Of a stretch of DNA of 64,000 nt, positions 1 through 64,000 are shown piece after piece. The notes beneath the pieces are model-generated. The model saw only the letters and a program-made list of their open reading frames with translations, made no database searches and was not told the DNA's origin. How positions within the stretch are numbered: position 1 is the stretch's first letter; each line of letters begins with the position of its first letter. Location of the stretch: contig NZ_CP109078.1 in the NCBI RefSeq assembly GCF_035917455.1, positions 2,790,001 to 2,854,000 of the forward strand, written 5' to 3'. The translations under genes and the position numbers were made by a program. Source of the stretch: Micromonospora sp. NBC_01796 (GTDB lineage Bacteria > Actinomycetota > Actinomycetes > Mycobacteriales > Micromonosporaceae).

Positions 1-392
1 ACGGCGTCTTCTTCACCACCCGGGAAGCCCTGCGACACCTCGGCGAGGGCGGACGGATCATCAACATCGGCAGCATCAACGCCGACCGGATCCACTTCGT
101 CGGCGGTAGCCTCTACGCCCTCACCAAGGCCGGCGTGGCCGGCTTCACCCGTGGCCTGGCCCGCGAGATCAGCAGCCGGGGAATCACCGTCAACACCATC
201 CAGCCCGGTCCCGTCGACACCGAGATGAACCCGGCCGACGGCCCGTACGCCGGCATCACCCGGCCGCACATCGCGGTCGACCGCTACGGCACCGCCGACG
301 AGATCGGCAGCCTCGTCGTCTACCTCGCCGGACCCGACGCGGCCTACGTCACCGGCGCGGCCATCAACGTCGACGGCGGCTACGCCGCCTGA
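1..392 (+). CDS. SDR-family oxidoreductase, 3' part
   Basis: C-terminal two thirds of a short-chain dehydrogenase/reductase; the start lies left of the window and the reading frame is open from base 3. Seen: INIGSIN strand-4 serine, then the catalytic YALTK (YxxxK) pair, then the PGPVDTEM loop that closes over the cofactor, and the family C-terminus GAAINVDGGYA. These features mark a classical cytosolic NAD(P)(H)-dependent SDR close to 3-oxoacyl-ACP reductase/glucose dehydrogenase-like enzymes; the substrate cannot be read. The last 13 bases overlap the end of the convergent exporter gene. Confidence 0.9.
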   Translation, partial: GVFFTTREALRHLGEGGRIINIGSINADRIHFVGGSLYALTKAGVAGFTRGLAREISSRGITVNTIQPGPVDTEMNPADGPYAGITRPHIAVDRYGTADEIGSLVVYLAGPDAAYVTGAAINVDGGYAA

Positions 393-1345
393 CCATCCGC
401 CGGTCCGGCCCCGATCCGGCCACCGGTACGGGCGGCGGCGTACTCCGGCGCCGCCGTCCCCGTACCCGCCGGCCCGCCCTCCGGGTCGACGGCGGATACG
501 GGCGGTCGGCGCAGCACCAGGGCCAGCCCGGTGAGGATGACCCCGGCGGCGACCGCCTCGGTGAGGCCGACCCGCTCACCCAGGAACACCCGGGACGCGG
601 CCAGCCCGAACACGGGCACCAGCAGGCTGAACGGCGCCACCCGGGCGACCGAGTACTCGGCGATCAGCCGGTTCCAGAGACCGAAGCCGACCAGGGTGGA
701 GACGTAGGCGACGTACAGCACGGCGAGGACGGCGCTCCAGGAGAGCCCGGTGACCGCGTCGAGGACCCGGCCGGGCCCGTCCACCACACCGGCGAGCCCG
801 AGCAGCGGGATCGGCGGAACGAGGCTGGACCAGACCAGCAGCGACAGCGGGCGGGTCTCGCCGCTGGCCCGTACCACCACGTTCGCCACCGCCCAGCTCG
901 CGGCGGCGGCAAGGGTGAGCGCGAATCCCACCACCGTGGCCCGACCACCGCCGCCGACCGCGAGCATCCCGATGCCGACCGACCCCACGAGTACGCCGGC
1001 CACCTGCCAGCCGGTCGGACGCTCCCGCAGCAGCGCCGCCGCGAGCAGCACCGAGACCAGTGCCTGTGCCTGCAACACCAGCGAGGCGAGCCCAGCGGGC
1101 ATCCCGGCATCCATGGCGGTGAAGAGCACCCCGAACTTCAGTACGCCGAGCACCAGCCCGTAACCGACGACGTAGCGCAGCCGGGCGGTGGGCCGGGGTA
1201 CGAGCAGCACCAGCGGCACCGCCGCGACGAGAAACCGGAGCGCGGTCAGGACCAGCGGGGGCAGGTCCCGCAGCCCGATGTCGATCACCACGAAGTTGAC
1301 GCCCCAGATGGCGGCGACGAGCAGTGCCTGGAAACGGTGGGTCAT
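380..1345 (-). CDS. EamA/DMT-superfamily exporter
   Basis: Inner-membrane drug/metabolite transporter of about 321 residues with ten hydrophobic segments arranged as two EamA repeats (roughly residues 8-140 and 155-290). Seen: AAIWGVNFV in helix 1, typical of the family, and a Pro/Gly-rich cytoplasmic C-tail. Start taken at ATG 1345; a GTG two codons upstream (1351) is equally possible. It is divergent from a LysR regulator across about 75 bp, the usual arrangement for an amino-acid or metabolite exporter controlled by that regulator; the substrate is inference only. It overlaps the SDR gene tail-to-tail. Confidence 0.88.
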   Translation of the reverse strand: MTHRFQALLVAAIWGVNFVVIDIGLRDLPPLVLTALRFLVAAVPLVLLVPRPTARLRYVVGYGLVLGVLKFGVLFTAMDAGMPAGLASLVLQAQALVSVLLAAALLRERPTGWQVAGVLVGSVGIGMLAVGGGGRATVVGFALTLAAAASWAVANVVVRASGETRPLSLLVWSSLVPPIPLLGLAGVVDGPGRVLDAVTGLSWSAVLAVLYVAYVSTLVGFGLWNRLIAEYSVARVAPFSLLVPVFGLAASRVFLGERVGLTEAVAAGVILTGLALVLRRPPVSAVDPEGGPAGTGTAAPEYAAARTGGRIGAGPADGQAA

Positions 1346-1373
1346 TCTCACCCGGTTACCGTCCCCCGACCGA

Positions 1374-1416
1374 ACCTTAAGGTCCAGTTCATAGTTCTTA
1401 ACTGTCGCTGTAGCGT
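1374..1416 (+). promoter_or_regulatory. Divergent LysR/EamA control region
   Basis: Contains the perfect palindrome ACCTTAAGGT (1374-1383) and the spaced inverted repeats TTAAG-N15-CTTAA (1377-1401) and AGTT-N10-AACT (1386-1403), a plausible LysR site. A promoter TTCATA (1388-1393), 17 bp, TAGCGT (1411-1416) lies 6 bases before the LysR ATG, so the regulator mRNA is probably leaderless. The overlap of operator and promoter suggests autorepression (inference). Confidence 0.5.
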
Positions 1417-1422
1417 GGCTAC

Positions 1423-2334
1423 ATGGATCTGGACGTACGACGGCTACGGGTGCTGCACGAGGTCAACCTGCGGGGCGGGGTGACCGCAGCCGCGGCGGCA
1501 CTGCACGTCACGCCGTCGGCGGTCTCCCAGCAACTCGTACAGCTCTCCCGGGAGGCCGGGTGCGAACTCGTCGAGCGGTCCGGTCGGGGCGTTGTACTCA
1601 CCGCCGCCGGGCAGGTCCTCGCCGCCCACGCGGAACGGATCCTCGGCGCGGTCGAACACGCGGTGGCGGGGCTGGCCGTACTCCACCGGCGGGTCGGCGG
1701 CACCGTCCGGGTGGCCGCGTTCCCGTCCGCCGCCGGATCCCTGGTCGCCCCGGCCGCCGCCCGCGCCATGGCGGAACACCCGGACCTGGACGTACGCGTG
1801 ATCGAGGCCGAGGACCAGCAGAGCCAGCTCGACCTCCGCTCGGCCACCATCGACGTCGCCATCCTCCAGGAGTACGACCACGTACCGGTGACCCGGATCG
1901 CCGAACTCGACCGGCACCCGATCACCACCGACCCGATGCACCTGATCACCCCGAGCGGCTGGGTACGGGCAACCCGCCGGCTGGCCGACCTGTCGGACGT
2001 ACCGTGGGTGGCCAGCGCCGAACACACCCCCTGTGGGCGCTCGACCCTGCGCGCCTGCCACCTCGCCGGGTTCGAGCCGGACATCCGGCACCGGGCGATC
2101 GACTTCGCCCTCACCCTCGATCTCGTCGCCGCGGGACTCGGCACGGCGCTCGTACCCGGGCTGGCGCTGCGCAACGTGCCGGACGGAGTCGACGTACGTC
2201 CGCTCGACGCGCCGGTGACCGGCCGGCAGATCTTCGCGGTCACCCGCCCCCGTGGCGACGGACCGTTGCGACCGGCGATCGACGCCCTGCTCCGCGCGCT
2301 GACCCCGGCACCCACCGGCGCCCCGACGCGCTAA
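1423..2334 (+). CDS. LysR-family transcriptional regulator
   Basis: 303-residue regulator. Residues 1-60 form the winged HTH (MDLDVRRLRVLHEV, then the recognition helix around TPSAVSQQL); residues about 90-295 form the periplasmic-binding-like effector domain. It lacks an acidic or membrane extension and has normal family length. ATG 1423 is preceded by a -10 box 6 bases upstream and no Shine-Dalgarno, which favours a leaderless start. It very likely controls the divergent EamA exporter. The effector is unknown. Its stop overlaps the convergent phosphoesterase gene by 4 bp. Confidence 0.93.
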   Translation: MDLDVRRLRVLHEVNLRGGVTAAAAALHVTPSAVSQQLVQLSREAGCELVERSGRGVVLTAAGQVLAAHAERILGAVEHAVAGLAVLHRRVGGTVRVAAFPSAAGSLVAPAAARAMAEHPDLDVRVIEAEDQQSQLDLRSATIDVAILQEYDHVPVTRIAELDRHPITTDPMHLITPSGWVRATRRLADLSDVPWVASAEHTPCGRSTLRACHLAGFEPDIRHRAIDFALTLDLVAAGLGTALVPGLALRNVPDGVDVRPLDAPVTGRQIFAVTRPRGDGPLRPAIDALLRALTPAPTGAPTR

Positions 2335-2735
2335 CCGTCGGGCTGGTCCTTCGTCCGGTGCAGCAGCCAGTTCTGCCGGGTGTGGATCAGGGCGTAGCGG
2401 CCGGACCCGGCGCGCCCGTGCAGGGTGAAAAGCAGCCGGCGGTCGTTGCGGTCGTGCTCCTCCCACCAGCCCAGGTCGGCGATCGACTTGTCGGCGTCGG
2501 TGTAGGTGAGGTGGTCCAGGTCGTGGTCGGGCACCGCGACCGCCAACCGGTCCCCGGACGGGTCGGTGGGCAGGCCCCTCGGCACCGCCCACGACCGGAG
2601 CACGCCGTTCTCCTCCAGCCGCAGGTCGAAGTGATGGGTCGGCCGCCGGTGCTCGTGCAGGACAAACGCGGGACGGGGCAACTCCCCGTCCCGCCCCTCG
2701 TCGCCGTCCGGCCCGGTCTCCGCCGCCATGGGCAA
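2331..2735 (-). CDS. Stand-alone DNA 3'-phosphoesterase (LigD PE domain)
   Basis: 134-residue protein that matches only the 3'-phosphoesterase domain of bacterial LigD, the end-processing module of non-homologous end joining that removes 3'-phosphates and ribonucleotides. Seen: HEHRRPTHHFDLRLEENG, giving the His/His/Asp/Arg metal site of the family, then SWAVPRGLPTDP and a C-terminal IHTRQNWLLHRTKD resembling the family's last strand. No ligase or polymerase domain is present or adjacent. Such free PE proteins are known in actinobacteria and archaea. It may act with a separate Ku/ligase encoded elsewhere (inference). Confidence 0.85.
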   Translation of the reverse strand: MPMAAETGPDGDEGRDGELPRPAFVLHEHRRPTHHFDLRLEENGVLRSWAVPRGLPTDPSGDRLAVAVPDHDLDHLTYTDADKSIADLGWWEEHDRNDRRLLFTLHGRAGSGRYALIHTRQNWLLHRTKDQPDG

Positions 2736-2768
2736 TGTCTACCCCGTGACACGGCGGCGAATACACCG

Positions 2769-2802
2769 GGTGCCGGTCGGGCCCCCCGACCCGACCGGCA
2801 CC
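2769..2802 (-). terminator. Hairpin terminator after the FN3 protein
   Basis: Thirteen-bp perfect stem (GGTGCCGGTCGGG with its complement) around an 8-base loop, starting about 20 bases past the stop codon of the minus-strand secreted protein. There is no T-run, as usual in high-GC actinomycetes. It also faces the phosphoesterase promoter side and insulates it. Confidence 0.75.
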
Positions 2803-2821
2803 GGCTCGGTGACGCCTCGGC

Positions 2822-4456
2822 TCAGCCGATGACGTCGTAGGTGGTGATGCCCTTGGTTCCGCCGATGACCGGACCGGCCTCCCAGTGCCGACAGGCCGTC
2901 TGGGTCGGGTCCTCGGTGGTGCAGAACTTGTTGCCCGCGATCACCAGGACAACCGTGACGACCCGCCCGTCGGGCAGGTTCACGCTGGCCGACGGCCCGG
3001 AGTACGGCGTCCCGCAGCTACCGCGGACCCAACTGCTCGGTGCCGACGCCGCCCGGGTCCACGTACCGAAGCCGTGGTCGTAGAGCCAGACACCACCGGA
3101 CGCGCCACTGGAGACGCAGTTCCAGAGGTTGACGGTCTTGACCGAGAGCGGCGGCGGCGGGGGTGGGCTCGCGGTGGTGGCACAGATCTCGGGCGCCGGG
3201 TCGTAGCCGAAGCCGGTCTTGATCGGGCCCATCTTGAAGCAGTACCGGGTCGAGGGTTGGAGGTTGTTCATCATGAAGGTCATCGGCCCGGTGCCGGCGG
3301 TGCCGGGCGCGTACATGGTGTTCACGCCGACGTGGTCGACCCGGTACTGGGTCTCGCCGACGGCGTTGTCGGTCCAGTTCAGCACGAGCGAGGTCTCGGT
3401 CACCCCGGTCACCGAGACGTCGGTCGGGCGGGGCAGGGCGGGCAGCGGCAGATCCCGGCAGACCACCGCCGAGGTGGCCGAACCGTACGGGTTGTCGGCC
3501 CGGACCCGGTAGCAGTACTGGTTGCCCTGCGACACGCCGGTGTCGTCCCAACTGAACGCCGTCTCACCGTTCCGGTTGTTGCTGTGCACCTGCACCCACG
3601 GGCCGGCGCTGCCACCGACCGAGCGCTCGACCACGAAGCCGGACGCGTTGGTGCTGCGCGGCTGGACGTACAGGTACATCGTCGGCACCGTCTGGGCGGC
3701 GTTGACCTGGAGGTCGGGCGCGGCCGGCGGGCTGCCCTGGGTGACCGTGCCGCAGCCGAGCTGGGTGTTCACCGTGCCGGTACCGACGTTGATGCCGTAC
3801 ACGCAGACGGTGTGCTGGCCGGGTCCGGCGGGCACGGTGAGGTCGTAACCGTGCGCCGCCCCGTACGGCGGGTGCACGGCGGCGACGTCCGGGCGGCTGC
3901 CGCTGGCGTTGACCGTACGGACGTACGCCCCGTCGAGGTAGACGTGCACGTCGATCGGGTTGGCGGTGTCCGGGTCGATCGACCAGCCCCGTACCCGCAG
4001 GCCGGCCGGGCCGGGCGACACCTCGTCGACCGACCCGATCGGGTCGACGGACACGAGGAACGTCCGGCAGACGGACTTGTCCTGGCCCTCGTTCTGGTTC
4101 TTGGCGACCGCGCAGACGGAACTGCCCGCCCTCGCCGGCACGGTGCCGGAGTACGCCCCCGTCGACCTGTTGGCGGCCAGCGTGGCGACGACCGCGCCCC
4201 CGACCTTGATCTGTACCTGGACCGGACCGGAGGCGTCGCGGTCCTTCGCGGTGCCGCTGACGACAAGACCGGCCGGCTGGCGGACCGGGGTGGAGAGGCT
4301 GATGGTGGGGCTGCCGAACTCGTCCTCGGTGTCGCAGATCGGGGGCGGGTTGGGCACGTCGCATTCTGGTGCCGCGATGGCGGGGGTCGTGACGACGCCG
4401 ACGAAGGCGGCGCTGAGCAGCACCACCGTTGCGGCGTTGACGAATCGGTTACGCAT
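2822..4456 (-). CDS. Secreted fibronectin type III protein
   Basis: 544-residue exported protein. Seen: N-terminal signal peptide (MRNRFVNAATVVLLSAAFV, cleavage after AIAA), an Ig-like region at about 45-130, a region resembling cell-surface repeat modules at 145-240, two FN3 domains at about 265-355 and 365-450 (YCYRVRADNPYG, RYCFKMGP), a poly-Pro linker, and a Cys-containing C-terminal domain of about 110 residues (paired Cys, DHGFGTW). No catalytic motif is visible. ATG 4456 is chosen because the signal peptide begins there; a longer frame to 4594 adds non-signal sequence. Probably an extracellular adhesion or accessory protein; function unknown. Confidence 0.82.
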   Translation of the reverse strand: MRNRFVNAATVVLLSAAFVGVVTTPAIAAPECDVPNPPPICDTEDEFGSPTISLSTPVRQPAGLVVSGTAKDRDASGPVQVQIKVGGAVVATLAANRSTGAYSGTVPARAGSSVCAVAKNQNEGQDKSVCRTFLVSVDPIGSVDEVSPGPAGLRVRGWSIDPDTANPIDVHVYLDGAYVRTVNASGSRPDVAAVHPPYGAAHGYDLTVPAGPGQHTVCVYGINVGTGTVNTQLGCGTVTQGSPPAAPDLQVNAAQTVPTMYLYVQPRSTNASGFVVERSVGGSAGPWVQVHSNNRNGETAFSWDDTGVSQGNQYCYRVRADNPYGSATSAVVCRDLPLPALPRPTDVSVTGVTETSLVLNWTDNAVGETQYRVDHVGVNTMYAPGTAGTGPMTFMMNNLQPSTRYCFKMGPIKTGFGYDPAPEICATTASPPPPPPLSVKTVNLWNCVSSGASGGVWLYDHGFGTWTRAASAPSSWVRGSCGTPYSGPSASVNLPDGRVVTVVLVIAGNKFCTTEDPTQTACRHWEAGPVIGGTKGITTYDVIG

Positions 4457-4609
4457 GGCGCCAGGATGGCGATACCGCGGGTGTCCGGCGATGTTCCCGG
4501 TGAGTCCTGGACAGGGGCCGCGAGTCCTGCCCATCCGCCTTCGGGTCACCGCCGATGCTGTCAGAGTCAGGGTGTCCGACGGATATCTCGGCAAGGAGCA
4601 CCCACAACA

Positions 4610-5530
4610 ATGCCCAAAGCGGTCAGATTCGATGAGTACGGTGGAATCGACGTCCTACAGGTGGTGGAGGTCGACCGGCCCGTCCCCGGCGCCGGGCAGG
4701 TTCTCGTCAAGGTGGTTGCCGCCGGCATCAACATCGGCGAGTCATCCATCCGGCAGGGGGCGATGGACAGCATTTCCCCGAGCACCTTCCCCTCCGGTCA
4801 GGGCAGCGACCTCGCCGGGGTGGTGGTGGAGTTGGGCCCCGACGTGAGCGCTTTCTCGGTCGGCGACGAGGTGCTCGGCTTCAGCAACGATCGGGCGAGC
4901 CAGGCCGAGCTGGTTGCCGTACCGGCCGACCAACTCGTCCCGCGACCGGCGAATGTGCCCTGGGAGGTGGCCGGCGCACTGGCCGTCGTGGGCACCACGG
5001 CGTACGCGGCGACGCAGGCCGTGGGCGTCGGCACGGGCGACACCGTTGTCGTCGCCGGTGCGGCGGGCGGGGTCGGATCGCTCGCCGTCCAGCTGGCCTG
5101 CAGCGCGGGAGCGAGCGTCATCGGCCTGGCCGGACCCGCCAACCACGACTGGCTCACCGCGCACGGCGTGACCCCGGTCGCGTACGGCGAGGGAATGGCC
5201 GACCGGATCCGAGCCGCCGCCGGAAGTCCGGTTGACGCCTTCGTCGACACCTACGGCGACGACTACGTCGACCTCGCCATCGAGCTCGGGGTGAAGCCCG
5301 ACCGGATCGACACGATCATCAACTTCGCCGCCGCGAAGAAGTACGGCACCAAAACAGCGGCGAACAGCGAGGGGGCGAGAGCGGACGTGCTGGCCGAAAT
5401 CGCCCGGCAGGTCGATCAGGGGCGGTTGGATGTCCCGATCGCCCGTACCTACCCGTTGGACCAGGTCCGCGAGGCGTTCCGGGAGCTGGAGCAGCGGCAC
5501 ACCCGGGGCAAGATCGTACTGATGCCCTGA
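4610..5530 (+). CDS. Quinone oxidoreductase-like MDR protein
   Basis: 306-residue medium-chain dehydrogenase/reductase without the catalytic or structural zinc ligands, so of the quinone oxidoreductase type. Seen: GroES-like N-terminal half (residues 1-125) with GSDLAGVVVELG, then the Rossmann motif AGAAGGVGSLAVQLA (about 145-160) for NADPH, and the C-terminal GKIVLMP strand. A strong ribosome site AAGGAG sits 11-12 bases upstream of ATG 4610. Likely a cytosolic NADPH-dependent reductase of quinones or enones; the physiological substrate is unknown. Monocistronic, divergent from the FN3 gene. Confidence 0.9.
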   Translation: MPKAVRFDEYGGIDVLQVVEVDRPVPGAGQVLVKVVAAGINIGESSIRQGAMDSISPSTFPSGQGSDLAGVVVELGPDVSAFSVGDEVLGFSNDRASQAELVAVPADQLVPRPANVPWEVAGALAVVGTTAYAATQAVGVGTGDTVVVAGAAGGVGSLAVQLACSAGASVIGLAGPANHDWLTAHGVTPVAYGEGMADRIRAAAGSPVDAFVDTYGDDYVDLAIELGVKPDRIDTIINFAAAKKYGTKTAANSEGARADVLAEIARQVDQGRLDVPIARTYPLDQVREAFRELEQRHTRGKIVLMP

Positions 5531-5907
5531 CATGGCGATACTTGCCATCGCGGGCTAACCGCGTTATCTTGACGGCAGTGCACCCCTGAGGTGTCGGCGA
5601 AAGATTCCGACCCAGGGCGTGTGATTTCCTTTTCACGAGCTCGGCTCGCATGATCAGTTCACATGATCACCGGCAAATCGTTTCCGCCGGAGCTTACGAA
5701 CCACTTCCGCTGATGCGCCGACGCGCATCCCGCCCAGGGCCCGACCCTCGGCCGATCGGCACCACCCGCCCGCCCGAGCCACGCCGGCCACCAGAGCCGG
5801 GCTCGCCCGAGCACCGGCAAACCACCGGATCGACGCCGGTAGCCGGCGCGTTCGCCGGTCCGATCCGGCTCGGTACACGGCGGACAACACCTTCCCAAGG
5901 AGAAGCA
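5531..5907 (+). other. Leader region of the short rho gene
   Basis: 377 bases without a supported gene. The frame of rho stays open upstream to ATG 5650 but that stretch is Pro/Arg-rich and has no ribosome site. Small hairpins are visible: CACCcctgaGGTG (5581-5593) and TCGGcgaaagattCCGA (5597-5613), and CATGATCA occurs twice (5649-5668). A long 5' leader is common for rho genes, which are often autoregulated by attenuation; that role here is inference. Confidence 0.4.
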
Positions 5908-7287
5908 ATGACTGCTACCGATTCGCTGGTAGACCAGCACTCCACCACGTTCAGCAACCCGTCCCGCCGGGGCGGTGGCGTCGACGACGCCCCCTCGGGC
6001 AGCACCGCCCGCCGGTCCACCCGGACCCCGCGCCGCGCCGACGGCCGCAGCGCCAACACCAGCAACGGCCGGCGCACCCGTACCACCCGTGACCGCAGCC
6101 GGGGCGACAGCGAGGACGAGACCCGGATCGGCGACGACACCGCGCTCGTACCGGTCGCCGGGATCCTCGACCTCCAGGACAACCACGGCTTCATCCGTAC
6201 CGGTGGGTATCTGCCCGGCCCGGACGACGTCTACGTCTCGATCGCCCAGGCCCGCAGGTACGGCCTCCGCCGGGGTGACGCGGTGACGGGTGCGGCCCGT
6301 CCCGCCCCCGACGACGACCAGCGCCGGCACCAACCGCTGGTCCGGTTGGACACGGTCAACGGTGCCGACCCGGAGGACGCCCGGCGGCGACCGGACTTCT
6401 ACAAGTTGACGCCGTTGTACCCGCAGGAGCGGTTGAACCTGGAAACCGAGCCGAACCTGCTCACCACCCGGCTGATCGACCTGGTCATGCCGCTGGGCAA
6501 GGGTCAGCGGGCGCTGATCGTCTCGCCGCCCAAGGCCGGTAAGACCATGGTCATGCAGGCGATCGCCAACGCGATCAGCCGCAACAATCCCGAATGCCAC
6601 CTGATGGTGGTGCTGGTCGACGAGCGCCCCGAAGAGGTCACCGACATGCAACGGTCGGTCCAGGGCGAGGTCATCGCCTCGACCTTCGACCGGCCGACCC
6701 AGGACCACACCACGATCGCGGAGCTGGCCATCGAGCGGGCCAAGCGACTGGTCGAACTCGGCCAGGACGTGGTGGTCCTGCTCGACTCGATCACCCGGCT
6801 GGCCAGGGCGTACAACCTGGCGGCGCCGACCGGCGGCCGGACCATGTCCGGTGGTATCGACTCGGCCGCGCTGCACCCGCCGAAGCGGCTGCTCGGTGCG
6901 GCCCGGAACATGGAGAACGGCGGGTCGCTGACCATCATCGCCACGGCCATGGTCGACACCGGATCGGCGATGGACGGGGTCATCTTCGAGGAGTTCAAGA
7001 GCACCGGCAACGCCGAGCTGCGGCTGGACCGCAAGCTCGCGGAGAAGCGTATGTTCCCGGCGGTCGACATCCACTCCTCCGGCACCCGGATGGAAGAGGT
7101 CCTGTTGGCCCCGGAGGAGTTGGCCATCATCGGCCGGTTGCGTCGGGCCTTCAGCGGCCAGGACGCCCAGCAGTCCCTCGAGCAACTGCTCGACCAGTTG
7201 CGCAAGTCCGGGAGCAACTTCGAGTTCCTGACCCGGATCTCCGGGGGCACCCTGTCGGCCGGCACCGCGTCGCGTACCCGGCGCTAG
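5908..7287 (+). CDS. rho: Transcription termination factor Rho, short paralogue
   Basis: 459-residue hexameric RNA helicase that ends transcription. Seen: Ser/Arg/Asn-rich tail (1-75), the cold-shock-like primary RNA-binding domain (GILDLQDNHGFIRTGGY, about 80-150), then the RecA-type ATPase with Walker A SPPKAGKT, Walker B VVVLLDSITR, Q-loop/R-loop LAAPTGGRTMSGG and the C-terminal Rho signature. It lacks the long N-terminal Rho-N/SAP-plus-insert region that makes the main actinomycete Rho 600-700 residues long, so it is probably a second copy. ATG 5908 has AAGGAG spaced 6 bases; an upstream ATG at 5650 lacks one. Confidence 0.93.
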   Translation: MTATDSLVDQHSTTFSNPSRRGGGVDDAPSGSTARRSTRTPRRADGRSANTSNGRRTRTTRDRSRGDSEDETRIGDDTALVPVAGILDLQDNHGFIRTGGYLPGPDDVYVSIAQARRYGLRRGDAVTGAARPAPDDDQRRHQPLVRLDTVNGADPEDARRRPDFYKLTPLYPQERLNLETEPNLLTTRLIDLVMPLGKGQRALIVSPPKAGKTMVMQAIANAISRNNPECHLMVVLVDERPEEVTDMQRSVQGEVIASTFDRPTQDHTTIAELAIERAKRLVELGQDVVVLLDSITRLARAYNLAAPTGGRTMSGGIDSAALHPPKRLLGAARNMENGGSLTIIATAMVDTGSAMDGVIFEEFKSTGNAELRLDRKLAEKRMFPAVDIHSSGTRMEEVLLAPEELAIIGRLRRAFSGQDAQQSLEQLLDQLRKSGSNFEFLTRISGGTLSAGTASRTRR

Positions 7288-7298
7288 CCGGCCCCTTC

Positions 7299-7325
7299 CC
7301 CGCCGGACACGGTCGTACCGGCGGG
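7299..7325 (+). terminator. Terminator after rho
   Basis: Perfect 8-bp stem CCCGCCGG/CCGGCGGG with an 11-base loop, 12 bases past the rho stop codon; no T-run follows. Confidence 0.65.
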
Positions 7326-7361
7326 CCCCTGATCTCCCGTGGCGACAAGCCATTGATAAAC

Positions 7362-7390
7362 TTGACTTGATTGAAACGATTCGATAGCGT
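7362..7390 (+). promoter_or_regulatory. Promoter with LacI-type operator in the spacer
   Basis: TTGACT (7362-7367), a 17-bp spacer and TAGCGT (7385-7390) make a good vegetative promoter. The spacer holds GAAACGATTC (7373-7382), a near-palindrome centred on CG of the kind bound by LacI-family sugar repressors. A repressor there would block the lectin/beta-helix gene about 95 bases downstream. Operator identity is inference. Confidence 0.6.
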
Positions 7391-7484
7391 GCGAGTGCTG
7401 TTGGAAAGCCCTTTCCCCTGCCCGGTGCGTCGCCCGGCACCGGGCTTTTCCGGGTCAGTGCGACCCCCAGGTCCGGGAGGACCA

Positions 7485-9128
7485 ATGACGCTCACCGCCA
7501 CCACCCAACCCGTCCCCGACAACGGATCCCGCAGACACCGCCGCCGGATCGGCCTCGCCGTCGCCACGGCCGTCGCCCTGGTCGGCACCGGTGCCACCAT
7601 CAGCCCGCAGCCGGCCTCGGCCGCCACCATCGACACCGGCGCCTACTACGTCATCACCTCGCGCCACAGCGGCAAGGCACTCGACGTCTACAACCTCGCG
7701 ACGAACGACGGCGCCCCGATCGTGCAGTGGACCCGCAACGACGGAAACCAGCAGCAGTGGCAGTTCGTCGACGCGGGCAGCGGCTATTACAAGATCAAAT
7801 CCCGGCACAGCGGCAAGTTCCTCGAGTTGCCCAACGCCAACGACGGCACCCAACTCGTCCAGAACGCCGACAACGGCACCACCCGCCAGCACTTCCAGGT
7901 CGCCGACTCCGACGGCGGGCACGTGCGGTTCGTCAACCGGCACAGCGGCAAGGCGCTGGACATCTGGGAATGGTCCACCGCCGACGGCGGGATCATCTCC
8001 CAGTTCCAGGACCTGGGCGGCTGGAACCAGCAGTGGCAACTCAACCGGATCGGTTCCGGCGGAGGTGGCACCGGCTGCGGCAGTGGCTCGTTCAACGCCG
8101 AGGCGGTGCTGAACGGGAGCACATGGACCGCCCGCAACGGCAGCAGCACGGTCTACACCGGCACCGACATGCGCTCCGCGATGCAGGCGGCGGTGAACAG
8201 CCTCTCCCCGGGTCGTACCTCGAAGCAGCGGGTGGTCGTACGCGGCTCGGGTTCGATGAGCGCGGGAGCGCGCCTCTCCCTGCCGAGCTACACGATCCTC
8301 GACGTCTGCGGCACGATCAACGTGACCGGATCAGGATCCGGAGACCAGGCACCGGTGTACGCCAGAGGCGCCACCGACATCGAGGTGCAGCACCTGAACC
8401 TCACCGGATCACCCCTGTACGGGATTTTCATGCGCAACGTCAACAACCTGATCCTGGGACAGATCGACATGCGACTCTCCAGCGGCCTGGGCGTGCGGAT
8501 CGACAACCACGGCGGGGACCGCGCGGTGAAGGTACGCAGCATCCGGATCGACAACGTGTACGTGCAGGGCACCAGCAGCCAGGGCGTGGAGACGTACGGG
8601 GTGGACGGGTTGACGGTCGGGACCGTCACCGCCCGGAGCACCGGCGAATCGGGCCTGCTGCTCAACGACACGATCAACGCCACCGTCGGAACCGTCGACG
8701 CCGACAACGCCGGCACCGGCACCGGGTACGCCGCGTTCCGGATGGCGAACCGCAACGGCCGGGTCGGCAGCAGCTACCCGACGAACATCCGGGTCGGCAC
8801 CGTGATCGCCCGAGGGGGCGGACGCGGGATCTTCTGCGTCTCGGAGAGCGGCGGGGCCGTCATCGACCGGGTGACCATCTCGAACACCGGCAACAACTCG
8901 ATCCTGGTGGAGAACTGCTACAACGTGACGATCGCCGGGGTCTCCGGGACGGTCACCGGCGGCGGCGAGGTCAGGGTCGCCGCGCGTACGGAGTTTCCGA
9001 TCTCCTCCGGCATCACGTTCCAGAACCTGACGGTGACCAACACCAACATCACCCAGAACCCCTGCGGTGGCGCCAACAACGTGGTCCGGAACGTGACCCG
9101 GGTCAACTCCACGTTGAGCTGGTGCTGA
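7485..9128 (+). CDS. Secreted ricin-lectin plus beta-helix protein
   Basis: 547-residue exported protein. Seen: a twin-Arg-like basic N-terminus then a signal peptide ending ASA (about residue 45); a ricin-type beta-trefoil (CBM13-like) at about 48-190 with three RHSGK repeats and QxW-type motifs (QQWQF, QQWQL); a Gly linker; and a right-handed parallel beta-helix at about 210-547 built of short TVGTVxA-type turns with paired Cys near the end. This pairing is typical of polysaccharide lyases or related hydrolases, but no lyase Arg/Lys motif is certain. Start at ATG 7485 behind GGGAGG. The upstream sugar-repressor-like operator supports a carbohydrate role. Confidence 0.82.
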   Translation: MTLTATTQPVPDNGSRRHRRRIGLAVATAVALVGTGATISPQPASAATIDTGAYYVITSRHSGKALDVYNLATNDGAPIVQWTRNDGNQQQWQFVDAGSGYYKIKSRHSGKFLELPNANDGTQLVQNADNGTTRQHFQVADSDGGHVRFVNRHSGKALDIWEWSTADGGIISQFQDLGGWNQQWQLNRIGSGGGGTGCGSGSFNAEAVLNGSTWTARNGSSTVYTGTDMRSAMQAAVNSLSPGRTSKQRVVVRGSGSMSAGARLSLPSYTILDVCGTINVTGSGSGDQAPVYARGATDIEVQHLNLTGSPLYGIFMRNVNNLILGQIDMRLSSGLGVRIDNHGGDRAVKVRSIRIDNVYVQGTSSQGVETYGVDGLTVGTVTARSTGESGLLLNDTINATVGTVDADNAGTGTGYAAFRMANRNGRVGSSYPTNIRVGTVIARGGGRGIFCVSESGGAVIDRVTISNTGNNSILVENCYNVTIAGVSGTVTGGGEVRVAARTEFPISSGITFQNLTVTNTNITQNPCGGANNVVRNVTRVNSTLSWC

Positions 9129-9166
9129 CCGGGTTCGAACGAGCTTTCACGCGTACGACGGTTGCG

Positions 9167-9202
9167 GGCCGTGGCTCGGCGGTGGTCTCGCCGGCCACGG
9201 CC
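9167..9202. terminator. Bidirectional terminator
   Basis: GGCCGTGG/CCACGGCC stem with an inner GGC/GCC pair, between the ends of two convergent genes (9128 and 9213), so it can serve both. Confidence 0.65.
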
Positions 9203-9212
9203 GTTCCGTGCG

Positions 9213-10232
9213 TCAGGAAGCGTTGCCGGCCGGGGCGGGGCGGTAGCGGCCGAGAGCCGATTCGGCCCGGCTGATCGTGTCGGGGTGACCGAACAGTCCG
9301 GGCAGGCCACCGGTGTGCAGGAAGACCGTCCTGGCGTCCGGGGCGATGTCCCCGTCCCGGACGGCGGCGGCCAGGCCCGCCATCGCCCGGCCCGTGTAGA
9401 TCGGATCGAGCACGATGCCCTCGCTCCGCGCGGTCAGCTCGAGTGCTTCGGCGGACGGCCCGGTGAGGTGGCCGTAGCCGTCGCCGACCTGGTCGCCCCG
9501 GATGCGCAGCTCGTGCGCGGGCACCCCGGTCCCATCGAGCCGACCGGCCAGGGCGGCGACCGCCTCGGCCGGTTCGGGCAGGGCGCCGACGTCGACTCCG
9601 AGCACCCTGCCGGCGCCGAGCGCGACGACGAGTCCCGCCATGGTGCCGCCGGAGCCCAGCTCGACCACGACAACGTCGACATCGGGCACCTGTACGAGCA
9701 GCTCCCGACCCGCCTCGACGTACCCGTACGCCCCGACGGCGTTGGAGCCGCCGAACGGAATCAGCTCGGGCCGGGCCCCGCCACCGCGCAGCTCGTCGAC
9801 GATCCCGGTGGCAACGGTGGCGAGTTGGCCCCGGTCCACGTCACCGGCCCAGTGGATCTCGGCGCCGAAGAGACCGTCCAGGGCCAGGTTCCCGGAGCTC
9901 GAGCGACCCGGTTCACCGGGAAAGACCAACACCACCCGCAGACCGAGTCGGGCGCCCGCGGCGGCGGTCAGCCGGGCATGGTTGCTCTGCGGCGCACCGG
10001 TCGTGACCAGGGTGTCCGCACCGTTGGTCAGCGCGGCACCGATGGTCCATTCGAGCTTGCGGATTTTGTTGCCCCCGCCACCGAGACCACCGAGGTCGTC
10101 CCGCTTCAGCCACAGACCACCGGGGGCAAGCCCGATGGCCTCGGCGAGTCGGGGCGCGGGCTCGACGGGTGTCGGCCAACTGCCCAACGTCACCCGCCGA
10201 CCCGGCGTCGGTACGGAGTCGAAAACCGTCAT
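9213..10232 (-). CDS. D-cysteine desulfhydrase / ACC deaminase-family PLP enzyme
   Basis: 339-residue fold-type II PLP enzyme. Seen: WLKRDDL, then GGGGNKIRKLE carrying the Schiff-base lysine (about residue 55), the TTGAPQSNHAR substrate loop, the Gly-rich phosphate cradle GSGGTMAGL, and FLHTGGLPGLFG at the C-terminus. These define the ACC deaminase/D-cysteine desulfhydrase group: either 1-aminocyclopropane-1-carboxylate to 2-oxobutanoate and ammonia, or D-cysteine to pyruvate, sulfide and ammonia. The two cannot be separated by eye; desulfhydrase is the commoner activity. Cytosolic. Its promoter must lie in the 60 bases before the IS-split hairpin or in the IS end. Confidence 0.88.
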   Translation of the reverse strand: MTVFDSVPTPGRRVTLGSWPTPVEPAPRLAEAIGLAPGGLWLKRDDLGGLGGGGNKIRKLEWTIGAALTNGADTLVTTGAPQSNHARLTAAAGARLGLRVVLVFPGEPGRSSSGNLALDGLFGAEIHWAGDVDRGQLATVATGIVDELRGGGARPELIPFGGSNAVGAYGYVEAGRELLVQVPDVDVVVVELGSGGTMAGLVVALGAGRVLGVDVGALPEPAEAVAALAGRLDGTGVPAHELRIRGDQVGDGYGHLTGPSAEALELTARSEGIVLDPIYTGRAMAGLAAAVRDGDIAPDARTVFLHTGGLPGLFGHPDTISRAESALGRYRPAPAGNAS

Positions 10233-10309
10233 CGCTGCTTCCCTTCCTCCACCCCCGCATCATCCACCGCCTGGGTGGGCAGGTGGTGGTCGAGCTGTGG
10301 CGTTCCACT

Positions 10310-10323
10310 GCCCCCAGGGGGGC
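10310..10323. repeat. 14-bp direct repeat, left copy (probable target duplication)
   Basis: GCCCCCAGGGGGGC, identical to 11631-11644. The two copies bracket the IS exactly and are themselves nearly palindromic, being the loop-proximal part of the ancestral hairpin. Confidence 0.75.
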
Positions 10324-11630
10324 TGTCATGTCCCGGGTCATCTGTCAAAGGGGTGTCCCGGGACATGTGTCAGTGGGTTGGTGTGAGTGGGGTGTAGCTC
10401 TTGCCGGGGGTGATGGTGACGTGGCCGAGGGGGTGGCCGCTGGTGGTGTAGACGGTGATGTGGTTGTTGTCGCGGATCGCGGTGAGGGTTTGGCCGTGGT
10501 AGGCGCGGCCGATGCCGATCCGGGTTTGGCCGACGTGGAGTGTGCCGGTCTCGGTGACGCGGGTGCGATGGATCGTTGCGTCGGTTTGGATCGGTAGTGC
10601 TTGGGGGCTGCCGTGCTGTGGGGCGGTGGTCCAGGCGTGGTGCGGGGTTGCTCGTCCGGGTAGGGCGCTGTGGCGGCGGTGGTTGTAGTGGTCGCGGTAG
10701 GTGTCGAGTTGGTGTTGTAGTTGTCGCAGGGTGCGGGGTTGGTGTGGTTGGGCGCGGAGCCATTTTTTGAGGGTTTGGTGGTGCCGTTCGACCTTGCCGC
10801 AGGTTTGTGGGTGGTAGGGACTGGAGTGGATCAGGCGGGTGCCGTAGTGGTGGACGGCTTTGGCGAAGCGTGAGGGGCCGGCGTTGGTGTGTAGTAGGCG
10901 GCTGGTGAATGCCAGGCCGTTGTCGGATAGCACGATCGCGGGTGGGCCGTGGTCGGTGAATGCTCGGCGGATGCTGGTGATCGCGGCGGCTGCGGTCTCT
11001 GCGGGGGCGGCTCGGCAGGCGACGAGCATGCGGGTGCAGTCGTCGAGGACGTCGAAGATGACTACGGGGGTGCCGTCGGCGAGGGTGAGGCCGGTGGCGT
11101 CGATCTGGTAGCAGTCTCGGGGTTGGGCGTAGGCGAAGCGGCGCCAGGAGCTGCGGGGTCGTTTGGCGGGATTGCGGTCGAGGAGGTCGTGGCGGGCGAG
11201 GACCCGGTTGATGGTCGATCGTGCTGGTACCGCCCAGGCGGGGGTGGTTTCGGAGGCGATGCGTTGGAGTTCGTCGCGGATGTGGTCCGCGCCGTTGTCC
11301 ACACCGAGGTCGGCGCGGAGCTTGCAGATCCACGCGTCCAGTTCCGGGGGTGTGATGGAGGGGCTGTGGTGCGGTCGTCGGGATCGTTGCCGCCATGCCC
11401 CTTCGGCTTCGATGCGAGCCCGGTGTCGGTAGTAGGTGCGGGCGTTGACGCCGTTGTCGCGGCACCACTGCTGCACGTTATCGATCTTCACGCCTGCTGC
11501 GAGCAGGGCATCCAACGCGGTCATGACCTGCCGCCGGTTCGCCATGCCCAGCAGTCATACCGCCCGGACCACTGATCTTGTGACACATCTACCGGGACAT
11601 CAACTGCGACAGATCTCATGGGACTGAAGA
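10324..11630 (-). mobile_element. IS481-family insertion sequence
   Basis: About 1.3-kb element with one transposase gene. Ends are imperfect inverted repeats of about 45 bp: the left end (10324-10372) and the complement of the right end (11583-11630) share GTCCC, ATCTGTC, GTCCCGG and ATGTGTCA in the same order. The element lies between two copies of a 14-bp sequence, taken as the target-site duplication. It appears intact and so possibly active. Confidence 0.85.
10370..11545 (-). CDS. IS481-family transposase
   Basis: 391-residue DDE transposase with no frameshift. Seen: N-terminal HTH (residues about 10-70, WCRDNGVNARTYYRHR), a second HTH_28-like segment, and the rve integrase core with the catalytic residues in CYQIDATGL (D), IVLSDNGLAF (D) and GKVERHHQTLKKWL (E), followed by the YNHRRHSAL motif common to the family. 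Single-ORF organisation separates it from two-frame IS3 elements. Codon use is Arg/His-rich but of similar GC content to the host, so the donor was probably another actinomycete. Confidence 0.92.
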   Translation of the reverse strand: MANRRQVMTALDALLAAGVKIDNVQQWCRDNGVNARTYYRHRARIEAEGAWRQRSRRPHHSPSITPPELDAWICKLRADLGVDNGADHIRDELQRIASETTPAWAVPARSTINRVLARHDLLDRNPAKRPRSSWRRFAYAQPRDCYQIDATGLTLADGTPVVIFDVLDDCTRMLVACRAAPAETAAAAITSIRRAFTDHGPPAIVLSDNGLAFTSRLLHTNAGPSRFAKAVHHYGTRLIHSSPYHPQTCGKVERHHQTLKKWLRAQPHQPRTLRQLQHQLDTYRDHYNHRRHSALPGRATPHHAWTTAPQHGSPQALPIQTDATIHRTRVTETGTLHVGQTRIGIGRAYHGQTLTAIRDNNHITVYTTSGHPLGHVTITPGKSYTPLTPTH

Positions 11631-11644
11631 GCCCCCAGGGGGGC
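11631..11644. repeat. 14-bp direct repeat, right copy
   Basis: GCCCCCAGGGGGGC, matching 10310-10323 base for base; see the IS entry. Confidence 0.75.
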
Positions 11645-11687
11645 GCAGAACCGCCACAGCCCTACCGGGGTATGGAGGACGGGGCGG

Positions 11688-12767
11688 TCAGCGTACGTCC
11701 GGGTTCTTGTCGCGAAGTGCCTGCGCGACGGCGTCGCGGACCCGGCCGTCCTCGCGCTGCTTGCGCCGGGCACGGTTGCGGCGGGCGAACAGGTACGCCC
11801 CGACGACAACGGCGATCAGTACGACGACCAGCACCAGGAGCTGCCACGGAGTGGCCCAGCCGTGTGTCGTGCCCTTGACCGGTTCGAGCGGGGTAGTGGA
11901 ACCCGACGCGTCGGTGAGCAGGGGCGTCAGGGTCGCGGTCGCGGCCAGCCTCAGCGCGGGCGCCACACCGTGCACGGGTACGGACACCTTCCGGCTCTCA
12001 CCCGGTAGCAGCTCCGGCGGCGCCTTGATCTCGCCCGCGTCGACCCGCAGCCAACCGAACGGGCCGGAGACCGACACGGCCTGCTGGGCGGACAGGACGG
12101 CGTTCCCGGTGTTGTGGATCGTGTACGTGACCGTGGCGTCGCCCTTGGCGAAGGGGTTGGACGTGCCGTCGTAGTCCACGTGCAGGTCCTCGATCGCGAG
12201 GTTCGGCTTGAGCTCGCCGCCGACCCGCAGCTTGATCCGGATACCGAGGCGCCGGTCCACGTTGATCCCCGCCGCCTGGTCGGGCTGGGTCAGGGAGGTC
12301 AGGATGCCGCCCACGTAGTCGCCGGGCGTGGCGTTGCCCGGCACGGTGACCTTGAAGGGGACCTGGGCGGTCTTGCCGGGCTCGACGTGGACGCTGCCGC
12401 CGCCGGCCTTGACCCAGGCACCGACGCCGACGGACTTCCCGTCCTTGGCGAGCAGGTCGAGTTGGCCGGTGTCGGTCGTGAAGCCGTCTGCGGCGTAGAC
12501 GGTCAGGTCGAGCGCGACCGGTCCGTGGTTGGCGACGACCATGGCGTCGTCGACCGCGCCACCGGGGTTGACGGCGTAGCTGAAGCTGGACCGGTCGGCG
12601 CCGTAGCTGTTCGAGGCCGTCCTCACCGTCCAGGCGACATCGCCGTCCGCCGCCAGGGCTGGGCCGGCGGCCAGGCCGACGACCGCGAAGACCGCGATCA
12701 GGGCCAGAGCCGCGGTACGGAGAAAGGCGGCGACGCCTGTGTTCCGGGGCGTTGTGGACGATTGCAT
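11688..12767 (-). CDS. DUF916 / WxL-interacting-type membrane-anchored protein
   Basis: 359-residue surface protein. Seen: signal peptide (AALALIAVFAVVGLAAGPALA), a peptidoglycan-binding-like DUF916 domain (about residues 45-180: FSYAVNPGGAVDDAMVVAN, and PGDYVGGILTSL), a second Ig-like domain (about 190-300: YTIHNTGNAVLS), one transmembrane helix and a basic Arg/Lys tail. This matches the Firmicute WxL-interacting proteins that bind WxL domains and peptidoglycan. It lies 92 bases downstream of a phosphatase with a WxL-like tail, so they are probable partners. ATG 12767 is preceded by GAGG. Confidence 0.8.
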   Translation of the reverse strand: MQSSTTPRNTGVAAFLRTAALALIAVFAVVGLAAGPALAADGDVAWTVRTASNSYGADRSSFSYAVNPGGAVDDAMVVANHGPVALDLTVYAADGFTTDTGQLDLLAKDGKSVGVGAWVKAGGGSVHVEPGKTAQVPFKVTVPGNATPGDYVGGILTSLTQPDQAAGINVDRRLGIRIKLRVGGELKPNLAIEDLHVDYDGTSNPFAKGDATVTYTIHNTGNAVLSAQQAVSVSGPFGWLRVDAGEIKAPPELLPGESRKVSVPVHGVAPALRLAATATLTPLLTDASGSTTPLEPVKGTTHGWATPWQLLVLVVVLIAVVVGAYLFARRNRARRKQREDGRVRDAVAQALRDKNPDVR

Positions 12768-12859
12768 CTCGTGGTCCTCAGGGGATCTGGAGCGGGTTGG
12801 AGCGGAGCGGCGGGGTAAGCACCCGCAGGTGCCTACCCCGCCCGGCAATGCGGATCCGA

Positions 12860-14785
12860 TCAGCTGCTCAGCGCGGTGATCGTGAGGGTGGCGCGGTAGT
12901 TGCCCTTCGCGATGCTGTCCGGGAACTTCAGACCCAGGTCGGCACCGAGCTTGGCCGAGCCACGGGGGTGGCCCTGCTCGGCCGAACCGAGGCCGCGCGA
13001 GACAGACAGGCCCTGGCCCTGGTCGTCGTACGAGGAGAGCACCGGAGCGCTGGCCTGGGCACCGGCACCCGCGTCGAGCACGTACGGGGTCCAGCCGAGG
13101 TAGGAGCCGGAGAACTTCTTGCTGCCGTCCTGGAAGTCACCCACGCTGGCCGAGATCGACCACGGGGAGAGCGAGCGACGGCTGTCCGACACGATGATCG
13201 GGTTGATCTTGCCCGCCGCCTCGAAGTGGTTGCCGTTGACCTCCTGCGCGGTGCCGAGGTCCACCAGGCCGTTGTTGCCGTCGATCGTCCAGCCGAACTC
13301 GCCCGGAGCCACGTCCGGCACGTTGACCTGGAGGTCCTGGCCGTCGGCGTGGAGCGGGTGCACCGAGACCTTGTCAACGATCGAGCCCACGCCCTGGTCG
13401 CCGTTGGCGGCGCTGCGGATGTTCTCGACCACGAGCTTGTCGTTGCGTACCTGGACCTTGACGTAGGTCCGGACGTGCTCCTGGTTCTCGACCGAGTTGT
13501 ACCAGTAGTTGTCCGGGTTCAGCGGGTCGGCGCCGTTGCCCGCGCCGCTGGTGCCGCTGCTGTCCGGCTTGGTGATGTCGTAGTACTTCGAGCCGGAGGC
13601 CGAGTTCGCGGTGACGTAGAGGACGCCGCCGGGGCCGGCGACGACGTCTTCGGCACCGGGCTGCTCGTTCGGGTCCGCCTTCTCGCCGTTCTTGATCAGG
13701 TAGCTACGGGAGTAGCTGTGGTCGTGGCCCTGGAGCACCATGTCGACGCCGAGCTTCGAGAACGTGGTCGGGAAGTCGACGCGGCGGGCCTTGTTGTCGC
13801 CGTCCTTGGCGTGCGAGGCCGGCGAGTAGATCGAGTGGTGGTAGACGAGGACCTTCCACTTGGCCTCGGCACCGTGCTGGTTGATGACGTCGGTGACGTA
13901 CGCGGTGTGCGCCTCGTCGCCGCCGCCGCCCGAGGAGGTGGCGTAGCTGTTGCTGTTCAGGTCGATGAACAGCACGTCCTTGTAGATGTACCAGTAGTCG
14001 CCACCCGAGGTGTTGGAGGCCGGGTTCCCGTTGGCGTAGTACGGGGCCGAGCGGTCCGTGTTCGGGGTGAAGTGGTGCTGCTCCCAGGCCTTGCCGCCGA
14101 CGTCGTGGTTACCGATGGTCGCCGCGACGGGGTACTGGCGAAGCTGGTCGGGGGCGAGGAAGGCGTTCCACTGGGCCTCGGTGTTCGCCGTCTCGACGTG
14201 GTCACCGCCGGACACCAGCATCTCGATGTTCGGGTTGGCGGTGAGCGCGACGTTCAGGGTGTCCTGCCAACCGGCCTGGTCCTTGGCGATGTCGCCGGAG
14301 GAGCCGATCTGCGGGTCGCCGAAGAACAGGAAGTCGTAGTCGCCCTCGAAGTCCTGCGTCTTGAACGAGTACGCCGGGGACCAGTTGCCCTCGGCGCCGA
14401 CACGGTACGAGTACGCCGTGTGCTCCTTCAGACCGGTGATCGTGGCGTGGCGGTTAAAGCCGCCGCTGGTGGCGATGTTCGCCCCACCGGTGGCGTCGAA
14501 GCTGAGGGCGCCGGCCGGGAACTCGCCGTTGACGATCTCGGCGGTCGGGGCCAGTTGGATCTTCTGTGCGGTGTCGGCCGAGGAGTACCAGGTCACGATG
14601 CGCTGGGTCTCGTCGGCGCCCACACCGAGGACGATGCCGGTGAGCGAGGTGGACTCGGCTGCGCTGGCAGCGGACGCCAGGCCGCTACCGGCGGCTACCG
14701 CCAAGCCCAGGAATGCCGCCGTGGCCCCTGCGGCCACTCGGCGCCGCACAAGCCCGGAGGCTCGTGTCGTGTTGCTCGATGTCAT
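12860..14785 (-). CDS. Secreted purple-acid-type metallophosphatase with WxL-like C-terminus
   Basis: 641-residue exported phosphoesterase. Seen: signal peptide (to about 43, ASAAE); an N-terminal FN3-like purple acid phosphatase domain (about 45-140, SYRVGAEG); a calcineurin-like catalytic domain (145-400) with the metal ligands in FFGDPQ, SGGDHVE, TIGNHD, YHHSIYSP and LQGHDHSYSR; then a beta-rich tail (455-641) with FGWTIDG, PWSISASVGDF and YRATLTITAL, resembling a WxL cell-wall-binding domain with Ile in place of Leu. A PHO box 100 bases upstream indicates induction by phosphate starvation. ATG 14785 follows AAGGA. Confidence 0.85.
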   Translation of the reverse strand: MTSSNTTRASGLVRRRVAAGATAAFLGLAVAAGSGLASAASAAESTSLTGIVLGVGADETQRIVTWYSSADTAQKIQLAPTAEIVNGEFPAGALSFDATGGANIATSGGFNRHATITGLKEHTAYSYRVGAEGNWSPAYSFKTQDFEGDYDFLFFGDPQIGSSGDIAKDQAGWQDTLNVALTANPNIEMLVSGGDHVETANTEAQWNAFLAPDQLRQYPVAATIGNHDVGGKAWEQHHFTPNTDRSAPYYANGNPASNTSGGDYWYIYKDVLFIDLNSNSYATSSGGGGDEAHTAYVTDVINQHGAEAKWKVLVYHHSIYSPASHAKDGDNKARRVDFPTTFSKLGVDMVLQGHDHSYSRSYLIKNGEKADPNEQPGAEDVVAGPGGVLYVTANSASGSKYYDITKPDSSGTSGAGNGADPLNPDNYWYNSVENQEHVRTYVKVQVRNDKLVVENIRSAANGDQGVGSIVDKVSVHPLHADGQDLQVNVPDVAPGEFGWTIDGNNGLVDLGTAQEVNGNHFEAAGKINPIIVSDSRRSLSPWSISASVGDFQDGSKKFSGSYLGWTPYVLDAGAGAQASAPVLSSYDDQGQGLSVSRGLGSAEQGHPRGSAKLGADLGLKFPDSIAKGNYRATLTITALSS

Positions 14786-14819
14786 CGATTTCCGTTCCTT
14801 GTTCGATAGAGACATGGAG

Positions 14820-14847
14820 AGCTTTCCAATAGATATATGGAAAAGCT
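14820..14847 (-). promoter_or_regulatory. AT-rich leader hairpin of the phosphatase gene
   Basis: AGCTTTTCCA pairs with TGGAAAGCT around an AT-rich loop, 35-60 bases before the start codon. It is conspicuous against the GC-rich surroundings; mRNA stabilisation or a regulator site is possible, neither shown. Confidence 0.35.
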
Positions 14848-14885
14848 TTTCCCGATGACGGGGAATCGCATCTCAAGCTTTACCT

Positions 14886-14907
14886 GGATGATGAACCCGT
14901 CATGAAC
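14886..14907 (-). promoter_or_regulatory. PHO box (PhoP direct repeats)
   Basis: On the minus strand two adjacent 11-base units, GTTCATGACGG and GTTCATCATCC, fit the actinomycete PhoP repeat GTTCACC-N4 at 5 and 6 of 7 conserved positions. The box lies about 100 bases before the start of a secreted phosphatase, exactly the gene type such boxes control. Confidence 0.72.
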
Positions 14908-14951
14908 GTGATCTTGCGGCTGCCTGGACTTTCCGAGATACCTGGACTGAC

Positions 14952-16169
14952 TCAGGACCCGGACACGCGTTCAATGAACCAGATCAGCCCCATGATGGAC
15001 ACGCCCGCAGAAACGACACCGGTCGCCCAGAGTCCGAGTTTCGGCGCACGGCGCCGCAATACGATCAGCAACGGGAACACCACCGCGATGATCGTCAACT
15101 GCACGGTTTCGATACCTACGTTGAACACCAGCAGGGACCACAGCAGAGTCCAGGACCAGGCTTCGTTGATTCCCAGCGCACCGGCGAAACCCAGGCCGTG
15201 CACGAGACCGAAGCAGAACACCACCCCGAGCCGAATCCAGCCCCGACGATCGAGACTGAAGTGCCCCCGGCCCGCCGTCTCCAGGTCGGTGGCGTGGTCA
15301 CCACGTCGCCAGATCCCCCACAGGTGCCAGCCGGCGACCACGGCGATCGACAACGCGATCACGGGTTCCACGACACTCCCGGGCACGTCGACCAGGCCGA
15401 GGGCGGCGAGCATGAACGTCACCGAGTGCGCCAGGGTGAAGCTGGTGGCGGCGAGCACGATCTCCCGCAGCCGCCGCGACCCGGCGATGAGCGCCACCAG
15501 GAACAGGATGTGGTCGATCCCGGTGAGCAGGTGCTCGGCACCCAGGACGAAGAACTCCCGGAATCGCTCGTACCAGGCCTGCCCGGTGGAGAAGGACGGG
15601 TTGGCCGAGTCGAGCGCGGCAGAGCCGGAGCGACCGTCGATCTCGTACGTGACGATCGTCTTGGTGCCCTTGACGTAACCCTCCCCGTCAGGGAAAAGAC
15701 CGCTGCGGACCTCGTGCGCGTCGGTCCGCTCCGGGCAGGTCCAGTCGAACACCAGATCGGCGTACGGCACGCCCTCCCGCTCGGTCATCGCCACGTCGCC
15801 GACCTGCATCGCCGTACAGGACTCACCATCCGAGGTCACAGAGAAGCGCTCGGTGACATATTTGGTGGCCGACTGCGCGTGGGTCTTCAGCGCCGCCGCC
15901 TGCGCCCCGGTGTCGCCCGCGTCGAATGCGGCGGTTCCTTCCCGGAAGAGAGAATCGTCGTCCTCGTAGTCGGCGGCGGACACCACAAAGAGGTCGTATT
16001 CGAGCCCCAGCTTCGTCCGTATGTGACCCTCGTCTCCCGCTGTGATATTCGCGTACACAGTCGACGAAAATCCATGGGCGAACGCCGGTACGGCGTTCAG
16101 AATAGCGATGACTGCCGCCGCGATCCCGACAACGGTGACGATAACGGTACGGCGGACGGGTCTCATCAT
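14952..16169 (-). CDS. HupE/UreJ-like membrane protein
   Basis: 405-residue membrane protein. Seen: signal-like N-terminus ending AFAHGF, an extracytoplasmic domain of about 190 residues with two Cys (SCTAMQ, WTCPE), then 6-7 transmembrane helices carrying conserved His: HLLTGIDHILFL, FTLAHSVTFML and LVHGLGFAGALG. This is the HupE/UreJ_2 family, thought to move nickel, cobalt or other divalent metal. It precedes the metallophosphatase on the same strand, so supply of its metal is a reasonable guess. Two in-frame ATGs (16169, 16166) follow GAGGGAG. Confidence 0.82.
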   Translation of the reverse strand: MMRPVRRTVIVTVVGIAAAVIAILNAVPAFAHGFSSTVYANITAGDEGHIRTKLGLEYDLFVVSAADYEDDDSLFREGTAAFDAGDTGAQAAALKTHAQSATKYVTERFSVTSDGESCTAMQVGDVAMTEREGVPYADLVFDWTCPERTDAHEVRSGLFPDGEGYVKGTKTIVTYEIDGRSGSAALDSANPSFSTGQAWYERFREFFVLGAEHLLTGIDHILFLVALIAGSRRLREIVLAATSFTLAHSVTFMLAALGLVDVPGSVVEPVIALSIAVVAGWHLWGIWRRGDHATDLETAGRGHFSLDRRGWIRLGVVFCFGLVHGLGFAGALGINEAWSWTLLWSLLVFNVGIETVQLTIIAVVFPLLIVLRRRAPKLGLWATGVVSAGVSIMGLIWFIERVSGS

Positions 16170-16205
16170 GCGGCTCCCTCGTAATGGCCAGTGCACGTTG
16201 CATGG

Positions 16206-16238
16206 CGAGGGTTAACACCAGCCCGACCACCGGCGAAC
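16206..16238 (-). promoter_or_regulatory. Possible weak PHO-like repeats
   Basis: On the minus strand units GTTCGCC, GTCGGGC and GTTAACC recur every 11 bases; the outer two match the PhoP consensus at 6 of 7 positions, the middle one poorly. They sit 37-70 bases before the HupE-like start. Weak evidence for co-regulation with the phosphatase. Confidence 0.3.
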
Positions 16239-16351
16239 CGCTGGAAAACAAACTCCCGGAAGAACCGCCCGCCGGTCGGGCACGGGAGTAGTTGGGATAG
16301 GAATACAAAGAACTACGCGCACCTTCCGCCACCACTGAAGAGGACGATCAC

Positions 16352-17020
16352 TTGCGCCCTCCGCTTCGGGCCGTTGTCACGCTGGCCACGGTCGCCGCCT
16401 TGGTCACCGGATGCAGCTCCGGCGACGACTGGTCCCGGCCACATCCCAAGCCCATCGCCATCGGCACTCTCGGCCCGGGTTTCGTCGACCCCTCCGCCCG
16501 CCCCGCCCCGGAGGCGACCGTCACCCCGCAACCCGGCTCGTGGGACGCGGTGCACCCGTCGAAGGGCTACCGGGTGGTGCTGCTCACCGCGGGTGACGAC
16601 AGCCCGACCAAGGCCCTCGTGAAGGCTGTCAAGGACTGGGCGGAGGACGAGGACGTCGACCTCAGGACGGTGACCGCCGACCTCCACGACCCCGTCACCA
16701 GCATCACCAAGGCCCTCGGGATGAGCCCGGACCTCATCGTCAGTGCGGGCAACGACCTCGTCGACCCGCTCACGCTGGTCGCCCCGAGCCACCTGTCACA
16801 GCCGATCCTCGTAGTGGGCGCGGAACTGGCCGAGCCGACCCACAACGTCACGTCAGTCGACTGGTCCGGCGCATCGTTCCGTGGCGAGGGGGTCAACGCG
16901 TCGTCGACGTACGACCCCGCCTCGTTCACTCCCGAGCGCTGCGCGGCGGCCATCAGGGCGGGCGTCGCCGCCGTACTCAACGACCTGACCGGAATCGTGG
17001 TCTGGCTCGACCAGCTCTAG
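16352..17020 (+). CDS. Lipoprotein with BMP-like fold
   Basis: 222-residue predicted lipoprotein. Seen: short signal peptide with lipobox VTGC (Cys about 21), a Pro-rich spacer to about 65, then an alternating strand/helix domain (YRVVLLTAGDD, SPDLIVSAGNDLVDPL, ILVVGAEL) resembling the first lobe of basic-membrane-protein/periplasmic-binding folds. The second lobe is missing, so it may be a shortened sensor or binding protein. The start is TTG 16352, 7 bases after AGAGGA. No ABC-transporter genes are adjacent. Ligand unknown. Confidence 0.7.
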   Translation: MRPPLRAVVTLATVAALVTGCSSGDDWSRPHPKPIAIGTLGPGFVDPSARPAPEATVTPQPGSWDAVHPSKGYRVVLLTAGDDSPTKALVKAVKDWAEDEDVDLRTVTADLHDPVTSITKALGMSPDLIVSAGNDLVDPLTLVAPSHLSQPILVVGAELAEPTHNVTSVDWSGASFRGEGVNASSTYDPASFTPERCAAAIRAGVAAVLNDLTGIVVWLDQL

Positions 17021-17148
17021 CCGGCGTACAAGCCGCGGCGAGGAGCCAACCCGTGATCCCCGGTCCTCAGCCCGGCACCGAGCGTCGGGTTCACAGCATG
17101 GGCGACAGCGGCGGGACCGAACGCTGACGGTGTCGTAGCCTGAGGTGC

Positions 17149-17616
17149 ATGACCTGCGGGAGCTATCGCACCACCGCGCCCATGGCGTGGCTGCGGCAGC
17201 TGATCGCGGTCGCCGCCTTCGCCGCGGTGGCGCTGCTGCACGGCATGCAGTGCACCAACGGGGCCGCCGGCATGGTGCTGACACCCGCGGGACTCGCCCA
17301 CGCCACCGACTGCGGTGCCGATGCGGTCGCCGCAACGACGACGGCGGCGCACTCGCTCGTGGCCGCCATGTCGGTGGTCGACCCACCCGCGATCGTCGCT
17401 CACACGCTGGACAGCAGCCCCGTCAACGATTCCCACCGGGAGGCCGGCGCCGGTGCCGTCTGCCTGGCACTGCTGGCAGCCGCCGGTGCCGCGCTCCTGT
17501 CCCGGTCCGGTGGCGGCTGGTGGAAACGGTTGATGGCGACCGGCCACACGGTGACGATGGCCGCGCAACGGTCACTCCAGCCGCAACTGCTCTGCCTCTG
17601 CGTGTCCCGCACGTAG
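17149..17616 (+). CDS. Small membrane protein, DUF6153-like
   Basis: 155-residue protein with two hydrophobic segments (AVAAFAAVALLHG near the N-terminus and AGAVCLALLAAAGAALL at about 100-117), Cys residues at QC and DC, and a C-terminus LLCLCVSRT. Hydrophobic start, HGxxC and CVxRT end resemble the small actinomycete DUF6153 group, function unknown. It precedes a DsbA/VKOR pair on the same strand but is separated by 400 bases, so co-transcription is uncertain. The Cys residues could be oxidation targets of that pair (speculation). Confidence 0.6.
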   Translation: MTCGSYRTTAPMAWLRQLIAVAAFAAVALLHGMQCTNGAAGMVLTPAGLAHATDCGADAVAATTTAAHSLVAAMSVVDPPAIVAHTLDSSPVNDSHREAGAGAVCLALLAAAGAALLSRSGGGWWKRLMATGHTVTMAAQRSLQPQLLCLCVSRT

Positions 17617-18018
17617 GCCCCCGTACGCGCGACGGGTCGGCCAGGCCACACCGGGCCACAACCCTCGGCCCCTCATCGCGGGTGGGTGACACGAGCCCGG
17701 CGCACCGTAGCGGTGGTCGGGGCGCAGTCGCATCCTGTTCGGCACGCGCGCCCCGTGGTCCTCGATGGCGACAGGTACGAGGTCCTCGGCGTGGCCGAGC
17801 CAACGCGGATCCTTGCGGCCTCACCCCGCGGTGACCCGCCTGTCTCCCATCGCCGATTGCCACCACCCCCTGCTTCGACCGGCGCGGGTGACGCGCAGGG
17901 GCTTTCCCCGCGTGCCCTCAGCCGTTCGCGCGGCGACGTCTCCGGCACCCGGGGATCGCCATGCGGGGCCGCCTCATCCCAGACAGCCAGCACACAGACC
18001 AGATCGGATCGGTAGGAC
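17617..18018. other. 402-bp gap without a supported gene
   Basis: An open frame at 17686-18015 (+) exists but it is Arg/Pro/Ser-rich with no ribosome site or recognisable motif and is treated as chance. No promoter box is convincing. The bases before 18019 must hold the ribosome site of the DsbA-like gene (weak GGTAGGA at 18010-18016). Confidence 0.4.
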
Positions 18019-18684
18019 ATGACTCGCAACGTGAAGACATCGCTGGTGATCGTGGCCGTGGTGGCCGCCGTGATCATGGCCGCGGCGCTCGCCGACGGCC
18101 CCGCCACACCCGGCGGCCAGGGCCCACAGGTCACCGACACGGCCAATCCCGCCCTGGTCCGGCCGGACAGCCACCGACTGTCGACCGCCACCGACGGCAA
18201 GGTCACCGTGGTGGAGTTCCTGGACTTCGAATGTGAGGCGTGCGGGGCGACCTACCCGACGGTGGAGAAGATCCGCGCCGCGTACGCCGACCGGATCACG
18301 TTCGTGGTCCGGTACTTTCCCGTCGCCAGCCACCCCAACGCCGAACTCGCCGCGAGGGCGGTCGAGGCCGCCGCCCGGCAGGGGAAGTTCGAGGCCATGT
18401 ACGGCCTCATGTTCCAGCGCCAGACCCAGTGGGGTCACCAGGACGGCAAACCACAGACCGACACCTTCGCCGGCTACGCGCGCGAGCTCGGTTTGGACCT
18501 GGACCGATTCGCCCTGGACCTGCAGGACCCGGAGGTCGCCGAGCGGGTGGCGGCCGACCAACGCGACGGGGCAACCCTCGGCGTCCGAGGCACCCCCACC
18601 TTCTTCATCAACGGCACTCCCATCGACGGCCTGCCCGACCACGCCACCTTCGTGGCCCTGCTGGATGAGGAACTGGCCCGGTGA
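18019..18684 (+). CDS. Membrane-anchored DsbA-like thiol oxidoreductase
   Basis: 221-residue protein. Seen: one N-terminal transmembrane anchor (SLVIVAVVAAVIMAAAL), a thioredoxin fold with the redox pair CEAC (Cys72, Cys75) after EFLDFE, a helical insertion, and the cis-proline loop GVRGTPTFF. This is the DsbA/Thioredoxin_4 type that forms disulfides in exported proteins. It overlaps the downstream VKOR gene by 4 bases (translation coupling), and VKOR is the known partner that reoxidises DsbA in actinobacteria. GGTAGGA lies before ATG 18019. Confidence 0.9.
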   Translation: MTRNVKTSLVIVAVVAAVIMAAALADGPATPGGQGPQVTDTANPALVRPDSHRLSTATDGKVTVVEFLDFECEACGATYPTVEKIRAAYADRITFVVRYFPVASHPNAELAARAVEAAARQGKFEAMYGLMFQRQTQWGHQDGKPQTDTFAGYARELGLDLDRFALDLQDPEVAERVAADQRDGATLGVRGTPTFFINGTPIDGLPDHATFVALLDEELAR

Positions 18685-19346
18685 GCACCACCGGACCCGC
18701 ACCCGTCAGTGCACCCGCTCGGGCGGTAACCACGGCGGTGGGTCCTCGACGACCCGTCCCTGCCGTGCTGCGGATCCTGCCCTGGGTGCTGACAGTTGGC
18801 GGGCTGATCGGGCTCGCCGCGTCGGGCATCCTCATCATCGAGAAGATCAACCTGCTGTCCCGACCCGGGTACGTCCCGTCGTGCAGCATCAGCCCGATCG
18901 TGTCCTGCGGATCGGTGATGACCAGTTGGCAGGCCGAGGTGTTCGGCCTGCCGAATCCGCTGCTGGGTGCGGCCGGATTCGCGGTCGCCGCCACCATTGG
19001 TGTGATGCTGCTCGCGGGTGCCGCGCCGCCCCGTTGGTTCTGGCTCGGCCTGCACACCGGGACGGCACTCGGCGTCGGTCTGATCCATTGGCTGATCTTC
19101 CAGAGCCTCTACCGCATCAACGCGCTGTGCCCCTACTGCATGGTCGTGTGGGCGGTCACGATTCCGATCTTCTGGTACGTCACGGTGCACAACCTGCACA
19201 CCGGGATCCTGTCCACGTCCGATCGTTGGCGGCGCACCGGCGACGTCCTGGCCAGCTACCACGGCATCGTGCTGACTGTCTGGTTCATGATCATCACGCT
19301 GGCCATCACCCACAGATTCTGGGACTACTGGAGCACGCTGCTGTGA
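18681..19346 (+). CDS. Vitamin K epoxide reductase family protein
   Basis: 221-residue membrane enzyme with about five hydrophobic segments. Seen: an outer loop cysteine pair (Cys68, Cys76 in SCSISPIVSCGS) and the active CPYC (Cys150, Cys153), the VKOR electron-transfer set; Ser/Trp residues of the quinone pocket follow. It passes electrons from the DsbA-like partner to menaquinone. Starts at GTG 18681 inside the stop of the upstream gene, so the two form an operon for extracytoplasmic disulfide formation. Confidence 0.92.
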   Translation: MSTTGPAPVSAPARAVTTAVGPRRPVPAVLRILPWVLTVGGLIGLAASGILIIEKINLLSRPGYVPSCSISPIVSCGSVMTSWQAEVFGLPNPLLGAAGFAVAATIGVMLLAGAAPPRWFWLGLHTGTALGVGLIHWLIFQSLYRINALCPYCMVVWAVTIPIFWYVTVHNLHTGILSTSDRWRRTGDVLASYHGIVLTVWFMIITLAITHRFWDYWSTLL

Positions 19347-19410
19347 TCCATGGCCCGGATCTCCCACTGGTGCGGCCCTGATCGCCACGCCCTGTGGTGG
19401 CTCATCGCCG

Positions 19411-19437
19411 GTGACTTATCGCTAGGCGATAAGTCAC
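19411..19437. promoter_or_regulatory. Perfect 12-bp inverted repeat, orphan operator or terminator
   Basis: GTGACTTATCGC, a TAG spacer, and its exact complement. It is AT-richer than a terminator stem normally is here and lies 65 bases after the VKOR gene, with no other gene nearby on either strand. It looks like a TetR/PadR-type operator whose gene is missing, though service as the VKOR terminator is possible. Confidence 0.5.
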
Positions 19438-19543
19438 GCCAAAACGCCAGGTCGGCGCCTCACGCGACCCATTTACATCACGGAGAGTAGTCACATAAAC
19501 ACGCCTTCCGGACGGCACCCACAGTCCAGGTAAGACGATCAAC

Positions 19544-19584
19544 AAAAAACGCCTGACCGCGTTTCCGCAGGTCAGACGTTTTTT
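19544..19584 (-). terminator. Terminator after the tRNA genes
   Basis: AAAAAACG and CTGACC pair with GGTCAG and CGTTTTTT around GCGTTTCCGC. Read on the minus strand it is a classical stem followed by a run of T, 8 bases after tRNA-Arg. Confidence 0.85.
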
Positions 19585-19591
19585 GATCTTG

Positions 19592-19664
19592 TGCGCCCGA
19601 AGGGACTCGAACCCCTAACCTTCTGATCCGTAGTCAGATGCTCTATCCGTTGAGCTACGGGCGC
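19592..19664 (-). tRNA. tRNA-Arg (anticodon ACG)
   Basis: 73-nt cloverleaf: acceptor GCGCCCG/CGGGCGC, D-loop AGCTCAACGGATAGAGC, anticodon stem-loop TCTGA-CTACGGA-TCAGA, T arm GGGGTTCGAGTCCC. The ACG anticodon reads CGN after A-to-I editing. The CCA end is not encoded. Confidence 0.96.
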
Positions 19665-19699
19665 AGGTGCTCGATCAGCATACACAAGCCAATCTCGCG

Positions 19700-19790
19700 C
19701 GGAGACTCCGGGATTCGAACCCGGGAGGGGCTTTAAGACCCCAACCGCATTAGCAGTGCGGCGCCATAGACCAGACTAGGCGAAGTCTCC
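19700..19790 (-). tRNA. tRNA-Ser (anticodon GCT)
   Basis: 91-nt tRNA with the long variable arm of serine tRNAs. Acceptor GGAGACT/AGTCTCC, anticodon loop CTGCTAA (GCT, reads AGC/AGU), T arm with GGTTCGAATCC and discriminator G as required for SerRS. It lies 35 bases before tRNA-Arg on the same strand; both share the terminator. Confidence 0.96.
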
Positions 19791-19960
19791 CCGGTGGTCA
19801 GCAGACCACCGCCGACCGAGAATACAGGTCCCCCACCGGACGAGGCAAAGCGAGTATCCCGCGCGGCGTACGCGACGCGCCGCCGAGCGCCGCGCGCCGG
19901 CTCGTACCGGCGAACTTTCCGGGAGGTGAACCTCGATGAACCGGACTAGGCTCGCTGGAC

Positions 19961-21499
19961 ATGGAGGAGCAGCCGCCCACCGACCCCCCGCCCGGCCGCC
20001 GACCGCAGGCGAAGTCAGCACCCCGCTCCCGTACGCCGAAGGCAGCCTTCACCGCCCCGCCGCAGCCGGACCCGCCACCACCGACCGCGGCGCGTACGGG
20101 CAGGGCCGCACCGGCGGTGCTCTTCCAGCCCCCGTCCGAGGAGCAGCCGGCCCGCCCGACGCCGCCTCCCGTTGAGCCGAGCCGGAACCCGACCCCCTCG
20201 GACAGCACCGGTGATCTACCCGCCGACCAGCCCGAGCCCCCACCCGTCAAGGCAGCCCGGAAGACGACCGCCCCGCGAAAGTCGACCACCGCCGCCAAGG
20301 CCACCGCCGTCAAGGCCACCGCCGAGGCCACCCCCGCCAAGACGACGCCCACCAAGATCACCGCCGCCAGGACAACCGCTCCCAAGAGCATCACGCCAAA
20401 GACGACCGCGTCGAAGAAGGTCGCCCCGCAGGAGCCGAGCCAGCCCGAGGCCACCACCCCGGCCGACCTCTCCTCCACCCCGCCCCCGATCACCCCGCCG
20501 ACGCCCGAACCCGACCCCACTCCGACCGTCGAACCGGCCTCGGTCCAGGCACCGGTCAAGCGCGCCGCCCGCAAGACGGCCGCCATGAAGCCAACAAAGG
20601 CTGCGAAGGCGACAAAGGCTGCGAAGGCGACCAAACGCGCCGAGCCCGTGGCCGTCCCCGCCCAGACACCGCCAACACAGCCCCACCCGGCAACCACCGA
20701 ACAGGCAACCACCGAACAAGGAAACACCCGACCCACAACCACCGAACCGGGAACCACCCGACCGGCAACGGCCGAACCGACCGGGGCCGAACCGAGGGCC
20801 GAGGCGCCGGAGGCTGACCAGCGGGCGTTGGTGCGTACACCGGAAGAAGGCCGACCACCGATCACCGCCCGCCTGTTCGAGCACCCCGGATTTGCCCCCG
20901 AGCTGGTGGCACTCGCCGCCGTACGCGCGCTGGGACCGGCGGCCGGGGCCTGGTCGGCCCGGACCAGGGCGAGTTATCCCACCGCGACCCCGGACGGCCT
21001 GGCTCGGCTGGTCACCACCCGGTTCGTCCGGCTGGCCGGCGCGGGTGGCGCGGCATCGGCCGCCGCCGGCCTGTTCGCGCCGCTCGCCGAACTGGCCGCG
21101 GTCTCCTGGACCCATGCTGAGCTGGTGCTGCACCTGGCGGCCGCCTACGACCGCGACCCGACCGATCCGGAGCGGGCGGTCGACCTGCTGGTCCTGACCC
21201 AGGTGCATCCGGACGACGGGAGTGCCCGCGACGCCCTCGCCGCCGCGGTGGCGGCTGCCCCGGATGGTGACGGTGGCGGTCTGCACCGGTTGGCGGAGGC
21301 GGGTTGGCGGCTGGCCGCACCGCTCGCCGCGCAGGCCGGTGGTTGGGTGATGCTGCGGCTGGCTGCCCGACTACTGCCCGGTGCGGCGATGCTCGCCGCC
21401 GCCGCTGGCGACTCGGCCGCGGCCCAACGGTTGGCCGCGCGAGCGGTGACCCGCTACCGCACCGCAAGAGTGAGCGGCGGAGCGGTCGGCAGCAACTGA
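19961..21499 (+). CDS. EcsC-like protein with a histone-H1-like N-terminal tail
   Basis: 512-residue protein in two unlike parts. Residues 1-290 are Pro/Ala/Lys/Thr-rich and disordered, with H1-like runs such as KAAKATKAAKATK and repeated TTAPK/KTT blocks; residues 290-510 are Ala-rich helices (PELVALAAVRALGP, ELAAVSWTHAELVLHLAAAYDRD, AVDLLVLTQVHPDD) similar to the EcsC family. The basic tail suggests nucleic-acid or acidic polymer binding; the EcsC role in bacteria is poorly known. A TAGGCT box 8 bases before ATG suggests a leaderless mRNA. The pairing is unusual. Confidence 0.7.
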   Translation: MEEQPPTDPPPGRRPQAKSAPRSRTPKAAFTAPPQPDPPPPTAARTGRAAPAVLFQPPSEEQPARPTPPPVEPSRNPTPSDSTGDLPADQPEPPPVKAARKTTAPRKSTTAAKATAVKATAEATPAKTTPTKITAARTTAPKSITPKTTASKKVAPQEPSQPEATTPADLSSTPPPITPPTPEPDPTPTVEPASVQAPVKRAARKTAAMKPTKAAKATKAAKATKRAEPVAVPAQTPPTQPHPATTEQATTEQGNTRPTTTEPGTTRPATAEPTGAEPRAEAPEADQRALVRTPEEGRPPITARLFEHPGFAPELVALAAVRALGPAAGAWSARTRASYPTATPDGLARLVTTRFVRLAGAGGAASAAAGLFAPLAELAAVSWTHAELVLHLAAAYDRDPTDPERAVDLLVLTQVHPDDGSARDALAAAVAAAPDGDGGGLHRLAEAGWRLAAPLAAQAGGWVMLRLAARLLPGAAMLAAAAGDSAAAQRLAARAVTRYRTARVSGGAVGSN

Positions 21500-21522
21500 A
21501 CGCGCCGCCAGCGAATGATCGA

Positions 21523-22293
21523 CTACAGCCAGTCGAGCCAGCTCGACGGTAGGGCGGAATAGCCGACAAAGGCGACCACGTCGAGCAGCGTGTGCGCGAC
21601 CACGAGCGGCAGGACCCGCTTCGTCCGCAGGTAGAAGAGGCTGAAGATCACGCCCATGATCGCGTTGCCGATGAACGCGCCGAAACCCTGGTACAGGTGG
21701 TACGAACCGCGTAGCACCGCGCTCGTCGCGATCACCGCGCCGACCCGCCACCCGAGGTCGCGCAGCCGGGTCACCAGGTAGCCGACGACCACGATCTCCT
21801 CCAGGATCGCGTTCTGTGCGGCCGCCAGCACCAGCACCGGGACGGTCCACCACAGGTCGCGCAGGGCGGTCGGAACCACCGAGACGTTGATCCCCAGTTT
21901 GGCCGCGACATAGAACAGGCCGAGGCCGGGCAGGCCGATCAGCGCGGCCAGGCCCGCGCCCCGGGCCAGGTCCTGGCCCGGCCGGTGGGCGTCCAGGCCG
22001 AGGGTCAGCCGGGCATCGCCCCGGTCGCGGTTGAGCAGGTGTACGGCGAGCAGCACCGGAACCAGCGCGAACACGATGTTCAGTAGCTGGTACGTGAGGT
22101 CGAGCCAGGGTCGGGCCGACTGGGACGCGTTGAGTGTCGCGGTCTGCTGGGACAGCGGCCGGTCGGCGGTGAGCCGGCCGATGATGTTGACCATCGCGTA
22201 GATCGCGGACTGGCCGAGGGAGACGCCGAGGACCAGCAGGACCTCGGTGCCGATGGTCCGGCGGGACACCGGCCTGGCGAGCTCAACCGTCAC
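21523..22293 (-). CDS. CPBP-family intramembrane protease
   Basis: 256-residue membrane protein with about seven helices. Seen: family motifs EEIVVVGYL (the EExxxR region, the Arg here replaced), YHLYQGF (second catalytic His), and GVIFSLFYLRTKRVLPLVVAHTLLD (third motif His/Asp). The missing Arg in motif 1 may reduce or change activity. These proteins are CAAX-like proteases or bacteriocin-immunity-type proteins in actinobacteria. Start is GTG 22293 with GAGG upstream; it is divergent from the flavohemoprotein. Confidence 0.82.
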   Translation of the reverse strand: MTVELARPVSRRTIGTEVLLVLGVSLGQSAIYAMVNIIGRLTADRPLSQQTATLNASQSARPWLDLTYQLLNIVFALVPVLLAVHLLNRDRGDARLTLGLDAHRPGQDLARGAGLAALIGLPGLGLFYVAAKLGINVSVVPTALRDLWWTVPVLVLAAAQNAILEEIVVVGYLVTRLRDLGWRVGAVIATSAVLRGSYHLYQGFGAFIGNAIMGVIFSLFYLRTKRVLPLVVAHTLLDVVAFVGYSALPSSWLDWL

Positions 22294-22501
22294 CCGACCA
22301 CTCTGCCTCACGCCACCGTGACTCGACCTCCCCGGACCCGAAAGTTTTACGCGCCACCCCCGTCCCGGAGTCGATCGCACATTCTGTGCGACCGACATCC
22401 ACGGAGAGTGCCCATCCTGATCGAGACGGACAGCCCCATGGTCCCGCCATCCGATCAGCTCGCACGTGCGCCGGCCGCACGTCGTCATCGAGAAGGGCGC
22501 A

Positions 22502-23617
22502 ATGGACAACCTGGCGCAGGTGTTGAAGGAGAGTTGGACCCTGGTCGAAGAGGACCGGTCCAAGATCGCAGGACATTTCTACGCCCGCCTCTTCCTCTCC
22601 AACCCGCAACTGCGCGAGCTGTTCCCCGTACAGATGGACGGCCAGCGGGACCGGCTGTTGGAGGCGATCGTCACCTCGATGCAGACGCTGGACGATCCGG
22701 AGCGGTTCGACGACTTCCTGCGCGGGCTCGGTCGCGATCACCGGAAGTACCACGTCAGCCCCGAGCACTACGCGCTCGTCGGCGAGGCGTTGCTGGTGGC
22801 GTTGCGGACCGCCGGGGGCGAGCAGTGGACCATCGAGTACGACCAGGCGTGGCGCGACGCGTACGCGGTGATCGCGGAGAAGATGATCGCGGGGGCCGCC
22901 GACGACACCAATCCACCGTTCTGGCATGCCGAGGTGCTGACCCATGAGCGACGGGGCCGGGACGTGGCGGTCTTCACCTGCCGCCCGCTCCAGTTCCCCC
23001 TGCCCTACCGTGCCGGCCAGTACGTCAGCATCGAAGTGCCCCGCTACCAGCCAAGACTGTGGCGTACGTACTCGGTCGCCAACGCGCCGACCGAGGACAA
23101 CGTGATGGAGTTCCACGTCCGGGCGGTCGGCGCCGGTTGGGTCTCCAGCAGCCTGGTCCGCAAGATCAAGCCGGGGGATCTGCTGCGGTTGGCGGCCCCG
23201 ATGGGGTCGATGGTCCTCGACCGGAAGTCGAACCGGGACATCCTGTGCGTCGCCGGCGGTGTCGGCCTCGCCCCGATCAAGGCACTGGTCGAGGAGTTGA
23301 CCCTCTACAACCGCACCCGGTGGGTGCACGTCTTCTTCGGCGGCCACAGCCAGGACGAGTTGTACGGCCTCACCGAACTCTACGAACTGGCCGCCCGGCA
23401 TCCCTGGTTGTCGGTCCTGCCCTCGTGCAGCGTCGATGACGGTTTCACCGGCGAGCGGGGCGACCTGGCCGAGGTCCTGGCCCGGTACGGCCCGTGGACC
23501 ACCCACGACTGCTTCGTTTCCGGCTCGGCCCCCATGGTCCGTTCCATCCTGCGCCTGCTGGCCCAGCACGACGTACCCCCGGCCAACATCCGTTACGACA
23601 CCTTCGGCGACGTCTAA
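22502..23617 (+). CDS. Flavohemoglobin-like NO dioxygenase/oxidoreductase
   Basis: 371-residue two-module protein. Globin (1-140) has the B10 tyrosine (Tyr27, GHFYARLF) and proximal His80 spaced from PEHY as in Hmp; the rest is a ferredoxin-reductase unit with FAD motif WRTYSVAN and NAD motif CVAGGVGLAPI. Such proteins detoxify nitric oxide to nitrate using NADH, or act as ferric reductases. ATG 22502 follows GAAGGG closely. The gene faces the CPBP gene with a 200-base intergenic region; no NsrR or other operator was recognised. Confidence 0.9.
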   Translation: MDNLAQVLKESWTLVEEDRSKIAGHFYARLFLSNPQLRELFPVQMDGQRDRLLEAIVTSMQTLDDPERFDDFLRGLGRDHRKYHVSPEHYALVGEALLVALRTAGGEQWTIEYDQAWRDAYAVIAEKMIAGAADDTNPPFWHAEVLTHERRGRDVAVFTCRPLQFPLPYRAGQYVSIEVPRYQPRLWRTYSVANAPTEDNVMEFHVRAVGAGWVSSSLVRKIKPGDLLRLAAPMGSMVLDRKSNRDILCVAGGVGLAPIKALVEELTLYNRTRWVHVFFGGHSQDELYGLTELYELAARHPWLSVLPSCSVDDGFTGERGDLAEVLARYGPWTTHDCFVSGSAPMVRSILRLLAQHDVPPANIRYDTFGDV

Positions 23618-23661
23618 CCCCGCACCACCCCACCACCCCTCACCCAGCCCCCTCCCCCCAA

Positions 23662-23701
23662 GCCGGGTATCGGGCCCTGCCGGCAGGGCCCGATACCCGG
23701 C
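23662..23701. terminator. 40-bp perfect palindrome
   Basis: The 20 bases GCCGGGTATCGGGCCCTGCC are followed at once by their exact complement, with no loop bases. It is 45 bases past the flavohemoprotein stop. As RNA it is a very strong terminator stem; as DNA it could form a cruciform. Confidence 0.85.
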
Positions 23702-23741
23702 CCCCCTTCACCCACGCCCGCCCCCAGCGGGCCCTGATACG

Positions 23742-23783
23742 GAGAAAGAGTGGCTATCCCCCCGGATATAGCCACTCTTTCTC
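23742..23783. terminator. Second hairpin terminator
   Basis: Perfect 16-bp stem (GAGAAAGAGTGGCTAT) with a 10-base loop, 28 bases before the stop of the convergent HTH-deformylase gene, so it likely terminates that gene. With the palindrome at 23662 it makes back-to-back terminators, one for each gene. Confidence 0.85.
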
Positions 23784-23811
23784 TACATCTGCCCAACGCA
23801 GGGCGGGTGGG

Positions 23812-25326
23812 TCAGTAGCGCCAGGGGCTGCCGGTTTCGCGGTATTCCTCTACCGGGACCAGGGGGATGTTGGGGTCCATGCGGTCGATGTAGAGCTTGC
23901 CTTCGAGGTGGTCGATCTCGTGGGCGACGAGTCGCGCCATGGCGAACTCGAAGGACGTGATCGCCCGCCCCCCGTCCCATCTGGCGTGTTCGACGTCGAG
24001 TCGGAGTGGGCGGGCCACCAGGCCACGCTGGTCGAAGAAGGAGAGGCAGCCCTCGTACTGCTCGTCGGTGTCCCGGGCGGTGTCGACAACCCGCGGGTTG
24101 AGCAGGACGACGGGTTCGGCGTCCCGGTCGGGTGGGCGTACGACGGCGGCGGCCCAGGGGATGCCGAGCTGCGGTGCGGCGAGCCCGACCCCCTTGCTGA
24201 ACGGGTGCAGTTCGTCCAGCCGGTGCAGTGCCGCCCGTAGTTGGAAGACGACGTCCCGGGCGGTGGCCTCGTCCCGGGGCAGTTCGAACAGTCGGGCCGG
24301 TTGGCGCAGGAGGGCCGCCCCGCGCTGGACGATGCCGGCGGCCCGCATCCGGTCGCTGGCCCGTGGCTCGGGCTCGGCCTCGGCGGTGGGCTGGGCCCGG
24401 TAACGCCATTCGAGGCGGTAGCGGGCGTTGAGCGGTGGTTCCTCGGTCGACCAGTCGAAGACCGCCCGGCCGTCGACGTCGTGCCGGAGCAGGGGCGTAC
24501 GCAACGGCCCCTCTTCGGCCGAGAGGGTGGTCTCCACCCCCCACACCTGGGGGTCGAGGTCCAGCGGGAGGTTGAGCCGGACGGAGAGGTGCCGGGTGGG
24601 CAGGCGTACGGCCCGCTGGAACCACGGACCCCACTTCTCCTCACCGACGGTGTATGCGTACTCGATGGTGACCCGCTCGCCGGGGTAGAGCGGGAAGCGC
24701 CCGTTGGCGTTCTCGAAGAGCAGCCAGACCTCTTTGAAGGCGTCCCGGTCGTGCTTCTTGCGCCAGTCCATCGGCTCGGGGCTGGCTTCGTCGCCGCAGA
24801 ACGCCTGGAGGTCGAGTTCGGCGAAGGTGAGCGGGTGCTCGCGGTGGTGCCGGTTGGAGCGCCCGGGGTCGCTGGGGTACCGGTCGACGGCGACCCGGAC
24901 CAGGTAGCGGGTGACGGGTTCGGTGCCGGCGTTGTAGAGCGCCCGCCGGATGACGCACCGGTACGCCTTGTCCTGGTGGGTGAGGGTGGCGGACTCCTGC
25001 TCGACGATGAGCCCGGTGCCCGGGGGCAGCCACTGTTCGGGTACGGGCGGGTCCCGGTGCGCGGTCATGTTCGACCGGGCGTGCCGGAGTTCGTCGTACT
25101 CCTGGAAGCGTTGCCAGATCGCGCCGGACGCGGCGAGTACGGCCTCGGCCCGGCGGGCGAAATCCTCGGTGGGCCGGTGGCGGCGGCCCTCTACGTGACT
25201 GACATATGAGGGGTCGAACCCCATGCGGGCGGCGAGCTGCTTCTTGGTCATGCCCCGCTCGACCCGCCGTCTGGAGAGTTCGGCCGCGAACGAGTCGGCA
25301 GCTCGCTCAATGGGCGAGGTGGTCAT
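23812..25326 (-). CDS. XRE HTH - peptide deformylase fusion
   Basis: 504-residue protein joining a regulator to an enzyme. Residues about 8-65 form an XRE helix-turn-helix (KKQLAARMGFDPSYVSHVEG); 85-310 are a beta-rich middle domain of unknown type (EYAYTVGEEKWGPWFQ); 330-504 are a peptide deformylase with all three motifs intact: GVGLAAPQ (379-386), EGCLS (metal Cys427) and HEIDH (His469, catalytic Glu470, His473). Deformylase removes the formyl group of new proteins. ATG 25326 follows AGGAA. The role of the DNA-binding and middle domains is unknown. Confidence 0.88.
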   Translation of the reverse strand: MTTSPIERAADSFAAELSRRRVERGMTKKQLAARMGFDPSYVSHVEGRRHRPTEDFARRAEAVLAASGAIWQRFQEYDELRHARSNMTAHRDPPVPEQWLPPGTGLIVEQESATLTHQDKAYRCVIRRALYNAGTEPVTRYLVRVAVDRYPSDPGRSNRHHREHPLTFAELDLQAFCGDEASPEPMDWRKKHDRDAFKEVWLLFENANGRFPLYPGERVTIEYAYTVGEEKWGPWFQRAVRLPTRHLSVRLNLPLDLDPQVWGVETTLSAEEGPLRTPLLRHDVDGRAVFDWSTEEPPLNARYRLEWRYRAQPTAEAEPEPRASDRMRAAGIVQRGAALLRQPARLFELPRDEATARDVVFQLRAALHRLDELHPFSKGVGLAAPQLGIPWAAAVVRPPDRDAEPVVLLNPRVVDTARDTDEQYEGCLSFFDQRGLVARPLRLDVEHARWDGGRAITSFEFAMARLVAHEIDHLEGKLYIDRMDPNIPLVPVEEYRETGSPWRY

Positions 25327-25773
25327 CGGGTTCCTAAGGGGCCGGGAATCCCAGTCTGGTGGGCGACCTACCCACTGGGGCAGAACTGCCGCGTTAACGA
25401 CATTTGGCTTGACAATTCTTCCATCATCATCGATCCTATCGCGGCTCGATGCCCTGCTCAGGGCCATGGTCGAGCCCTCCGATCGGTCACTCCCGGTTAC
25501 CTGTCACCCGTTCGGGTATCCGCCCGCCAGGCGTACCGGTGGATCTCGGTAGCCGATGGTGACGAACGCCTCCGCACCCTCCAAGATGTGGTTAGGCTTC
25601 CCTTAGTGCTAACGTGGCGACCGGTACGGTGACCGAAGGGCGGGTGCGGTGACAGCGGTGACACCATGGCGAACGCGGCCCCTGCGCCACGCTGACCTGG
25701 GCATCCTCCCGACACGGCGGCACCGCGCCGCCGACCCGCTGGACACTTCCGAGCAGCAGACGGGTGACCCACG
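25327..25773. other. Divergent control region, 447 bp
   Basis: No gene is supported here. It holds the start-side of the HTH-deformylase gene, a possible promoter TTGACA (25409-25414), 17 bp, GATCCT (plus strand, weak -10), and the iron box at 25587-25605. Two other open frames in it lack ribosome sites. Confidence 0.45.
25587..25605 (+). promoter_or_regulatory. Iron box (IdeR/DmdR-type)
   Basis: TGTGGTTAGGCTTCCCTTA matches the canonical actinomycete iron box TTAGGTTAGGCTCACCTAA at 14 of 19 positions, including the core TTAGGCT and CCT. It lies 170 bases upstream of the FhuF-like ferric reductase gene, which is the kind of gene it should control. Confidence 0.6.
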
Positions 25774-26568
25774 GTGACGGCCGTCATCGATGGGCGCGCG
25801 TACGCGACCGCACCGCTCGCACCGGTCAACGCGACCCTGCGTCAGATGTTCGGGACCGACGACCTGCCCGGGCTCGTACCCGGACTGTTCGTCGACGACG
25901 AGCGGGGCTGGCTGCCCGCCACCGACCTGATCAACGGCAGTCACCTGCCCGACCTGCTGGCCGCCGCGCAGCGCTCCTGGCAGTCCACCCCGCACGCCGC
26001 CGCCGCGCTGTTCTGGAAGTCCTACACCTACTGGTTGGCGCTGCCCACCGTGGTCGGCTGGGCAGCCGCCCGCCGGGTCCCCCTGCTCCGGGCGTCGGAC
26101 GTACTGGTGCGGGTCGAAACCGACCGGGCGACGCTGACCCTCGGGCTGCGCCGCTCGACCACGGTCGCGGTGCTCGCCTCCGACCCGCTGGCGCTCAGCG
26201 GGCTGCCCGAGGTGCGGGTGCTCACCGACGAGACCCAACTCCTCCGCGAGCTGCGTGCCTCGTTGCTCGACGAGCACCTGACCCCGCTGCTCGACGCGAT
26301 CCACACCCAGGTCCGGGTCGGCGCCCGTACGCTGCTCGGCTCGGTCGCCTCCGGGGTCGCGTACGGCATCCTGCGGGCCGCGGCCGGCCTGCCCGGCGCG
26401 TCCGAGGAGAACGTCGCGACGCTGCTTCGCGCGCTCGACCTCGAAGACCTGATCGAGCTGGTGCCCGGTCCGGACGGTGAGCCGACCGTGCAGCGCAAGA
26501 CGTGCTGCCTCGCCTTCACCCTGCCGCAGCCGCGGATCTGCAAGGGCTGCTGCATCCGCTCGAACTGA
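25774..26568 (+). CDS. FhuF-like [2Fe-2S] ferric-siderophore reductase
   Basis: 264-residue protein whose C-terminus carries the iron-sulfur ligand set of FhuF, RKTCCLAF...RICKGCC (adjacent Cys pair, then C-x2-C). FhuF-type proteins reduce Fe(III) in ferrioxamine-like siderophores in the cytoplasm. The N-terminal 230 residues are mostly helical (AAALFWKSYTYWLALP, helix-rich) like the FhuF family. Start is GTG 25774. An iron box upstream supports induction under iron starvation. No siderophore or transport genes flank it. Confidence 0.82.
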   Translation: MTAVIDGRAYATAPLAPVNATLRQMFGTDDLPGLVPGLFVDDERGWLPATDLINGSHLPDLLAAAQRSWQSTPHAAAALFWKSYTYWLALPTVVGWAAARRVPLLRASDVLVRVETDRATLTLGLRRSTTVAVLASDPLALSGLPEVRVLTDETQLLRELRASLLDEHLTPLLDAIHTQVRVGARTLLGSVASGVAYGILRAAAGLPGASEENVATLLRALDLEDLIELVPGPDGEPTVQRKTCCLAFTLPQPRICKGCCIRSN

Positions 26569-26770
26569 GCCCGGGCAGGACGCCCCGCCGGTTCACCCGT
26601 CCGGCAGGGGACGGACGTCCCAGACCCGGACCCCCGCCGATGGGCTTCGGCACGACGCCGGTCAGCGCGGTCATCCCGGCGCGCAGTGCGTCGGCCCGAG
26701 CACCTCCGCGCGGCTGGAACCAGAGCCCGGAGGTGATCCAGACCGCCAGTCCGAAGTAGCTCAGCACCGC
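26563..26770 (-). pseudogene. Possible PAP2 phosphatase remnant
   Basis: On the minus strand a stretch reading AVLSYFGLAVWITSGLW...ALRAGMTALTGVV...GPGLGRPSPAGRV resembles the N-terminal helices and first catalytic region of PAP2-type phosphatases (RxxxxRP). There is no start site, no PSGH or SRxxxxxHxxxD motif follows, and the frame continues into the 3' end of the FhuF gene. Likely a decayed fragment, or chance. Confidence 0.3.
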
Positions 26771-26983
26771 GCGATGTCCGGCAGCGGACCGCGCCGGTGA
26801 CGGCGCGGGGTCACGGGCATCGCCGCGCTCTGTGCCCGAACGCCCGGAAGGCGGACGGGGACGGATCAACCGAACAATCCGTTCGTGCCACGCCGATGCC
26901 TCAATTTCCCTACGGTCGTCGTAGATGGTTCACTCTGTCGGTCCAGGGTGCAGGTCGAGTTTCAGATCGCGAGGAATCGACGC
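26569..26983. other. 415-bp gap between the FhuF-like and methyltransferase genes
   Basis: Apart from the possible PAP2 remnant on the minus strand (26563-26770), no gene is supported. The last 100 bases are less GC-rich (AACAATCCGTTCG, CAATTTCCC) and probably hold the methyltransferase promoter, though no clear -35/-10 pair was picked. Confidence 0.4.
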
Positions 26984-27712
26984 ATGGCAGAAATCACTGG
27001 GGATCAGCGAGTTCAGTCCGAGGTACTCGAGGGTCTCGCGACCGCCGTGAACCACCGCCGATGGTTTGTTGAGCTGGCGCTGCCCTACCTGGGGGACAAC
27101 CCGATCGAGATCGGCAGTGGCCTCGGTGACTACGTGCTCGAGTGGGCGCCGCACTTCCCCAGGTTCACGGCCACCGAGGCCGATCCCGACCGGTTGGTGG
27201 CACTGAAGGAGCGCCTCGCCGGCGAGTCCAACGTCGAGGTACGGCAGATGCTGCTGCCGCAGCCGGAGCAGGAACGCGGCGACTACAGCGCGGCGGTCTC
27301 GTACAACGTGCTCGAACACATCGAGGACCACGTCGGAGCGCTGCGGAGCATGCGGGAACTGGTGCGTCCCGGCGGTGCGATCGTACTGATCGTGCCGGCG
27401 TTCGAGTTCGCCATGGGTCCGGCGGACATCGCCACCGGACACGTACGGCGCTACACCAAGAAGACGATGCGGGCCGCGCTCACCGACGCGGGGCTGACCG
27501 TGGAGCGGTTGCACTACGCGAACGCCCTCGGCCTCATCGGCTACTACATGGCGACGAACGTGTTCCGGCTGATGCCCAAGGAAGGCCCGATGGTGAAGGT
27601 CTACGACAGCCTGGTGCTGCCGGTGACCAAGGCGGCGGAGCAGCTCGTGCGGCCGCCGTTCGGACAGTCCGTCTTCGCCGTCGCCCGGGTACCCGGCGCG
27701 TCGGAGGCCTGA
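26984..27712 (+). CDS. SAM-dependent class I methyltransferase
   Basis: 242-residue Rossmann methyltransferase. Seen: motif I IEIGSGLGDY (about 41-50), acidic motif II TATEADP, and YNVLEHIEDH (motif IV), followed by the RPGGAIVLIVPAFE loop; the C-terminal region has a membrane-side helix (LGLIGYYMATNVFRL). The pattern resembles methyltransferases in glycosyltransferase/polysaccharide clusters (often dolichyl-phosphate-type neighbours). ATG 26984 follows GAGGA. The substrate is unknown. Confidence 0.88.
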   Translation: MAEITGDQRVQSEVLEGLATAVNHRRWFVELALPYLGDNPIEIGSGLGDYVLEWAPHFPRFTATEADPDRLVALKERLAGESNVEVRQMLLPQPEQERGDYSAAVSYNVLEHIEDHVGALRSMRELVRPGGAIVLIVPAFEFAMGPADIATGHVRRYTKKTMRAALTDAGLTVERLHYANALGLIGYYMATNVFRLMPKEGPMVKVYDSLVLPVTKAAEQLVRPPFGQSVFAVARVPGASEA

Positions 27713-27779
27713 CCGGAGAGCGACGACCGACACCGTTCAACCCGTCCCCGGTGTCGGCCGTCCACTTACTCCGGCAAGC

Positions 27780-28319
27780 TCAGCCCTTGACCTGGTACGT
27801 GGGCCGGATTACCGCCCGTGCCAGGGTGTGGAAGGTCAGGTTGAAGCCGACGTACGCCGGGCTCGCGTCCGGCGTGAGGTCGAGCTGCTCCACATCGAGG
27901 GCGTGTACGGCGAAGAGGTACCGGTGGACGTGGTCGCCGGCCGGCGGGGCAGCGCCGCCGTACTCCTGGGTGCCGTAGTCGTTGCGGACGGCGAACGCAC
28001 CACCCTCGACGGACCCGGCCTTGCCCGCGCCCCGGGGTAGCTGGGTGACCGACACCGGGATGTTGACCAGGACCCAGTGCCAGAAACCGCTGGTGGTAGG
28101 CGCGTCCGGGTCGTAGCAGGTGACCGCGAAGCTGCGCGTCCCGTCCGGGAAACCGGACCAGGCGAGCTGCGGCGACAGGTCGCCACCGCCCACGCTGGAG
28201 TGTACGAACTCGGTGCCCAGCGGCTCCCCGTCGCGCACGTCGTCGCTGGTCAGCGTGAACGCCGGCACCGGCGGCAACAGGTCGTACGGGTCCGGCCCGA
28301 TCGCTCGCTCAAGGTTCAT
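27780..28319 (-). CDS. PEBP (YbhB/YbcL Raf-kinase-inhibitor-like) protein
   Basis: 179-residue phosphatidylethanolamine-binding-protein family member. Seen: [26 protein letters not shown] (shown in part here), the anion pocket [11 protein letters not shown], then [22 protein letters not shown], and an [11 protein letters not shown] end. The pocket binds small phosphate-bearing ligands; the bacterial function is unclear. No signal peptide. ATG 28319 is preceded by GGAAGGA. Monocistronic. Confidence 0.9.
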
Positions 28320-29073
28320 CAGGATGTCCTTCCAAAGAGGGAGACTCAGTGTCTTTGTACCCTGTCCGGCCCGCCTCAGTGCTGCCGGTGGGGGAAACAG
28401 TGGGCAACCGGTCTCCCGACGTCCACGACAACGCGGCCGGGCCCCATTCTCGAAATACCGATCCGACCGCTCGTACGGATGGCCCGCCGCTGTTTCAGCC
28501 GAGAATCAGCACCGGTTCGGAAACCCTCTACCTCGTACGCGGACGCGCCTTTCATCCGGGCTTTTCCCGGCCGGTTCGGCGGCGCTTTCGTGGTCCGGTC
28601 GTGGGCGCTCTCCCGGTCTGGTCGTCGGCGCTTTCCCCGTCGGGTCGTCGGCGCGACCCCCGACCGGCGGAGCGTGAGCGACGACTCGCTGGCCGCCGCA
28701 CCGGTCGACCGAGGCGGGGGGACCCCGGGTCCGTGGCCGCCGACGAGGGGACCAGCCCACCTCGGCCCAACGGACATTTCTCTGATCCGGACTCCGTGCC
28801 GGCAATGTCACCCCGTCGACAAATCCGACGTCGTCAACGTGCGGGACACAAGCGGGTACGTCGGTCGCAGTCAAACTGGTCACTGCGGCTACAACCACTC
28901 TCCGTGATCACGAGTCGAGGGTCGCACCACCCGCAAGAAGCGGCATGGGTCACGGTTTAAGCAGGCCAAGAGGGGTTGGCAGGAGCAGAAGCGGCCCAGT
29001 AACGTCAGCCCGTCTGGTCCGGCCCTTAGTCACCGCGGGTGACACCGGAACAGGCCCGCTGAGTCGTAACTGT
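28320..29073. other. 754-bp gene-poor stretch
   Basis: Open frames here (for example 28349-28960 plus, 28376-28777 minus) have no ribosome sites or motifs and reflect GC bias. It contains a degenerate tandem repeat at 28558-28649 and, towards the right, the promoter zone of the riboswitch. The sequence between 28960 and 29073 likely carries that promoter, but no box was chosen. Confidence 0.45.
28558..28649. repeat. Degenerate 23-bp tandem repeat, four units
   Basis: Units start at 28558, 28581, 28604 and 28627 with the pattern GGCGCTTTC-N-CCGGTC-GGTCGTC; they share about 70-85 percent by eye. It is not inside a supported gene. Function unknown; a local duplication is the simplest reading. 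Confidence 0.6.
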
Positions 29074-29183
29074 TACGAGCCGGGGACCCAAAGTAGTTCT
29101 GGGGTGAATCCGCGAACCATTGGTTCGCGGTAGGGCGTGCTTCCCGCCCGAATCCGTCAGCTAACCCGGTAGGCGGTATCGGA
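29074..29183 (+). ncRNA. Cyclic di-AMP riboswitch (ydaO/yuaA type)
   Basis: Carries the conserved blocks of the class in order: GCCGGGGACCCAAAG, then GGGGTGAATCC, a variable hairpin GCGAACCATTGGTTCGC, GGTAGGG, and CGAATCCGTCAG followed by CTAACCCGGTAGGCGG. A closing helix CGA...CCG/CGG...TCG joins the ends. In actinobacteria such riboswitches control cell-wall hydrolase genes, usually switching them off when c-di-AMP is high. The 3' strand of the closing helix runs into the ribosome site of the small ORF at 29192, so ligand binding could mask it. Confidence 0.92.
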
Positions 29184-29191
29184 AGGAGAAC

Positions 29192-29305
29192 ATGCTCGTG
29201 CAGCGCCGTACCTGCCGTGGCCCAACCCTCGATCCCCCCGGCCCGTTCCGCCACCTGCCCCGGCTCGCCCGCATCGCGGTCCAGCCCGCGAAGGTAGCGC
29301 ACTAG
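29192..29305 (+). CDS. 37-residue ORF right after the riboswitch
   Basis: ATG 29192 follows GGAAGGAG by 3 bases, and the frame ends at TAG 29303-29305. The product is Arg/Pro-rich with one Cys (QRRTCRG) and ends AKVAH. No match is recognised. Its position, directly behind the ligand-binding RNA with a strong ribosome site, favours translation. It may be a short regulated peptide or a leader ORF; there is no signal peptide or hydrophobic core. Confidence 0.5.
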   Translation: MLVQRRTCRGPTLDPPGPFRHLPRLARIAVQPAKVAH

Positions 29306-29601
29306 GCCCACTCCGACGACCGGCGACGCACACGCGTACGCGGTCGGTGGCACGAGGACGCGCGTGACCGGTAGGTGATCCGAAATCGCCCGGCAATTCC
29401 CGTGGCGAGTTCATCCGGTAACGCATTTCACCGCATCGCGGTGACGGTTCCGCACGCCCCGATCCGGACCCGACGGCTGGCGGTGAATCCGCCCCGCCGA
29501 TAGCGCGTACCCCGGTCACGTACCCGGCCCCGGCAGAGACATCTCGCCATCCCGATTCATGTGCCCCCGATCGCAGATCGGCACATCTGCGGAGGATCTA
29601 T
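29306..29601. other. Leader of the C39 peptidase gene
   Basis: Nothing is coded here by eye. Just before the ribosome site GGAGG (29591-29595), ATGTGCC/GGCACAT (29559-29586) forms a hairpin with CGATC/GATCG inside, a possible attenuator. Whether the c-di-AMP riboswitch transcript reads through to the peptidase 300 bases on is unknown. Confidence 0.4.
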
Positions 29602-30450
29602 ATGAAGCATCGTCAGCAACTCCGACGCGTCGTGACCGCCAGCCCGTACCGGGCCGGCGCCGTCTCCGCCGCCGTTCTCGCCGTGGGTCTCACCACCGGC
29701 ATCCTGCTCACCCAGGGCAACGGGTCCACCCCGCCGGCCAACGCCTCGACCATCGCGGTCGCGGAGAAGATGGGCGGCCAGGCCGGCGCCGAGGTCGCGC
29801 CCAGCCTGGTAACCCCGAGCCCGGCCACCCCGTCCCCGAGCGCCTCGACCTCGGCACCGGTTCCGGCGGCCCCGTCGTCGGCCCCGCCCACCGCCGCGAA
29901 GGCCGTGGCGACACCGACCAAGGCGGTCAAGAAGGCTCCCCCCGCGTCGAAGGTGCTCGACTACGACTACGAGGCGCAGATCAACGGCTGGTACTGCGGG
30001 CCGGCGGCCACCCGGATCGCCCTCACCGCCCGCGACCGTCAGCCGAGCCAGGACGACGTCGCCGCGGCCCTGGGCACCACGTTCAACGGGACCAACTCCG
30101 CCGACGACGTCACCCGTGGGCTGAACAGCCTGGCCAAGACCAACTTCTACACGAGCACGTTCATCCAGGGGTCCCCGTCCCCGGCCCAGATGGACCAGCT
30201 CCAGGCGGACGTCGTACACGCCGTCAGCAGCGGGTACGCGGTCGTCGCGAACATCGCCGGTTCGGCGACCGACACCGACGGCGGCTGGCACTCGTACGAC
30301 GGTGGTCACTACCTCACCGTCGTCGGTTACCGCGACAGCGGACGGACCGTGCAGATCGCGGACCCGGCGTTCGTCAACGGGGTCAGCTCCTACTGGATGA
30401 CCACGATCGACCTGGCCAACTGGATGGCCACCCGAGGCTACTCAGCCTGA
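29602..30450 (+). CDS. Secreted C39-like cysteine peptidase
   Basis: 282-residue exported protein. Seen: a short basic N-terminus and hydrophobic signal (AVSAAVLAVGLTTGILL), a Pro/Ala/Ser-rich linker with Lys repeats (65-115), and a peptidase_C39_2 domain (about 118-282) with catalytic Cys132 (GWYCGPAA), His236 (GGHYLTVVGY) and Asp254 (IADPAF). These domains cleave peptides after Gly-Gly or act on wall peptides. ATG 29602 has GGAGG 6 bases upstream. A c-di-AMP riboswitch lies about 420 bases upstream, consistent with a cell-wall role (inference). Confidence 0.85.
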   Translation: MKHRQQLRRVVTASPYRAGAVSAAVLAVGLTTGILLTQGNGSTPPANASTIAVAEKMGGQAGAEVAPSLVTPSPATPSPSASTSAPVPAAPSSAPPTAAKAVATPTKAVKKAPPASKVLDYDYEAQINGWYCGPAATRIALTARDRQPSQDDVAAALGTTFNGTNSADDVTRGLNSLAKTNFYTSTFIQGSPSPAQMDQLQADVVHAVSSGYAVVANIAGSATDTDGGWHSYDGGHYLTVVGYRDSGRTVQIADPAFVNGVSSYWMTTIDLANWMATRGYSA

Positions 30451-30469
30451 CCCGCCCTCCCCCCGGTCC

Positions 30470-30498
30470 CGGGTGCCGACCCAACCGGTCGGCACCCG
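30470..30498 (+). terminator. Terminator after the C39 peptidase
   Basis: Perfect 12-bp stem CGGGTGCCGACC/GGTCGGCACCCG with a 5-base loop, 19 bases past the stop. Confidence 0.75.
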
Positions 30499-30575
30499 AG
30501 GCTGTCCGTACCAGTGGGACGGTGGCCGCGTTGCCACAACCATCCACGTACGCGTGCGTTGACCCTGTCGTGACC

Positions 30576-30731
30576 ATGGACCTCGCCAATCGGGCGGACA
30601 CCGGCGACCGCAGGGTCCCGGCGGCCGGCGGTGCTCCCAGTCGCTACTCCGAGCCGGTCGCCACCGCGCGCCGGTACCCCGAACGAAAGGCACAGGTGGT
30701 GGCCATGGCCGGTCAGGTGTTCGCCCGATGA
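30576..30731 (+). CDS. Possible small ORF coupled to the Cys-rich gene
   Basis: 51-codon frame starting ATG 30576 whose TGA (30729-30731) overlaps the next ATG (30728) in the ATGA manner. The product is Arg-rich and ends KAQVVAMAGQVFAR; no family is recognised and there is no clear ribosome site. The overlap is the only positive sign. Confidence 0.35.
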   Translation: MDLANRADTGDRRVPAAGGAPSRYSEPVATARRYPERKAQVVAMAGQVFAR

Positions 30732-30955
30732 GCCGCGTCGACGAGCCGCTGACCCGCGCGGGAATCTGGGAGGCGGCGGCGATGACCATCGCCCAGCACG
30801 AGGACCGGGGTACGTCCTACGCTCCCGGCACCTGCGCCTGTTGCACCCCGGACGGCTGCGCGCAGTTGAGCTGGGCGATGGAGGTACGCGCCGGACGTGA
30901 TCCGGAGTACCCGATCGGCAGCCCGGCCCCGCCAACCCTGAAGTCGATCAGCTGA
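30728..30955 (+). CDS. Small Cys-rich conserved-looking protein
   Basis: 75-residue protein with a cluster GTCACCTPDGCAQL (Cys-x-Cys-Cys and one more Cys) that could bind metal or an iron-sulfur group. N-terminal helix ETLTRAGIWEAAAMT-like region is amphipathic. No family is recognised. It may be translated by coupling to the preceding small ORF. The overall codon pattern is normal for the region. Confidence 0.5.
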   Translation: MSRVDEPLTRAGIWEAAAMTIAQHEDRGTSYAPGTCACCTPDGCAQLSWAMEVRAGRDPEYPIGSPAPPTLKSIS

Positions 30956-31006
30956 CGCCCCAGCCCGAAACTGCCCGATCATCGTGGCAGGAAATGTGAT
31001 GCTCGT

Positions 31007-31381
31007 TCATGCGGCGAGCACGGAGACGTCGTACTTCCGAATCTCGGGGTCCCGGGTGATCAGGGTCAGATCTTCACAGCGAGCCTGGGCCACGAGCATC
31101 CGATCGAACGGATCACGATGGAACAGCGGAAGACGCCCAGCCGCGATGGCATGCTCGGACGTCACTGGGAGTTCGCGGAAACCGCTGGCGCGGATACGCT
31201 CAGGAAGATCGGCCGGCTCCTTGAGCTTGCCGATCGCCTGTTTGATGCAGACCTCCCAGACCGTGACCGGGCTGACATAGACATCCGGCTCGTGATCCAA
31301 CTGAGCCTTGATCTCTTCCGCCAACGTCGGATCATCCGTCAACCACCAGATCACGACATGCGTGTCCAGGAGCAATCTCAT
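31007..31381 (-). CDS. vapC: VapC-like PIN-domain toxin
   Basis: 124-residue PIN-domain RNase. Seen: acidic active-site residues Asp6 (LLLDTHV), Glu43 (TVWEVCIK), Asp90 and Asp93 (HRDPFDRM) and Asp111 (ITRD). These bind magnesium and cut tRNA or rRNA in known VapC toxins. It overlaps the upstream antitoxin by 4 bases, the standard coupled arrangement. PIN proteins of this YxD-type pair with Phd antitoxins as well as VapB. Chromosomal, between housekeeping genes. Confidence 0.92.
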   Translation of the reverse strand: MRLLLDTHVVIWWLTDDPTLAEEIKAQLDHEPDVYVSPVTVWEVCIKQAIGKLKEPADLPERIRASGFRELPVTSEHAIAAGRLPLFHRDPFDRMLVAQARCEDLTLITRDPEIRKYDVSVLAA

Positions 31382-31635
31382 CGCGGCATACCGAAGTCAC
31401 CGGCGATGCCGTCGTTGACCTCGGCGGAGTCCCAGTCCTCTGTGGCGACCAGTTTTCCTCGTAGCGAACCGCGACCACTGCGGTCCACCCGGCGAGTCAG
31501 CGGGATGACCTTTGCGACCGGGTTGCCGGCACGGCTGATGATGATCTCCTCGCCGTGTTCGACCCGATCGATAATCCGTGACAGGTTCGTCTTCGCATCA
31601 TGGATGTTGAACTGCATCGCCGCTTCGCCTGACAT
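31378..31635 (-). CDS. Phd/YefM-family antitoxin
   Basis: 85-residue antitoxin. Seen: N-terminal Phd/YefM DNA-binding fold (MQFNIHDAKTNLSRIIDRVEHGEEIIISRAG, shown here in fragments) and a disordered acidic C-terminus (ATEDWDSAEVNDGIAG) that would wrap the PIN toxin. ATG 31635 follows AAGGAGG; an inner ATG at 31617 is less likely. The palindrome CTTAGCTAAG before it is the probable autorepression site. Confidence 0.9.
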   Translation of the reverse strand: MSGEAAMQFNIHDAKTNLSRIIDRVEHGEEIIISRAGNPVAKVIPLTRRVDRSGRGSLRGKLVATEDWDSAEVNDGIAGDFGMPR

Positions 31636-31643
31636 GTCGCCTC

Positions 31644-31653
31644 CTTAGCTAAG
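31644..31653 (-). promoter_or_regulatory. Autoregulatory palindrome of the TA operon
   Basis: CTTAGCTAAG, a perfect 10-bp palindrome that overlaps the ribosome site of the antitoxin. Phd-type antitoxins bind such sites with the toxin. Confidence 0.5.
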
Positions 31654-31701
31654 AGGTTAGTCCATCCCGCGTACTGCCGCTGCTAGCTGGTGAAGTCGCG
31701 G

Positions 31702-32904
31702 TTACCGACCGTCTGCCGCCTCGATGGCGAGCTTGGCGAACTCGTTCAGTCCGCCGTTCCACATGAAGTCGCTGGTCTGGGTCAGGGCGATGGCGACCAG
31801 GTCGGAGTGGGGATCGTTGAACCAGGTGGTGCCGTACCCGCCGTCCCAGCCGTAGCGGCCCGGTACGGGCGAGATCTCGTCCGGCTCGACCGCGACGGAC
31901 ATGCCCAGCCCCCACCCCCGGCCGCCGAGCAGCATCCCGCCGGTGGAGATCTGCTCCGGGGTCAGGTGGTTGGTGGTCATCAGGTCGACCGACGCCTCCG
32001 ACAGCAGCCGCTCACCCCGGTGCACCCCCTTCGCCAGCAGCAGCCGGGCGAAGGCCAGGAAGTCGTCGGCGGTGGACAGCAGGCCGCTGGAGCCGGACGG
32101 GAAGACCGGCGGGCTGGACCACTCGCTCGGGGTGGAGACCGTACGCAGTTCCATCTTCCCGGTCTGGAAGTCCGTCATGTAGTGGCTGGGCAGCCGCCTG
32201 GTGTAGTCGGCGGGCAGCCAGAAGCCGGTCTCGGTCATGCCGAGCGGCTCGAAGATCCGGGCCCGGAAGAAGTCACCGAGCGGCTGTCCGGCGGCCCGCG
32301 CGACCAGGACACCCAGCACCAGCGTGCCGACGTTGTACTGCCACCGCTCGCCGGGCTGGTACATCAGCGGCAGCGAGGCGAACCGCCTGATCCACTCGTC
32401 CGGCTCGTGCGGCGTACGCGGATCCGGCTGTCCGAGGACGAGTTGCAGCTCGTGGACCGCCTTGTTGATCGGGAACGGTGGGTCGAAGCTCGGTTCGGTG
32501 ATCGTGCCGAATCCGAGGCGGAAGGTCAGCAGGTCCTCCACCAGGATCGGACGGTCGGCCGGGACGGTCTCGTCGAGCGGCCCGTCGACCTGCTTGAGCA
32601 CCCGGCGATCGGCCAACTCCGGCAACAGCCGGTCGACCGGCTCGTCCAGGCTCAGCCTGCCGTCCTCGACCAGCATCATCGTGGCCGCCGCGAGGACGGG
32701 CTTGGTCATCGACGCGATCCGGAACAGGGTGTCCCGCCGCATCGGCACGTCGCCGCCGAAGGCGGTGCACCCGATGGTCTCGACCCGTACGTCGTCGCCC
32801 TTGGCGACCAGGGTGACCAGGCCCGGCAGCTCCCCCTTGGCGACCCGCCCCGCCATGGCATCGCGCAGCCGGTCGAGTCCGGCCCGATCGAGTTCGCCTG
32901 TCAT
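31702..32904 (-). CDS. Serine hydrolase, beta-lactamase/esterase fold
   Basis: 400-residue protein of the class C beta-lactamase/DD-peptidase/EstB family. Seen: the nucleophile tetrad in IASMTKPVLAA (SxxK), the YNVG loop (Tyr site) and WDGGYGTTW (the KTG-like third box, GGxG), plus LTFRLGFG and HYMTDFQTGK family signatures. No signal peptide from ATG 32904, so probably cytosolic esterase rather than penicillinase. GGAGG precedes the start by 7 bases. Physiological substrate unknown. Confidence 0.9.
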   Translation of the reverse strand: MTGELDRAGLDRLRDAMAGRVAKGELPGLVTLVAKGDDVRVETIGCTAFGGDVPMRRDTLFRIASMTKPVLAAATMMLVEDGRLSLDEPVDRLLPELADRRVLKQVDGPLDETVPADRPILVEDLLTFRLGFGTITEPSFDPPFPINKAVHELQLVLGQPDPRTPHEPDEWIRRFASLPLMYQPGERWQYNVGTLVLGVLVARAAGQPLGDFFRARIFEPLGMTETGFWLPADYTRRLPSHYMTDFQTGKMELRTVSTPSEWSSPPVFPSGSSGLLSTADDFLAFARLLLAKGVHRGERLLSEASVDLMTTNHLTPEQISTGGMLLGGRGWGLGMSVAVEPDEISPVPGRYGWDGGYGTTWFNDPHSDLVAIALTQTSDFMWNGGLNEFAKLAIEAADGR

Positions 32905-33084
32905 CTCACAACCTCCGATGCGTACGGTTCCACGAACGGGTCGAAGCAGCGTTCGGCGGATCGACATCCAATCGGGTCCATCTTCACCCTCGACACCGAC
33001 AGTCGACGCCCCGACACATCGTGTCGAGCGCCCGGTGGTGGGTGGCATGCGATGGTGCGGGCGGGCGTTCCCGCTGTTCAGGGG

Positions 33085-33173
33085 CGGAGGGTGTGGGATT
33101 CGAACCCACGAAGAACATCGCTGCCCTTACCGGTTTTCAAGACCAGCGCCATCGGCCACTAGGCGAACCCTCC
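33085..33173 (-). tRNA. tRNA-Ser (anticodon TGA)
   Basis: 89-nt serine tRNA with long variable arm. Acceptor GGAGGGT/ACCCTCC, anticodon loop CTTGAAA (TGA, reads UCN), T arm GGGTTCGAATCCC and discriminator G. CCA is not encoded. Confidence 0.96.
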
Positions 33174-33261
33174 TTGGCCTCGGAAGCCGTACCCGGCGGT
33201 CCGTTGCCGTCGCCTAGTCTGCCATGAACCGGGCCTACCCAGACGCCATGGTCCACAGGAC

Positions 33262-33289
33262 TGGACAGGACGACGGGTTTCGCCAGACT
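33262..33289 (+). promoter_or_regulatory. Leaderless promoter of the quinone oxidoreductase gene
   Basis: TGGACA (33262-33267), 16 bp, CAGACT (33284-33289), then 6 bases to ATG 33296. No Shine-Dalgarno is present, so transcription probably begins at the ATG. Confidence 0.45.
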
Positions 33290-33295
33290 GGACAC

Positions 33296-34273
33296 ATGAA
33301 GGCGATCACTGTTCCGGAGCCGGGCGGACCCGAGGCACTGGTCTGGGCCGACGTGCCCGATCCCGAACTCGGTCCGGGCGAGGTGCTGATCGACGTACGC
33401 GCGACCGCCGTCAACCGCGCCGACGTACTGCAACGGCAGGGCAGGTACGAGCCGCCGAAGGACGGTTCGCCGTACCCGGGGTTGGAATGCTCCGGGGTGA
33501 TCGGCGCGATCGCCCCCGACGTGACCGGGTGGCGGCTCGGCCAGGAGGTCTGTGCCCTGCTCACCGGCGGCGGCTACGCGCAGCGGGTGGTGGTCCCCGC
33601 CGGGCAGGTGCTGCCGGTGCCGGCGAACGTCGACCTCGTCGACGCGGCCGGCCTGCCCGAGGTGGCCTGCACGGTCTGGTCGAACCTGGTGCAGGTGGCC
33701 CGGCTCGGCGCGGGCGAGACGCTACTCGTCCACGGCGGTGGCAGCGGCATCGGCACCTTCGCCATCCAGTTCGGCACCGCCCTGGGCGCGAACGTGATCG
33801 TCACCGCCCGGGCCAGCAAACACGAACAGTTGCGCAAGCTCGGCGCCACCCACGTCATCGACTACACCGACCAGGACTTCGTCGAGGAGACCAGAGCCGC
33901 CACCGACGGGCGCGGTGCGGACGTGGTCCTGGACATCATGGGTGGGTCGTACCTGACCCGGAACGTGCAGGCGCTCGCCAACCACGGCCGGATCGTGGTG
34001 ATCGGCCTACAGGGTGGCCGCAAGGGTGAGCTGAACGTGAGCACCCTGATGTCGAAGTACGGCTCGGTCCACGGGACCGTCCTCCGGTCCCGCCCGTCGG
34101 CGCAGAAGGCCGCCATCATACGGGGAGTGCGCGACGAGGTCTGGCCGCTGCTGGAGTCGGGCGTGATCCACCCCGTGGTGGACCGGCGACTGCCGATCAC
34201 CGAGGCGGCGCAGGCGCACCGGATCCTGGAGGACAGCAACCACCTCGGCAAGGTGCTCCTCACGCTGGAGTGA
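33296..34273 (+). CDS. NAD(P)H quinone oxidoreductase, PIG3 type
   Basis: 325-residue zinc-free MDR enzyme. Seen: GYAQRVVVPAGQVLPVP, the Rossmann loop HGGGSGIGTFAIQ (about 145-157), TARASKHEQLRKLGATHVIDY, and a GKVLLTLE end. It matches the TP53I3/PIG3 group that reduces ortho-quinones with NADPH. ATG 33296 follows a -10-like box at 6 bases, so a leaderless mRNA is likely. It lies next to the tRNA-Ser gene; the SoxR-transketolase locus is 300 bases downstream. Confidence 0.92.
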   Translation: MKAITVPEPGGPEALVWADVPDPELGPGEVLIDVRATAVNRADVLQRQGRYEPPKDGSPYPGLECSGVIGAIAPDVTGWRLGQEVCALLTGGGYAQRVVVPAGQVLPVPANVDLVDAAGLPEVACTVWSNLVQVARLGAGETLLVHGGGSGIGTFAIQFGTALGANVIVTARASKHEQLRKLGATHVIDYTDQDFVEETRAATDGRGADVVLDIMGGSYLTRNVQALANHGRIVVIGLQGGRKGELNVSTLMSKYGSVHGTVLRSRPSAQKAAIIRGVRDEVWPLLESGVIHPVVDRRLPITEAAQAHRILEDSNHLGKVLLTLE

Positions 34274-34400
34274 TCGCGGTGGGTCGCGCTGGGTTGGGGC
34301 GGGTCGGGGCGGATTGCCGCAGGTCGCGGCCGGCCCGGGACCGCCGCCGGCCCGTCCAAGGGGCATCCCCCGGCCGCAGACATACAACACCTTTCTCCTC

Positions 34401-34438
34401 TACATCAAAGATGATGTAGATACATCATCTTTGATGTA
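34401..34438. promoter_or_regulatory. Two tandem palindromic operators
   Basis: TACATCAAAGATGATGTA (34401-34418) and TACATCATCTTTGATGTA (34421-34438) are exact complements of each other, 2 bases apart, and each is itself a TACATCA-N4-TGATGTA palindrome. AT-rich, it looks like a double binding site for a PadR/MarR/TetR-type repressor. On the minus strand an AGGAG ribosome site and ATG 34383 follow, but the frame behind them has no recognisable protein. Confidence 0.65.
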
Positions 34439-34462
34439 CGAATCGAACTCGTTGTTTTGTCT

Positions 34463-34566
34463 GGCGGGACGACCGGCAAGAGGCCCGGCGGGACGACCGG
34501 CAAGAGGCCCGGCGGGACGACCGGCAAGAGGCCCGGCGGGACGACCGGCAAGAGGCCCGGCGGGAC
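34463..34566. repeat. Perfect 24-bp tandem repeat, 4.3 copies
   Basis: The unit starting GGCGGGACGACCGGCAAG (plus AGGCCC) repeats at 34463, 34487, 34511 and 34535 without a mismatch, then 8 bases of a fifth. It ends at the stop codon side of soxR (34574). Perfect identity implies recent expansion. No spacers, so it is not a CRISPR. Confidence 0.92.
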
Positions 34567-34573
34567 GGGTGCG

Positions 34574-35023
34574 CTAGGCCCGGGCGGAGCGGGGGAGCAT
34601 CAGGCGGGCGCCGGGTCCCTCGGCGGCCAACTCGTCGCCGGGGTTGTAGAGGGTGCACCGCTGCAACGACAGGCACCCGCAGCCGATGCATCCGTTCAGG
34701 TCGTCGCGGAGTTTGGTGAGCATCCGGATCCGCTCGTCCAGCCGACCCTGCCAGCCGGCGGAGAGCCGGGTCCAGTCCGCGGTGGTCGGCGTACGCGAGT
34801 TGGGCAGCGAGTCGAGCGCGGCACGGATCTCCTCCAGCGAGATCCCGACCTGCTGCGAGATCCGGATGAACGCCACCCGGCGCAGTTCGCTGCGCTCGTA
34901 CCGGCGCTGGTTTCCGCCCGTGCGTCCGGCCCGGATCAGCCCGAGCCGCTCGTAGTAGCGCAGCGCCGAGGGGGCCACGCCGGACCGGACGGCCAGATCG
35001 CCGATGGTCAATCCCTCCTGCAC
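34574..35023 (-). CDS. soxR: Redox-sensing regulator SoxR
   Basis: 149-residue MerR-family activator. Seen: winged HTH (LTIGDLAVRSGVAPSALRYYE, in part), dimerisation helix, and the [2Fe-2S] cluster motif CIGCGCLSLQRC (Cys112, 115, 117, 123), fully intact. Oxidation of the cluster by redox-cycling compounds or superoxide switches SoxR to the activating form. GTG 35023 has AAGGGG spaced 5-6 bases; an upstream GTG (35029) is possible. It is divergent from a transketolase gene pair across 46 bp that hold one palindromic SoxR site. Confidence 0.95.
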   Translation of the reverse strand: MQEGLTIGDLAVRSGVAPSALRYYERLGLIRAGRTGGNQRRYERSELRRVAFIRISQQVGISLEEIRAALDSLPNSRTPTTADWTRLSAGWQGRLDERIRMLTKLRDDLNGCIGCGCLSLQRCTLYNPGDELAAEGPGARLMLPRSARA

Positions 35024-35032
35024 GATCACCCC

Positions 35033-35063
35033 TTGACTTGAAGTTAACTTCAACTCGCAGGCT
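35033..35063 (+). promoter_or_regulatory. MerR-type promoter with SoxR palindrome
   Basis: TTGACT (35033-35038), a 19-bp spacer, and CAGGCT (35058-35063), the overlong spacing typical of MerR-activated promoters. TTGAAGTTAACTTCAA (35038-35053), a perfect 16-bp palindrome sharing the AAGTTAACTT core of the E. coli soxS operator, fills the spacer. Transcription would begin at the transketolase ATG 35070 (leaderless). The same site can repress soxR on the other strand. Confidence 0.85.
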
Positions 35064-35069
35064 AACCGC

Positions 35070-35762
35070 ATGACAACGGCACCGACAACCAGCGCCGGGC
35101 TCGGCCCGCTGCTGCGCCGGCTCACCGGCGACGAGAAACACGGGCCCAGCGCGTTTTCGACCCTGGACGTGATCTGGGTGCTCTACGACCGCATCCTGCG
35201 GGTCGATCCCGACCGGCAGGACGCTCCCGAGCGAGACCGGTTCCTGCTCTCCAAGGGACACGGACCGGCCGCCTACTACGCCGTACTCGCCGCCAAGGGG
35301 TTCATTCCCGAAGCGTGGCTGGACGACCTCGCCGGGCCGGAGAGCCGACTCGGCCACCACCCGGACCGGCTGCTGGTGCCGGGGGTGGAGATCGGCAGCG
35401 GCTCACTCGGGCACGGCCTCGGACTGGGCGTGGGCAGCGCGCTCGGGCTGCGGGCCCAGGGCCTGACCCAACCCCGGGTGTACGTCCTGCTCGGCGACGC
35501 CGAACTGGACGAGGGCGCCAACCACGAGGCGATCGCGTACGCGGGTGCGACCGGGCTGTCGAACCTCACCGCGATCGTGATCGACAACCAGTCGGCGAGC
35601 CACGGGTGGTCGGGCGGGATCGCCAGCCGGTTCACCGTCAACGGCTGGACCGCCGCGGGCGTCGACGGGCGGGACCGGGACGCCATCGAGGCCGCCCTGC
35701 GCGGCCACCAACCCGATCGGCCGCACGTCGTGGTGGCCCGAGTCGAAGCGAAGGAAGGCTGA
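35070..35762 (+). CDS. Transketolase, N-terminal subunit
   Basis: 230-residue protein holding the thiamine-diphosphate-binding half of a split transketolase. Seen: SKGHGPAAYYAVLA, HPD...GSLGHGLGLG, and the ThDP/metal motif GDAELDEGANHEA, then VIDNQS. It must pair with the following gene to form an active enzyme that moves two-carbon units in the pentose phosphate pathway. Its promoter carries a SoxR site, so redox stress may raise pentose-phosphate flux. ATG 35070 is directly at the predicted transcription start. Confidence 0.92.
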   Translation: MTTAPTTSAGLGPLLRRLTGDEKHGPSAFSTLDVIWVLYDRILRVDPDRQDAPERDRFLLSKGHGPAAYYAVLAAKGFIPEAWLDDLAGPESRLGHHPDRLLVPGVEIGSGSLGHGLGLGVGSALGLRAQGLTQPRVYVLLGDAELDEGANHEAIAYAGATGLSNLTAIVIDNQSASHGWSGGIASRFTVNGWTAAGVDGRDRDAIEAALRGHQPDRPHVVVARVEAKEG

Positions 35763-35767
35763 CGAAC

Positions 35768-36688
35768 ATGTCCGGTACCGCAGTTCCGTGCACCATGCGG
35801 GAGACCTTCGTCAGCACGGCGACCGCGCTGCTCGCCGAAGCGCCGCGTACGGCCGTGGTGCTCGCCGACATCTCCGCCTCGGCGTTCGCCCCGGCCGCCC
35901 GAGCCCATCCCGACCGGGTGCTCAACGTCGGCATCCGCGAACAGTTGATGATCGGCGTCGCCGGTGGGCTCGCCCTGACCGGGCTGCGCCCGATCGTGCA
36001 CTCGTACGCGACCTTCGCCGTGGACCGGGCGTACGAGCAGCTCAAGCTGGACCTGGACCATCAGGGCGTGGGCGCGGTGGTGGTCAGTGTCGGAGCGTCG
36101 TACGACGGTTCGAGCATGGGCCGGACGCACATGTCCCCGGCCGACGTGGCACTGATCGACACGCTCGGCGACTGGACCGTGCACGTACCCGGTCACCCGG
36201 ACGAGGTCCCGGCGCTGCTGCGTACCGCGGTCGGCAACGACGATCCGGTCTACCTGCGGCTGTCCACCCAAACCAACAACCGCCCGTACGAGGACAACGG
36301 GGGCCGGCTCCGGGTGCTGCGACGGGGAAGCGCGCAGGGGGCGGTGGTGGTGGCGGTCGGGCCGATGCTCGATCCGACGATGCGGGCGGTCGCCGGACTG
36401 GACGTCACGGTCGCGTACACGAAAACGCCCCGCCCGTTCGACACGGCGGGGCTACGTTCGCTGGTCGGCACCAGGGGTACGGCGGAGGTGGTCCTGGTCG
36501 AGCCGTATCTCGCCGGTACGTCGAGCACTCCGGTCGGGCAGGCGCTGACCGACGTGAGCCATCGGTTGCTGGCCCTGGGCGTGGGCCGCACCGACCTTCG
36601 ACGTTACGGCAGCCCGGCGGACCATGCCCGGTGGCACGGGCTGGATCCGGCAGGCCTGCACGCCTCGATCAGCGCTTTCCTGGGGTAG
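35768..36688 (+). CDS. Transketolase, C-terminal subunit
   Basis: 306-residue protein with the pyrimidine-binding and C-terminal domains of transketolase. Seen: VLNVGIREQLMIGVAGGLALTGLRPIVHSYATF (in part; the Glu in IREQ activates ThDP), a GASYDGSSMGRTHMS loop, and the C-domain LVEPYLAGTSSTPV. It starts 5 bases after the N-subunit stop and is in the same operon. The end overlaps the convergent GT2 gene by 20 bases. Confidence 0.92.
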   Translation: MSGTAVPCTMRETFVSTATALLAEAPRTAVVLADISASAFAPAARAHPDRVLNVGIREQLMIGVAGGLALTGLRPIVHSYATFAVDRAYEQLKLDLDHQGVGAVVVSVGASYDGSSMGRTHMSPADVALIDTLGDWTVHVPGHPDEVPALLRTAVGNDDPVYLRLSTQTNNRPYEDNGGRLRVLRRGSAQGAVVVAVGPMLDPTMRAVAGLDVTVAYTKTPRPFDTAGLRSLVGTRGTAEVVLVEPYLAGTSSTPVGQALTDVSHRLLALGVGRTDLRRYGSPADHARWHGLDPAGLHASISAFLG

Positions 36689-37379
36689 GGACGTTGCGGC
36701 GTCGGGCGCGTTCACGGCCGAGGATCCAGACCGCCTCGACGCCGTCCTTCCAGGTGATCTTCTTGCCCTCCTCGCGGCCCCGGGCGCGGTAGCTGATCGG
36801 CACCTCGTACGGGCGGATCTTGCGACGGAGCAGCTTGCCGGTGACCTCGGCCTCCATGCCGAACCCGCGCGACTTCACGTCGAGCGAACGGTAGAGCGCC
36901 ACCGGCAGCAGCTTGAAACAGGTTTCCAGGTCGCCGATGTACGAGTTGAACAGGACATTGGCAGCGGTCGTGACGGCCTTGTTGCCCATCACGTACCAGA
37001 AGCTGTATGCGCTGTGGCTGCCGAATGTCCGATTTCCGTATACCACCGTGGCCCGCCCGTCGAGTACCGGGTCGAGCAGCTTCGGAATGTCCTGCGGGTC
37101 GTATTCGAGATCGGCGTCGAGCATCACCATGTACTCGCCGTCCGCGTGCGCGACCGCGGTCTTGATCGCGGCGCCCTTACCGGCGTTACGCGGGTGGGTG
37201 ATCACCCGGAGCCGCGCGTCGTCCGCGCGACCGAGGATTTCGGCGGTGCCGTCGCGGCTGCCGTCGTCGACGACGAGCAGCTCGATCTCGCACGGGTAGT
37301 CGACCGCAAGTGCCTGTTTGAGGGCATCCGCGATGCGTTCTTCCTCGTTGTAAACCGGCATGAGGATCGATAGCTTCAC
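36669..37379 (-). CDS. Family 2 glycosyltransferase (dolichyl-phosphate type)
   Basis: 236-residue GT-A enzyme. Seen: MKLSILMPVYNEE, VVDDGSRDGT, GKGAAIKTA, the metal-binding LDADLE (DxD-like), and FGMEAEVTGKLLRR near the C-terminus. It resembles DPM1/polyprenyl-phosphate mannosyl or glucosyl transferases and lacks transmembrane helices. It would charge a lipid carrier that the divergent GT39-like membrane protein could use (inference). ATG 37379 overlaps no other gene. Confidence 0.9.
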   Translation of the reverse strand: MKLSILMPVYNEEERIADALKQALAVDYPCEIELLVVDDGSRDGTAEILGRADDARLRVITHPRNAGKGAAIKTAVAHADGEYMVMLDADLEYDPQDIPKLLDPVLDGRATVVYGNRTFGSHSAYSFWYVMGNKAVTTAANVLFNSYIGDLETCFKLLPVALYRSLDVKSRGFGMEAEVTGKLLRRKIRPYEVPISYRARGREEGKKITWKDGVEAVWILGRERARRRNVPTPGKR

Positions 37380-37500
37380 AGGAGGTCTCCACGGTGCGGA
37401 CGACGAATCGGCCCTAGCCTAGCTGGTCCCGCCGATTGGCAAAGTCCGGCGCTGTGCGTCGGTTGCCGGACCGCAGGCCATGTGGTGTTTACTTCCCGCC

Positions 37501-39567
37501 ATGCCGGCTGCGTCGTCCGCGCTCGTGGTGGTGCCCCTCCTCGGGTACCTGTCCCTGCTGTACGCGGTGCGCCCGGCCACGGGTACCACCGTCGGACCGT
37601 ACCGGTTGGCCGCCGTCCGGGCCGCGCTGGCCACCGGCGCCTACGCCGTACTCGCCGTGGAACTGCTCGGTGCGCTCGACGCGCTGACGCTTCCGGCGAT
37701 CGCGCTCGCCTGGCTGATCTTCCTGGTCGCGGCGGTCGCCCTGGCCGTACTACGCCGTCGCCGCGAGGGGCCGGGTCGGTGGGCGCCGGTCCGCGACCGG
37801 TTCCGCTCCGCCTGGCGTACGGCGAGCCGGGGCGAAAAACTGCTCGCCGGTACGGTCGCCGGCCTGCTCCTGGTCGATCTCGTCGTCGCCCTGCTGGCCG
37901 AGCCGAACAACTTCGACTCCCAGACGTACCACCTGCCGAAGATCGAACACTGGGTGGCCCAGGGGTCGCTGGAGTTCTGGCCGACCGCCATCCACCGGCA
38001 GGTCACCATCCCGCCCGGCGCCGAATACCTGCTGCTGCACCTGCGCCTGTTCACCGGCGGCGACGGGCTCTACAACCTGGTCCAGTGGGCCGCCGGGGTG
38101 GGCTGCCTGCTGCTGGCCGCCCGGATCGCCGCCCAGCTCGGCGGCGGCCGGCGGGCCCAGCTCCTCACCGCGTTCCTGGTCGGGACCACCCCGATGGTCG
38201 TACTCCAGGCCACCAGCACCCAGACCGACCTGGTCACCGCCGCCTGGGTGGCCTGCCTGGCGACGCTGGTCCTCGACGGGCTGACCCGACGCGTCACCGC
38301 CGGTACGGCACTCGCCCTCGGTACGGCCACCGGGCTGATCGCGGTCACCAAGACGAGCGGGTTGCTCGGCGCCGGTCCGCTGCTCGTCCTGTGGGCGCTC
38401 GCCCAGCTCCGGCTCAGCCGGACCGGCGACCACCCCGGTCGGGGCCGGGCGGTGTGGTCCACCGGGCTCGCCTCGGTGGTGATCCTGCTGGTCGCGGCCG
38501 TGGTCACCGGACCGTTCCTGCTCCGGGTCACAGCCGAGTTCGGTAACCCGCTCGGGCCGCCCCGGTTGCGCGAGTCGATCCCGATGCAGCGGCACGACCC
38601 CGGCTCGATCCTGGTCAACGCCCTGCGGATCGGGCAGACCGCGCTGGACACACCGCTGAGCGCACTGACCGGCACCTCGGCGGGTGTGGTCGGCGACGCA
38701 CCCGCCGAGGCGATCGAGGGCGGGGCGCGGCTGATCGGGGTGGACCCGCAGGACCGGGCGACCACGTTCGGCAAGACCACGTTCCCGGTCCAGGCGTGGT
38801 ACCCGGACGAGGACCGGGTCGCGTTCCCCAGCGCCGGCGCGCTGGCGCTGATCGGCTGCGTGTTCGCGCTGGTCCGCCCGCGTCGGATCAGTCCGGACCG
38901 GCCGGGTGCGCTGCGGGCGTACGCGGTGACGGTGGCGGTGACCCTGCTGCTGCACAGCGCGATGATCAAGTGGCAGCCGTGGGGGAACCGACTACTGCTG
39001 TACGCGCTGGTGATGGCCGTGCCGCTGGCCGGGCTCTGGCTGGACGCGCTGCTGCGTGCGCGTACCCGGGACAGGACGACCACCGACCGACCGGGCCGGC
39101 GCTCGGTGGCGGTCGTCCTGGCGGTCGCCCTGCTCGCCGGCTCGGCGCTGGCCGGCGTGCTCGCCGTGTCGTACGGCTTCCCCCGCCGGCTCGTCGGCCA
39201 CGGCTCGGTGTTCACCACCTCCGACTGGGACACCCGGTTCCTGCGGCGTCCACAGTGGGCGGACGAGTTCCGGTGGGCCGCCGACCGGGTACGGGCGACC
39301 GACGCGCGACGGATCGGCCTGGTGCAGCAGAACGACAACTGGGAGTACCCGTGGTGGTTGCTCCTGCGCGACGAGGACGGGGGTGCCGAACGCGATATCG
39401 TGGCGTTGCAGTCGGTGCTGCCCAAACGGCCACCGGCCAGCCCGTCCAGTGTGGACGCCATCGTCTGCACCGGGATCCGTGCCGACTGCACCCGGCTCGT
39501 ACCGCCGGGTTGGCGGGTCGAGTTCCGCGACTACGTCGGCGTCGCCCTCCCGCCCGACCCCGGATGA
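37501..39567 (+). CDS. GT39/GT83-like membrane glycosyltransferase
   Basis: About 688 residues with roughly ten transmembrane helices. Seen: an N-terminal loop with NNFDSQTYHLPKIEHWV (the acidic/His region of lipid-linked sugar glycosyltransferases), HRQVTIPPGAEY, and a soluble C-terminal domain of about 150 residues facing outside. Such enzymes use polyprenyl-phosphate sugars on the outer face. It is divergent from the GT2 that could supply the donor. ATG 37501 is chosen; an ATG 21 bases upstream has no better ribosome site. Confidence 0.8.
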   Translation: MPAASSALVVVPLLGYLSLLYAVRPATGTTVGPYRLAAVRAALATGAYAVLAVELLGALDALTLPAIALAWLIFLVAAVALAVLRRRREGPGRWAPVRDRFRSAWRTASRGEKLLAGTVAGLLLVDLVVALLAEPNNFDSQTYHLPKIEHWVAQGSLEFWPTAIHRQVTIPPGAEYLLLHLRLFTGGDGLYNLVQWAAGVGCLLLAARIAAQLGGGRRAQLLTAFLVGTTPMVVLQATSTQTDLVTAAWVACLATLVLDGLTRRVTAGTALALGTATGLIAVTKTSGLLGAGPLLVLWALAQLRLSRTGDHPGRGRAVWSTGLASVVILLVAAVVTGPFLLRVTAEFGNPLGPPRLRESIPMQRHDPGSILVNALRIGQTALDTPLSALTGTSAGVVGDAPAEAIEGGARLIGVDPQDRATTFGKTTFPVQAWYPDEDRVAFPSAGALALIGCVFALVRPRRISPDRPGALRAYAVTVAVTLLLHSAMIKWQPWGNRLLLYALVMAVPLAGLWLDALLRARTRDRTTTDRPGRRSVAVVLAVALLAGSALAGVLAVSYGFPRRLVGHGSVFTTSDWDTRFLRRPQWADEFRWAADRVRATDARRIGLVQQNDNWEYPWWLLLRDEDGGAERDIVALQSVLPKRPPASPSSVDAIVCTGIRADCTRLVPPGWRVEFRDYVGVALPPDPG

Positions 39568-39576
39568 GCCGGTGGA

Positions 39577-41004
39577 TCAGCGGGGCGGTGGCAGCCAGAC
39601 GGTGAACCGGGCACCGCCCTCGGGCGCGTGCCCGGCGTCGATCCGGCCGCCGAGCCGGCGGACCAGACCGGCGGCGAGCGCCAGTCCGAGCCCACTGCCG
39701 ACCTTGCGTACGCCCCGGTAGCGCTGGTGCAGCGCACCCCGCTCGAAGGCCACCGCCAGGTCGTCGTCGGTGAAACCGGGCCCGCCGTCGCGTACCTCGA
39801 TCACCCCGCCGCCGTCCGGGGCGACCGCCACGGCGAGCACCACCGGTGCACCCGGCGGTACCACCCGCAGCGCGTTCTCCAGCAGCCCGTCGACGACCTG
39901 CCGGATCCGTCCCGGATCGGTGTACGCCGACACCGGCCCGTCCGGCACCTCGGTACCGAGGTGCACCCCCAGGCCGGCGCACCGGGCTCCCCAGGTCTCG
40001 GCCGCGTCGGCGACCAGCCGGGCGAGGTCGACCGGAATCGGTTCGAGCGGAAAGTCGACCGCCTCCAGCCGGGCCAGCGCCAGCAGGTCGCTGACCAGCC
40101 GGTCCAGGTGTTCGGCCTCGGCGAGCATGGTCTGTCCGGCGCGCTGCGCCCCCTCCGGGCCGACCACCCCGTCGGCGATCGCCTCGGCGTAACCCCGGAT
40201 CGCGGTCAGCGGCGTACGCAACTCGTGCGAGACCGAGAGCAGGAACTCGCGCTGCCGGCCCTCGCTGCCGGCCAGCGCGGCGGCGAGCTGGTTGAACGCG
40301 TACGCCAGGTCGGCCACCTCCTGCGGTGGCTCGACCGGCAACCGTACGGTCCGGTCACCGGAGCGCAGCCGCCCGGCGGCAACGGCCGCGTCGTGGATCG
40401 GCCGGGCCAGCCGGCGGGCGAGCAGCACACCGGCGACGACGCCAGCGGCGAGTCCGGCGAGCAGCGGTAACCAGAGGCTGCCGAGCACCGCCCAGGAGAG
40501 TCCGGTGGAGACCGGGCGGGCAAGCACCACCCCGTTGCCGCCGGGCAGGGTGCGTCCCTCGACCAGTGACGGAACACCGGCGACCGTACGGCGGCCGGAG
40601 AAGTTCCGCCCGGCACCTACCTGGTCGACCACCCGTGCCGGCAGACCCGGCCGGTCGGCCACCCCGGCCCGGATCAGGTACGCGTCGATGTCCTGGTTGC
40701 GCAACTGCCGGATGATCCGTTCCTCGTCGGCGGTACGGCCACGGTCGAGGCGCAGACGGAGGGTCTCGGCGGCCAACCGGGCCTGCGCGGAGAGCGCCTC
40801 CTTGGCTTGGCGCTGTGCCGCGTTGGCCGCCAACGGTCCGGCCACCGCGGCGGTGACCAGCACCGACGCCAGCGCCACCGCGCAACTGACCAGCACCGCA
40901 CGGGCGGACAGGGTGCGTCCGACCCGCCACCAACGCGGCGGTGGCAGGTCGGACGGGACCTCGGCGGACGGGTGCGTGTGCGGGCCGTGCCGGTCAGTCG
41001 GCAC
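39577..41004 (-). CDS. Sensor histidine kinase
   Basis: 475-residue membrane kinase. Seen: two transmembrane helices (about 33-58 and 170-195) bounding a 110-residue extracytoplasmic domain, a HAMP domain, the phospho-acceptor His260 (SVSHELRTPLT), and N, G1 and G2 boxes (LLENALRVV, RDGGPGF, GSGLGLALAA). It autophosphorylates and passes phosphate to the upstream OmpR-type regulator, which overlaps it by 11 bases. The signal is unknown. Confidence 0.93.
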   Translation of the reverse strand: MPTDRHGPHTHPSAEVPSDLPPPRWWRVGRTLSARAVLVSCAVALASVLVTAAVAGPLAANAAQRQAKEALSAQARLAAETLRLRLDRGRTADEERIIRQLRNQDIDAYLIRAGVADRPGLPARVVDQVGAGRNFSGRRTVAGVPSLVEGRTLPGGNGVVLARPVSTGLSWAVLGSLWLPLLAGLAAGVVAGVLLARRLARPIHDAAVAAGRLRSGDRTVRLPVEPPQEVADLAYAFNQLAAALAGSEGRQREFLLSVSHELRTPLTAIRGYAEAIADGVVGPEGAQRAGQTMLAEAEHLDRLVSDLLALARLEAVDFPLEPIPVDLARLVADAAETWGARCAGLGVHLGTEVPDGPVSAYTDPGRIRQVVDGLLENALRVVPPGAPVVLAVAVAPDGGGVIEVRDGGPGFTDDDLAVAFERGALHQRYRGVRKVGSGLGLALAAGLVRRLGGRIDAGHAPEGGARFTVWLPPPR

Positions 41005-41689
41005 AGGCGTACCCGACTCCCCGGTGGGTCCGGATCACGTCCGCACCGGCACCGAGCTTGGCGCGTACCTGCGCGACGTGCACGTCCACGGTCCGGGTGC
41101 CGGCGTGTGCCGCGTATCCCCAGACGGCGGCGAGCAGCTCGTCCCGGGTGAAGACCCGGCCGGGCCGGGCCATCAGGTGCGCGAGCAGGTCGAACTCGGT
41201 CGAGGTGAGCTGCACCGCGGCGCCCGCGACGGCCACCGTACGCCGGGCGGGGTCGAGGGTGACCGGCCCGGCGGCGCGCGGGCGTTCGGTCCGGTCCGGC
41301 GGCCCCGCCGCCCGGCGCAGTACGGCCCGGATCCGGGCGACCAGTTCCCGTGGGCTGAACGGCTTGGTCACGTAGTCGTCGGCGCCGAGTTCCAGCCCGA
41401 CGATCCGGTCCGTCTCGTCGTCGCGGGCGGTGAGGAAGATGACCGGGGTCCAGTCCCCGTCCTCGCGCAACCGGCGGCAGACCTCGGTGCCCGCCAGTCC
41501 GGGCAGCGAGATGTCGAGTACGCAGGCGACCGGGCGCAGCCGTCGGGCGGCGGCGAGCCCGGCGGTGCCGTCCCGTTCGACGTGCACACCGAACCCGTCC
41601 CGGACCAGGTAGAGCCGGACCAGATCGGCGATGGCGGGCTCGTCCTCGACTACCAGGACGAGTCCACGAGCGGGTACGTCGTCCGTCAC
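40994..41689 (-). CDS. OmpR-family response regulator
   Basis: 231-residue regulator. Seen: receiver with acidic Glu/Asp cluster (VVEDEP), phospho-acceptor Asp59 (CVLDISLPG), Thr/Lys switch (LTARDD, KPFS), and a winged HTH output (LTSTEFDLLAHL, TRTVDVHVAQVRAKLG). It precedes and overlaps its kinase. GTG 41689 is taken as start; an ATG at 41725 in the same frame is possible. Target genes unknown. Confidence 0.93.
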   Translation of the reverse strand: MTDDVPARGLVLVVEDEPAIADLVRLYLVRDGFGVHVERDGTAGLAAARRLRPVACVLDISLPGLAGTEVCRRLREDGDWTPVIFLTARDDETDRIVGLELGADDYVTKPFSPRELVARIRAVLRRAAGPPDRTERPRAAGPVTLDPARRTVAVAGAAVQLTSTEFDLLAHLMARPGRVFTRDELLAAVWGYAAHAGTRTVDVHVAQVRAKLGAGADVIRTHRGVGYACAD

Positions 41690-41783
41690 CCGACCATGAT
41701 GGCCGACTCCGGTCCGGCCGGACATGGCGGCTCTGTTCGGGTTCTGTACGGATCCGGTACGGCGGTTAGTGCGGCGGGTCGAC

Positions 41784-42281
41784 TCAGATCGCCACGGCCG
41801 GGCTGAACTTCGGTCGACGGGCCTCTTGCGGGCGCGCCGCCACCTGCGGTTCGGGTACGTCGGCGCCGAGGAACACGTGGTTGAGCAGGGCGTCGAGATG
41901 CACCACCGGCTGCCGCCGGCCGGCCCTGATCAGGTAGCGCTCCCGGACGCCGTCCACCGCGGTCGCGGTGAACTCCATGACGGGCAGCCGGGGGTCCGGA
42001 GCCCAACTGACGTTGTTGAGGTGCCGCAGGTCGGTGTTGAGGTGCAGGCTGAGCCGGTGCAGCAGGCGGCTCTGCTGGGTCACCACCAGCCGGTGGGCGG
42101 TGAGCAGGAGCAGGTGACCGCCGGACACCGGCGCGTCCGGTCGGATGCAGCGGGCGACCAGGACCGTGTGGTCGTCGGCGGCCACGCTCCGCCGGAAAAC
42201 CGGCAGGTGCCTGCTCAGAATCGGCTCGGCCAACCCCGCCTCCGCCGCAGCCGGCAGGAACGTTCGGAAGAAGAGGTCCAT
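41784..42281 (-). CDS. Hypothetical protein
   Basis: 165 residues, no family recognised. The central part (HTVLVARCI, GGHLLLLTAHRLVVTQQSRLLHRLSLHLN) alternates strand-like segments as in PH-like or YokE-type domains, and the C-terminus is disordered. No signal or membrane segment. ATG 42281. It is on the same strand as the two-component genes but separated from the regulator by 95 bases. Confidence 0.55.
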   Translation of the reverse strand: MDLFFRTFLPAAAEAGLAEPILSRHLPVFRRSVAADDHTVLVARCIRPDAPVSGGHLLLLTAHRLVVTQQSRLLHRLSLHLNTDLRHLNNVSWAPDPRLPVMEFTATAVDGVRERYLIRAGRRQPVVHLDALLNHVFLGADVPEPQVAARPQEARRPKFSPAVAI

Positions 42282-42410
42282 GCGATATCCAACGAGACGT
42301 CACCTGGATCTGACGTGGCGCAGGCATGGATGAATGTGAAATTACAGAACTTCCACGATGGCAAGTCCACGCTCCGACGGCGCGTTGGACGCCCATAAGC
42401 GGACAAACAA

Positions 42411-43604
42411 CTACAGCAGCTCCACGATCGTGGCGTTGGCCATGCCGCCGCCCTCGCACATCGTCTGCAGGCCGTACCGGATGCCGTTGTCCCTCATGTG
42501 CTGCAACATCGTGGTCATGATCCGGGCGCCCGAGCCGCCGAGCGGGTGGCCGAGGGCAATCGCGCCGCCGCGCGGGTTGAGCCGGTCCGGGTCGGCCTCG
42601 GTCTCGGCCAGCCAGGCCAGCGGCACCGGGGCGAATGCCTCGTTGACCTCGTACACCCCGATCTCCTCGATGCCCAGTCCGGCCCGGCGCAGCGCCTTCG
42701 CGGTGGCCGGAATCGGTCCGGTCAGCATGATCACCGGGTCGTCGGCGGCGACCACCGCGGTGTGGATCCGGGCCAACGGTCGCAGGCCGTGCTGACCGGC
42801 CCACTCCGAACTGGTCACCGCGAGCGCGGCGGCACCGTCCGAGATCTGCGACGCCGAACCGGCGGTGACCACACCGTCGGGCCGGAACGGGGTGGCCAGT
42901 TCGGCCAGCCGGGCCAGCGTGGTGTCCCGGCGGATGCCCTCGTCGGCGGCGACCTTGCCGCCGTCGGCCACCGGGACCGGGGCGATCTCCGGGTCGAACG
43001 CGCCCGCGTCCTGGGCGGCGGCCGCCTTCTCGTGACTGGCCAACGCGAACTCGTCGAGCTGGGTACGCGACAGCCGCCACCGCTGCGCCATCAACTCGGC
43101 CCCGACCCCCTGGTTGAACGGCACCGGATCCGAGGCGGCGAACCCGTCCACCCCCCGGTAGCGGGCCCGTACCTGGTCGCCGTACGGCAGCCCGTCGGTG
43201 CCGGAGGCGGGCACCTGGATACTGCTGCCCATCGGCACCCGGGTCATCGACTCCACCCCGCCGGCCACCACCAGCTCGGCCTGACCGGAGATCACCGCGG
43301 CGGCGGCGAAGTGCAGCGCCTGCTGGCTCGAACCGCACTGCCGGTCGAGCGTGGTGCCGGGCACCGACTCCGGCCAGCCCGCACCGAGTACGGCGTTGCG
43401 CCCCACGTTCCACGCCTGCTCGCCGACCTGGGAGACGCAGCCCCAGATCACGTCGTCCACATCAGCCGGATCCAGGCCGGTACGTTCGGCCAACGACCGC
43501 AGCACGTGCGCGGACAGGTCGACCGGATGGACCGTGGCCAGGCCGCCCCGGCGTCGCCCGACCGGGGTGCGTACCGCGCCGACGATGACCGCGTCTCTCA
43601 TCAC
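42411..43604 (-). CDS. Acetyl-CoA acyltransferase (thiolase)
   Basis: 397-residue thiolase. Seen: nucleophile Cys90 (TTLDRQCGSSQQ), the GHPLGGSGARI loop with its catalytic His, and the CEGGGMANATIVE loop with the second Cys. Family length and motif order are complete. It can condense or cleave acyl-CoA by one acetyl unit; the partners (FadB-like) are elsewhere. Start is ATG 43604 (or 43601). Confidence 0.95.
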   Translation of the reverse strand: MMRDAVIVGAVRTPVGRRRGGLATVHPVDLSAHVLRSLAERTGLDPADVDDVIWGCVSQVGEQAWNVGRNAVLGAGWPESVPGTTLDRQCGSSQQALHFAAAAVISGQAELVVAGGVESMTRVPMGSSIQVPASGTDGLPYGDQVRARYRGVDGFAASDPVPFNQGVGAELMAQRWRLSRTQLDEFALASHEKAAAAQDAGAFDPEIAPVPVADGGKVAADEGIRRDTTLARLAELATPFRPDGVVTAGSASQISDGAAALAVTSSEWAGQHGLRPLARIHTAVVAADDPVIMLTGPIPATAKALRRAGLGIEEIGVYEVNEAFAPVPLAWLAETEADPDRLNPRGGAIALGHPLGGSGARIMTTMLQHMRDNGIRYGLQTMCEGGGMANATIVELL

Positions 43605-43680
43605 AACTCCCCGGTAACTTAGCCTGCTCCGATCGTACGCGGGCTGGATCCGTGCACCGCGATCCTGGCATCCTGGATCG

Positions 43681-44139
43681 GTGCACCCCGATCAGAGCGT
43701 GACGCCGACCCGGTGGCGGGTTCGCCCCTCCGTGCCCGTACTGAAGGTCACCGGGGCGGTGGTCCTGGTCGGGCTCGGCCTGCTGCTCGGTGGCGGGGAC
43801 CCGGTGCCGATCGGGGTGACCGCGCTGGCCGCCGCCGGACTGCTCGGCTGGGCCGTACGCGACCTCGTCGCTCCGGAGAGGCTCGCCGTCGACCCGGCCG
43901 GGGTGACCGTGATCAGGGGATTCGCCGGTCGCCGGCACCTCGCCTGGACCCAGATCGAACGGATAGCGGTGGACAACCGGCCCCGCCTCGGTCTGCGTAC
44001 GGACACCCTGGAACTCGACGCCGGTGACTCACTGCACTTCTTCAGCCGCCACGATCTCGGTGCCGAGCCGGGCGAGGTGGCCGAGGCCCTGCGCGCGGCC
44101 AAGTTCGGCGCCGGCCGGGGAGCCGCCGACCCCGCCTGA
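43681..44139 (+). CDS. Membrane protein with PH-like domain
   Basis: 152 residues. Two hydrophobic helices near residues 20-60 (VVLVGLGLLLGGG, ALAAAGLLGWAV), then a bPH-type domain (LAVDPAGVTVIRGFAGRRHLAW, IERIAVDNR). Such proteins are common in actinobacteria (bPH_6 group), function unknown. GTG 43681. The stop overlaps a terminator stem shared with the convergent rhomboid gene. Confidence 0.75.
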   Translation: MHPDQSVTPTRWRVRPSVPVLKVTGAVVLVGLGLLLGGGDPVPIGVTALAAAGLLGWAVRDLVAPERLAVDPAGVTVIRGFAGRRHLAWTQIERIAVDNRPRLGLRTDTLELDAGDSLHFFSRHDLGAEPGEVAEALRAAKFGAGRGAADPA

Positions 44140-44151
44140 TCCGGCGGGGTC
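44128..44151. terminator. Shared terminator
   Basis: GACCCCGCC/GGCGGGGTC stem with a 6-base loop that overlaps the TGA of the PH-like gene and lies 38 bases from the convergent rhomboid stop. Confidence 0.7.
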
Positions 44152-44188
44152 GCGCCGACGTTGGTGGCCCACCTCGGGCCGCCGGTCG

Positions 44189-45100
44189 TCAGCCGAGCAG
44201 CAGTGAGGTCCGGAGCACGGTCAGACCGATCAGCGCGATCACGATCACCGCGCCACCGGTGGCCTGGAAGACGGACCGGCGCATTCGCGGGGCGTAGGCG
44301 AGCACCAGCGCCATCAGTGCGCCGATCACCAGGCCGCCGAGGTGGCCGGCGATCGAGATGCCGGGCACGGCGAAGGTGAAGACCAGGTTGACCACGAGGA
44401 CCGGCACCACCGCCGAGGTGTCCCGACCCATCCGGCGCATGATGATGAACAGCGCGGCGAAGAGCCCGAAGATGGCGGTCGAGGCGCCCACGGTCTGGGC
44501 GTTGGGCGCGGAGAACAGGTACGCGGCCACGTTCCCGCCGAGCCCGGCGATCAGGTAGAGGGCGAGGAAGCGCAGCGGCCCGAGGGTCGCCTCCAGGGTG
44601 CGGCCGAGCATCCAGAGCGCCCACATGTTCAGCAGCAGGTGCACGATCCCGTAGTGCAGGAACATGGCCGTGAACAGGCGGTAGTACTCGTCGGCGGCGA
44701 CTCCGTGCGGCGCGCCGAACGGCTGGTACGACGCGAAGCCCAGCACCGAGCCCCACCGGGTGAGCGGGGTCCCGCCGCCGAGCAGTCCGCCGAGCCCGCC
44801 ACCGGCGACCGCGTCGCCGCCACCGGCCGACGCGATCGAGATCAGCATCAACAGCACGTTGAGGCCGATCAGGGTCTTGGTCACGTACCCGGCACGGCCG
44901 GCGGCACCGCCACCGAAGGCGGTACGCGCCGGCCGCTGGGTACGCCGGCCTTCCGAAACGCACTCCGGGCACTGGTGCCCGACCGATGCTTCCCGCATGC
45001 AATCAGGGCAGATCGGCCGGTCGCACCGGGTGCACCGGACCCAGGTCTCCCGACCCGGATGGCGATAGCAGACCGGGGTGGTCGGGGGCGACTCGCTCAC
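44189..45100 (-). CDS. Rhomboid intramembrane serine protease with zinc-binding N-terminus
   Basis: 303-residue protein. The N-terminal 50 residues carry paired Cys (VRCTRCDRPICPDC, HQCPEC) of a B-box-like zinc domain; residues 70-303 form a six-helix rhomboid with nucleophile Ser207 (GASTAIFG) and base His253 (AGHLGGL), plus the conserved HYGIVHLLLNMWAL of helix 2. The Cys-rich N-terminus is common in actinobacterial rhomboids. It cleaves membrane proteins within the lipid bilayer; substrates unknown. Confidence 0.93.
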   Translation of the reverse strand: MSESPPTTPVCYRHPGRETWVRCTRCDRPICPDCMREASVGHQCPECVSEGRRTQRPARTAFGGGAAGRAGYVTKTLIGLNVLLMLISIASAGGGDAVAGGGLGGLLGGGTPLTRWGSVLGFASYQPFGAPHGVAADEYYRLFTAMFLHYGIVHLLLNMWALWMLGRTLEATLGPLRFLALYLIAGLGGNVAAYLFSAPNAQTVGASTAIFGLFAALFIIMRRMGRDTSAVVPVLVVNLVFTFAVPGISIAGHLGGLVIGALMALVLAYAPRMRRSVFQATGGAVIVIALIGLTVLRTSLLLG

Positions 45101-45192
45101 GCGGCCACCTCACTGCGCTTACTCAACGCCCGCCACCTCGCTGCACTCGGGGTGCTCTCGCTCATGCAGGCAAAGGGTACCCCGGTCGGTGG

Positions 45193-45723
<531 letters not shown>

Positions 45724-45882
45724 GGGGTACTCCTCGATCGTCGTGGACTTGCCGGCCGGGGGACGCAGACCGGCAGGCACGGGTCAGTTTCCATGCGGAT
45801 CCTCCCATGTGCCCGTTCCGGCCGTGCGGAGGCATCCAAAGGTGGAGGATGACGGAGGAACAACCCGAGGAGGTGGAGACCG

Positions 45883-46641
45883 GTGTTTGGATTCGGGCGC
45901 CGCAAGTCCCACACGCAGCTCGTCCGTACCGAGCTGGGTGAGGGCTTCGGTCACATCAGGCAGGCTGCCGGCCACGCGGCGGAGGGTGTCGGCGCGACCG
46001 TCGGCCCCCGCGTACAGGTGGCCCGGAACTACCTCGCGCCGACCGCGACGAAGGTCGCGCAGACGGCAGCCGATGGTTGGGGATCGACCATGACCGCGAT
46101 CGCGCCTCTCGCCGTGGCCGCGTTGGCCGGCGCCCGCCAGGCCGGCACGGGAGCCGGGCGGACGGGGACCAGGAACCTGACGGGATCTAAGAAGAAGATG
46201 ATGAAAGCGATGCCGAAGAACAAGCGGAAGTCGACCACGTCACGTCGGCGCTGGACCCTGCTCACCGGGCTGCTCGCGGCCGGTGCGGTGGCCGGCGCGG
46301 TGGGGGCGGTCGCGATGCGCCGCCGGCACCAGGAGCACTGGGAGACGTACGAGCCGTTGCCCGCACCGGAGACGAGCCGCAGCGATGGTCGGGCGACCGC
46401 CGGTGGCGGCCTCAGCTCCAGCGCCGGTGGCGCCGGCCGACCCTCCGGTGAGAACGCCGCAGGGGCGACGAAGCCGAAGCCGGTCACGATCGAGAAGGTC
46501 CGGGACCGGACCGCGGTAGCCGGAGAGAAGATCTCCACTACCGCCGGTACGGCCACCGACGGTGCCAAGTCCGCCGCCAAGGCCGGGGCGAAGCCCGACG
46601 GGCTGCTCGGCACCGGACCGGCGGGCAACAGCCGGAGCTGA
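45883..46641 (+). CDS. DUF5324-type membrane protein
   Basis: 252 residues. Seen: N-terminal MFGFGRRKSHTQLVRTELGEGFGHIRQAAGHAA, a central hydrophobic helix (LLTGLLAAGAVAGAVGAVAM), basic clusters either side (SKKKMMKAMPKNKRK) and a long Pro/Gly/Ser/Ala tail ending with AAKAGAKPDG repeats. This matches the actinobacterial DUF5324 group with one transmembrane segment. Function unknown. GTG start follows GGAGG at 45870. Confidence 0.75.
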   Translation: MFGFGRRKSHTQLVRTELGEGFGHIRQAAGHAAEGVGATVGPRVQVARNYLAPTATKVAQTAADGWGSTMTAIAPLAVAALAGARQAGTGAGRTGTRNLTGSKKKMMKAMPKNKRKSTTSRRRWTLLTGLLAAGAVAGAVGAVAMRRRHQEHWETYEPLPAPETSRSDGRATAGGGLSSSAGGAGRPSGENAAGATKPKPVTIEKVRDRTAVAGEKISTTAGTATDGAKSAAKAGAKPDGLLGTGPAGNSRS

Positions 46642-46652
46642 CCCGCCAGCGG

Positions 46653-47816
46653 TCAGAGCCAGCGGTTGCGCCGGAACCAGCGGTAGAGCCCCAACGAGAT
46701 CGCCACCATGAGGGCGGCCACCACCGGGTAGCCGTACTTCCACTGGGTCTCCGGCATGTACGCGAAGTTCATGCCGTACACACCGGCGATCGCGGTCCAG
46801 ACGGCGGCGATACCGGCCCATGCGGCGATCTTGCGCATGTCGTTGTTCTGGTCGACGGTCACCTGGGCGAGTCGCGCCTGCAGGATCGAGTTGAGCAGGT
46901 CGTCGTACGAGTTGACCTGTTCGACGGTCCGGGTGAGGTGGTCCTGGACGTCCCGGAAGTAACGCCGGATCTCCTTGGGCACGTCCCGGTTGACCGTGCC
47001 GGTCAGCATCATCAGCGGCCGTTGCAGCGGGACGACGGCGCGCTTGAACTCGACCAGCTCACGCTTCATCTGGTAGATCCGCTGGATCCGGCCGTGTGCC
47101 TTGACCGAGAACACCTGGGCCTCCAGGGTGTCCAGGTCGGCCTCGACCTGGTCGGCGACCTCCAGGTAGAGGTCGACCACCCGGTCGGTGACCGCGTACG
47201 CCACCGCCCACGGTCCCTGTTCCAGCAGCTCCTTCTTGCCCTCCAGATCGGCCCGGACCGCGGCCAGCCGGCAGGCGTCACCGTGGCGGACGCTGATCAC
47301 GAAGCGGGGGCCGATGAAGAGCATCACCTGGCCGGTCTCGACCACCTCGGAGGTCTCGGTCAGCTCGCCGTGCTTGACGTACCGGGCGGTGCGGAGCACC
47401 AGGAAGCTGACCTCGCCGAACCGTTCCAGCTTGGGGCGCTGTTCGGCCTTGACCGCGTCCTCGACGGCCAGCTCGTGCAGGCCGTACGTCTCGGCGATGC
47501 CCGCCATCTCCTCCTGACCCGGCTCGTGCAGCCCGAGCCAGACGAACGCGTTGGACTTGCTGCCGTCGGCGGAATTCTGCTCGGCGGCGGCCAGCGCGGA
47601 GGCGTAGTCCCATTCGCCGGGCTGGCGCACCCCGTCGACGTAGAGGCCGCAGTCGACCACGCCGGTTCGGACTCCGCCGGGCGAGGATGCGTGGTGCTGG
47701 CCGGGGTCGGCGTTGAGCCTGCGTCCCATCGCCCGGACCGGCTCTATCCAGGAGCGGGGCCGGACCCGGACCCGCCCGTCACTACCCGTCTGGTCCCGGT
47801 CGAGTCGCTCTGCCAT
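46653..47816 (-). CDS. corA: CorA-family magnesium/cobalt channel
   Basis: 387 residues. Seen: a cytosolic N-terminal domain, a long helix with repeated acidic and basic groups (LVEFKRAVVPLQRP), and two C-terminal helices with the ion-selectivity GMN (348-350, YGMNFAYMPE). Complete pentamer-subunit length. Transports Mg2+ or Co2+ across the membrane. On its far side lies 390 bases of non-coding DNA. Confidence 0.95.
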   Translation of the reverse strand: MAERLDRDQTGSDGRVRVRPRSWIEPVRAMGRRLNADPGQHHASSPGGVRTGVVDCGLYVDGVRQPGEWDYASALAAAEQNSADGSKSNAFVWLGLHEPGQEEMAGIAETYGLHELAVEDAVKAEQRPKLERFGEVSFLVLRTARYVKHGELTETSEVVETGQVMLFIGPRFVISVRHGDACRLAAVRADLEGKKELLEQGPWAVAYAVTDRVVDLYLEVADQVEADLDTLEAQVFSVKAHGRIQRIYQMKRELVEFKRAVVPLQRPLMMLTGTVNRDVPKEIRRYFRDVQDHLTRTVEQVNSYDDLLNSILQARLAQVTVDQNNDMRKIAAWAGIAAVWTAIAGVYGMNFAYMPETQWKYGYPVVAALMVAISLGLYRWFRRNRWL

Positions 47817-48210
47817 GGGCCTGCCCGCCCCCCTCCGTGATTCTCGGTACGCGGCTTGCAGGCTACGCCGAGAGTCGCCGTACGCCGACCGCGCCGGGGA
47901 GGGGTCGGCGCCGGGTGGACCGACCGCGTCGGGGGGTAAGGTGCGGTCGGCCCACCCGGCGCCTTTGGGGGCGGGGGGCTATGCATTTGGGTCCTGCCGG
48001 TCGATCGCGGCAGGACCAGCACGGACAACGTCGTGGCTGGTGGCCGGGTCGAAACGCGACAGGCGCTCGCAGCATTGTGAGCCGTTTGCCGGTCCGGTGG
48101 GACCCCCGGACCGGCAAAGGCGAACTTCTGTCGGGTATCTGACAGTTCTTTAGTGGCCGACGCCGATTCTTTCTGATCAACGCCGGTTTCTTGCGTACCG
48201 CTTTCCGTGC
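47817..48210. other. 394-bp gap without a gene
   Basis: It carries the corA promoter (not resolved by eye) and a terminator for the next gene at 48085-48118. GGTACGC and GTCGCG are frequent. No open frame has a ribosome site. Confidence 0.5.
48085..48118 (-). terminator. Terminator of the aminotransferase gene
   Basis: Perfect 13-bp stem TTTGCCGGTCCGG with its complement around an 8-base loop, 93 bases past the stop of the minus-strand gene. Confidence 0.7.
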
Positions 48211-49311
48211 TCAGTTCTGGCCGCGGACCTCGTCCACCGCGGCGGCCAGCCGGCGTACGCCCTCCTCGATCTGGTCGACCGTGACCGCCGAGTACGCCAA
48301 CCGCAGCGCGTGGTGCCCGCCCTCGATCAGGAAGTCACTGCCCTTGACCACGGCGACCCCGCGCTCGGCCGCGGCCGGCGCCAGCCGGTCGACCCGCACG
48401 TCCGGGGGCAGCTCGATCCAGAGGAAGTAGCCGCCGTCCGGCTCGTAGAACCGGACACCCGGGATCTGGGCGCGCAGCGCCTCACCGAGCAGCCGGGCCC
48501 GCTCGCCGAGCGCGGTGCTGACCGTCTCGATCGAGCGGTCGATGTCACCGGAGACGCAGAACTGGTAGACGGTCGCCTGCGCGAACATGCCCGGCGAGAT
48601 GTAGAGGTTGGTGGCCTTCTTGGCGATCTCGGCGATCAGCGCGGCCGGTCCGATCAGGTAACCGACCCGGACCCCGGGGCAGACCGTCTTGGTGAAGCTC
48701 GACGCGTGCACCACGACGTCGTGCTCGTCCAGGGAGAGCATCGAGGGGATCTGCTCACCCCGGAACCGGATGTCCGCGTACGGGTCGTCCTCGAAGATCG
48801 TGAAGCCGTACTCGGCCGCCAGGGCGAGCAGCGTGCGCCGCTTCTCCAGCGAAAGGGTCACCCCGGCCGGGTTCTGGTAGTTCGGAATGATGTGCGCGAG
48901 CTTCGGACGTACCCCGGACTCGAGCAGCTTGCCCAGCTCCTCGGTGTCGATGCCGTCCGGGTGGATGGTCACCGAGTGCAGGTCGCCGCCCTGCTGCTGC
49001 AGGTTGAGCAGGGTCCGGTCGTAGGTCGGCCGCTCCACCACCACCGAGTCGCCGGGCCGGACCAGGTGCTCGAAGAGGAACGCGTCGGCCTGCAACGAAC
49101 CGTTGGTCACCAGCACCTGGTCCACCGCGACGCCGTGCTTGCGGGCGATCCACTCCCGCAGGGGCGGGTAGCCCAGCGACGTTCCGTAGGCGGTGACGCC
49201 GGCCGGGTCCGCGTCCAGCGCGCGTACGGCCGCGGCCTTCAGCCCTTCGATATCGATGATGTCCAGCGACGGAGCGCCACGGGCAAAGGAGATCAGCTGC
49301 TCGGCAGTCAT
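48211..49311 (-). CDS. PLP-dependent aminotransferase, 2-aminoadipate/MocR-like
   Basis: 366-residue fold-type I aminotransferase. Seen: TAYGTSLGYPPLREWIARKHG (in part), the Asn of NYQNPAGVT (PLP-binding), Asp/Tyr EDDPYADI, and the Schiff-base Lys in SSFTKTVCPGVRVGYL. It lacks the N-terminal HTH of MocR regulators, so it is an enzyme of the LysN/2-aminoadipate aminotransferase type; substrate unclear. ATG 49311 is used. Confidence 0.9.
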   Translation of the reverse strand: MTAEQLISFARGAPSLDIIDIEGLKAAAVRALDADPAGVTAYGTSLGYPPLREWIARKHGVAVDQVLVTNGSLQADAFLFEHLVRPGDSVVVERPTYDRTLLNLQQQGGDLHSVTIHPDGIDTEELGKLLESGVRPKLAHIIPNYQNPAGVTLSLEKRRTLLALAAEYGFTIFEDDPYADIRFRGEQIPSMLSLDEHDVVVHASSFTKTVCPGVRVGYLIGPAALIAEIAKKATNLYISPGMFAQATVYQFCVSGDIDRSIETVSTALGERARLLGEALRAQIPGVRFYEPDGGYFLWIELPPDVRVDRLAPAAAERGVAVVKGSDFLIEGGHHALRLAYSAVTVDQIEEGVRRLAAAVDEVRGQN

Positions 49312-49463
49312 GACTACCCAGCGTACGGGCGACCCCGGCCGCTCCGGCGGCGGCACGGCGATGTCCGAATCCTGGAAAACGGGACCGACTCCGTCCCAAC
49401 CCGCGCGCCGAACCAGGGGTACGCGCACCGCCCGGACGTCGGTGCACCCCGGAATAGACCCTG

Positions 49464-49491
49464 TTCACAGCGCACATCCGGGAACTAATCT
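49464..49491 (+). promoter_or_regulatory. Leaderless promoter of the NUDIX gene
   Basis: TTCACA (49464-49469), 16 bp, TAATCT (49486-49491) and 6 bases to GTG 49498. No Shine-Dalgarno. Confidence 0.5.
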
Positions 49492-49497
49492 CGACCC

Positions 49498-49947
49498 GTG
49501 CCCACCGACCCCCTCCGGTGCGCCGGAGCCCTGATCGTCGACGACGACGGTCGGATCTTCTTCCAGCGCCGGTCCCCGCAGCGAAAGCTCTTCCCCGACA
49601 CCTGGGACATCGTCGGCGGCCACCTGGAACCCGGCGAGGGGATCGAGGACGCGCTGTCGCGTGAGGTGACCGAGGAGACCGGCTGGACCGTCTCGGTGGT
49701 CCTCGGCCTGGTCGGTGAGTACACCTGGACCGGCAACGACGGGTTCACCCGGCTGGAGAGCGACTTCCTGGTACGCGTCGACGGTGACCTGACCCGCCCC
49801 CGGCTCGAGGTGGGCAAGCACACGGAGTTCCGCTGGCTGAACGAGCACGAGATGGAGGTGCTGGACGAGCACCGGCACGTCAACGACGGCATGATCCGCC
49901 GGATCGCCGAGGACGCGTTCGCCGCCCTGCACGCGATCGGCCTCTGA
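49498..49947 (+). CDS. NUDIX hydrolase
   Basis: 149 residues with a complete NUDIX box GHLEPGEGIEDALSREVTEETGW (shown only here), the metal-binding Glu residues present. Hydrolyses a nucleoside diphosphate linked to another group. The last 39 bases and the stop are tandemly duplicated just downstream. Start GTG 49498 behind a leaderless promoter. Confidence 0.92.
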   Translation: MPTDPLRCAGALIVDDDGRIFFQRRSPQRKLFPDTWDIVGGHLEPGEGIEDALSREVTEETGWTVSVVLGLVGEYTWTGNDGFTRLESDFLVRVDGDLTRPRLEVGKHTEFRWLNEHEMEVLDEHRHVNDGMIRRIAEDAFAALHAIGL

Positions 49948-49986
49948 GAGGACGCGTTCGCCGCCCCGCACGCGATCGGCCGCTGA
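49909..49986 (+). repeat. 39-bp tandem duplication over the NUDIX stop
   Basis: Bases 49909-49947, including the stop codon, are repeated at 49948-49986 with two differences. The second copy lies outside the gene. A recent slippage duplication that left the protein unchanged. Confidence 0.9.
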
Positions 49987-50082
49987 CCGGTCCGACGGCT
50001 GCCCGGTCCGGCTGGAAACCGCCGTTCTGTCCCTCGGGGCTATCCTCCGTGCGGTAGTCGTTGTCACAAGGAGGATCCACTG

Positions 50083-50856
50083 ATGATCGGATTAGTGCTC
50101 GCCGCAGGGGCCGGGCGCCGGCTGCGCCCGTACACGGACACCCTGCCCAAGGCGCTCATTCCGGTCGATGGTGGCACGACCATCCTCGACATCGCGCTGC
50201 ACAACCTCGCCGAGGTCGGGCTGACCGAGGTGGTCGTCGTGGTCGGCTACGCCGCCTCCGAGGTACGCGACCGCCAGGCCGCCCTGGAGCAGCGCCACGG
50301 CGTACGGCTCACCCTGGTGCAGAACGACAAGGCCGAGGAGTGGAACAACGCGTACTCCCTCTGGCTGGCCCGGGACCACTTCGCCCAGGGGGCGTTGCTG
50401 GTCAACGGCGACACCGTGCACCCGGTGAGCGTGGAGCGGACCCTGCTGGCCAACCGTGGTCCGGGCATCCTGCTCGCCATCGACGACGTCAAGAAGCTGG
50501 CCGACGAGGAGATGAAGACCATCTTCGACGCCGACGGGCAGCTCACGAAGATCACCAAGCTGATGGACCCGGCCGACGCGTACGGGGAATACATCGGCGC
50601 CACCCTGATCGAGCCGGCCGCCGCGCCCGCCCTGGCCGAGGCGCTGGAGGCGACCTGGCGCCGGGACCCGAACCTCTACTACGAGGACGGCTACCAGGAG
50701 TACGCGAACCGGGGCGGTGAGGTGCGCGGCACCCCGATCGGTGACGTGGAGTGGGTCGAGGTCGACAACCTCGCCGACCTGACCCGGGCCCGTGAGATCA
50801 CGAGCTGGCAGTGGGCGACCGGGTCCGGCACCGACGACCGGCCGACCGGCAGTTAG
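50083..50856 (+). CDS. Phosphocholine-type nucleotidyltransferase
   Basis: 257 residues with the LAAGAGRRLRPYTDTLPKAL signature of sugar or alcohol phosphate nucleotidyltransferases, a NGDT acidic site and a GTPIGDVEWVEVD end. The NDKAEEWNNAYSLWLAR segment is typical of phosphocholine/phosphoethanolamine/inositol-phosphate cytidylyltransferases. It probably activates a polyol or alcohol phosphate with CTP. AAGGAGG precedes ATG 50083. It is the first of three genes in one operon. Confidence 0.85.
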   Translation: MIGLVLAAGAGRRLRPYTDTLPKALIPVDGGTTILDIALHNLAEVGLTEVVVVVGYAASEVRDRQAALEQRHGVRLTLVQNDKAEEWNNAYSLWLARDHFAQGALLVNGDTVHPVSVERTLLANRGPGILLAIDDVKKLADEEMKTIFDADGQLTKITKLMDPADAYGEYIGATLIEPAAAPALAEALEATWRRDPNLYYEDGYQEYANRGGEVRGTPIGDVEWVEVDNLADLTRAREITSWQWATGSGTDDRPTGS

Positions 50857-50865
50857 GGGAGTCGG

Positions 50866-51933
50866 GTGCCGCTGCTAGCCCGTACGGTCAACACGCCACT
50901 GATCATCGAGGTACGCCGGGGCGCGATCGCCGACCTCGGCCCCCTCCTCGCCGACCAGCGCATCTCCGCCGGTGGTGACGTGGCGGTGGTGGTCGGCCCG
51001 GGGCAGGGTGAACGGATCGTCGAACTGATCCGCCCCACCCTCGGTTCCGCCGACGTGTTCACCGTCGCCGGTGGCACCCTGGACGCCGCCCTCGAACTCG
51101 GCGACAAGCTCCGCGCCCGCTCGTACGACGCGGTTGTCGGCATCGGTGGCGGCAAGACCATCGACACCGCCAAGTACGCCGCCGCCCGGTACGGCATCCC
51201 GATGGTGTCGGTGGCGACCAGCCTCGCCAACGACGGGATCGCCTCCCCGATCGCCACCCTCGACCACGACGGGGGACGCCCGTCCTACGGGGCGCACATC
51301 CCGATCGCGGTCGTGGTCGACCTGGACTTCGTCGAGTCCGGCCCGGACCTGCACAACCGGGCCGGGATCGGGGAGCTGCTCAGCAACATCAGCGCGCTCG
51401 CCGACTGGGAGCTGGCCCGCGAGATGTGCGGTGAGCGGGTGGACGGGCTCGCCGCCACGCTGGCCCGTACCGGCGCCGAGGCGATCATCAACCATCCCGG
51501 CGACATGACCGACGACGGTTTTGTCACCATCCTCGCCGAGTCGTTGATCGCGAGCGGCCTGGCCATGGCGATCAGCGGCACCAGCCGGCCGTGCAGCGGC
51601 GGTTGCCACGAGATCATGCACGCGATGCACCTGCTCCGGCTCGGCACAGGTTCGCACGGCGAGCAGGTCGGTCTCGGCGGCCTCTTCTGCACCTTCCTCC
51701 GGGGTGACCTGCCCCGGTTCCGGCAGATGGCGAGCTGCCTGCACCGCCACGGCCTGCCGATCCTGCCGGCCGATCTCGCGCTGACCGACGACCAGTTCGT
51801 CGATGTGGTGCTGCACGCTCCCCGGACCCGACCGGACCGCTACACGATCATCGAGCACCTCGACCTGTCGCCGGACGGGATCCGCGACCGGCTGGCAGAC
51901 TACGCCGATGCCCTCCGTGACCACCTCCGCTGA
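50866..51933 (+). CDS. Glycerol-1-phosphate dehydrogenase-like enzyme
   Basis: 355 residues of the iron/zinc alcohol-dehydrogenase fold, EgsA/AraM type. Seen: GIGGGKTIDTAKYAA (NAD(P) loop) and metal ligands in CHEIMHAMH and SHGEQVGLG, plus SVATSLANDGIASP. Such enzymes reduce dihydroxyacetone phosphate to sn-glycerol-1-phosphate, the archaeal stereochemistry. It starts 9 bases after the nucleotidyltransferase and overlaps the next gene by 26 bases, so the three work together. Other 3-carbon or polyol substrates are possible. Confidence 0.85.
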   Translation: MPLLARTVNTPLIIEVRRGAIADLGPLLADQRISAGGDVAVVVGPGQGERIVELIRPTLGSADVFTVAGGTLDAALELGDKLRARSYDAVVGIGGGKTIDTAKYAAARYGIPMVSVATSLANDGIASPIATLDHDGGRPSYGAHIPIAVVVDLDFVESGPDLHNRAGIGELLSNISALADWELAREMCGERVDGLAATLARTGAEAIINHPGDMTDDGFVTILAESLIASGLAMAISGTSRPCSGGCHEIMHAMHLLRLGTGSHGEQVGLGGLFCTFLRGDLPRFRQMASCLHRHGLPILPADLALTDDQFVDVVLHAPRTRPDRYTIIEHLDLSPDGIRDRLADYADALRDHLR

Positions 51934-52633
51934 GCCGTTCCGTCCGACCACCGCCGACTTCTACCGGGTGAACCGGGGCGGCGGCCTGTTCAGCGAGGCG
52001 TTCAGCCAGCGCCTCGGTGCCGGCTTCGCGCTGCTCGCGTACCGCCTGGGGTTGAGCCCGACCGCGTTGACCATGGGCAACCTGGTGCTCGGGCTGGCCG
52101 CCTCGGTCGCCGTGGTGGCGCTGGCCGGGCCGGTCGCCGACGGGGACGTACCGGCCTGGGTGGTCGGGCTGATCGCGCTGGTCGGCTGGCAGGTCGCGTA
52201 CGCCCTGGACTGTGCCGACGGGCAGCTCGCCCGGGTCACCGGGCGGGGCAGCCCGGCCGGTGCGCGGGTCGACATCCTCTGTGACGTGGCGGCCCAGATC
52301 GCCCTGGTGACGGCGCTCGGGGCGACCGCGGTGGCGCAGCGCCCGAGCACCCCGGTCTGGCTGGTGGCGGCGTTCGCCGGGACCTGGATGGTCAACCTGG
52401 TCACCTCGGTGATGCAGGCCGGTCCGAACCACGCCAGCATGGTCACCTCGACCAGCCTGCCGGTACGCCTGGCCAAGCTGATCCGCGACTACGGGGCGGT
52501 GATCTTCGTGGCCGCCCTGGTCCTGATCCTCGTCCCGGCCGCCACGATCTGGATCATCGCGGCCTTCACCGTGGTCAACGGGGGCTTCCTGCTCGCCAGC
52601 ATCGCCTTCTCCGCCCGCGCCTCCCTCCGCTGA
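51908..52633 (+). CDS. CDP-alcohol phosphatidyltransferase
   Basis: 241-residue membrane enzyme with about six helices. Seen: the CDP-OH motif as DCADGQLARVTGRGSPAGARVD, i.e. D-x2-DG-x2-AR-x8-G-x3-D, which binds CDP and metal. It joins a CDP-activated alcohol to another lipid or alcohol. Overlap with the dehydrogenase means coupled translation. Together with the two upstream genes it could use CDP-glycerol-1-phosphate or a related polyol (inference). Confidence 0.88.
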   Translation: MPSVTTSAEPFRPTTADFYRVNRGGGLFSEAFSQRLGAGFALLAYRLGLSPTALTMGNLVLGLAASVAVVALAGPVADGDVPAWVVGLIALVGWQVAYALDCADGQLARVTGRGSPAGARVDILCDVAAQIALVTALGATAVAQRPSTPVWLVAAFAGTWMVNLVTSVMQAGPNHASMVTSTSLPVRLAKLIRDYGAVIFVAALVLILVPAATIWIIAAFTVVNGGFLLASIAFSARASLR

Positions 52634-52637
52634 GGGC

Positions 52638-53807
52638 CTACCCGGCGAGGGACTTGTAGGTGTCGAGGAGTTGGGTGGTGACCACCTCGGGGCGGAAGGT
52701 GGCGAGGTAGCGGGTGCGGGCCAGGGGGGCGAGCGCGGGCGCGGCGGCGCGGGCGGTGGGCAGGGCGGCGGCCAGGGAGGTCGCCTCCGCCGGCACCACC
52801 CAGCCGGCGGCGGTCGGCGGATGGTCCATCCCGATCAGGTACGGCACCCCGCCGAGCGCCGTACCGAGCACCGGGCGGCCGGCGGCGAGCGCCTCGATCA
52901 CCACCGTCGGCAGTACGTCGTGCCAGGTCGGTACGGCCACCACCACCGCGGCTGCCCGTACGGCGGCCCACACTCCGGCGCGGTCCAGCGGGCCGAGGTA
53001 CTCGACGTCGGTACGTTCCCGGGCCGCCGCCTCGGCCAGTGGGCGCAGCTCACCGTCCCCGGCGATCCGGAGCGGGCCGAGGGACCCGTCGGGGTGCTGC
53101 CGCCAGGCCTGGAGCAGCAGGTCGAGACCCTTCTCCGGGGAGAGCCGACCGAAGAAGAGGAAACCGTCGCCGAGCGGGGCCGGCTCGCCCGGATCGGGGA
53201 TCGCGTTCGGCTTGATCACGATCCGGTCGTCCGGGATGCCGTACTCGCGCAGGTGGTCGGCGACGGCTGAGGTGAGGGCGATGAACCTGTCGACCGAACG
53301 CCAGGTCGGCCGGTGGACCGCGAGCGTGGTCGCCATCAGCGCGCTCTGCGCCCGGGAGCCCCGGTAGCAGCGGTGCACGATCGCCGGCACGCCGAGCGCC
53401 CGTCCTCGACAGTCGTGGCAGATGTGCCCGTCCCGGAAGTACAGCCCGGAGGAGCAGACCTGCCGGTAGTTGTGCACCGTCTGGACCACCGGCACACCGT
53501 GCCGGTGCGCGGTCCGCACCACCCAGGGTGACAGGAGGGGGTACGGATTGTGCAGGTGCAGTACGTCCGGCCGCTCGGTCTCGATCAACCGGCTCAGATC
53601 CTGCTGCGCCTGGGGCGCGTAGATGGGCGAGATCGGCAACAACACCTTCGCGCTCTTGGGCATCGCCGGGATCTCGTCCGAGCTGCGCAGGAACGGCAGC
53701 ACGTCGACCCCAGCCCCGGTGAGCTGGGCGATCTCCAGATCGACCATGGTGTTCTCGCCCGACGGCTGAGCTTCTCGATACCGGTTGTGCGCTACGACCA
53801 CCTTCAC
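52638..53807 (-). CDS. Family 4 glycosyltransferase
   Basis: 389-residue GT-B enzyme. Seen: HNRYREAQPSGENTMV (donor/acceptor side loop), GFLFFGRLSPEKGLDLLLQAW and EALAAGRPVLGTALGGVPYLI, with the conserved Glu of the GT4 E-x7-E-like region (ptVVIEAL). It also carries a Cys-rich strip CSSGLYFRDGHICHDCRG. It faces the CDP-alcohol operon tail-to-tail by 5 bases. Sugar and acceptor unknown. Confidence 0.9.
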   Translation of the reverse strand: MKVVVAHNRYREAQPSGENTMVDLEIAQLTGAGVDVLPFLRSSDEIPAMPKSAKVLLPISPIYAPQAQQDLSRLIETERPDVLHLHNPYPLLSPWVVRTAHRHGVPVVQTVHNYRQVCSSGLYFRDGHICHDCRGRALGVPAIVHRCYRGSRAQSALMATTLAVHRPTWRSVDRFIALTSAVADHLREYGIPDDRIVIKPNAIPDPGEPAPLGDGFLFFGRLSPEKGLDLLLQAWRQHPDGSLGPLRIAGDGELRPLAEAAARERTDVEYLGPLDRAGVWAAVRAAAVVVAVPTWHDVLPTVVIEALAAGRPVLGTALGGVPYLIGMDHPPTAAGWVVPAEATSLAAALPTARAAAPALAPLARTRYLATFRPEVVTTQLLDTYKSLAG

Positions 53808-53832
53808 GCGACTAGAGGCTACCGTTAGTGAC

Positions 53833-54693
53833 GTGCCCGAACTGCCTGAGGTAGAGGCGCTCGGCGCCTATCTGCGCGAGCGCGCGGTCGGCCGCCGGGT
53901 GGAGCGACTCGAGGTCGCCGCCATCAGCGCCCTGAAGACGTACGACCCGCCGCCGTCGGCCGCGTCCGGTCGCTCCGTGACCGGCGCCGGTCGGTACGGC
54001 AAGTTCCTCGACGTCCGGTTCGACGACGGCCTGCACCTGGTGGTCCACCTGGCCCGTGCCGGCTGGCTGCACTACCGGGAGGCGTTCCCGTCCACCGCCC
54101 CGCTCAAGCCCGGCAAGGGTCCGATCGCGGTCCGGGTACGCCTCGACGACAGCTCCGGCTTCGACCTCACCGAGGCCGGTACGCAGAAGAAGCTCGCCGC
54201 GTACCTGGTGACCGATCCGGCGCAGGTGCCCGGGGTGGCCCGGCTCGGCCCGGACGCGCTCGCCGCCGACCTGCCCCTGTTCAGCGAACGGCTGCGCGCC
54301 AAGCGCGGGCAGGTCAAGGGGGTCCTGACCAACCAGGAGATCCTGTCCGGGGTGGGCAACGCGTACTCCGACGAGATCCTGCACACCGCCCGGATGTCCC
54401 CGTTCGCGATCACCGACCGGCTCAGCGACACGCAACTCTCCGCCCTGCACGCGGCGACCCGGCAGGTCCTCGGCGACGCGGTCGCCCGGTCGGTCGGGCA
54501 ACGGGCCGCCGAGCTGAAGGGCGAGAAGCGGTCCGGGCTGCGGGTGCACGCGCGTACGGGGCTGCCCTGCCCGGTCTGCGGCGACACGGTGCGTGAGGTC
54601 TCGTTCGCTGATTCGAGCCTCCAGTACTGCCCGACCTGCCAGACCGGCGGCAAGCCCCTGGCGGACCGCCGACTATCGCGACTTGTGCGTTAG
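53833..54693 (+). CDS. Fpg/Nei-family DNA glycosylase
   Basis: 286 residues. The protein starts with Met-Pro-Glu-Leu-Pro-Glu (catalytic Pro2, Glu3), then the H2TH helix and a C-terminal zinc finger CPVC...CPTC. It removes oxidised bases and cuts the DNA strand. GTG 53833 must be the start because the Pro follows directly; a -10-like TACCGT lies 7 bases upstream (leaderless). Which of Fpg or Nei is unclear by eye. Confidence 0.93.
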   Translation: MPELPEVEALGAYLRERAVGRRVERLEVAAISALKTYDPPPSAASGRSVTGAGRYGKFLDVRFDDGLHLVVHLARAGWLHYREAFPSTAPLKPGKGPIAVRVRLDDSSGFDLTEAGTQKKLAAYLVTDPAQVPGVARLGPDALAADLPLFSERLRAKRGQVKGVLTNQEILSGVGNAYSDEILHTARMSPFAITDRLSDTQLSALHAATRQVLGDAVARSVGQRAAELKGEKRSGLRVHARTGLPCPVCGDTVREVSFADSSLQYCPTCQTGGKPLADRRLSRLVR

Positions 54694-54964
54694 GTGACCA
54701 ACAATTGGCTGAGGGTAGAAATCGCCCAGGTGGAGATGAAATCTCCATCGGACAGATCTGGCCAGGACGCCATCCATCGGTATAGTGACCCGGTCCGAGG
54801 CGCTTATCGGGCGGTGCCGGCTCGCTCTCATCGCCCGTCGGTGGAGCGTAAAGTCCCTCCGGTCGACGCCCCTACCGGGGCCTGCGTGGGAGACTGAGAC
54901 GGTGGGCGACCCGAGCCCTTTCGGCGAATGGGCGGCACGTGTCACACGGGAGGACGTAGGTGAG

Positions 54965-56527
54965 GTGACGACAAGCCTCCAGCGCCCGGTAACTGGCACT
55001 GGCCGGAATGGCCCGGTACGACACGTCGACAGCTTCGAGATCCAGCTGCCGGCGACTCCGCCACCGAACGGCGTACCCCGTTCCGCCTGGGCCAAGGTCA
55101 GCCGGCGGGTCTCGCGGTGGCACCGTCCGTACATCCTGATCCTGCTCGTGCTGGACTTCGGCGCGGCCGCGTTGGCGAGCTGGGTGTCGATCCAGCGGTT
55201 CGAGAAGGCCACCTCCGGTTTCAACGGCGCGGACGTCGACGCCACCTGGTTCCACACGGTGACGTACCTGTTACTGCCGCTCGGTTGGTTGCTGGTGCTC
55301 TGGGGCAACCGCGCCTATGACCGGCGCTATCTCGGCATCGGCACCGAGGAGTTCAAACGCGTCGTACGGGCCGGCATCGTGGTCGCGGCGAGCGTTTCAT
55401 TCCTCGCGTTCGCCACCGTGACGGCGCTGTCCCGACTCTCCGTCGCCACGGCGGTACTCGGCGCACTGCTGTTCATCCTGATCTTCCGATTGCTGGCGCG
55501 TTTTGTACTGCACACGATGCGGCGACGCAGCGGACACGCCGCGCACCGGATGGTGCTGGTCGGCACCCTGCCGGAGGCGCTCGAGGTCTACACCGCGGTC
55601 ACCCGCAGCCCGGCCGCCGGGCTGATCCCGGTCGCGATCCACCTCACCGACGGTTACGCCGCCGCCCGGGGAATGGAGACCCCGGTGCCGGTCTACGCCG
55701 GGCGCGACGTGCTGGCGCTGGTACGTGAGGTCGCCGGCGACACGATCGCGGTCTGCGGCTCGGCCAGTTGGGAACCGGGCGAACTGCGCCGGCTCGCCTG
55801 GCAACTGGAGGGGTCCGGCATCGACCTGGTGGTCGCCCCGCAGTTGACCGACATCGCCGGTCCCCGGGTGCACATCCGGCCGATCGAGGGCCTGCCGCTG
55901 CTGCACGTCGAGGAGCCCACCCTCTCCGGTCCGGCGCTGCTCGCGAAGAACCTGCTCGACCGGGTCGCCGCCGGGCTGGGGCTGCTCCTGCTCTCCCCGC
56001 TGTTCATCGCGATCGCGCTCGCCATCCGGATCTCCGACCCCGGCCCGGTCTTCTTCCGCCAGCCGAGGGTCGGGCACGAGGGCCGCACCTTCCGGGTCTG
56101 GAAGTTCCGGACCATGTACGTCGACGCGGAGGACCGCCTCGCCGGGCTGGTCGACCAGAACGAGACCGACGGCATGCTCTTCAAGATCAAGGAGGACCCG
56201 CGGGTCTTCCCCGTCGGCCGGTTCCTGCGGGCCAGTTCCCTGGACGAGCTGCCGCAGCTCATCAACGTACTCAAGGGCGAAATGTCCCTGGTCGGCCCGC
56301 GTCCGCTCCCGGCCGACGACGGCGACTTCCTCGGCGACGTACGCCGCAGACTGCTCGTCCGCCCCGGCATGACCGGCCTCTGGCAGGTCTCCGGCCGATC
56401 CGACCTCTCCTGGGACGAAGCCGTCCGCCTCGACCTCTACTACGTCGACAACTGGTCCCTCGCCTACGACCTGAGCATCCTCTGGCGGACCATCGGCGTG
56501 GTCCTGGCCCGCAAGGGCGCGTACTAG
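54965..56527 (+). CDS. Polyprenyl glycosylphosphotransferase
   Basis: About 520 residues. Seen: several transmembrane helices in the first half (ILILLVLDFGAAALAS, a CoA-binding-like Rossmann region AAHRMVLVGTLPEA), and the C-terminal PssY/WcaJ catalytic domain with KRxFD-like FRVWKFRTMYVDAEDR, DELPQLINVLKGEMSLVGPRPLP and PGMTGLWQVSGRSDLSWDE. It starts a glycan on undecaprenyl phosphate. GTG 54965 (GGAGG upstream) is preferred; GTG 54902 is possible. Upstream 270 bases hold hairpin GGAGATgaaATCTCC. Confidence 0.92.
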   Translation: MTTSLQRPVTGTGRNGPVRHVDSFEIQLPATPPPNGVPRSAWAKVSRRVSRWHRPYILILLVLDFGAAALASWVSIQRFEKATSGFNGADVDATWFHTVTYLLLPLGWLLVLWGNRAYDRRYLGIGTEEFKRVVRAGIVVAASVSFLAFATVTALSRLSVATAVLGALLFILIFRLLARFVLHTMRRRSGHAAHRMVLVGTLPEALEVYTAVTRSPAAGLIPVAIHLTDGYAAARGMETPVPVYAGRDVLALVREVAGDTIAVCGSASWEPGELRRLAWQLEGSGIDLVVAPQLTDIAGPRVHIRPIEGLPLLHVEEPTLSGPALLAKNLLDRVAAGLGLLLLSPLFIAIALAIRISDPGPVFFRQPRVGHEGRTFRVWKFRTMYVDAEDRLAGLVDQNETDGMLFKIKEDPRVFPVGRFLRASSLDELPQLINVLKGEMSLVGPRPLPADDGDFLGDVRRRLLVRPGMTGLWQVSGRSDLSWDEAVRLDLYYVDNWSLAYDLSILWRTIGVVLARKGAY

Positions 56528-56577
56528 CCGGACCAGGGCGGGTTTCGCTTTTGGGGCGGGTCGGACAGGATCTGTCC

Positions 56578-57795
56578 GTGGGGCCGAACCTCTCTGCTGT
56601 GCTTGCGGTCGTCGCGCTGGTGAGTGCGCTCGGCGCCGCCCTGTTCGCGGTGCTCCGGCTGCGCGCCCGGCGGGGCATCGCGACCGCGACCCAGTTGGCG
56701 ACGTACGACGTGTTGCACACGGCCGGACTCGCGGCCGAGCCGTTGCGCGCGGGCCTGAACCCGGCGAGCGCGGCGAAGGCCGTACGGCACCTGCGTGCCC
56801 TCGTCGGGGCGGCCGGGTTGGCGCTGGTCGACGACAGTGAGGTGCTCGCGATCGACGGTCGGGGCGGCCACCACGGCGCCCAGTACGTCACCGCCGCCGA
56901 GCGGGCGATCGGGGCGAACCGGTCGACGGTGCTCGGCGAGTCGGAGCTGCGCTGCGACCGGGTCGACTGCCCGATCCGGGGTGCGGTGGTGGCGCCGCTG
57001 ACCGGGTCGGACGGCCGGGCCCTCGGGGTGCTGGTGGCGATCGCGGACGACCAACCGGCGCCGGGTCTGGTCCAGGCGACGCTGGAGACGGCCCACTGGG
57101 CGAGTGCGCAGCTAGCGCTCGCCGAGCTGGACTCGTCGCGGGAGCGGCTGGCCCGCGCGGAGGTACGGGCGCTGCGGGCACAGATCAGCCCGCACTTCAT
57201 CTACAACGCGCTGACCGCGATCGGCTCGTTCGTGCGTACGGATCCGGAGCGGGCCCGGGAGCTGATCCTGGAGTTCGCCGAGTTCACCCGGTACTCGTTC
57301 CGGGCGCACGGCGAGTTCACCACGCTGGCCGAGGAGTTGCGCTCGATCGACCGTTACCTCACGATCGAGCGCGCACGGTTCGGTGACCGGCTCCAGGTCC
57401 GGCTGGAGATCGCGCCCGAGGTCCTGCCGGTGAGCGTGCCGTTCCTCTGCCTGCAACCGCTGGTCGAGAACGCCGTACGGCACGGCCTGTCCCGCAAGCC
57501 GGGGCTGGGGATGGTCAGCATCGAGGCGCGCGACGCCGGAGCGGAGTGCCACATCACGGTGGAGGACGACGGGGTGGGGATGGATCCGGCGGTGCTGGCC
57601 CAGGGGATCGCCGAGGCGGCCCGGGACAGCGCCGACGACTCGGGCCAGCACGTCGGACTCTCCAACGTGGACGAACGACTCCGGTCGGCGTTCGGGGACG
57701 GGTTCGGCCTGGTGGTGGAGACCGGGCTCGGATCGGGTACGAAGGTGAGCATGCGGGTGCCGAAGTTCCACCGACAGGTCCGGGCGCGTACGTGA
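56578..57795 (+). CDS. LytS-like sensor histidine kinase
   Basis: 405 residues with one N-terminal helix, a GAF-like central domain (about 40-185, with DCPIRGAVVAPL), and a His_kinase/HATPase pair: ISPHFIYNALTAIGSF with acceptor His206, QPLVENAVRHGL and DDGVGM...HVGLSNV. It is of the LytS/YehU family that pairs with LytTR regulators, encoded directly downstream. The signal is unknown. Confidence 0.92.
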   Translation: MGPNLSAVLAVVALVSALGAALFAVLRLRARRGIATATQLATYDVLHTAGLAAEPLRAGLNPASAAKAVRHLRALVGAAGLALVDDSEVLAIDGRGGHHGAQYVTAAERAIGANRSTVLGESELRCDRVDCPIRGAVVAPLTGSDGRALGVLVAIADDQPAPGLVQATLETAHWASAQLALAELDSSRERLARAEVRALRAQISPHFIYNALTAIGSFVRTDPERARELILEFAEFTRYSFRAHGEFTTLAEELRSIDRYLTIERARFGDRLQVRLEIAPEVLPVSVPFLCLQPLVENAVRHGLSRKPGLGMVSIEARDAGAECHITVEDDGVGMDPAVLAQGIAEAARDSADDSGQHVGLSNVDERLRSAFGDGFGLVVETGLGSGTKVSMRVPKFHRQVRART

Positions 57796-57817
57796 ACGGG
57801 TGGGAAGGGGTGGGGGT

Positions 57818-58573
57818 GTGAACGGTTTCCTGCGGGTGCTGGCGGTCGACGACGAGCCGCCCGCGCTGGACGAACTCGCGTACCACCTGCGGGCCGACCC
57901 CCGGGTGGCCCGGCTGCACACCGCGTGCGACGCGACCGAGGCGTTGCGGGTGCTCCGGGACGCGGACGTCGACGTGGTCTTCCTCGACATCCGGATGCCG
58001 GGACTGGACGGGATGGAACTGGCCCGGGTGCTGCGGCGGTTCGCCCGACCTCCGGCGATCGTCTTCGTCACCGCGTACGACGACGGCGCGGTGGACGCCT
58101 TCGACCTGGGCGTGACCGACTACGTCCGCAAGCCCGTACGCGCCGAGCGGCTGGCCGAGTCGCTGCGTCGGGTGATCGGCGCCCGGGTGGTGCCCGCCCA
58201 TCCGGCGGCGATGGCCCGAGCCGAGGAGGATCCGACCATCCCGGTGGAGTTGGCCGGTACGACCCGGATGCTGCCCCGGTCGGCGGTGCGTTGGGTGGAG
58301 GCGCAGGGCGACTACGCCCGGCTCTACACGGCGGACGCGTCGCACCTGGTCCGGGTCCCGCTGGCCACCCTGGCGGAACGCTGGGCCGACGCCGGTTTCG
58401 TCCGGATCCACCGCTCGTACCTGGTCCAACTCCGGCTCATCGCCGAACTCCGGCTGGCCAACTCCGGGTACGTGGTGGTGGTCGACGGCACCGAGCTGCC
58501 GGTCAGCCGCCGGCACACCCGCGAGCTGAAGGACAAACTCGTCCGGGCGGCGAAACAGGACTGGAACCGCTGA
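57818..58573 (+). CDS. LytTR response regulator
   Basis: 251 residues: receiver with Asp11/Asp12, acceptor Asp57 (VFLDIRMPG), KP switch (YVRKPV) and a LytTR DNA-binding domain at about 150-250 (VRIHRSYLV, SRRHTRELKD). It partners the LytS-like kinase 22 bases upstream. LytTR pairs often control symporters or wall genes in actinobacteria; a symporter pair lies 4 kb downstream. GTG 57818 follows GGGG-rich sequence. Confidence 0.92.
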   Translation: MNGFLRVLAVDDEPPALDELAYHLRADPRVARLHTACDATEALRVLRDADVDVVFLDIRMPGLDGMELARVLRRFARPPAIVFVTAYDDGAVDAFDLGVTDYVRKPVRAERLAESLRRVIGARVVPAHPAAMARAEEDPTIPVELAGTTRMLPRSAVRWVEAQGDYARLYTADASHLVRVPLATLAERWADAGFVRIHRSYLVQLRLIAELRLANSGYVVVVDGTELPVSRRHTRELKDKLVRAAKQDWNR

Positions 58574-58661
58574 CCGGTTATCCACAGGCGAAGCTCGTTC
58601 TCCACAGGTTATTCACAACCTGCCCCATCCCTCTCCATCCCGCATGCCTACAGTCCAGGAC

Positions 58662-59339
58662 ATGAACGAACGTCGGGTCCTGGTCGTCGAGGACGAGCAG
58701 ACGATCGCGGAGGCGGTTGCCGCGCGGTTGAGGGCCGAGGGTTTTGCCGTCGAGATCGCCGGTGACGGTCCGTCCGCGGTTGAGTCGGTCCGGATGCGCC
58801 CACCGGATCTGGTGGTGCTCGACGTGATGTTGCCGGGCTTCGACGGGCTGGAGGTGTGCCGCCGGATCCAGGCCGACCGCCCGGTGCCGGTGCTGATGCT
58901 GACCGCCCGCGACGACGAGACCGACCTGCTGGTCGGCCTCGCGGTCGGGGCGGACGACTACCTGACCAAGCCGTTCTCGCTGCGGGAACTGGCGGCTCGG
59001 GTGCACGCACTGCTGCGCCGGGTGGACCGGGCGGCGAGCAACGCCCAGCAGATCCTCCGGCTCGGCGACCTGGAGATCAACCAGGCCGAACGGCGGGTAC
59101 GCCGCGCCGGGGTGGAGGCCCACCTGACCCCGACCGAGTTCGACCTCCTGGTCCACCTCGCCGGGCGGCCTCGGACCGTACTGCCACGGGAGCGGCTGCT
59201 CTCCGACGTCTGGGGGTGGGCCGACGCGTCCGGCACCCGGACCGTGGACAGCCACATCAAGGCGCTGCGCCGTAAGCTCGGCGCGGATCTGATCCGGACC
59301 GTGCACGGTGTCGGCTACGCACTGGAGGTACTCCCGTGA
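58662..59339 (+). CDS. OmpR-family response regulator
   Basis: 225-residue receiver plus winged HTH. Seen: VVEDEQ, acceptor Asp54 (VVLDVMLPG), LTARDDETD, KPFSLREL, and LTPTEFDLLVHLAG with TRTVDSHIKALRRKLG. It overlaps the kinase at 59336 by 4 bases. A -10-like TACAGT ends 7 bases before ATG 58662. Confidence 0.93.
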   Translation: MNERRVLVVEDEQTIAEAVAARLRAEGFAVEIAGDGPSAVESVRMRPPDLVVLDVMLPGFDGLEVCRRIQADRPVPVLMLTARDDETDLLVGLAVGADDYLTKPFSLRELAARVHALLRRVDRAASNAQQILRLGDLEINQAERRVRRAGVEAHLTPTEFDLLVHLAGRPRTVLPRERLLSDVWGWADASGTRTVDSHIKALRRKLGADLIRTVHGVGYALEVLP

Positions 59340-60427
59340 CGGAGACGATCTGGGCGTGGATCAACCGGGGGCTCGACCTGCTGCCCCGCCCGCTGGATCC
59401 GGTCCGTTCGATCAAGGTGAAACTCGGGATACTGCTGGTGTCCTCGGGCGCCGCCGCCCTGGTCGTCTTTCGGATCGGCATCGGCTGGATCCCGCCGTGG
59501 ACCTCGGTGACCGCCATCATCATCGCCCTGGCCACCTCGCAGGTCCTCGCCCACGGGATGACCTCGCCGCTGCGGGAGATGACCGCCGGAGCACGGGCGA
59601 TGGCTCGGGGCGACTACTCCCGGCGGGTCCGGGCCACCTCGCGGGACGAGGTGGGCGAGCTGGCGGTCGCGTTCAACCAGATGTCGGCGGAGCTGGCCGA
59701 GGCCGACCGGCGGCGGCGCGAGCTGATCGCCAACGTGTCGCACGAGCTGCGTACGCCGATCACCGCGTTGCAGGCGGTGCTGGAGAACATCGTGGACGGG
59801 GTGGCGGAGCCGGAGCCCGCGACCCTGCGTACCGCCCTGGCCCAGACCGAACGCCTCGGCCACCTGGTCGCCGACCTGCTGGACCTGTCCCGGCTGGACG
59901 CCGGGGTGGTGCCGCTGCGCCGGGTCAACATCGACGTCGCGGACTTCCTCGACGAGGCGGTCCGGCAGGCCGCGGTGAGCGCCACCGGCGCCGGACGGAC
60001 GGTTGAATTCCGGGTACGCCAACCAGCCGTACCGCTGAGCATCAAGGCCGACCCGTGGCGGCTGCACCAGGTCTTCGCGAACCTGCTCGACAACGCGGCC
60101 CGGCACAGTCCAGCCGGCGGAAACGTACTCGTCAGCGCGGTGCAGCGGGCCGACCGGCTCGACGTCGAGGTGACCGACGAGGGCGAGGGGATCCCGGTGG
60201 GGGAACGCTCTCGGGTCTTCGAACGGTTCACCCGGGGCGAGCGGGCCGTTGACGGCGGCACCGGACTCGGCCTGGCCATCGCCCGCTGGGTGGTCGAGAT
60301 GCACGGCGGCACCATCGCGGTGGCGGAACCTGCGCCGACTGCCGGCAACCGCCGGAACACCGGTTGCCGGATCCGGGTGAGCCTGCCACTCGGGCTCACC
60401 CAACCATCGGTCTCCACCGGCTCCTGA
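59336..60427 (+). CDS. Sensor histidine kinase, intramembrane type
   Basis: 363 residues. Two helices (about 30-47 and 56-72) are joined by a loop of only 8 residues, so there is no extracytoplasmic sensor domain. HAMP follows, then His136 (NVSHELRTPITAL), LLDNAARHSP, DEGEGIP and GGTGLGLAIAR. Pairs with the overlapping regulator. Family members of this shape often sense membrane stress (inference). Confidence 0.93.
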   Translation: MTETIWAWINRGLDLLPRPLDPVRSIKVKLGILLVSSGAAALVVFRIGIGWIPPWTSVTAIIIALATSQVLAHGMTSPLREMTAGARAMARGDYSRRVRATSRDEVGELAVAFNQMSAELAEADRRRRELIANVSHELRTPITALQAVLENIVDGVAEPEPATLRTALAQTERLGHLVADLLDLSRLDAGVVPLRRVNIDVADFLDEAVRQAAVSATGAGRTVEFRVRQPAVPLSIKADPWRLHQVFANLLDNAARHSPAGGNVLVSAVQRADRLDVEVTDEGEGIPVGERSRVFERFTRGERAVDGGTGLGLAIARWVVEMHGGTIAVAEPAPTAGNRRNTGCRIRVSLPLGLTQPSVSTGS

Positions 60428-60514
60428 ACCCTTTCCGCACCACCGGCTGCCCGGCCCCGCGTACGAGCGGGCGGGCGGACCGGCCGGTCGGATCCGTGCG
60501 CCTTCGGAGGAACC

Positions 60515-62671
60515 ATGTCCGCACGTCCAGTTCCCGGTCCGGTACCCGAACCGGAACCGTCATCCAATCCGCACCAGCCTCGGGAACCCATCGCCGCACC
60601 AGCAGCGGCTCCGACCCGGGCGACGGGTCCGGCTCCGGCACAGGCCGCGGGTCAGGGTCCCGCTCCGGCACAGGCCGCGGATCAGGTTTCGCCTCAGCAG
60701 CCGGCACCAGCCGGGCAGCGGCCTGCGGCACCCGCGCGGGTGCCGCACGTGGCAGCGCAACGTCCGCCGGCGACCGCGTGGCCGCCCACGGGTCCCCACT
60801 GGCCGGTTCCGGCGCAGCCACCGCTCGTGCCCCCACCGCCCTCGATGTGGCAGCGGCGTTGGCCGGGACCGGCGGGAGGCGCACCGCAGGCGGTGCTTGC
60901 CGCGACGGCCGTGGCGGCGGTCATCGCCGCCGTCAGCATCCCGCTGGACCGGGCCGGGGTCGGCTGGCTCGTCGCCGTGGTGGCGGGCACGGTGTCGCTG
61001 GGAATCGCCGCATTCAGCCGGGCGACCACGAGTCTGCCCAGCCCGGCCAAGGCGAGCGCGACCCACCCGAGCCCGGCCGAGGCGAGCGCGACCGAGGCGA
61101 GCGGGCTCGCGGCAAACGCGGCTAACCCGGTCCGGGCGGGCCAGAGCGCACCCAGCCCTGACCGCGCGAGCCAGAACGCGGTGCGGCCGAGCCCGGTTCC
61201 TGCGGGCAGTGCGGTCGGGAAGCCGGCCGAGCCCGGCCCGGCCGGCGTACCCGCTGGCCCGGCTGGCGTACCCGCTGGCGGGGTCGGCGTCGGTGGCCCA
61301 GACCCGGTACGGTCCGGCAACACGGGGATGCCGGACCGTACCGCTTCGGCCGGGGCGGGGCGGGTGGGCAGGGCGCCGCTGGGCGTGACCCGGCTCGTCT
61401 GGCTGGCGGCGACGGTGGCCCTGGTCGGGGTCGGCACCGTACGGGCGGCCGGGTGGCTGTTCGTACTCTGTCTGCTCACCGCCGGACTGACCGCGTGCCT
61501 GGCGGTGGCGAACGGCCGCACCCTGTCCGGCCTGTTCTTCTCCGTCGTGATCGCACCCGAGGCGTTCTTCCGGTCGGTGCCGTGGGCGCGACGCGGGCTG
61601 CGCCAGGCGGACCGGACGGGCCGCTCCAGCCTCAGCCGGGGGTTCGCCACCGCAGGGGTCTCGGTCGGCCTGCTGGTCGTCTTCGGCGCCCTGTTCGCCT
61701 CGGCGGACGCGGCGTTCGCCGATCTGATCGACGGGCTGCTCCCGGAGTTCTCGGCCGGAACCGTGTTCCGGTGGATCTTCGTGGGGCTGGCGGTCGGGGG
61801 CGGGCTGCTGGGAGCGGCGTACGTGCTGGCCGCGCCGCCGGACCTGACCGGGTTGGAGCGGCCCTCCCGACACCGCCTGCGGGGTACGGAGTGGGCGGTA
61901 CCGGTCGCCCTGCTCGACGTACTCTTCGCGGCGTTTGTGCTCGTGCAGCTCACCAACCTGTTCGGCGGTTCCGCGCACGTGCAGGACACCGCCGGACTGA
62001 CCTACGCCGATCATGCCCGGGGCGGCTTCTGGCAACTGCTGGCGGTCACGTTGCTGACCCTGATGGTGATCGCCGGGGCGATCCGTTGGGCGCCTCGGGA
62101 CACCCCGGCGCAGCGTTGGTTGATCCGGGGCCTGCTTGGCGTACTCGCCCTGTTCAGCCTGGTTGTGGTCGCCTCCGCGCTGTACCGGATGAACGTCTAC
62201 ACCCACGCGTACGGCGCGACCCGGCTCCGCCTGCTGGTGGCCGCGTGCGAGCTGTGGCTCGGGGCGATCTTCGTACTCATCCTGGCCGCCGGGGTGCGCC
62301 TGCGCGCAACCTGGCTGCCCCGGGTGGTGGTCGGTACGGCGGTGCTGGCGCTGCTCGGCCTTGCCGTGGCGAACCCGGACCGGCTGATCGCCGAACGCAA
62401 CGTCGACCGGCACGCCACCAGCGGACGGGTGGACCTCGACTACCTGTCCCGGCTCTCCGCCGACGCCGTCCCGGCACTCGACAAGCTCCCCGGCCCGCTG
62501 CGCGACTGCGCGCTCAGGGAGATCGCGCAGAACCTGACGGACCATCCCGACGACTGGCGGGGGGCCAACCTCGGCCGGTCCACCGCGTGGAAACTCCTGC
62601 GCGCGGACCCGGTCGTCGGCCCCGGCCAGCAGTACGGCACCTGCTCAGGAGCAAGCCGACCGACCTCCTGA
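60515..62671 (+). CDS. DUF4173 membrane protein
   Basis: 718 residues. The first 300 are Pro/Ala-rich and disordered with imperfect repeats (AQAAGQGPAPAQAAD, SPAEASATEASG). The rest has about ten helices with FFSVVIAPEAFFRSVPWARRG, GALFASADAAFADLI and YGATRLRLL, matching DUF4173/DUF4153. Function unknown. ATG 60515 follows GGAGGAACC. The stop overlaps a terminator stem. Confidence 0.85.
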   Translation: MSARPVPGPVPEPEPSSNPHQPREPIAAPAAAPTRATGPAPAQAAGQGPAPAQAADQVSPQQPAPAGQRPAAPARVPHVAAQRPPATAWPPTGPHWPVPAQPPLVPPPPSMWQRRWPGPAGGAPQAVLAATAVAAVIAAVSIPLDRAGVGWLVAVVAGTVSLGIAAFSRATTSLPSPAKASATHPSPAEASATEASGLAANAANPVRAGQSAPSPDRASQNAVRPSPVPAGSAVGKPAEPGPAGVPAGPAGVPAGGVGVGGPDPVRSGNTGMPDRTASAGAGRVGRAPLGVTRLVWLAATVALVGVGTVRAAGWLFVLCLLTAGLTACLAVANGRTLSGLFFSVVIAPEAFFRSVPWARRGLRQADRTGRSSLSRGFATAGVSVGLLVVFGALFASADAAFADLIDGLLPEFSAGTVFRWIFVGLAVGGGLLGAAYVLAAPPDLTGLERPSRHRLRGTEWAVPVALLDVLFAAFVLVQLTNLFGGSAHVQDTAGLTYADHARGGFWQLLAVTLLTLMVIAGAIRWAPRDTPAQRWLIRGLLGVLALFSLVVVASALYRMNVYTHAYGATRLRLLVAACELWLGAIFVLILAAGVRLRATWLPRVVVGTAVLALLGLAVANPDRLIAERNVDRHATSGRVDLDYLSRLSADAVPALDKLPGPLRDCALREIAQNLTDHPDDWRGANLGRSTAWKLLRADPVVGPGQQYGTCSGASRPTS

Positions 62672-62675
62672 GCAG
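62641..62675 (+). terminator. Terminator of the DUF4173 gene
   Basis: CTGCTCAGGAG/CTCCTGAGCAG, a perfect 11-bp stem over the stop codon. Confidence 0.75.
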
Positions 62676-62696
62676 TGGGCGGTGGGGGGCGGGCAC

Positions 62697-62724
62697 TTGA
62701 CAATCGGCTACGGCGGGTGAGACT
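62697..62724 (+). promoter_or_regulatory. Leaderless promoter of the symporter operon
   Basis: TTGACA (62697-62702), 16 bp, GAGACT (62719-62724), then 6 bases to GTG 62731. Confidence 0.55.
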
Positions 62725-62730
62725 GCCGGG

Positions 62731-63144
62731 GTGGCCGCTCCCATCGATCCGTCCCCCGATCCGGCGGCGCCGACCGTCACGCCTCGGTCCCGGATCGTGC
62801 TGGCCGAGGTGTCCCGGCACGGTCACGGGCCGGCGCGTACCCGGACCGAGCTGACCGAGCAGACCCGGGTCGGCGAGGCACTCGTACGCGGACTCGTGCG
62901 CGCCCAACTGGCGCTCGCCCTCCGGCTGTCCCTGGTGGTCGCGATCGGGCTCGGCGGCCTGCCGTTGATGTTCGCGCTCGCTCCGGCGGCCGGTGCGGTG
63001 AAGCTGTTCGGGGTGAATTTGCCCTGGCTGCTGCTCGGTGTCGGCGCGTTCCCGTTCCTGGTCGCGGTGGGCTGGGCGTACGTGCACCTGGCGGAACGCA
63101 ACGAGCAGGAGTTCACCAACCTGGTCCAGCGACCGGAGCGCTGA
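62731..63144 (+). CDS. DUF485 small membrane protein
   Basis: 137 residues with two helices (LSLVVAIGLGGLPLMFAL and PWLLLGVGAFPFLVAVGWAYV) and a C-terminal AERNEQEFTNLV. It matches DUF485 partners of acetate/solute symporters and is followed by the symporter 2 bases after its stop. Probable accessory subunit. Confidence 0.9.
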   Translation: MAAPIDPSPDPAAPTVTPRSRIVLAEVSRHGHGPARTRTELTEQTRVGEALVRGLVRAQLALALRLSLVVAIGLGGLPLMFALAPAAGAVKLFGVNLPWLLLGVGAFPFLVAVGWAYVHLAERNEQEFTNLVQRPER

Positions 63145-63145
63145 G

Positions 63146-64000
63146 GTGGCGAACCCGTACCTGGTGCCGTCGATCGTCGCGGTCACCCTGATCACCGTCG
63201 CGATCGGGTTCTACGGGCTCAAACTGGCCCGGACGACCTCGGACTTCCTGGTCGCGTCGCGTACGGTCAGTCCGAACTGGAACGCGGCGGCGATCGGCGG
63301 CGAGTACCTGTCGGCGGCGTCCTTCCTCGGCATCGCCGGCCTGATCCTGAAGTACGGCGTCGACGTCCTCTGGTACCCGGTCGGCTTCGCCGCCGGCTAC
63401 CTGGCCCTGCTGCTGTTCGTGGCGGCCCCGCTGCGCCGGTCCGGTGCGTTCACCCTGCCGGACTTCTGCGAGGTCCGGCTCGGCTCCCGCTGGCTGCGCA
63501 AACTCGCCACCCTCTTTGTCATCTTCATCGGCTGGCTGTACCTGGTGCCGCAGTTGCAGGGCGCCGGGCTGACCCTGACCACGGTCGCCGGTGGCCCGTA
63601 CGAGCTGGGTGCGCTGCTGGTGGGCGCGGTGGTGACGACAAACGTGGCGCTCGGCGGGATGCGTGCGGTCACCTTCGTGCAGGCCTTCCAGTACTGGCTG
63701 AAGCTGACCGCGCTCGCCGTACCGGTGATCTTCCTGGCGTTGCAGTGGCAGTCCGACGGGCGACCGGCGGTGACCCCACCGGACGGGCCGACCTTCCGGT
63801 CCGCGATCACCGTCGTGGTCGAGGAGCCGGCGACCCTCACCCTGCCCGACGGCGGAACCCGAGCGGTACGCCCCGGCGACGAGCTGACCTTCGACGCCGG
63901 TGACCCGGTGCCGGAGGTGTCGGGCGTGGTCACCGACGGACCGGACTGGCTGCTGCCGAGCGCCGCCGGTAGCGACGACCGGGACCTGTTCGCCACGTAC
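63146..64000 (+). CDS. Sodium/solute symporter (acetate type), 5' part
   Basis: At least 284 residues, running off the window. Seen: hydrophobic helices LVPSIVAVTLITVAIGFYG, a family signature AAIGGEYLSAASFLGIAG, LPDFCEVRLGSRWLRKLAT and FQYWLKLTALAVPVI. This is the SSS family, most like acetate/pyruvate permeases that travel with a DUF485 gene. GTG 63146 is directly behind that gene. A periplasmic insert (TPPDGPTFRSAI onwards) lies near the end. Confidence 0.9.
   Translation, partial: MANPYLVPSIVAVTLITVAIGFYGLKLARTTSDFLVASRTVSPNWNAAAIGGEYLSAASFLGIAGLILKYGVDVLWYPVGFAAGYLALLLFVAAPLRRSGAFTLPDFCEVRLGSRWLRKLATLFVIFIGWLYLVPQLQGAGLTLTTVAGGPYELGALLVGAVVTTNVALGGMRAVTFVQAFQYWLKLTALAVPVIFLALQWQSDGRPAVTPPDGPTFRSAITVVVEEPATLTLPDGGTRAVRPGDELTFDAGDPVPEVSGVVTDGPDWLLPSAAGSDDRDLFATY

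Follow-up and report, generated by a model that had tools for sequence, protein, structure and literature searches.

A predicted phosphate-controlled phosphatase with a WxL-like tail and its DUF916 neighbour in Micromonospora sp. NBC_01796

Can a WxL/DUF916 pair hold an enzyme at the surface of a soil actinomycete? In published accounts, WxL gene clusters are nearly limited to Bacilli and are interpreted in terms of host adhesion and virulence. A literature search for WxL in actinomycetes yielded nothing relevant, and the literature consulted makes no mention of this WxL-tailed phosphatase locus. Such a locus was analysed here in a window of 64,000 nucleotides (the whole stretch of DNA studied; contig NZ_CP109078.1, positions 2,790,001 to 2,854,000). 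All positions below are those of the window.

Gene set and predicted phosphate control

The locus contained the following genes and intergenic elements:
11688..12767, minus strand: DUF916 / WxLIP-like membrane protein, 359 aa (Pfam PF06030; sequence; alignment)
12809..12842, minus strand: GC-rich 15-bp stem-loop between the phosphatase and DUF916 genes (folding of the 95-nt spacer)
12860..14815, minus strand: secreted metallophosphatase of the purple-acid type, ending in the WxL-like tail (start ATG 14815 or 14785; Pfam PF16656 and PF00149)
14886..14907, minus strand: PHO box, two 11-nt direct repeats GTTCATGACGG GTTCATCATCC (sequence; conserved upstream of orthologues)
14952..16169, minus strand: HupE/UreJ_2 membrane protein whose N-terminal region is extracytoplasmic (ATG at 16169; the ORF may open at 16196)
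16352..17020, plus strand: small, divergently transcribed lipoprotein, 222 aa (invariant lipobox Cys21)

The HupE-like, phosphatase and DUF916 genes all lie on the minus strand. The one-strand arrangement proposed in a first-pass annotation was borne out by minus-strand ORFs and Pfam matches, including that of the HupE-like membrane protein to HupE_UreJ_2 (PF13795, E 2.1e-34), which places it in this family. The annotated gene set was incomplete, as the fourth conserved gene (16352-17020) had been overlooked. This lipoprotein gene was present in 78/80 named loci and 22/23 orthologue loci. Its profile matched TmpC/PnrA in the PDB (2fqw, E 7.7e-5), and the best Foldseek matches of its AF2 model (pLDDT 81.7) were PnrA and the C. 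difficile lipoprotein fragment 4ycs (TMt 0.75). The matches span approximately one lobe of the two-lobe PnrA/BMP periplasmic-binding fold. Sequence and fold of this lobe thus resemble the PnrA/TmpC/BMP nucleoside-binding lipoproteins (PDB 2fqw, 6y9u), whereas the second lobe and an adjoining ABC transporter are missing.

The PHO box is located between the HupE-like and phosphatase genes and consists of the two 11-nt direct repeat units by which PHO boxes are defined (PMC7866108). The exact pattern GTTCA-N6-GTTCA was found upstream of 38/103 orthologues (0.27 expected from shuffles) and never on the other strand. Of the remaining 65 orthologues, 48 scored above the 99% null level for a matrix derived from the exact sites. 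The box noted before the phosphatase gene is therefore conserved, and control via PhoP is predicted from it. The same GTTCA-type repeat pair precedes a secreted phosphatase gene in the PhoP-controlled Pho regulon of Streptomyces (PMC7866108). Upstream of the HupE-like gene, an exact box was absent in 94/95 loci. The locus is, as read from sequence, a phosphate-starvation-linked gene set, and many soil actinomycetes have one. The 95-nt spacer between the phosphatase and DUF916 genes, which contains the stem-loop, gave an MFE of -42.8 kcal/mol (z -2.6).

Catalytic part and WxL-like tail of the phosphatase

Within the phosphatase, the following parts were distinguished:
13361..14650, minus strand: catalytic part, residues 46-475 (alignments of 17 and 39 orthologues)
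12863..13342, minus strand: WxL-like tail, residues 482-641 (homology to WxL domains; AF2 model)
13289..13291, minus strand: Trp499 in GEFGWTIDG, within the tail's first strand (aligned with the C-terminal W of untailed orthologues)
13154..13162, minus strand: proximal WxL-like motif W542-S-I544 (alignment of orthologues)
12869..12898, minus strand: distal motif Y630RATLTITAL (sequence; canonical YxxxLTWxL)

An N-terminal purple acid phosphatase domain (Pur_ac_phosph_N, 8.5e-16) and a Metallophos domain (4.7e-10) were detected by Pfam, in agreement with Foldseek, by which the AF2 model of the phosphatase matched plant purple acid phosphatases and phytases (E to 2.9e-20; the catalytic part dominates this full-length search, which is uninformative for the tail). 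Like the plant-type purple acid phosphatases and the purple acid phytase of wheat (PDB 3zk4, 6gj2, 1kbp), the protein has an N-terminal fibronectin-like and a calcineurin-like domain, with conserved candidate metal ligands. These candidates, D157, D195, N226, H227, H316/H317, H354 and H356, were invariant in the alignments of 17 and 39 orthologues. In contrast to the plant-type enzymes, the Micromonospora protein carries a bacterial surface tail, and Glu198 occupies the position of the Tyr metal ligand in the GDxxY motif, so purple colour is not expected. Of the earlier description as a secreted purple-acid-type phosphatase, the metallophosphatase fold was retained, and the label 'purple' became doubtful because of Glu198.

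Metal supply by the HupE-like protein had also been proposed. The gene is strongly linked to the locus: it adjoins the phosphatase gene in nearly all tailed loci (65/67 by sequence match, including four Microbacteriaceae loci with a different HupE-like gene, located downstream instead). The enzyme is a metallophosphatase, and the whole locus might then be read as a metal-loading system. Yet nothing ties the gene to metal loading, as PF13795 has no demonstrated substrate here, and a literature search for HupE with phosphatases yielded nothing relevant. Moreover, the N-terminus of the phosphatase, VRRRVAAGATAAFLG, resembles a twin-arginine signal; export by this route would imply that the enzyme folds and receives its metal in the cytoplasm. 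The PHO box sits between the two genes, and an exact box upstream of the HupE-like gene is nearly always absent. A role in feeding metal to the phosphatase is accordingly regarded as quite improbable.

The tail forms the C-terminal 160 residues (482-641) of a secreted protein with an N-terminal signal-like segment, within the range of 160-190 residues typical of WxL domains. Its AF2 model was all-beta, with pLDDT values of about 80-94 from residue 511 onwards and about 58-64 over residues 491-510. The tail alone had no Pfam match at E up to 10, thus remaining below the curated cut-off for the WxL domain (PF13731), and an NCBIfam scan was also empty. Homology was therefore established via an intermediate WxL domain and profiles. 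With the tail as single query, a Pfam-accepted WxL domain encoded elsewhere in the source genome, at 7.55 Mb, was matched with E 1.6e-9 and 34% identity. A profile of phosphatase tails matched 8/10 other loci fetched with the Pfam WxL profile (E 1.5e-27 to 5e-3, computed in a small ORF set); two were not significant. By these matches the tail is a member of the WxL superfamily, distant from the Firmicutes form. The WxL-like domain, which the first-pass annotation considered its weakest link, thus held up and did not fall into an unrelated family, although the profile search suggested there succeeded only through the own-genome WxL domain and tail profiles and failed with the Pfam profile.

Both canonical Trp-x-Leu motifs are altered. 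The proximal motif reads W-S-I, as had been recognised (W-x-I for W-x-L), and W542 did not vary among 17 orthologues or over a diverse set of tails. In the distal motif, canonically YxxxLTWxL (PMC5817068), I replaces W and A replaces L. These replaced residues, together with the missing direct Pfam match, would suit a bacterial Ig-like module that is unrelated to WxL and similar to it only by chance; the E value to the Pfam-accepted WxL domain, the profile matches and the systematic adjacency of DUF916 genes make this explanation extremely unlikely.

DUF916 partner and the untailed clade

Two features of the DUF916 protein are needed here:
12249..12311, minus strand: loop GGILTSLTQPDQAAGINVDRR, residues 180-200 (candidate contact with the tail)
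12249-12269, minus strand: loop strand GINVDRR (alignment columns of tailed versus untailed partners)

The DUF916 ORF opens at 12848 in the ORF list, and the ATG at 12767 is the likely start. The product exceeded the Pfam cut-off for WxLIP_PGBD (PF06030; 31.9 bits versus 27.3) and comprises a signal peptide, the DUF916 domain, a second beta domain, a C-terminal transmembrane helix and a basic cytoplasmic tail. A hydrophobic N-terminus and a helix at residues ~334-356 followed by RRNRARRK were read from the sequence, consistent with the membrane anchoring that had been annotated. In the Pfam scan, DUF3324 (PF11797) was not matched and only a weak CARDB match was seen. At the position of the WxLIP motif NQIDKxxxYFDLK, the protein has the divergent sequence NSYGADRSSFSYAV (sequence, alignment).

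As in WxL gene clusters, the DUF916 gene adjoins the gene for the WxL protein. It lay immediately downstream in 66/67 loci of tailed phosphatase orthologues (locus 67 is cut by a contig end), so the co-occurrence outside the strain, named beforehand as a test, was observed. The tail/DUF916 pair is spread across Actinomycetota, far beyond strain NBC_01796. Among tail genes of any kind in this phylum, 66/75 had DUF916 directly downstream, and for some WxL-tailed genes an adjacent DUF916 was absent. All DUF916 genes of the source genome (5/5) come after a secreted protein bearing a WxL-like tail. By homology, the phosphatase thus ends in a distant WxL relative, and the next gene encodes the matching membrane partner.

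In one clade the phosphatase lacks the WxL-like domain, while DUF916 is retained in 12/13 loci (locus 13 is cut by a contig end), as is the whole gene neighbourhood. DUF916 is hence not exclusive to tailed enzymes. Supply of a WxL domain by another gene was also considered for these genomes; it fails in 4/13, which contain no WxL-like tail anywhere. The GINVDRR strand was intact in 28/28 partners of tailed enzymes and degraded in 17/17 partners of untailed ones, and an unbiased scan of the ectodomain picked out residues 195-201 as the stretch conserved most strongly with tailed, but not with untailed, partners. A further locus found later agrees with this contrast. As GINVDRR decayed only in partners of untailed enzymes, the loop is a likely contact point for the tail; the untailed enzymes form one group, so the contrast represents a single evolutionary event. 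Untailed phosphatases still terminate with a Trp motif that is conserved (mostly ...WLQ) and may be a remaining docking point.

Persistence of DUF916 after tail loss, including the four tail-free genomes, argues that DUF916 is more than a tail holder. It might chiefly assist the catalytic part, as a subunit or folding partner concerned with activation, stabilisation or access of substrate, with the tail as an extra contact or separate wall-binding module, and much of the protein is indeed still conserved in the untailed clade. Against this, DUF916 also adjoins tails of unrelated proteins (HtaA, small tail-only proteins), so that the common factor is the tail and not the catalytic domain, and GINVDRR is retained only alongside a tail. 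This role is considered unlikely as the principal one. The annotated picture of an enzyme fixed to the wall through DUF916 agrees with the data but is too simple, given the clade that keeps DUF916 without a tail.

Predicted surface retention and other cargo

We infer that the phosphatase is anchored at the surface by DUF916, and the following course is thought probable. When phosphate is scarce, PhoP would induce the phosphatase and its DUF916 partner. The exported enzyme would be caught at the cell surface by pairing of its WxL-like tail with membrane-anchored DUF916, whose GINVDRR strand would complete the beta-sandwich of the tail, as a DUF916 hairpin strand completes WxL in AlphaFold (AF2) predictions for Firmicutes WxL/WxLIP (PMC10599100). 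Captured in this manner, the phosphatase would release phosphate from organic phosphates beside the membrane, within reach of uptake systems. In actinomycetes the same two-part anchor would also retain other proteins of nutrient capture, namely HtaA heme-binding, PstS-like and chitinase-like ones. Physical binding, docking geometry and direct peptidoglycan binding, including that by the tail, are the least certain steps.

Firmicutes WxL domains bind peptidoglycan (PMC5817068), and DUF916 has been proposed to do so (PMC10599100). The tail could accordingly bind peptidoglycan or another wall polymer alone, with DUF916 as an independent wall-binding membrane protein linked by co-regulation only. 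However, the tight one-to-one gene order over many cargo types and the erosion of the loop alongside tail loss both point to direct contact, and separate binding is given little credence.

The WxL/WxLIP (Csc) clusters of Lactobacillales and Bacillales (PMC9772566, PMC10599100, PMC1534035) likewise encode a secreted protein with a C-terminal, all-beta WxL-superfamily domain of ~160 aa, and next to it a protein with signal peptide, DUF916, second domain and C-terminal transmembrane segment. Csc clusters contain small and large WxL proteins besides WxLIP, whereas a single tail-bearing protein is encoded here. The actinomycete locus further differs in its enzyme cargo, the alteration of both WxL motifs, the unmatched DUF3324, its occurrence in soil actinomycetes and its PHO-box control.

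A tailed phosphatase with a membrane partner in soil actinomycetes suggests that the pair anchors working enzymes besides host-binding adhesins. The membrane helix of DUF916 proteins has been proposed to enter host membranes (PMC10599100). The widespread soil version, whose cargo comprises enzymes and binding proteins and whose helix is followed by a basic segment, argues for retention at the bacterium's own surface as the basic job. Natural tail loss with matching loop decay names residues to mutate, by which the modelled interface becomes testable in harmless actinomycetes of the laboratory. The locus also points to a new tag for surface display and, in soil bacteria, to a new means of phosphate scavenging.

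More tentatively, and with somewhat less than even confidence, WxL/DUF916 may give Actinomycetota a general and exchangeable two-piece means of surface retention for proteins of nutrient capture (phosphatase, PstS-like, chitinase, heme-binding), in which the GINVDRR strand is lent to the cargo tail and ..WLQ is a minimal docking tag where the domain was lost. On this reading the transmembrane helix would lie in the membrane of the bacterium itself, and gut Firmicutes would employ the system for host binding as one application. HtaA hemophores of the same genome carry a WxL tail and a downstream DUF916 partner, as the phosphatase does, with the heme-binding HtaA domain instead of the phosphatase. 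Other tailed cargo in actinomycetes comprised PBP_like_2/PstS, GH18 (chitinase-like) and choice-of-anchor M proteins, and small tail-only proteins also have a DUF916 gene alongside.

Locus layout and regulation

The locus lies in positions 2790001-2854000 of the source genome (8.56 Mb, one contig). Three genes follow one another on the minus strand, encoding in this order a membrane protein (HupE/UreJ_2), a secreted phosphatase and a DUF916 protein. Among named phosphatases, the one from Plantactinospora alkalitolerans (Micromonosporaceae) is closest.

Features of the locus (window positions)
16352-17020, plus strand: small divergent lipoprotein, the fourth conserved gene, beside the phosphatase across Actinomycetota
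14952-16169, minus strand: HupE/UreJ_2 membrane protein, first of the three same-strand genes
14886-14907, minus strand: PHO box GTTCATGACGG GTTCATCATCC, between the HupE and phosphatase genes
12860-14815, minus strand: secreted phosphatase; N-terminal domain of the purple-acid type, followed by a calcineurin-like domain
12809-12842, minus strand: perfect 15-bp, GC-rich stem-loop in the spacer of the phosphatase and DUF916 genes
11688-12767, minus strand: DUF916 (WxLIP_PGBD) protein with signal peptide and C-terminal membrane helix
10370-11545, minus strand: transposase with rve integrase core (Pfam, 9.4e-15), directly downstream of the DUF916 gene

As judged from orthologous upstream regions, the PHO box before the phosphatase is conserved. 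The exact double repeat was present upstream of 38/103 orthologues (0.27 expected), and 48 of the remaining 65 scored above the 99% null in a matrix scan; several loci whose phosphatase has no WxL-like tail (untailed) fell below it. A search upstream of HupE found no PHO box. The stem-loop may set the relative expression of phosphatase and DUF916 protein; in many other loci the two genes overlap at this junction instead.

The lipoprotein was found in 78/80 named loci, including those without an upstream HupE. It matched no Pfam family; an AlphaFold model and a sequence profile both point to a resemblance to a single lobe of PnrA-type nucleoside receptors.

Homology of the tail and its pairing with DUF916

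The phosphatase tail was unmatched by Pfam. Used alone as query, it retrieved (E 1.6e-9) a Pfam-accepted WxL domain at 7.55 Mb of the same genome, carried by an HtaA heme-binding protein whose gene has a DUF916 gene directly after it. A profile of 34 phosphatase tails matched 8/10 loci fetched via Pfam's WxL profile and was not significant for 2/10, with E-values calculated on a small ORF set. Shared features of the tails were VxDxR, W-S-[IVL], LGWTP and a terminal YxATLT. AlphaFold predicted an all-beta tail with pLDDT of about 80-94 from residue 511 onward, reduced values over 491-510 and <50 in the linker 479-494. By sequence, phosphatase tail and DUF916 partner are homologous to WxL/WxLIP.

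Their pairing is likewise conserved at the level of gene order. The order HupE, tailed phosphatase, DUF916 was kept in 23/24 family orthologue loci, the exception being a truncated gene. In a set of 80 named loci spread over many families of actinomycetes, DUF916 was next in 66/67 tailed loci (the 67th ended at a contig edge) and HupE was matched in 65/67; four of these 65 matches were a different, downstream HupE-like gene, and Pfam accepts the one tested. For tail-bearing genes of all kinds, DUF916 lay directly downstream in 66 of the 75 tested, and each of the five DUF916 genes in the source genome came after a gene for a secreted protein whose tail is related. Since a genome holds only about five DUF916 genes, this adjacency is far above chance.

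Tail loss and the DUF916 loop

Phosphatases without the WxL-like domain were encountered in 13/80 named loci, with further ones from one family search, and clustered in a single group of the phylogeny (support 95/72). Beyond a linker variable in length and sequence, their C-terminus reads either ..WLQ or W..Q plus T/S-x-T-[AS]-[LV]; the retained Trp aligns with Trp499 in the first tail strand. DUF916 was retained beside them. The GINVDRR loop strand of DUF916 (consensus [IVF]xV[DE]RR) was intact in 28/28 partners of tailed enzymes and deleted or altered in 17/17 partners of untailed ones, a natural experiment without independent replicates because the tail was lost in a single event. Loop decay took several different forms within the untailed clade. 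A Nonomuraea gerenzanensis locus found later combined a phosphatase ending in SSWLQ with an eroded DUF916 loop. In an unbiased scan of the DUF916 ectodomain, residues 195-201 stood out as the stretch with the highest conservation beside tailed enzymes and the lowest beside untailed ones; the sole other region of this kind was the cytoplasmic tail. There, residues 361-380 (REDARV..AV..AL) showed moderate conservation where the phosphatase is tailed, and the untailed clade has lost them.

Proposed anchoring and other cargo

PhoP would induce phosphatase and DUF916 protein, the tail-DUF916 pairing would hold the phosphatase at the surface, and phosphate would be freed near the membrane. Comparative evidence suggests the GINVDRR strand as the tail contact. 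An AlphaFold model of Firmicutes WxL/WxLIP agrees with this assignment (PMC10599100), and the loop probably corresponds to the hairpin of that model, for which the available text gives no residue numbers. The proposal in the first-pass annotation that the HupE-like protein supplies metal found no support.

The actinomycete pair is homologous to WxL/WxLIP and would work alike, but its locus has no dual WxL motif (the proximal one reads W-S-I, and the distal W is replaced by I), DUF3324 or small-plus-large cluster, and should therefore be filed as a WxL variant, not as a standard WxL cluster. In the openly licensed literature, WxL proteins are mainly from Lactobacillales and Bacillales, with emphasis on host binding. 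Further actinomycete cargo carried WxL or WxL-like tails; for several of these genes, no adjacent DUF916 was found within the stretch fetched.

Other proteins and loci with WxL or WxL-like tails (L008-L011, source genome; others, fetched loci)
L242, L243, L252: PstS-like (PBP_like_2) proteins; the fetched stretch shows no neighbouring DUF916 gene
L246: GH18 chitinase-like protein, WxL domain above Pfam's cut-off
L236, L245, L253: choice-of-anchor M proteins
L010:5634-8334 (7.55 Mb): the HtaA protein, then DUF916
L008:5378-7061 and L009:5227-6802 (3.23 and 3.36 Mb): at each, a small secreted protein consisting only of the tail, paired with a divergent DUF916 protein
L011:4737-8991 (8.455 Mb): consecutive genes for a GH43/CBM protein, a WxL-like small secreted protein and a DUF916 protein

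The PstS-like phosphate-binding proteins may use the same anchor, and the HtaA pair is possibly its heme-capture version. In the choice-of-anchor M family, the WxL-like tail is one interchangeable anchor. An additional tail-like match (E 5.7e-12) lay in a 406-aa frame of the source genome (C1:4472873-4473319, minus strand).

Follow-up and report, generated by a model that had tools for sequence, protein, structure and literature searches.

Gene content and synteny of a candidate CDP-(sn-1)-glycerol operon in Micromonospora sp. NBC_01796

What would an actinobacterium make with a glycerol-1-phosphate (G1P) dehydrogenase homologue of archaeal appearance, encoded between a nucleotidyltransferase and a CDP-alcohol phosphotransferase? 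Such a set of genes is present in the window analyzed here, a stretch of 64,000 nucleotides from Micromonospora sp. NBC_01796. We address the question through the families of the three enzymes, the company that their genes keep in related genomes, and the known systems that they resemble.

Layout of the locus

The first-pass annotation had described a tight three-gene set, and this description holds: 9 bases separate the nucleotidyltransferase and dehydrogenase genes, the dehydrogenase and CDP-alcohol transferase genes overlap by 26 bases, all reading frames are open, and the Pfam families and codon-position GC values agree (Table 1). GC at the three codon positions is 0.71/0.45/0.94 in the nucleotidyltransferase gene, 0.72/0.49/0.91 in the dehydrogenase gene and 0.69/0.54/0.96 in the CDP-alcohol transferase gene, profiles such as genuine genes show in DNA of high GC content. 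A GT4 glycosyltransferase had also been placed next door. The gene is present, but its convergent strand rules it out as a member of the operon, and its association is tied to one architecture only, with a GT4 gene within 1.5 kb of the triplet in 14 of the 20 other architecture-A loci. No tag genes adjoin the triplet in the 64-kb window.

Table 1. Features of the three-gene locus, in window coordinates
Feature	Position	Strand	Details
Shine-Dalgarno-like AAGGAGG, 5' of nucleotidyltransferase gene	50068..50074	+	sequence read directly
LicC/IPCT-type nucleotidyltransferase gene	50083..50856	+	257 aa; ORF open
G1P dehydrogenase homologue gene (Fe-ADH_2)	50866..51933	+	355 aa; GTG start; ORF open
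Codon of E170, position of metal-ligand Asp	51373..51375	+	alignments; D in Mj EgsA and most homologues
CDP-alcohol phosphotransferase gene	51908..52633	+	241 aa from ATG at 51908; ORF open
CDP-alcohol transferase motif DCADGQLARVTGRGSPAGARVDILCD	52208..52285	+	motif residues invariant in 21/21 homologues
GT4 glycosyltransferase gene, convergent neighbour	52638..53807	-	Pfam; synteny in architecture A only

Relatives of the three enzymes

The nucleotidyltransferase scores 51 bits against PF00483, above the cut-off, and its best solved structures are LicC (1jyk) and a Thermotoga protein (4jd0). Residues R13, K23, D110, M144 and K159 are invariant in all 18 aligned homologues, and the first three align with 4jd0. 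The PF00483 match and the conserved Arg, Lys and Asp place it in the LicC/IPCT (COG1213-like) type. The search for a second LicC-like enzyme in its own genome returned no close paralogue, the next match reaching 30% over part of the protein (47 bits). Judging from its family and its conserved pairing with the dehydrogenase, we predict a CTP:sn-glycerol-1-phosphate cytidylyltransferase. CpgD of Caulobacter, a CTP:phosphoglycerate cytidylyltransferase described by its authors as LicC/IPCT-type (COG1213), acts on a C3 phosphate, as predicted here; however, its product is CDP-glycerate and it rejected glycerol-1-phosphate (PMC12275187), which counts against the pathway proposed below.

Against PF13685 (Fe-ADH_2) the dehydrogenase scores 111 bits, above the Pfam cut-off of 28 bits. 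Its 224 bits against NF002022, the equivalog for NAD(P)-dependent G1P dehydrogenase, fall below the curated 413-bit cut-off, so that it is not filed as a member. EgsA 4rgq is among its best solved-structure matches, and a profile of the actinobacterial family gave two archaeal EgsA proteins 216 and 194 bits, compared to 122 for 9h4x and 84 for the glycerol dehydrogenase 1kq3. The top match of this profile (221 bits) was 3ce9, deposited as a glycerol dehydrogenase and placed in a neighbouring clade of our tree. In that tree, which holds only two archaeal rows (far more are used in PMC6431249) and whose root was chosen at 9h4x, all 30 actinobacterial pair-type rows group together (UFBoot 85), and the two EgsA rows are their sister, the joint clade having a UFBoot of 100. 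The chain 9h4x, which bears the name G1P dehydrogenase and which we treat as AraM-like, falls outside. The phylogenetic check against AraM and archaeal EgsA suggested in the first-pass annotation thus groups the enzyme with EgsA, and not with AraM-type or glycerol dehydrogenases; of the earlier label of an EgsA/AraM-type enzyme the EgsA part is supported, the protein standing closer to EgsA of archaea than to glycerol dehydrogenases of the characterised type. With the archaeal enzymes (4rgq, 5fb3) it has metal-site and substrate-side blocks in common, the alignments of the actinobacterial family and EgsA agreeing around the metal site and at NDGIASP. It differs from them in its pairing with a nucleotidyltransferase and wall-polymer genes. 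The metal ligands of G1P dehydrogenases we take to be Asp, His and His, the Asp of Mj EgsA being a ligand; H248 and H264 are conserved, and the Asp of most homologues, that of L005 among them, is E170 in the window. From family and tree, the enzyme is probably of the archaeal type and would reduce DHAP to sn-G1P. AraM of the Bacillus subtilis AraM/PcrB system is also a bacterial G1P dehydrogenase, but of another clade, and PcrB exceeded its cut-off in none of 61 searched genomes.

The third protein scores 35 bits against PF01066 (cut-off 22 bits), and carries the motif of CDP-alcohol phosphotransferases, D-x2-DG-x2-AR-...-G-x3-D-x3-D. The first-pass annotation had raised the question of an inositol-phosphate clade for this enzyme. 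Its best sequence matches are cholinephosphotransferases (CHPT1/CEPT1); its best fold matches are AF2299 (Z 19.4) and IPCT-DIPPS (4mnd, Z 18.1), ahead of CHPT1 (Z 14.8), and are compatible with an inositol-type acceptor. Sequence and fold searches give different relatives, and no solved-structure match names the acceptor. We predict that this integral membrane enzyme takes glycerol-1-phosphate off CDP-glycerol and passes it to an acceptor in the membrane. It is the least conserved of the three, and other lineages have in its place either a distant relative, matching it at 28% over 92 aa, or tagG.

Company of the core pair

A close homologue of the dehydrogenase (E <= 1e-96) was found in 26 of the 61 searched genomes. 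A nucleotidyltransferase and a CDP-alcohol transferase of the same type flank it in 21 of these, NBC_01796 included, and because these partners recur so often the triplet is not a chance arrangement. Four further genomes have the nucleotidyltransferase and a TagG-type permease as flanks, and one (G024) has the dehydrogenase alone. Among 27 loci of the class outside the family of NBC_01796 (L046-L072), the nucleotidyltransferase adjoins the dehydrogenase in 26, counting L053 on a nucleotidyltransferase fragment at a contig edge; the next gene is a type-B CDP-alcohol transferase in 18, tagG/tagH in 6 and neither in 3. Another, mostly non-actinobacterial, set of G1PDH-like proteins had a nucleotidyltransferase partner in none of 80 loci, and plasmid matches in Nitratidesulfovibrio and Cytobacillus were set aside as members of another G1PDH-like clade lacking this partner. 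The conserved core is the dehydrogenase with the nucleotidyltransferase.

Elsewhere in the class, one cluster brings the core pair together with the teichoic-acid exporter genes tagG/tagH, DUF5941/CDP-alcohol transferases, GT2 and TagF-type polymerases. At L104 it runs nucleotidyltransferase-dehydrogenase-tagG-tagH-DUF5941-CDP-alcohol transferase-GT2, with a convergent TagF; at L205 and L207 a single strand carries tagG and tagH along with the core pair and a CDP-alcohol transferase, and the annotation of Streptomyces fungicidicus (L073) agrees with a tag-type cluster. Within the stretches fetched, the pair occurs without tag genes at L105, L106, L107 and L208, and without tagG/tagH at L110, L203 and L074. 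NBC_01796 itself has a second locus, tagG-tagH-DUF5941-GT2/TagF-GT2, 0.55 Mb from the triplet, where matches to PF04464 (380 bits), ABC2_membrane and ABC_tran reveal a TagF-family polymerase and a TagGH-type exporter; the names TagG and TagH rest on annotation and papers.

The usual maker of CDP-glycerol is TagD. The best match to TagD (TIGR01518, cut-off 165.4 bits) in NBC_01796 reaches 43 bits, and none of the 61 genomes exceeds the cut-off. A sample of 394 genomes of the class includes 100 with the dehydrogenase, 157 with TagF and 94 with both, numbers for which Fisher values are not probabilities, since the genomes are related and 79 of the 100 dehydrogenase genomes come from two families. 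A TagD-like enzyme was found in none of these 100. Six of them gave no TagF match at E <= 1e-25; among the triplet genomes, G008, G031 and G036 are without a strong TagF match. Conversely, 42 of the 157 TagF genomes have neither the dehydrogenase nor a TagD-like enzyme, so that the presence of a TagF-type protein does not by itself imply either donor. Within the 394-genome sample the core pair and TagD-like enzymes exclude each other, and the pair is a component of wall-polymer clusters of the teichoic-acid type. Neither the teichoic-acid link nor the TagD exclusion was part of the first-pass annotation. CDP-ribitol made by a TarI-like IspD paralogue was rejected as a donor, NBC_01796 having one strong IspD match only (220 bits) and a second at 46 bits, above the Pfam cut-off.

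A Streptomyces region with tagGH, araM and a CDP-alcohol transferase, evidently the same type of cluster, has already been tied to teichoic acid by synteny and tagGH silencing (PMC13118837, PMC12892944). In S. albidoflavus, tagH/tagG (XNR_0273/0274) scored as a positive-fitness hit on silencing, and the adjoining XNR_0275-0279 are termed teichoic-acid genes (PMC12892944); from their number and place, the latter may be orthologues of the present gene set. The passages of these papers on the region draw no mechanism from araM and mention neither TagD nor stereochemistry. The relevant parts of the S. roseosporus tagG paper (PMC10269677) offered no tie to the triplet locus. In the open-licence literature we found no description of a G1P cytidylyltransferase or of a mirror-image reading of the wall polymer.

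A proposed pathway and its alternatives

These observations suggest a route in which the dehydrogenase would reduce DHAP to sn-glycerol-1-phosphate, which the nucleotidyltransferase would join with CTP to give CDP-(sn-1)-glycerol. The membrane CDP-alcohol phosphotransferase could then transfer the glycerol-1-phosphate unit to a membrane-bound acceptor, perhaps a primer or anchor, while the TagF-type polymerase of the second locus may draw on the same donor for chain growth and, by its genomic context, the TagGH-type ABC transporter would export the product. The core pair would thus stand in for TagD, and the resulting polymer would resemble wall teichoic acid but have its glycerol in the opposite handedness. 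The gene content, families, tag synteny, TagF co-occurrence and exclusion of TagD-like enzymes were computed directly; the substrates, acceptor, polymer and stereochemistry are what we infer from them, and we give somewhat better than even credence to the proposal that CDP-(sn-1)-glycerol, enantiomeric to the usual precursor of teichoic acids, is both made and consumed by the enzymes of the operon and serves a phosphopolymer that TagGH exports. The first-pass annotation had anticipated a nucleotide-activated polyol phosphate, possibly of archaeal-type handedness, and the EgsA-near dehydrogenase agrees with this in predicting CDP-activated sn-glycerol-1-phosphate. In common with the B. subtilis wall teichoic acid pathway (TagD, TagF, TagGH), the genome has a polymerase of the TagF family and an exporter of the TagGH family, and a CDP-glycerol-type donor is predicted, but no TagD reaches the cut-off and the donor would arise from sn-G1P through the EgsA-type and LicC-type enzymes. 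The B. subtilis polymer consists of sn-G3P units, and GlpQ of B. subtilis acts on the sn-3 form alone (PMC7086022). The NF002022 score of the dehydrogenase, its E170 in place of Asp, and the distance of the triplet from tag genes in the window count against our reading, as do the loci where the pair has no tag genes nearby, the dehydrogenase genomes without a TagF match and the TagF genomes with neither donor enzyme.

The first two of these points also fit a dehydrogenase acting on a different keto-polyol phosphate, in which case the CDP-polyol made by the pair would be a different one, though still destined for that exported polymer, and relatives of the nucleotidyltransferase do use choline, inositol, glutamine and glycerate phosphates (PMC12275187). 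Given the scores of EgsA against the family profile, the common metal-site and NDGIASP blocks and the sister position in the tree, we regard this as rather unlikely. Also unlikely, and slightly more so, is a lipid route in which the cholinephosphotransferase-like third enzyme places glycerol-1-phosphate from CDP-(sn-1)-glycerol onto diacylglycerol. The product would be either phosphatidylglycerol whose head group has the ordinary handedness, made in the Kennedy manner, or another glycerophospholipid, with the tag link secondary. The sequence matches to CHPT1/CEPT1 and the separation from tag genes in the window favor it, and the chemistry would fit, the free glycerol phosphate of phosphatidylglycerol having the sn-1 configuration (PMC7086022). 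However, ordinary phosphatidylglycerol synthesis is probably already present, PF01066 having 8 matches in the genome, and the third gene is lost or swapped while the core pair remains with tagG or tagGH.

Di-myo-inositol-phosphate or other inositol-phosphate chemistry would account for the resemblance of the first and third genes to the two domains of the fused IPCT-DIPPS, as in AF2299 a cytidylyltransferase with a CDP-alcohol phosphotransferase (fold Z 18-19 for the third enzyme), and for weak NF041135 matches in both. Yet here the genes are separate, the dehydrogenase homologue between them has no place in such chemistry, and 52 and 25 bits fall far below the 580-bit cut-off of this IPCT-DIPPS equivalog, making the route very improbable. 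Phosphonate tailoring uses the same three kinds of enzyme, with a phosphonoacetaldehyde reductase as the dehydrogenase, but a phosphonate head-group pathway has next to no likelihood here, the best PEP mutase match in the genome (TIGR02320, cut-off 319.6 bits) reaching 54.6 bits. Barely more credible is an archaeal-type or AraM/PcrB-type ether lipid, despite the EgsA-type dehydrogenase and the proposal of such lipids for Streptomyces listed with G1PDH, GGGPS and DGGGPS, all three archaeal-type genes (PMC6431249). The partner of the dehydrogenase is a nucleotidyltransferase and not a prenyltransferase, and PcrB/GGGPS (PF01884) is absent from NBC_01796 and above cut-off in none of the 61 genomes searched; for the family of NBC_01796 we reject the route.

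Extended to the class, our reading of the operon becomes a more tentative one, to which we give slightly less than even credence: that much of the sampled class (100 of 394 genomes) builds a wall polymer of the teichoic-acid type from CDP-(sn-1)-glycerol, this donor being supplied by an archaeal-type G1P dehydrogenase and a cytidylyltransferase of the LicC type instead of TagD. Actinobacterial G1P dehydrogenases are known from phylogenies and have been taken to point to archaeal-like lipids (PMC6431249). The wall-polymer link would give them a testable role, and would explain why many genomes that have a TagF-type polymerase have no TagD. It predicts that the wall teichoic acids of different bacteria are built from opposite enantiomers of glycerol phosphate. 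If this is true, these wall polymers would share their handedness with archaeal lipids and lipoteichoic acid, although their synthesis would take place in the cytoplasm and their export would run through TagGH. Many of the genomes with the dehydrogenase probably belong to antibiotic-producing actinomycetes, as the named Streptomyces and Nonomuraea records suggest, and the wall polymers of actinomycetes bear on their growth and sporulation.

The operon and its predicted products

The first-pass annotation had proposed a three-gene operon for CDP-glycerol-1-phosphate chemistry in this region, with a GT4 gene next door. The sequence bears out the three tightly packed reading frames, with a 9-base gap and a 26-base overlap, and an AAGGAGG site lies ahead of the nucleotidyltransferase gene (gene 1). 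Because the GT4 gene is on the minus strand, it converges on the triplet and is ruled out as a member of the operon. The window is part of one 8.56 Mb contig, probably from a member of the Micromonosporaceae. Nearby, the last 39 bases of a NUDIX gene, including its stop codon, are tandemly duplicated in near-perfect form, and past the GT4 and Fpg-like genes lies an EPS-type polyprenyl glycosylphosphotransferase (TIGR03025, 400 bits), possibly a further envelope-glycan gene.

Coordinates of the operon and of other features discussed in the text
Feature	Sequence	Positions	Strand	Remark
Nucleotidyltransferase (gene 1)	window	50083-50856	+	ORF
Dehydrogenase (gene 2)	window	50866-51933	+	ORF
CDP-alcohol transferase (gene 3)	window	51908-52633	+	ORF
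GT4 gene	window	52638-53807	-	lies four bases past last stop codon of operon
Codon of presumed metal ligand, gene 2	window	51373-51375		
NUDIX gene duplication	window	49909-49947, 49948-49986		
Polyprenyl glycosylphosphotransferase	window	54785-56527		
Fe-ADH_2 protein	L041	3937-5250		
tagG-tagH locus, own genome	L092	7534-15662		

Gene 2 matched PF13685 and scored 224 bits against the glycerol-1-phosphate (G1P) dehydrogenase model NF002022, under its curated cut-off of 413. When a profile built from 19 actinobacterial homologues was scored against the chains of solved structures, the top match was 3ce9 (221 bits), deposited as a glycerol dehydrogenase; Methanocaldococcus jannaschii EgsA (4rgq) scored 216 bits, 5fb3 194, the named G1P dehydrogenase 9h4x 122, and the glycerol dehydrogenase 1kq3 84. 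In a tree of 60 sequences, rooted at 9h4x by choice, one clade united all 30 actinobacterial pair-type dehydrogenases (UFBoot 85) and was sister to archaeal EgsA, the joint clade having a UFBoot of 100 with two archaeal sequences only; the 3ce9 group formed the next clade. At the Asp position that we take to be a metal ligand of G1P dehydrogenase, the window has Glu, as do its nearest relative (L004) and a few further homologues, L023 and L061 among them; alignments showed Asp to be kept in most homologues. L041, a relative without the triplet, has a divergent Fe-ADH_2 protein (35% over part) that the tree placed outside the G1PDH clades.

Gene 1 matched PF00483, and its closest solved structures were LicC (1jyk), a CTP:phosphocholine cytidylyltransferase, and then Thermotoga 4jd0, called an inositol-1-phosphate cytidylyltransferase in a passage of the CpgD paper (PMC12275187). 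Residues R13, K23, D110, M144 and K159 were invariant in all 18 aligned homologues, and their spacing, judged by published positions only, resembles that of CpgD R16, K26, D112, M147 and K161 (PMC12275187, PMC13228409). Gene 3 matched PF01066, and its family motif is unchanged across 21/21 homologues. Its nearest relatives by sequence were cholinephosphotransferases, and the folds closest to its predicted model (mean pLDDT 84.8) were those of AF2299 (Z 19.4, rmsd 3.0, 219 aligned), followed by IPCT-DIPPS 4mnd (Z 18.1, rmsd 3.3, 208 aligned) and CHPT1 (Z 14.8, rmsd 3.5, 198 aligned).

A conserved pair in the vicinity of teichoic-acid genes

A close dehydrogenase was present in 26 of 61 genomes in the set of relatives, and in 21 of these, own genome counted, it was flanked by the nucleotidyltransferase and a window-type CDP-alcohol transferase (architecture A); 14 of the 20 other such loci also had a GT4 gene no more than 1.5 kb away. 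Four genera (L034-L037) carry the nucleotidyltransferase, the dehydrogenase and then a TagG-type permease, and one genome (G024) has the dehydrogenase alone. Across the class, the dehydrogenase occurred in 100/394 genomes. The nucleotidyltransferase adjoined it in 26 of the 27 delivered loci outside the own family (L046-L072), counting a fragment at a contig edge in L053, and the next gene was a distant, type-B transferase in 18, tagG/tagH in six and neither in three. Since the pairing is kept while the third position varies, genes 1 and 2 form the core. The type-B transferase is only 28% identical to gene 3 over 92 residues, so that distinct branches of a single large family occupy the third position. 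In a separate G1PDH-like set, mostly non-actinobacterial, none of the 80 best loci among 585 confirmed had a nucleotidyltransferase partner; some of these loci include little flanking DNA.

In Streptomyces fungicidicus (L073) the annotated order begins with a DUF5941 protein, a phosphocholine cytidylyltransferase family protein and an iron-containing alcohol dehydrogenase, and continues with a CDP-alcohol phosphatidyltransferase, a glycosyltransferase, an ABC permease and an ABC ATPase; hopanoid genes (hpnC, hpnD, hpnE, shc, hpnH) directly follow. L104 has the nucleotidyltransferase, dehydrogenase, tagG, tagH, DUF5941, CDP-alcohol transferase and GT2, with TagF convergent, and in two further families (L205, L207) a single strand carries the core pair together with tagG, tagH and a CDP-alcohol transferase. 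TagF lies within 5 kb in L200 (56% identical to own-genome TagF), TagF-type genes within about 9 kb in L201 and L202, and tagG/tagH within about 7 kb in L204 and L206. The L201 and L202 dehydrogenases are second copies in two f33 (probably Streptomyces) genomes. Three loci (L110, L203, L074) have DUF5941, the pair, a CDP-alcohol transferase and GT2 without tagG/tagH, and four (L105, L106, L107, L208) have the core pair with no tag genes in the stretch fetched.

The own genome carries, at about 2.281-2.290 Mb and 0.55 Mb away from the triplet, a locus ordered tagG-tagH-DUF5941/CDP-alcohol transferase-GT2/TagF fusion-GT2, corresponding to the remaining half of a cluster of this type. The TagG of this locus shares 46-52% identity with the pair-following permeases of L034-L037. 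The DUF5941 protein there carries a second CDP-alcohol transferase domain.

Co-occurrence with TagF and TagD

Among the 394 class genomes, the TagF family (PF04464, E <= 1e-25) occurred in 157 and TagD-like enzymes (TIGR01518, E <= 1e-20) in 32, four of which passed the curated cut-off. TagF was present in 94 of the 100 dehydrogenase genomes and in 21 of the 32 TagD-like genomes, while at the same threshold a TagD-like enzyme was found in none of the 100; 42 of the 157 TagF genomes had neither. Because the sample is phylogenetically uneven (families f31 and f33 supply 79 of the 100 dehydrogenase genomes), the Fisher values for co-occurrence, though very small, are not probabilities. The only within-group contrasts for TagD against the dehydrogenase, both small, are f41, the sole family with both (23 TagD-like and three dehydrogenase genomes, with no overlap), and its genus g99, in which both dehydrogenase genomes lacked TagD-like enzymes and a strong TagF. 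In family f1, TagF was present in 18/21 architecture-A genomes compared to 2/16 without it. A search of the own genome with TIGR01518 did not find TagD (best 43 bits); separate searches of it showed one strong IspD match and no close paralogue of gene 1. Gene 1 is therefore the only obvious CDP-polyol source found, if the TagF-type polymerase needs one.

A putative route to a wall polymer

We propose that gene 2 would reduce DHAP to sn-G1P, which gene 1 would couple with CTP. The glycerol-1-phosphate unit may then be used by the membrane transferase encoded by gene 3, perhaps for priming or anchoring, and likewise by the TagF-type polymerase, with TagGH exporting the product. The strongest rivals are that the pair works on another polyol phosphate and that the genes serve a Kennedy-type route to phospholipid. 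G1PDH has been reported in actinobacteria, and archaeal-like lipids have been suggested for Streptomyces also with GGGPS and DGGGPS, in part of one paper (PMC6431249); our profile search found no GGGPS over the cut-off in the relatives of the window.

Portions of earlier studies place a CDP-alcohol transferase, GT2, nucleotidyltransferase, tagG, tagH and araM in one Streptomyces region (PMC13118837), and report that CRISPRi silencing of tagH/tagG is harmful in S. albidoflavus, where five genes beside them were assigned to teichoic-acid synthesis (PMC12892944). We found no proposal of CDP-(sn-1)-glycerol or of a mirror-image wall polymer for these genes in the open-licence literature. The elements are individually of known kinds, and their combination and its stereochemical consequence appear to be new. 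In Bacillus subtilis, according to a section of one paper, lipoteichoic acid is built of sn-G1P from phosphatidylglycerol and wall teichoic acid of sn-G3P via TagD (PMC7086022). In contrast to that wall teichoic acid, if the proposed glycerol-1-phosphate scheme is true, the polymer here would be of sn-1 configuration, made in the cytoplasm and exported.
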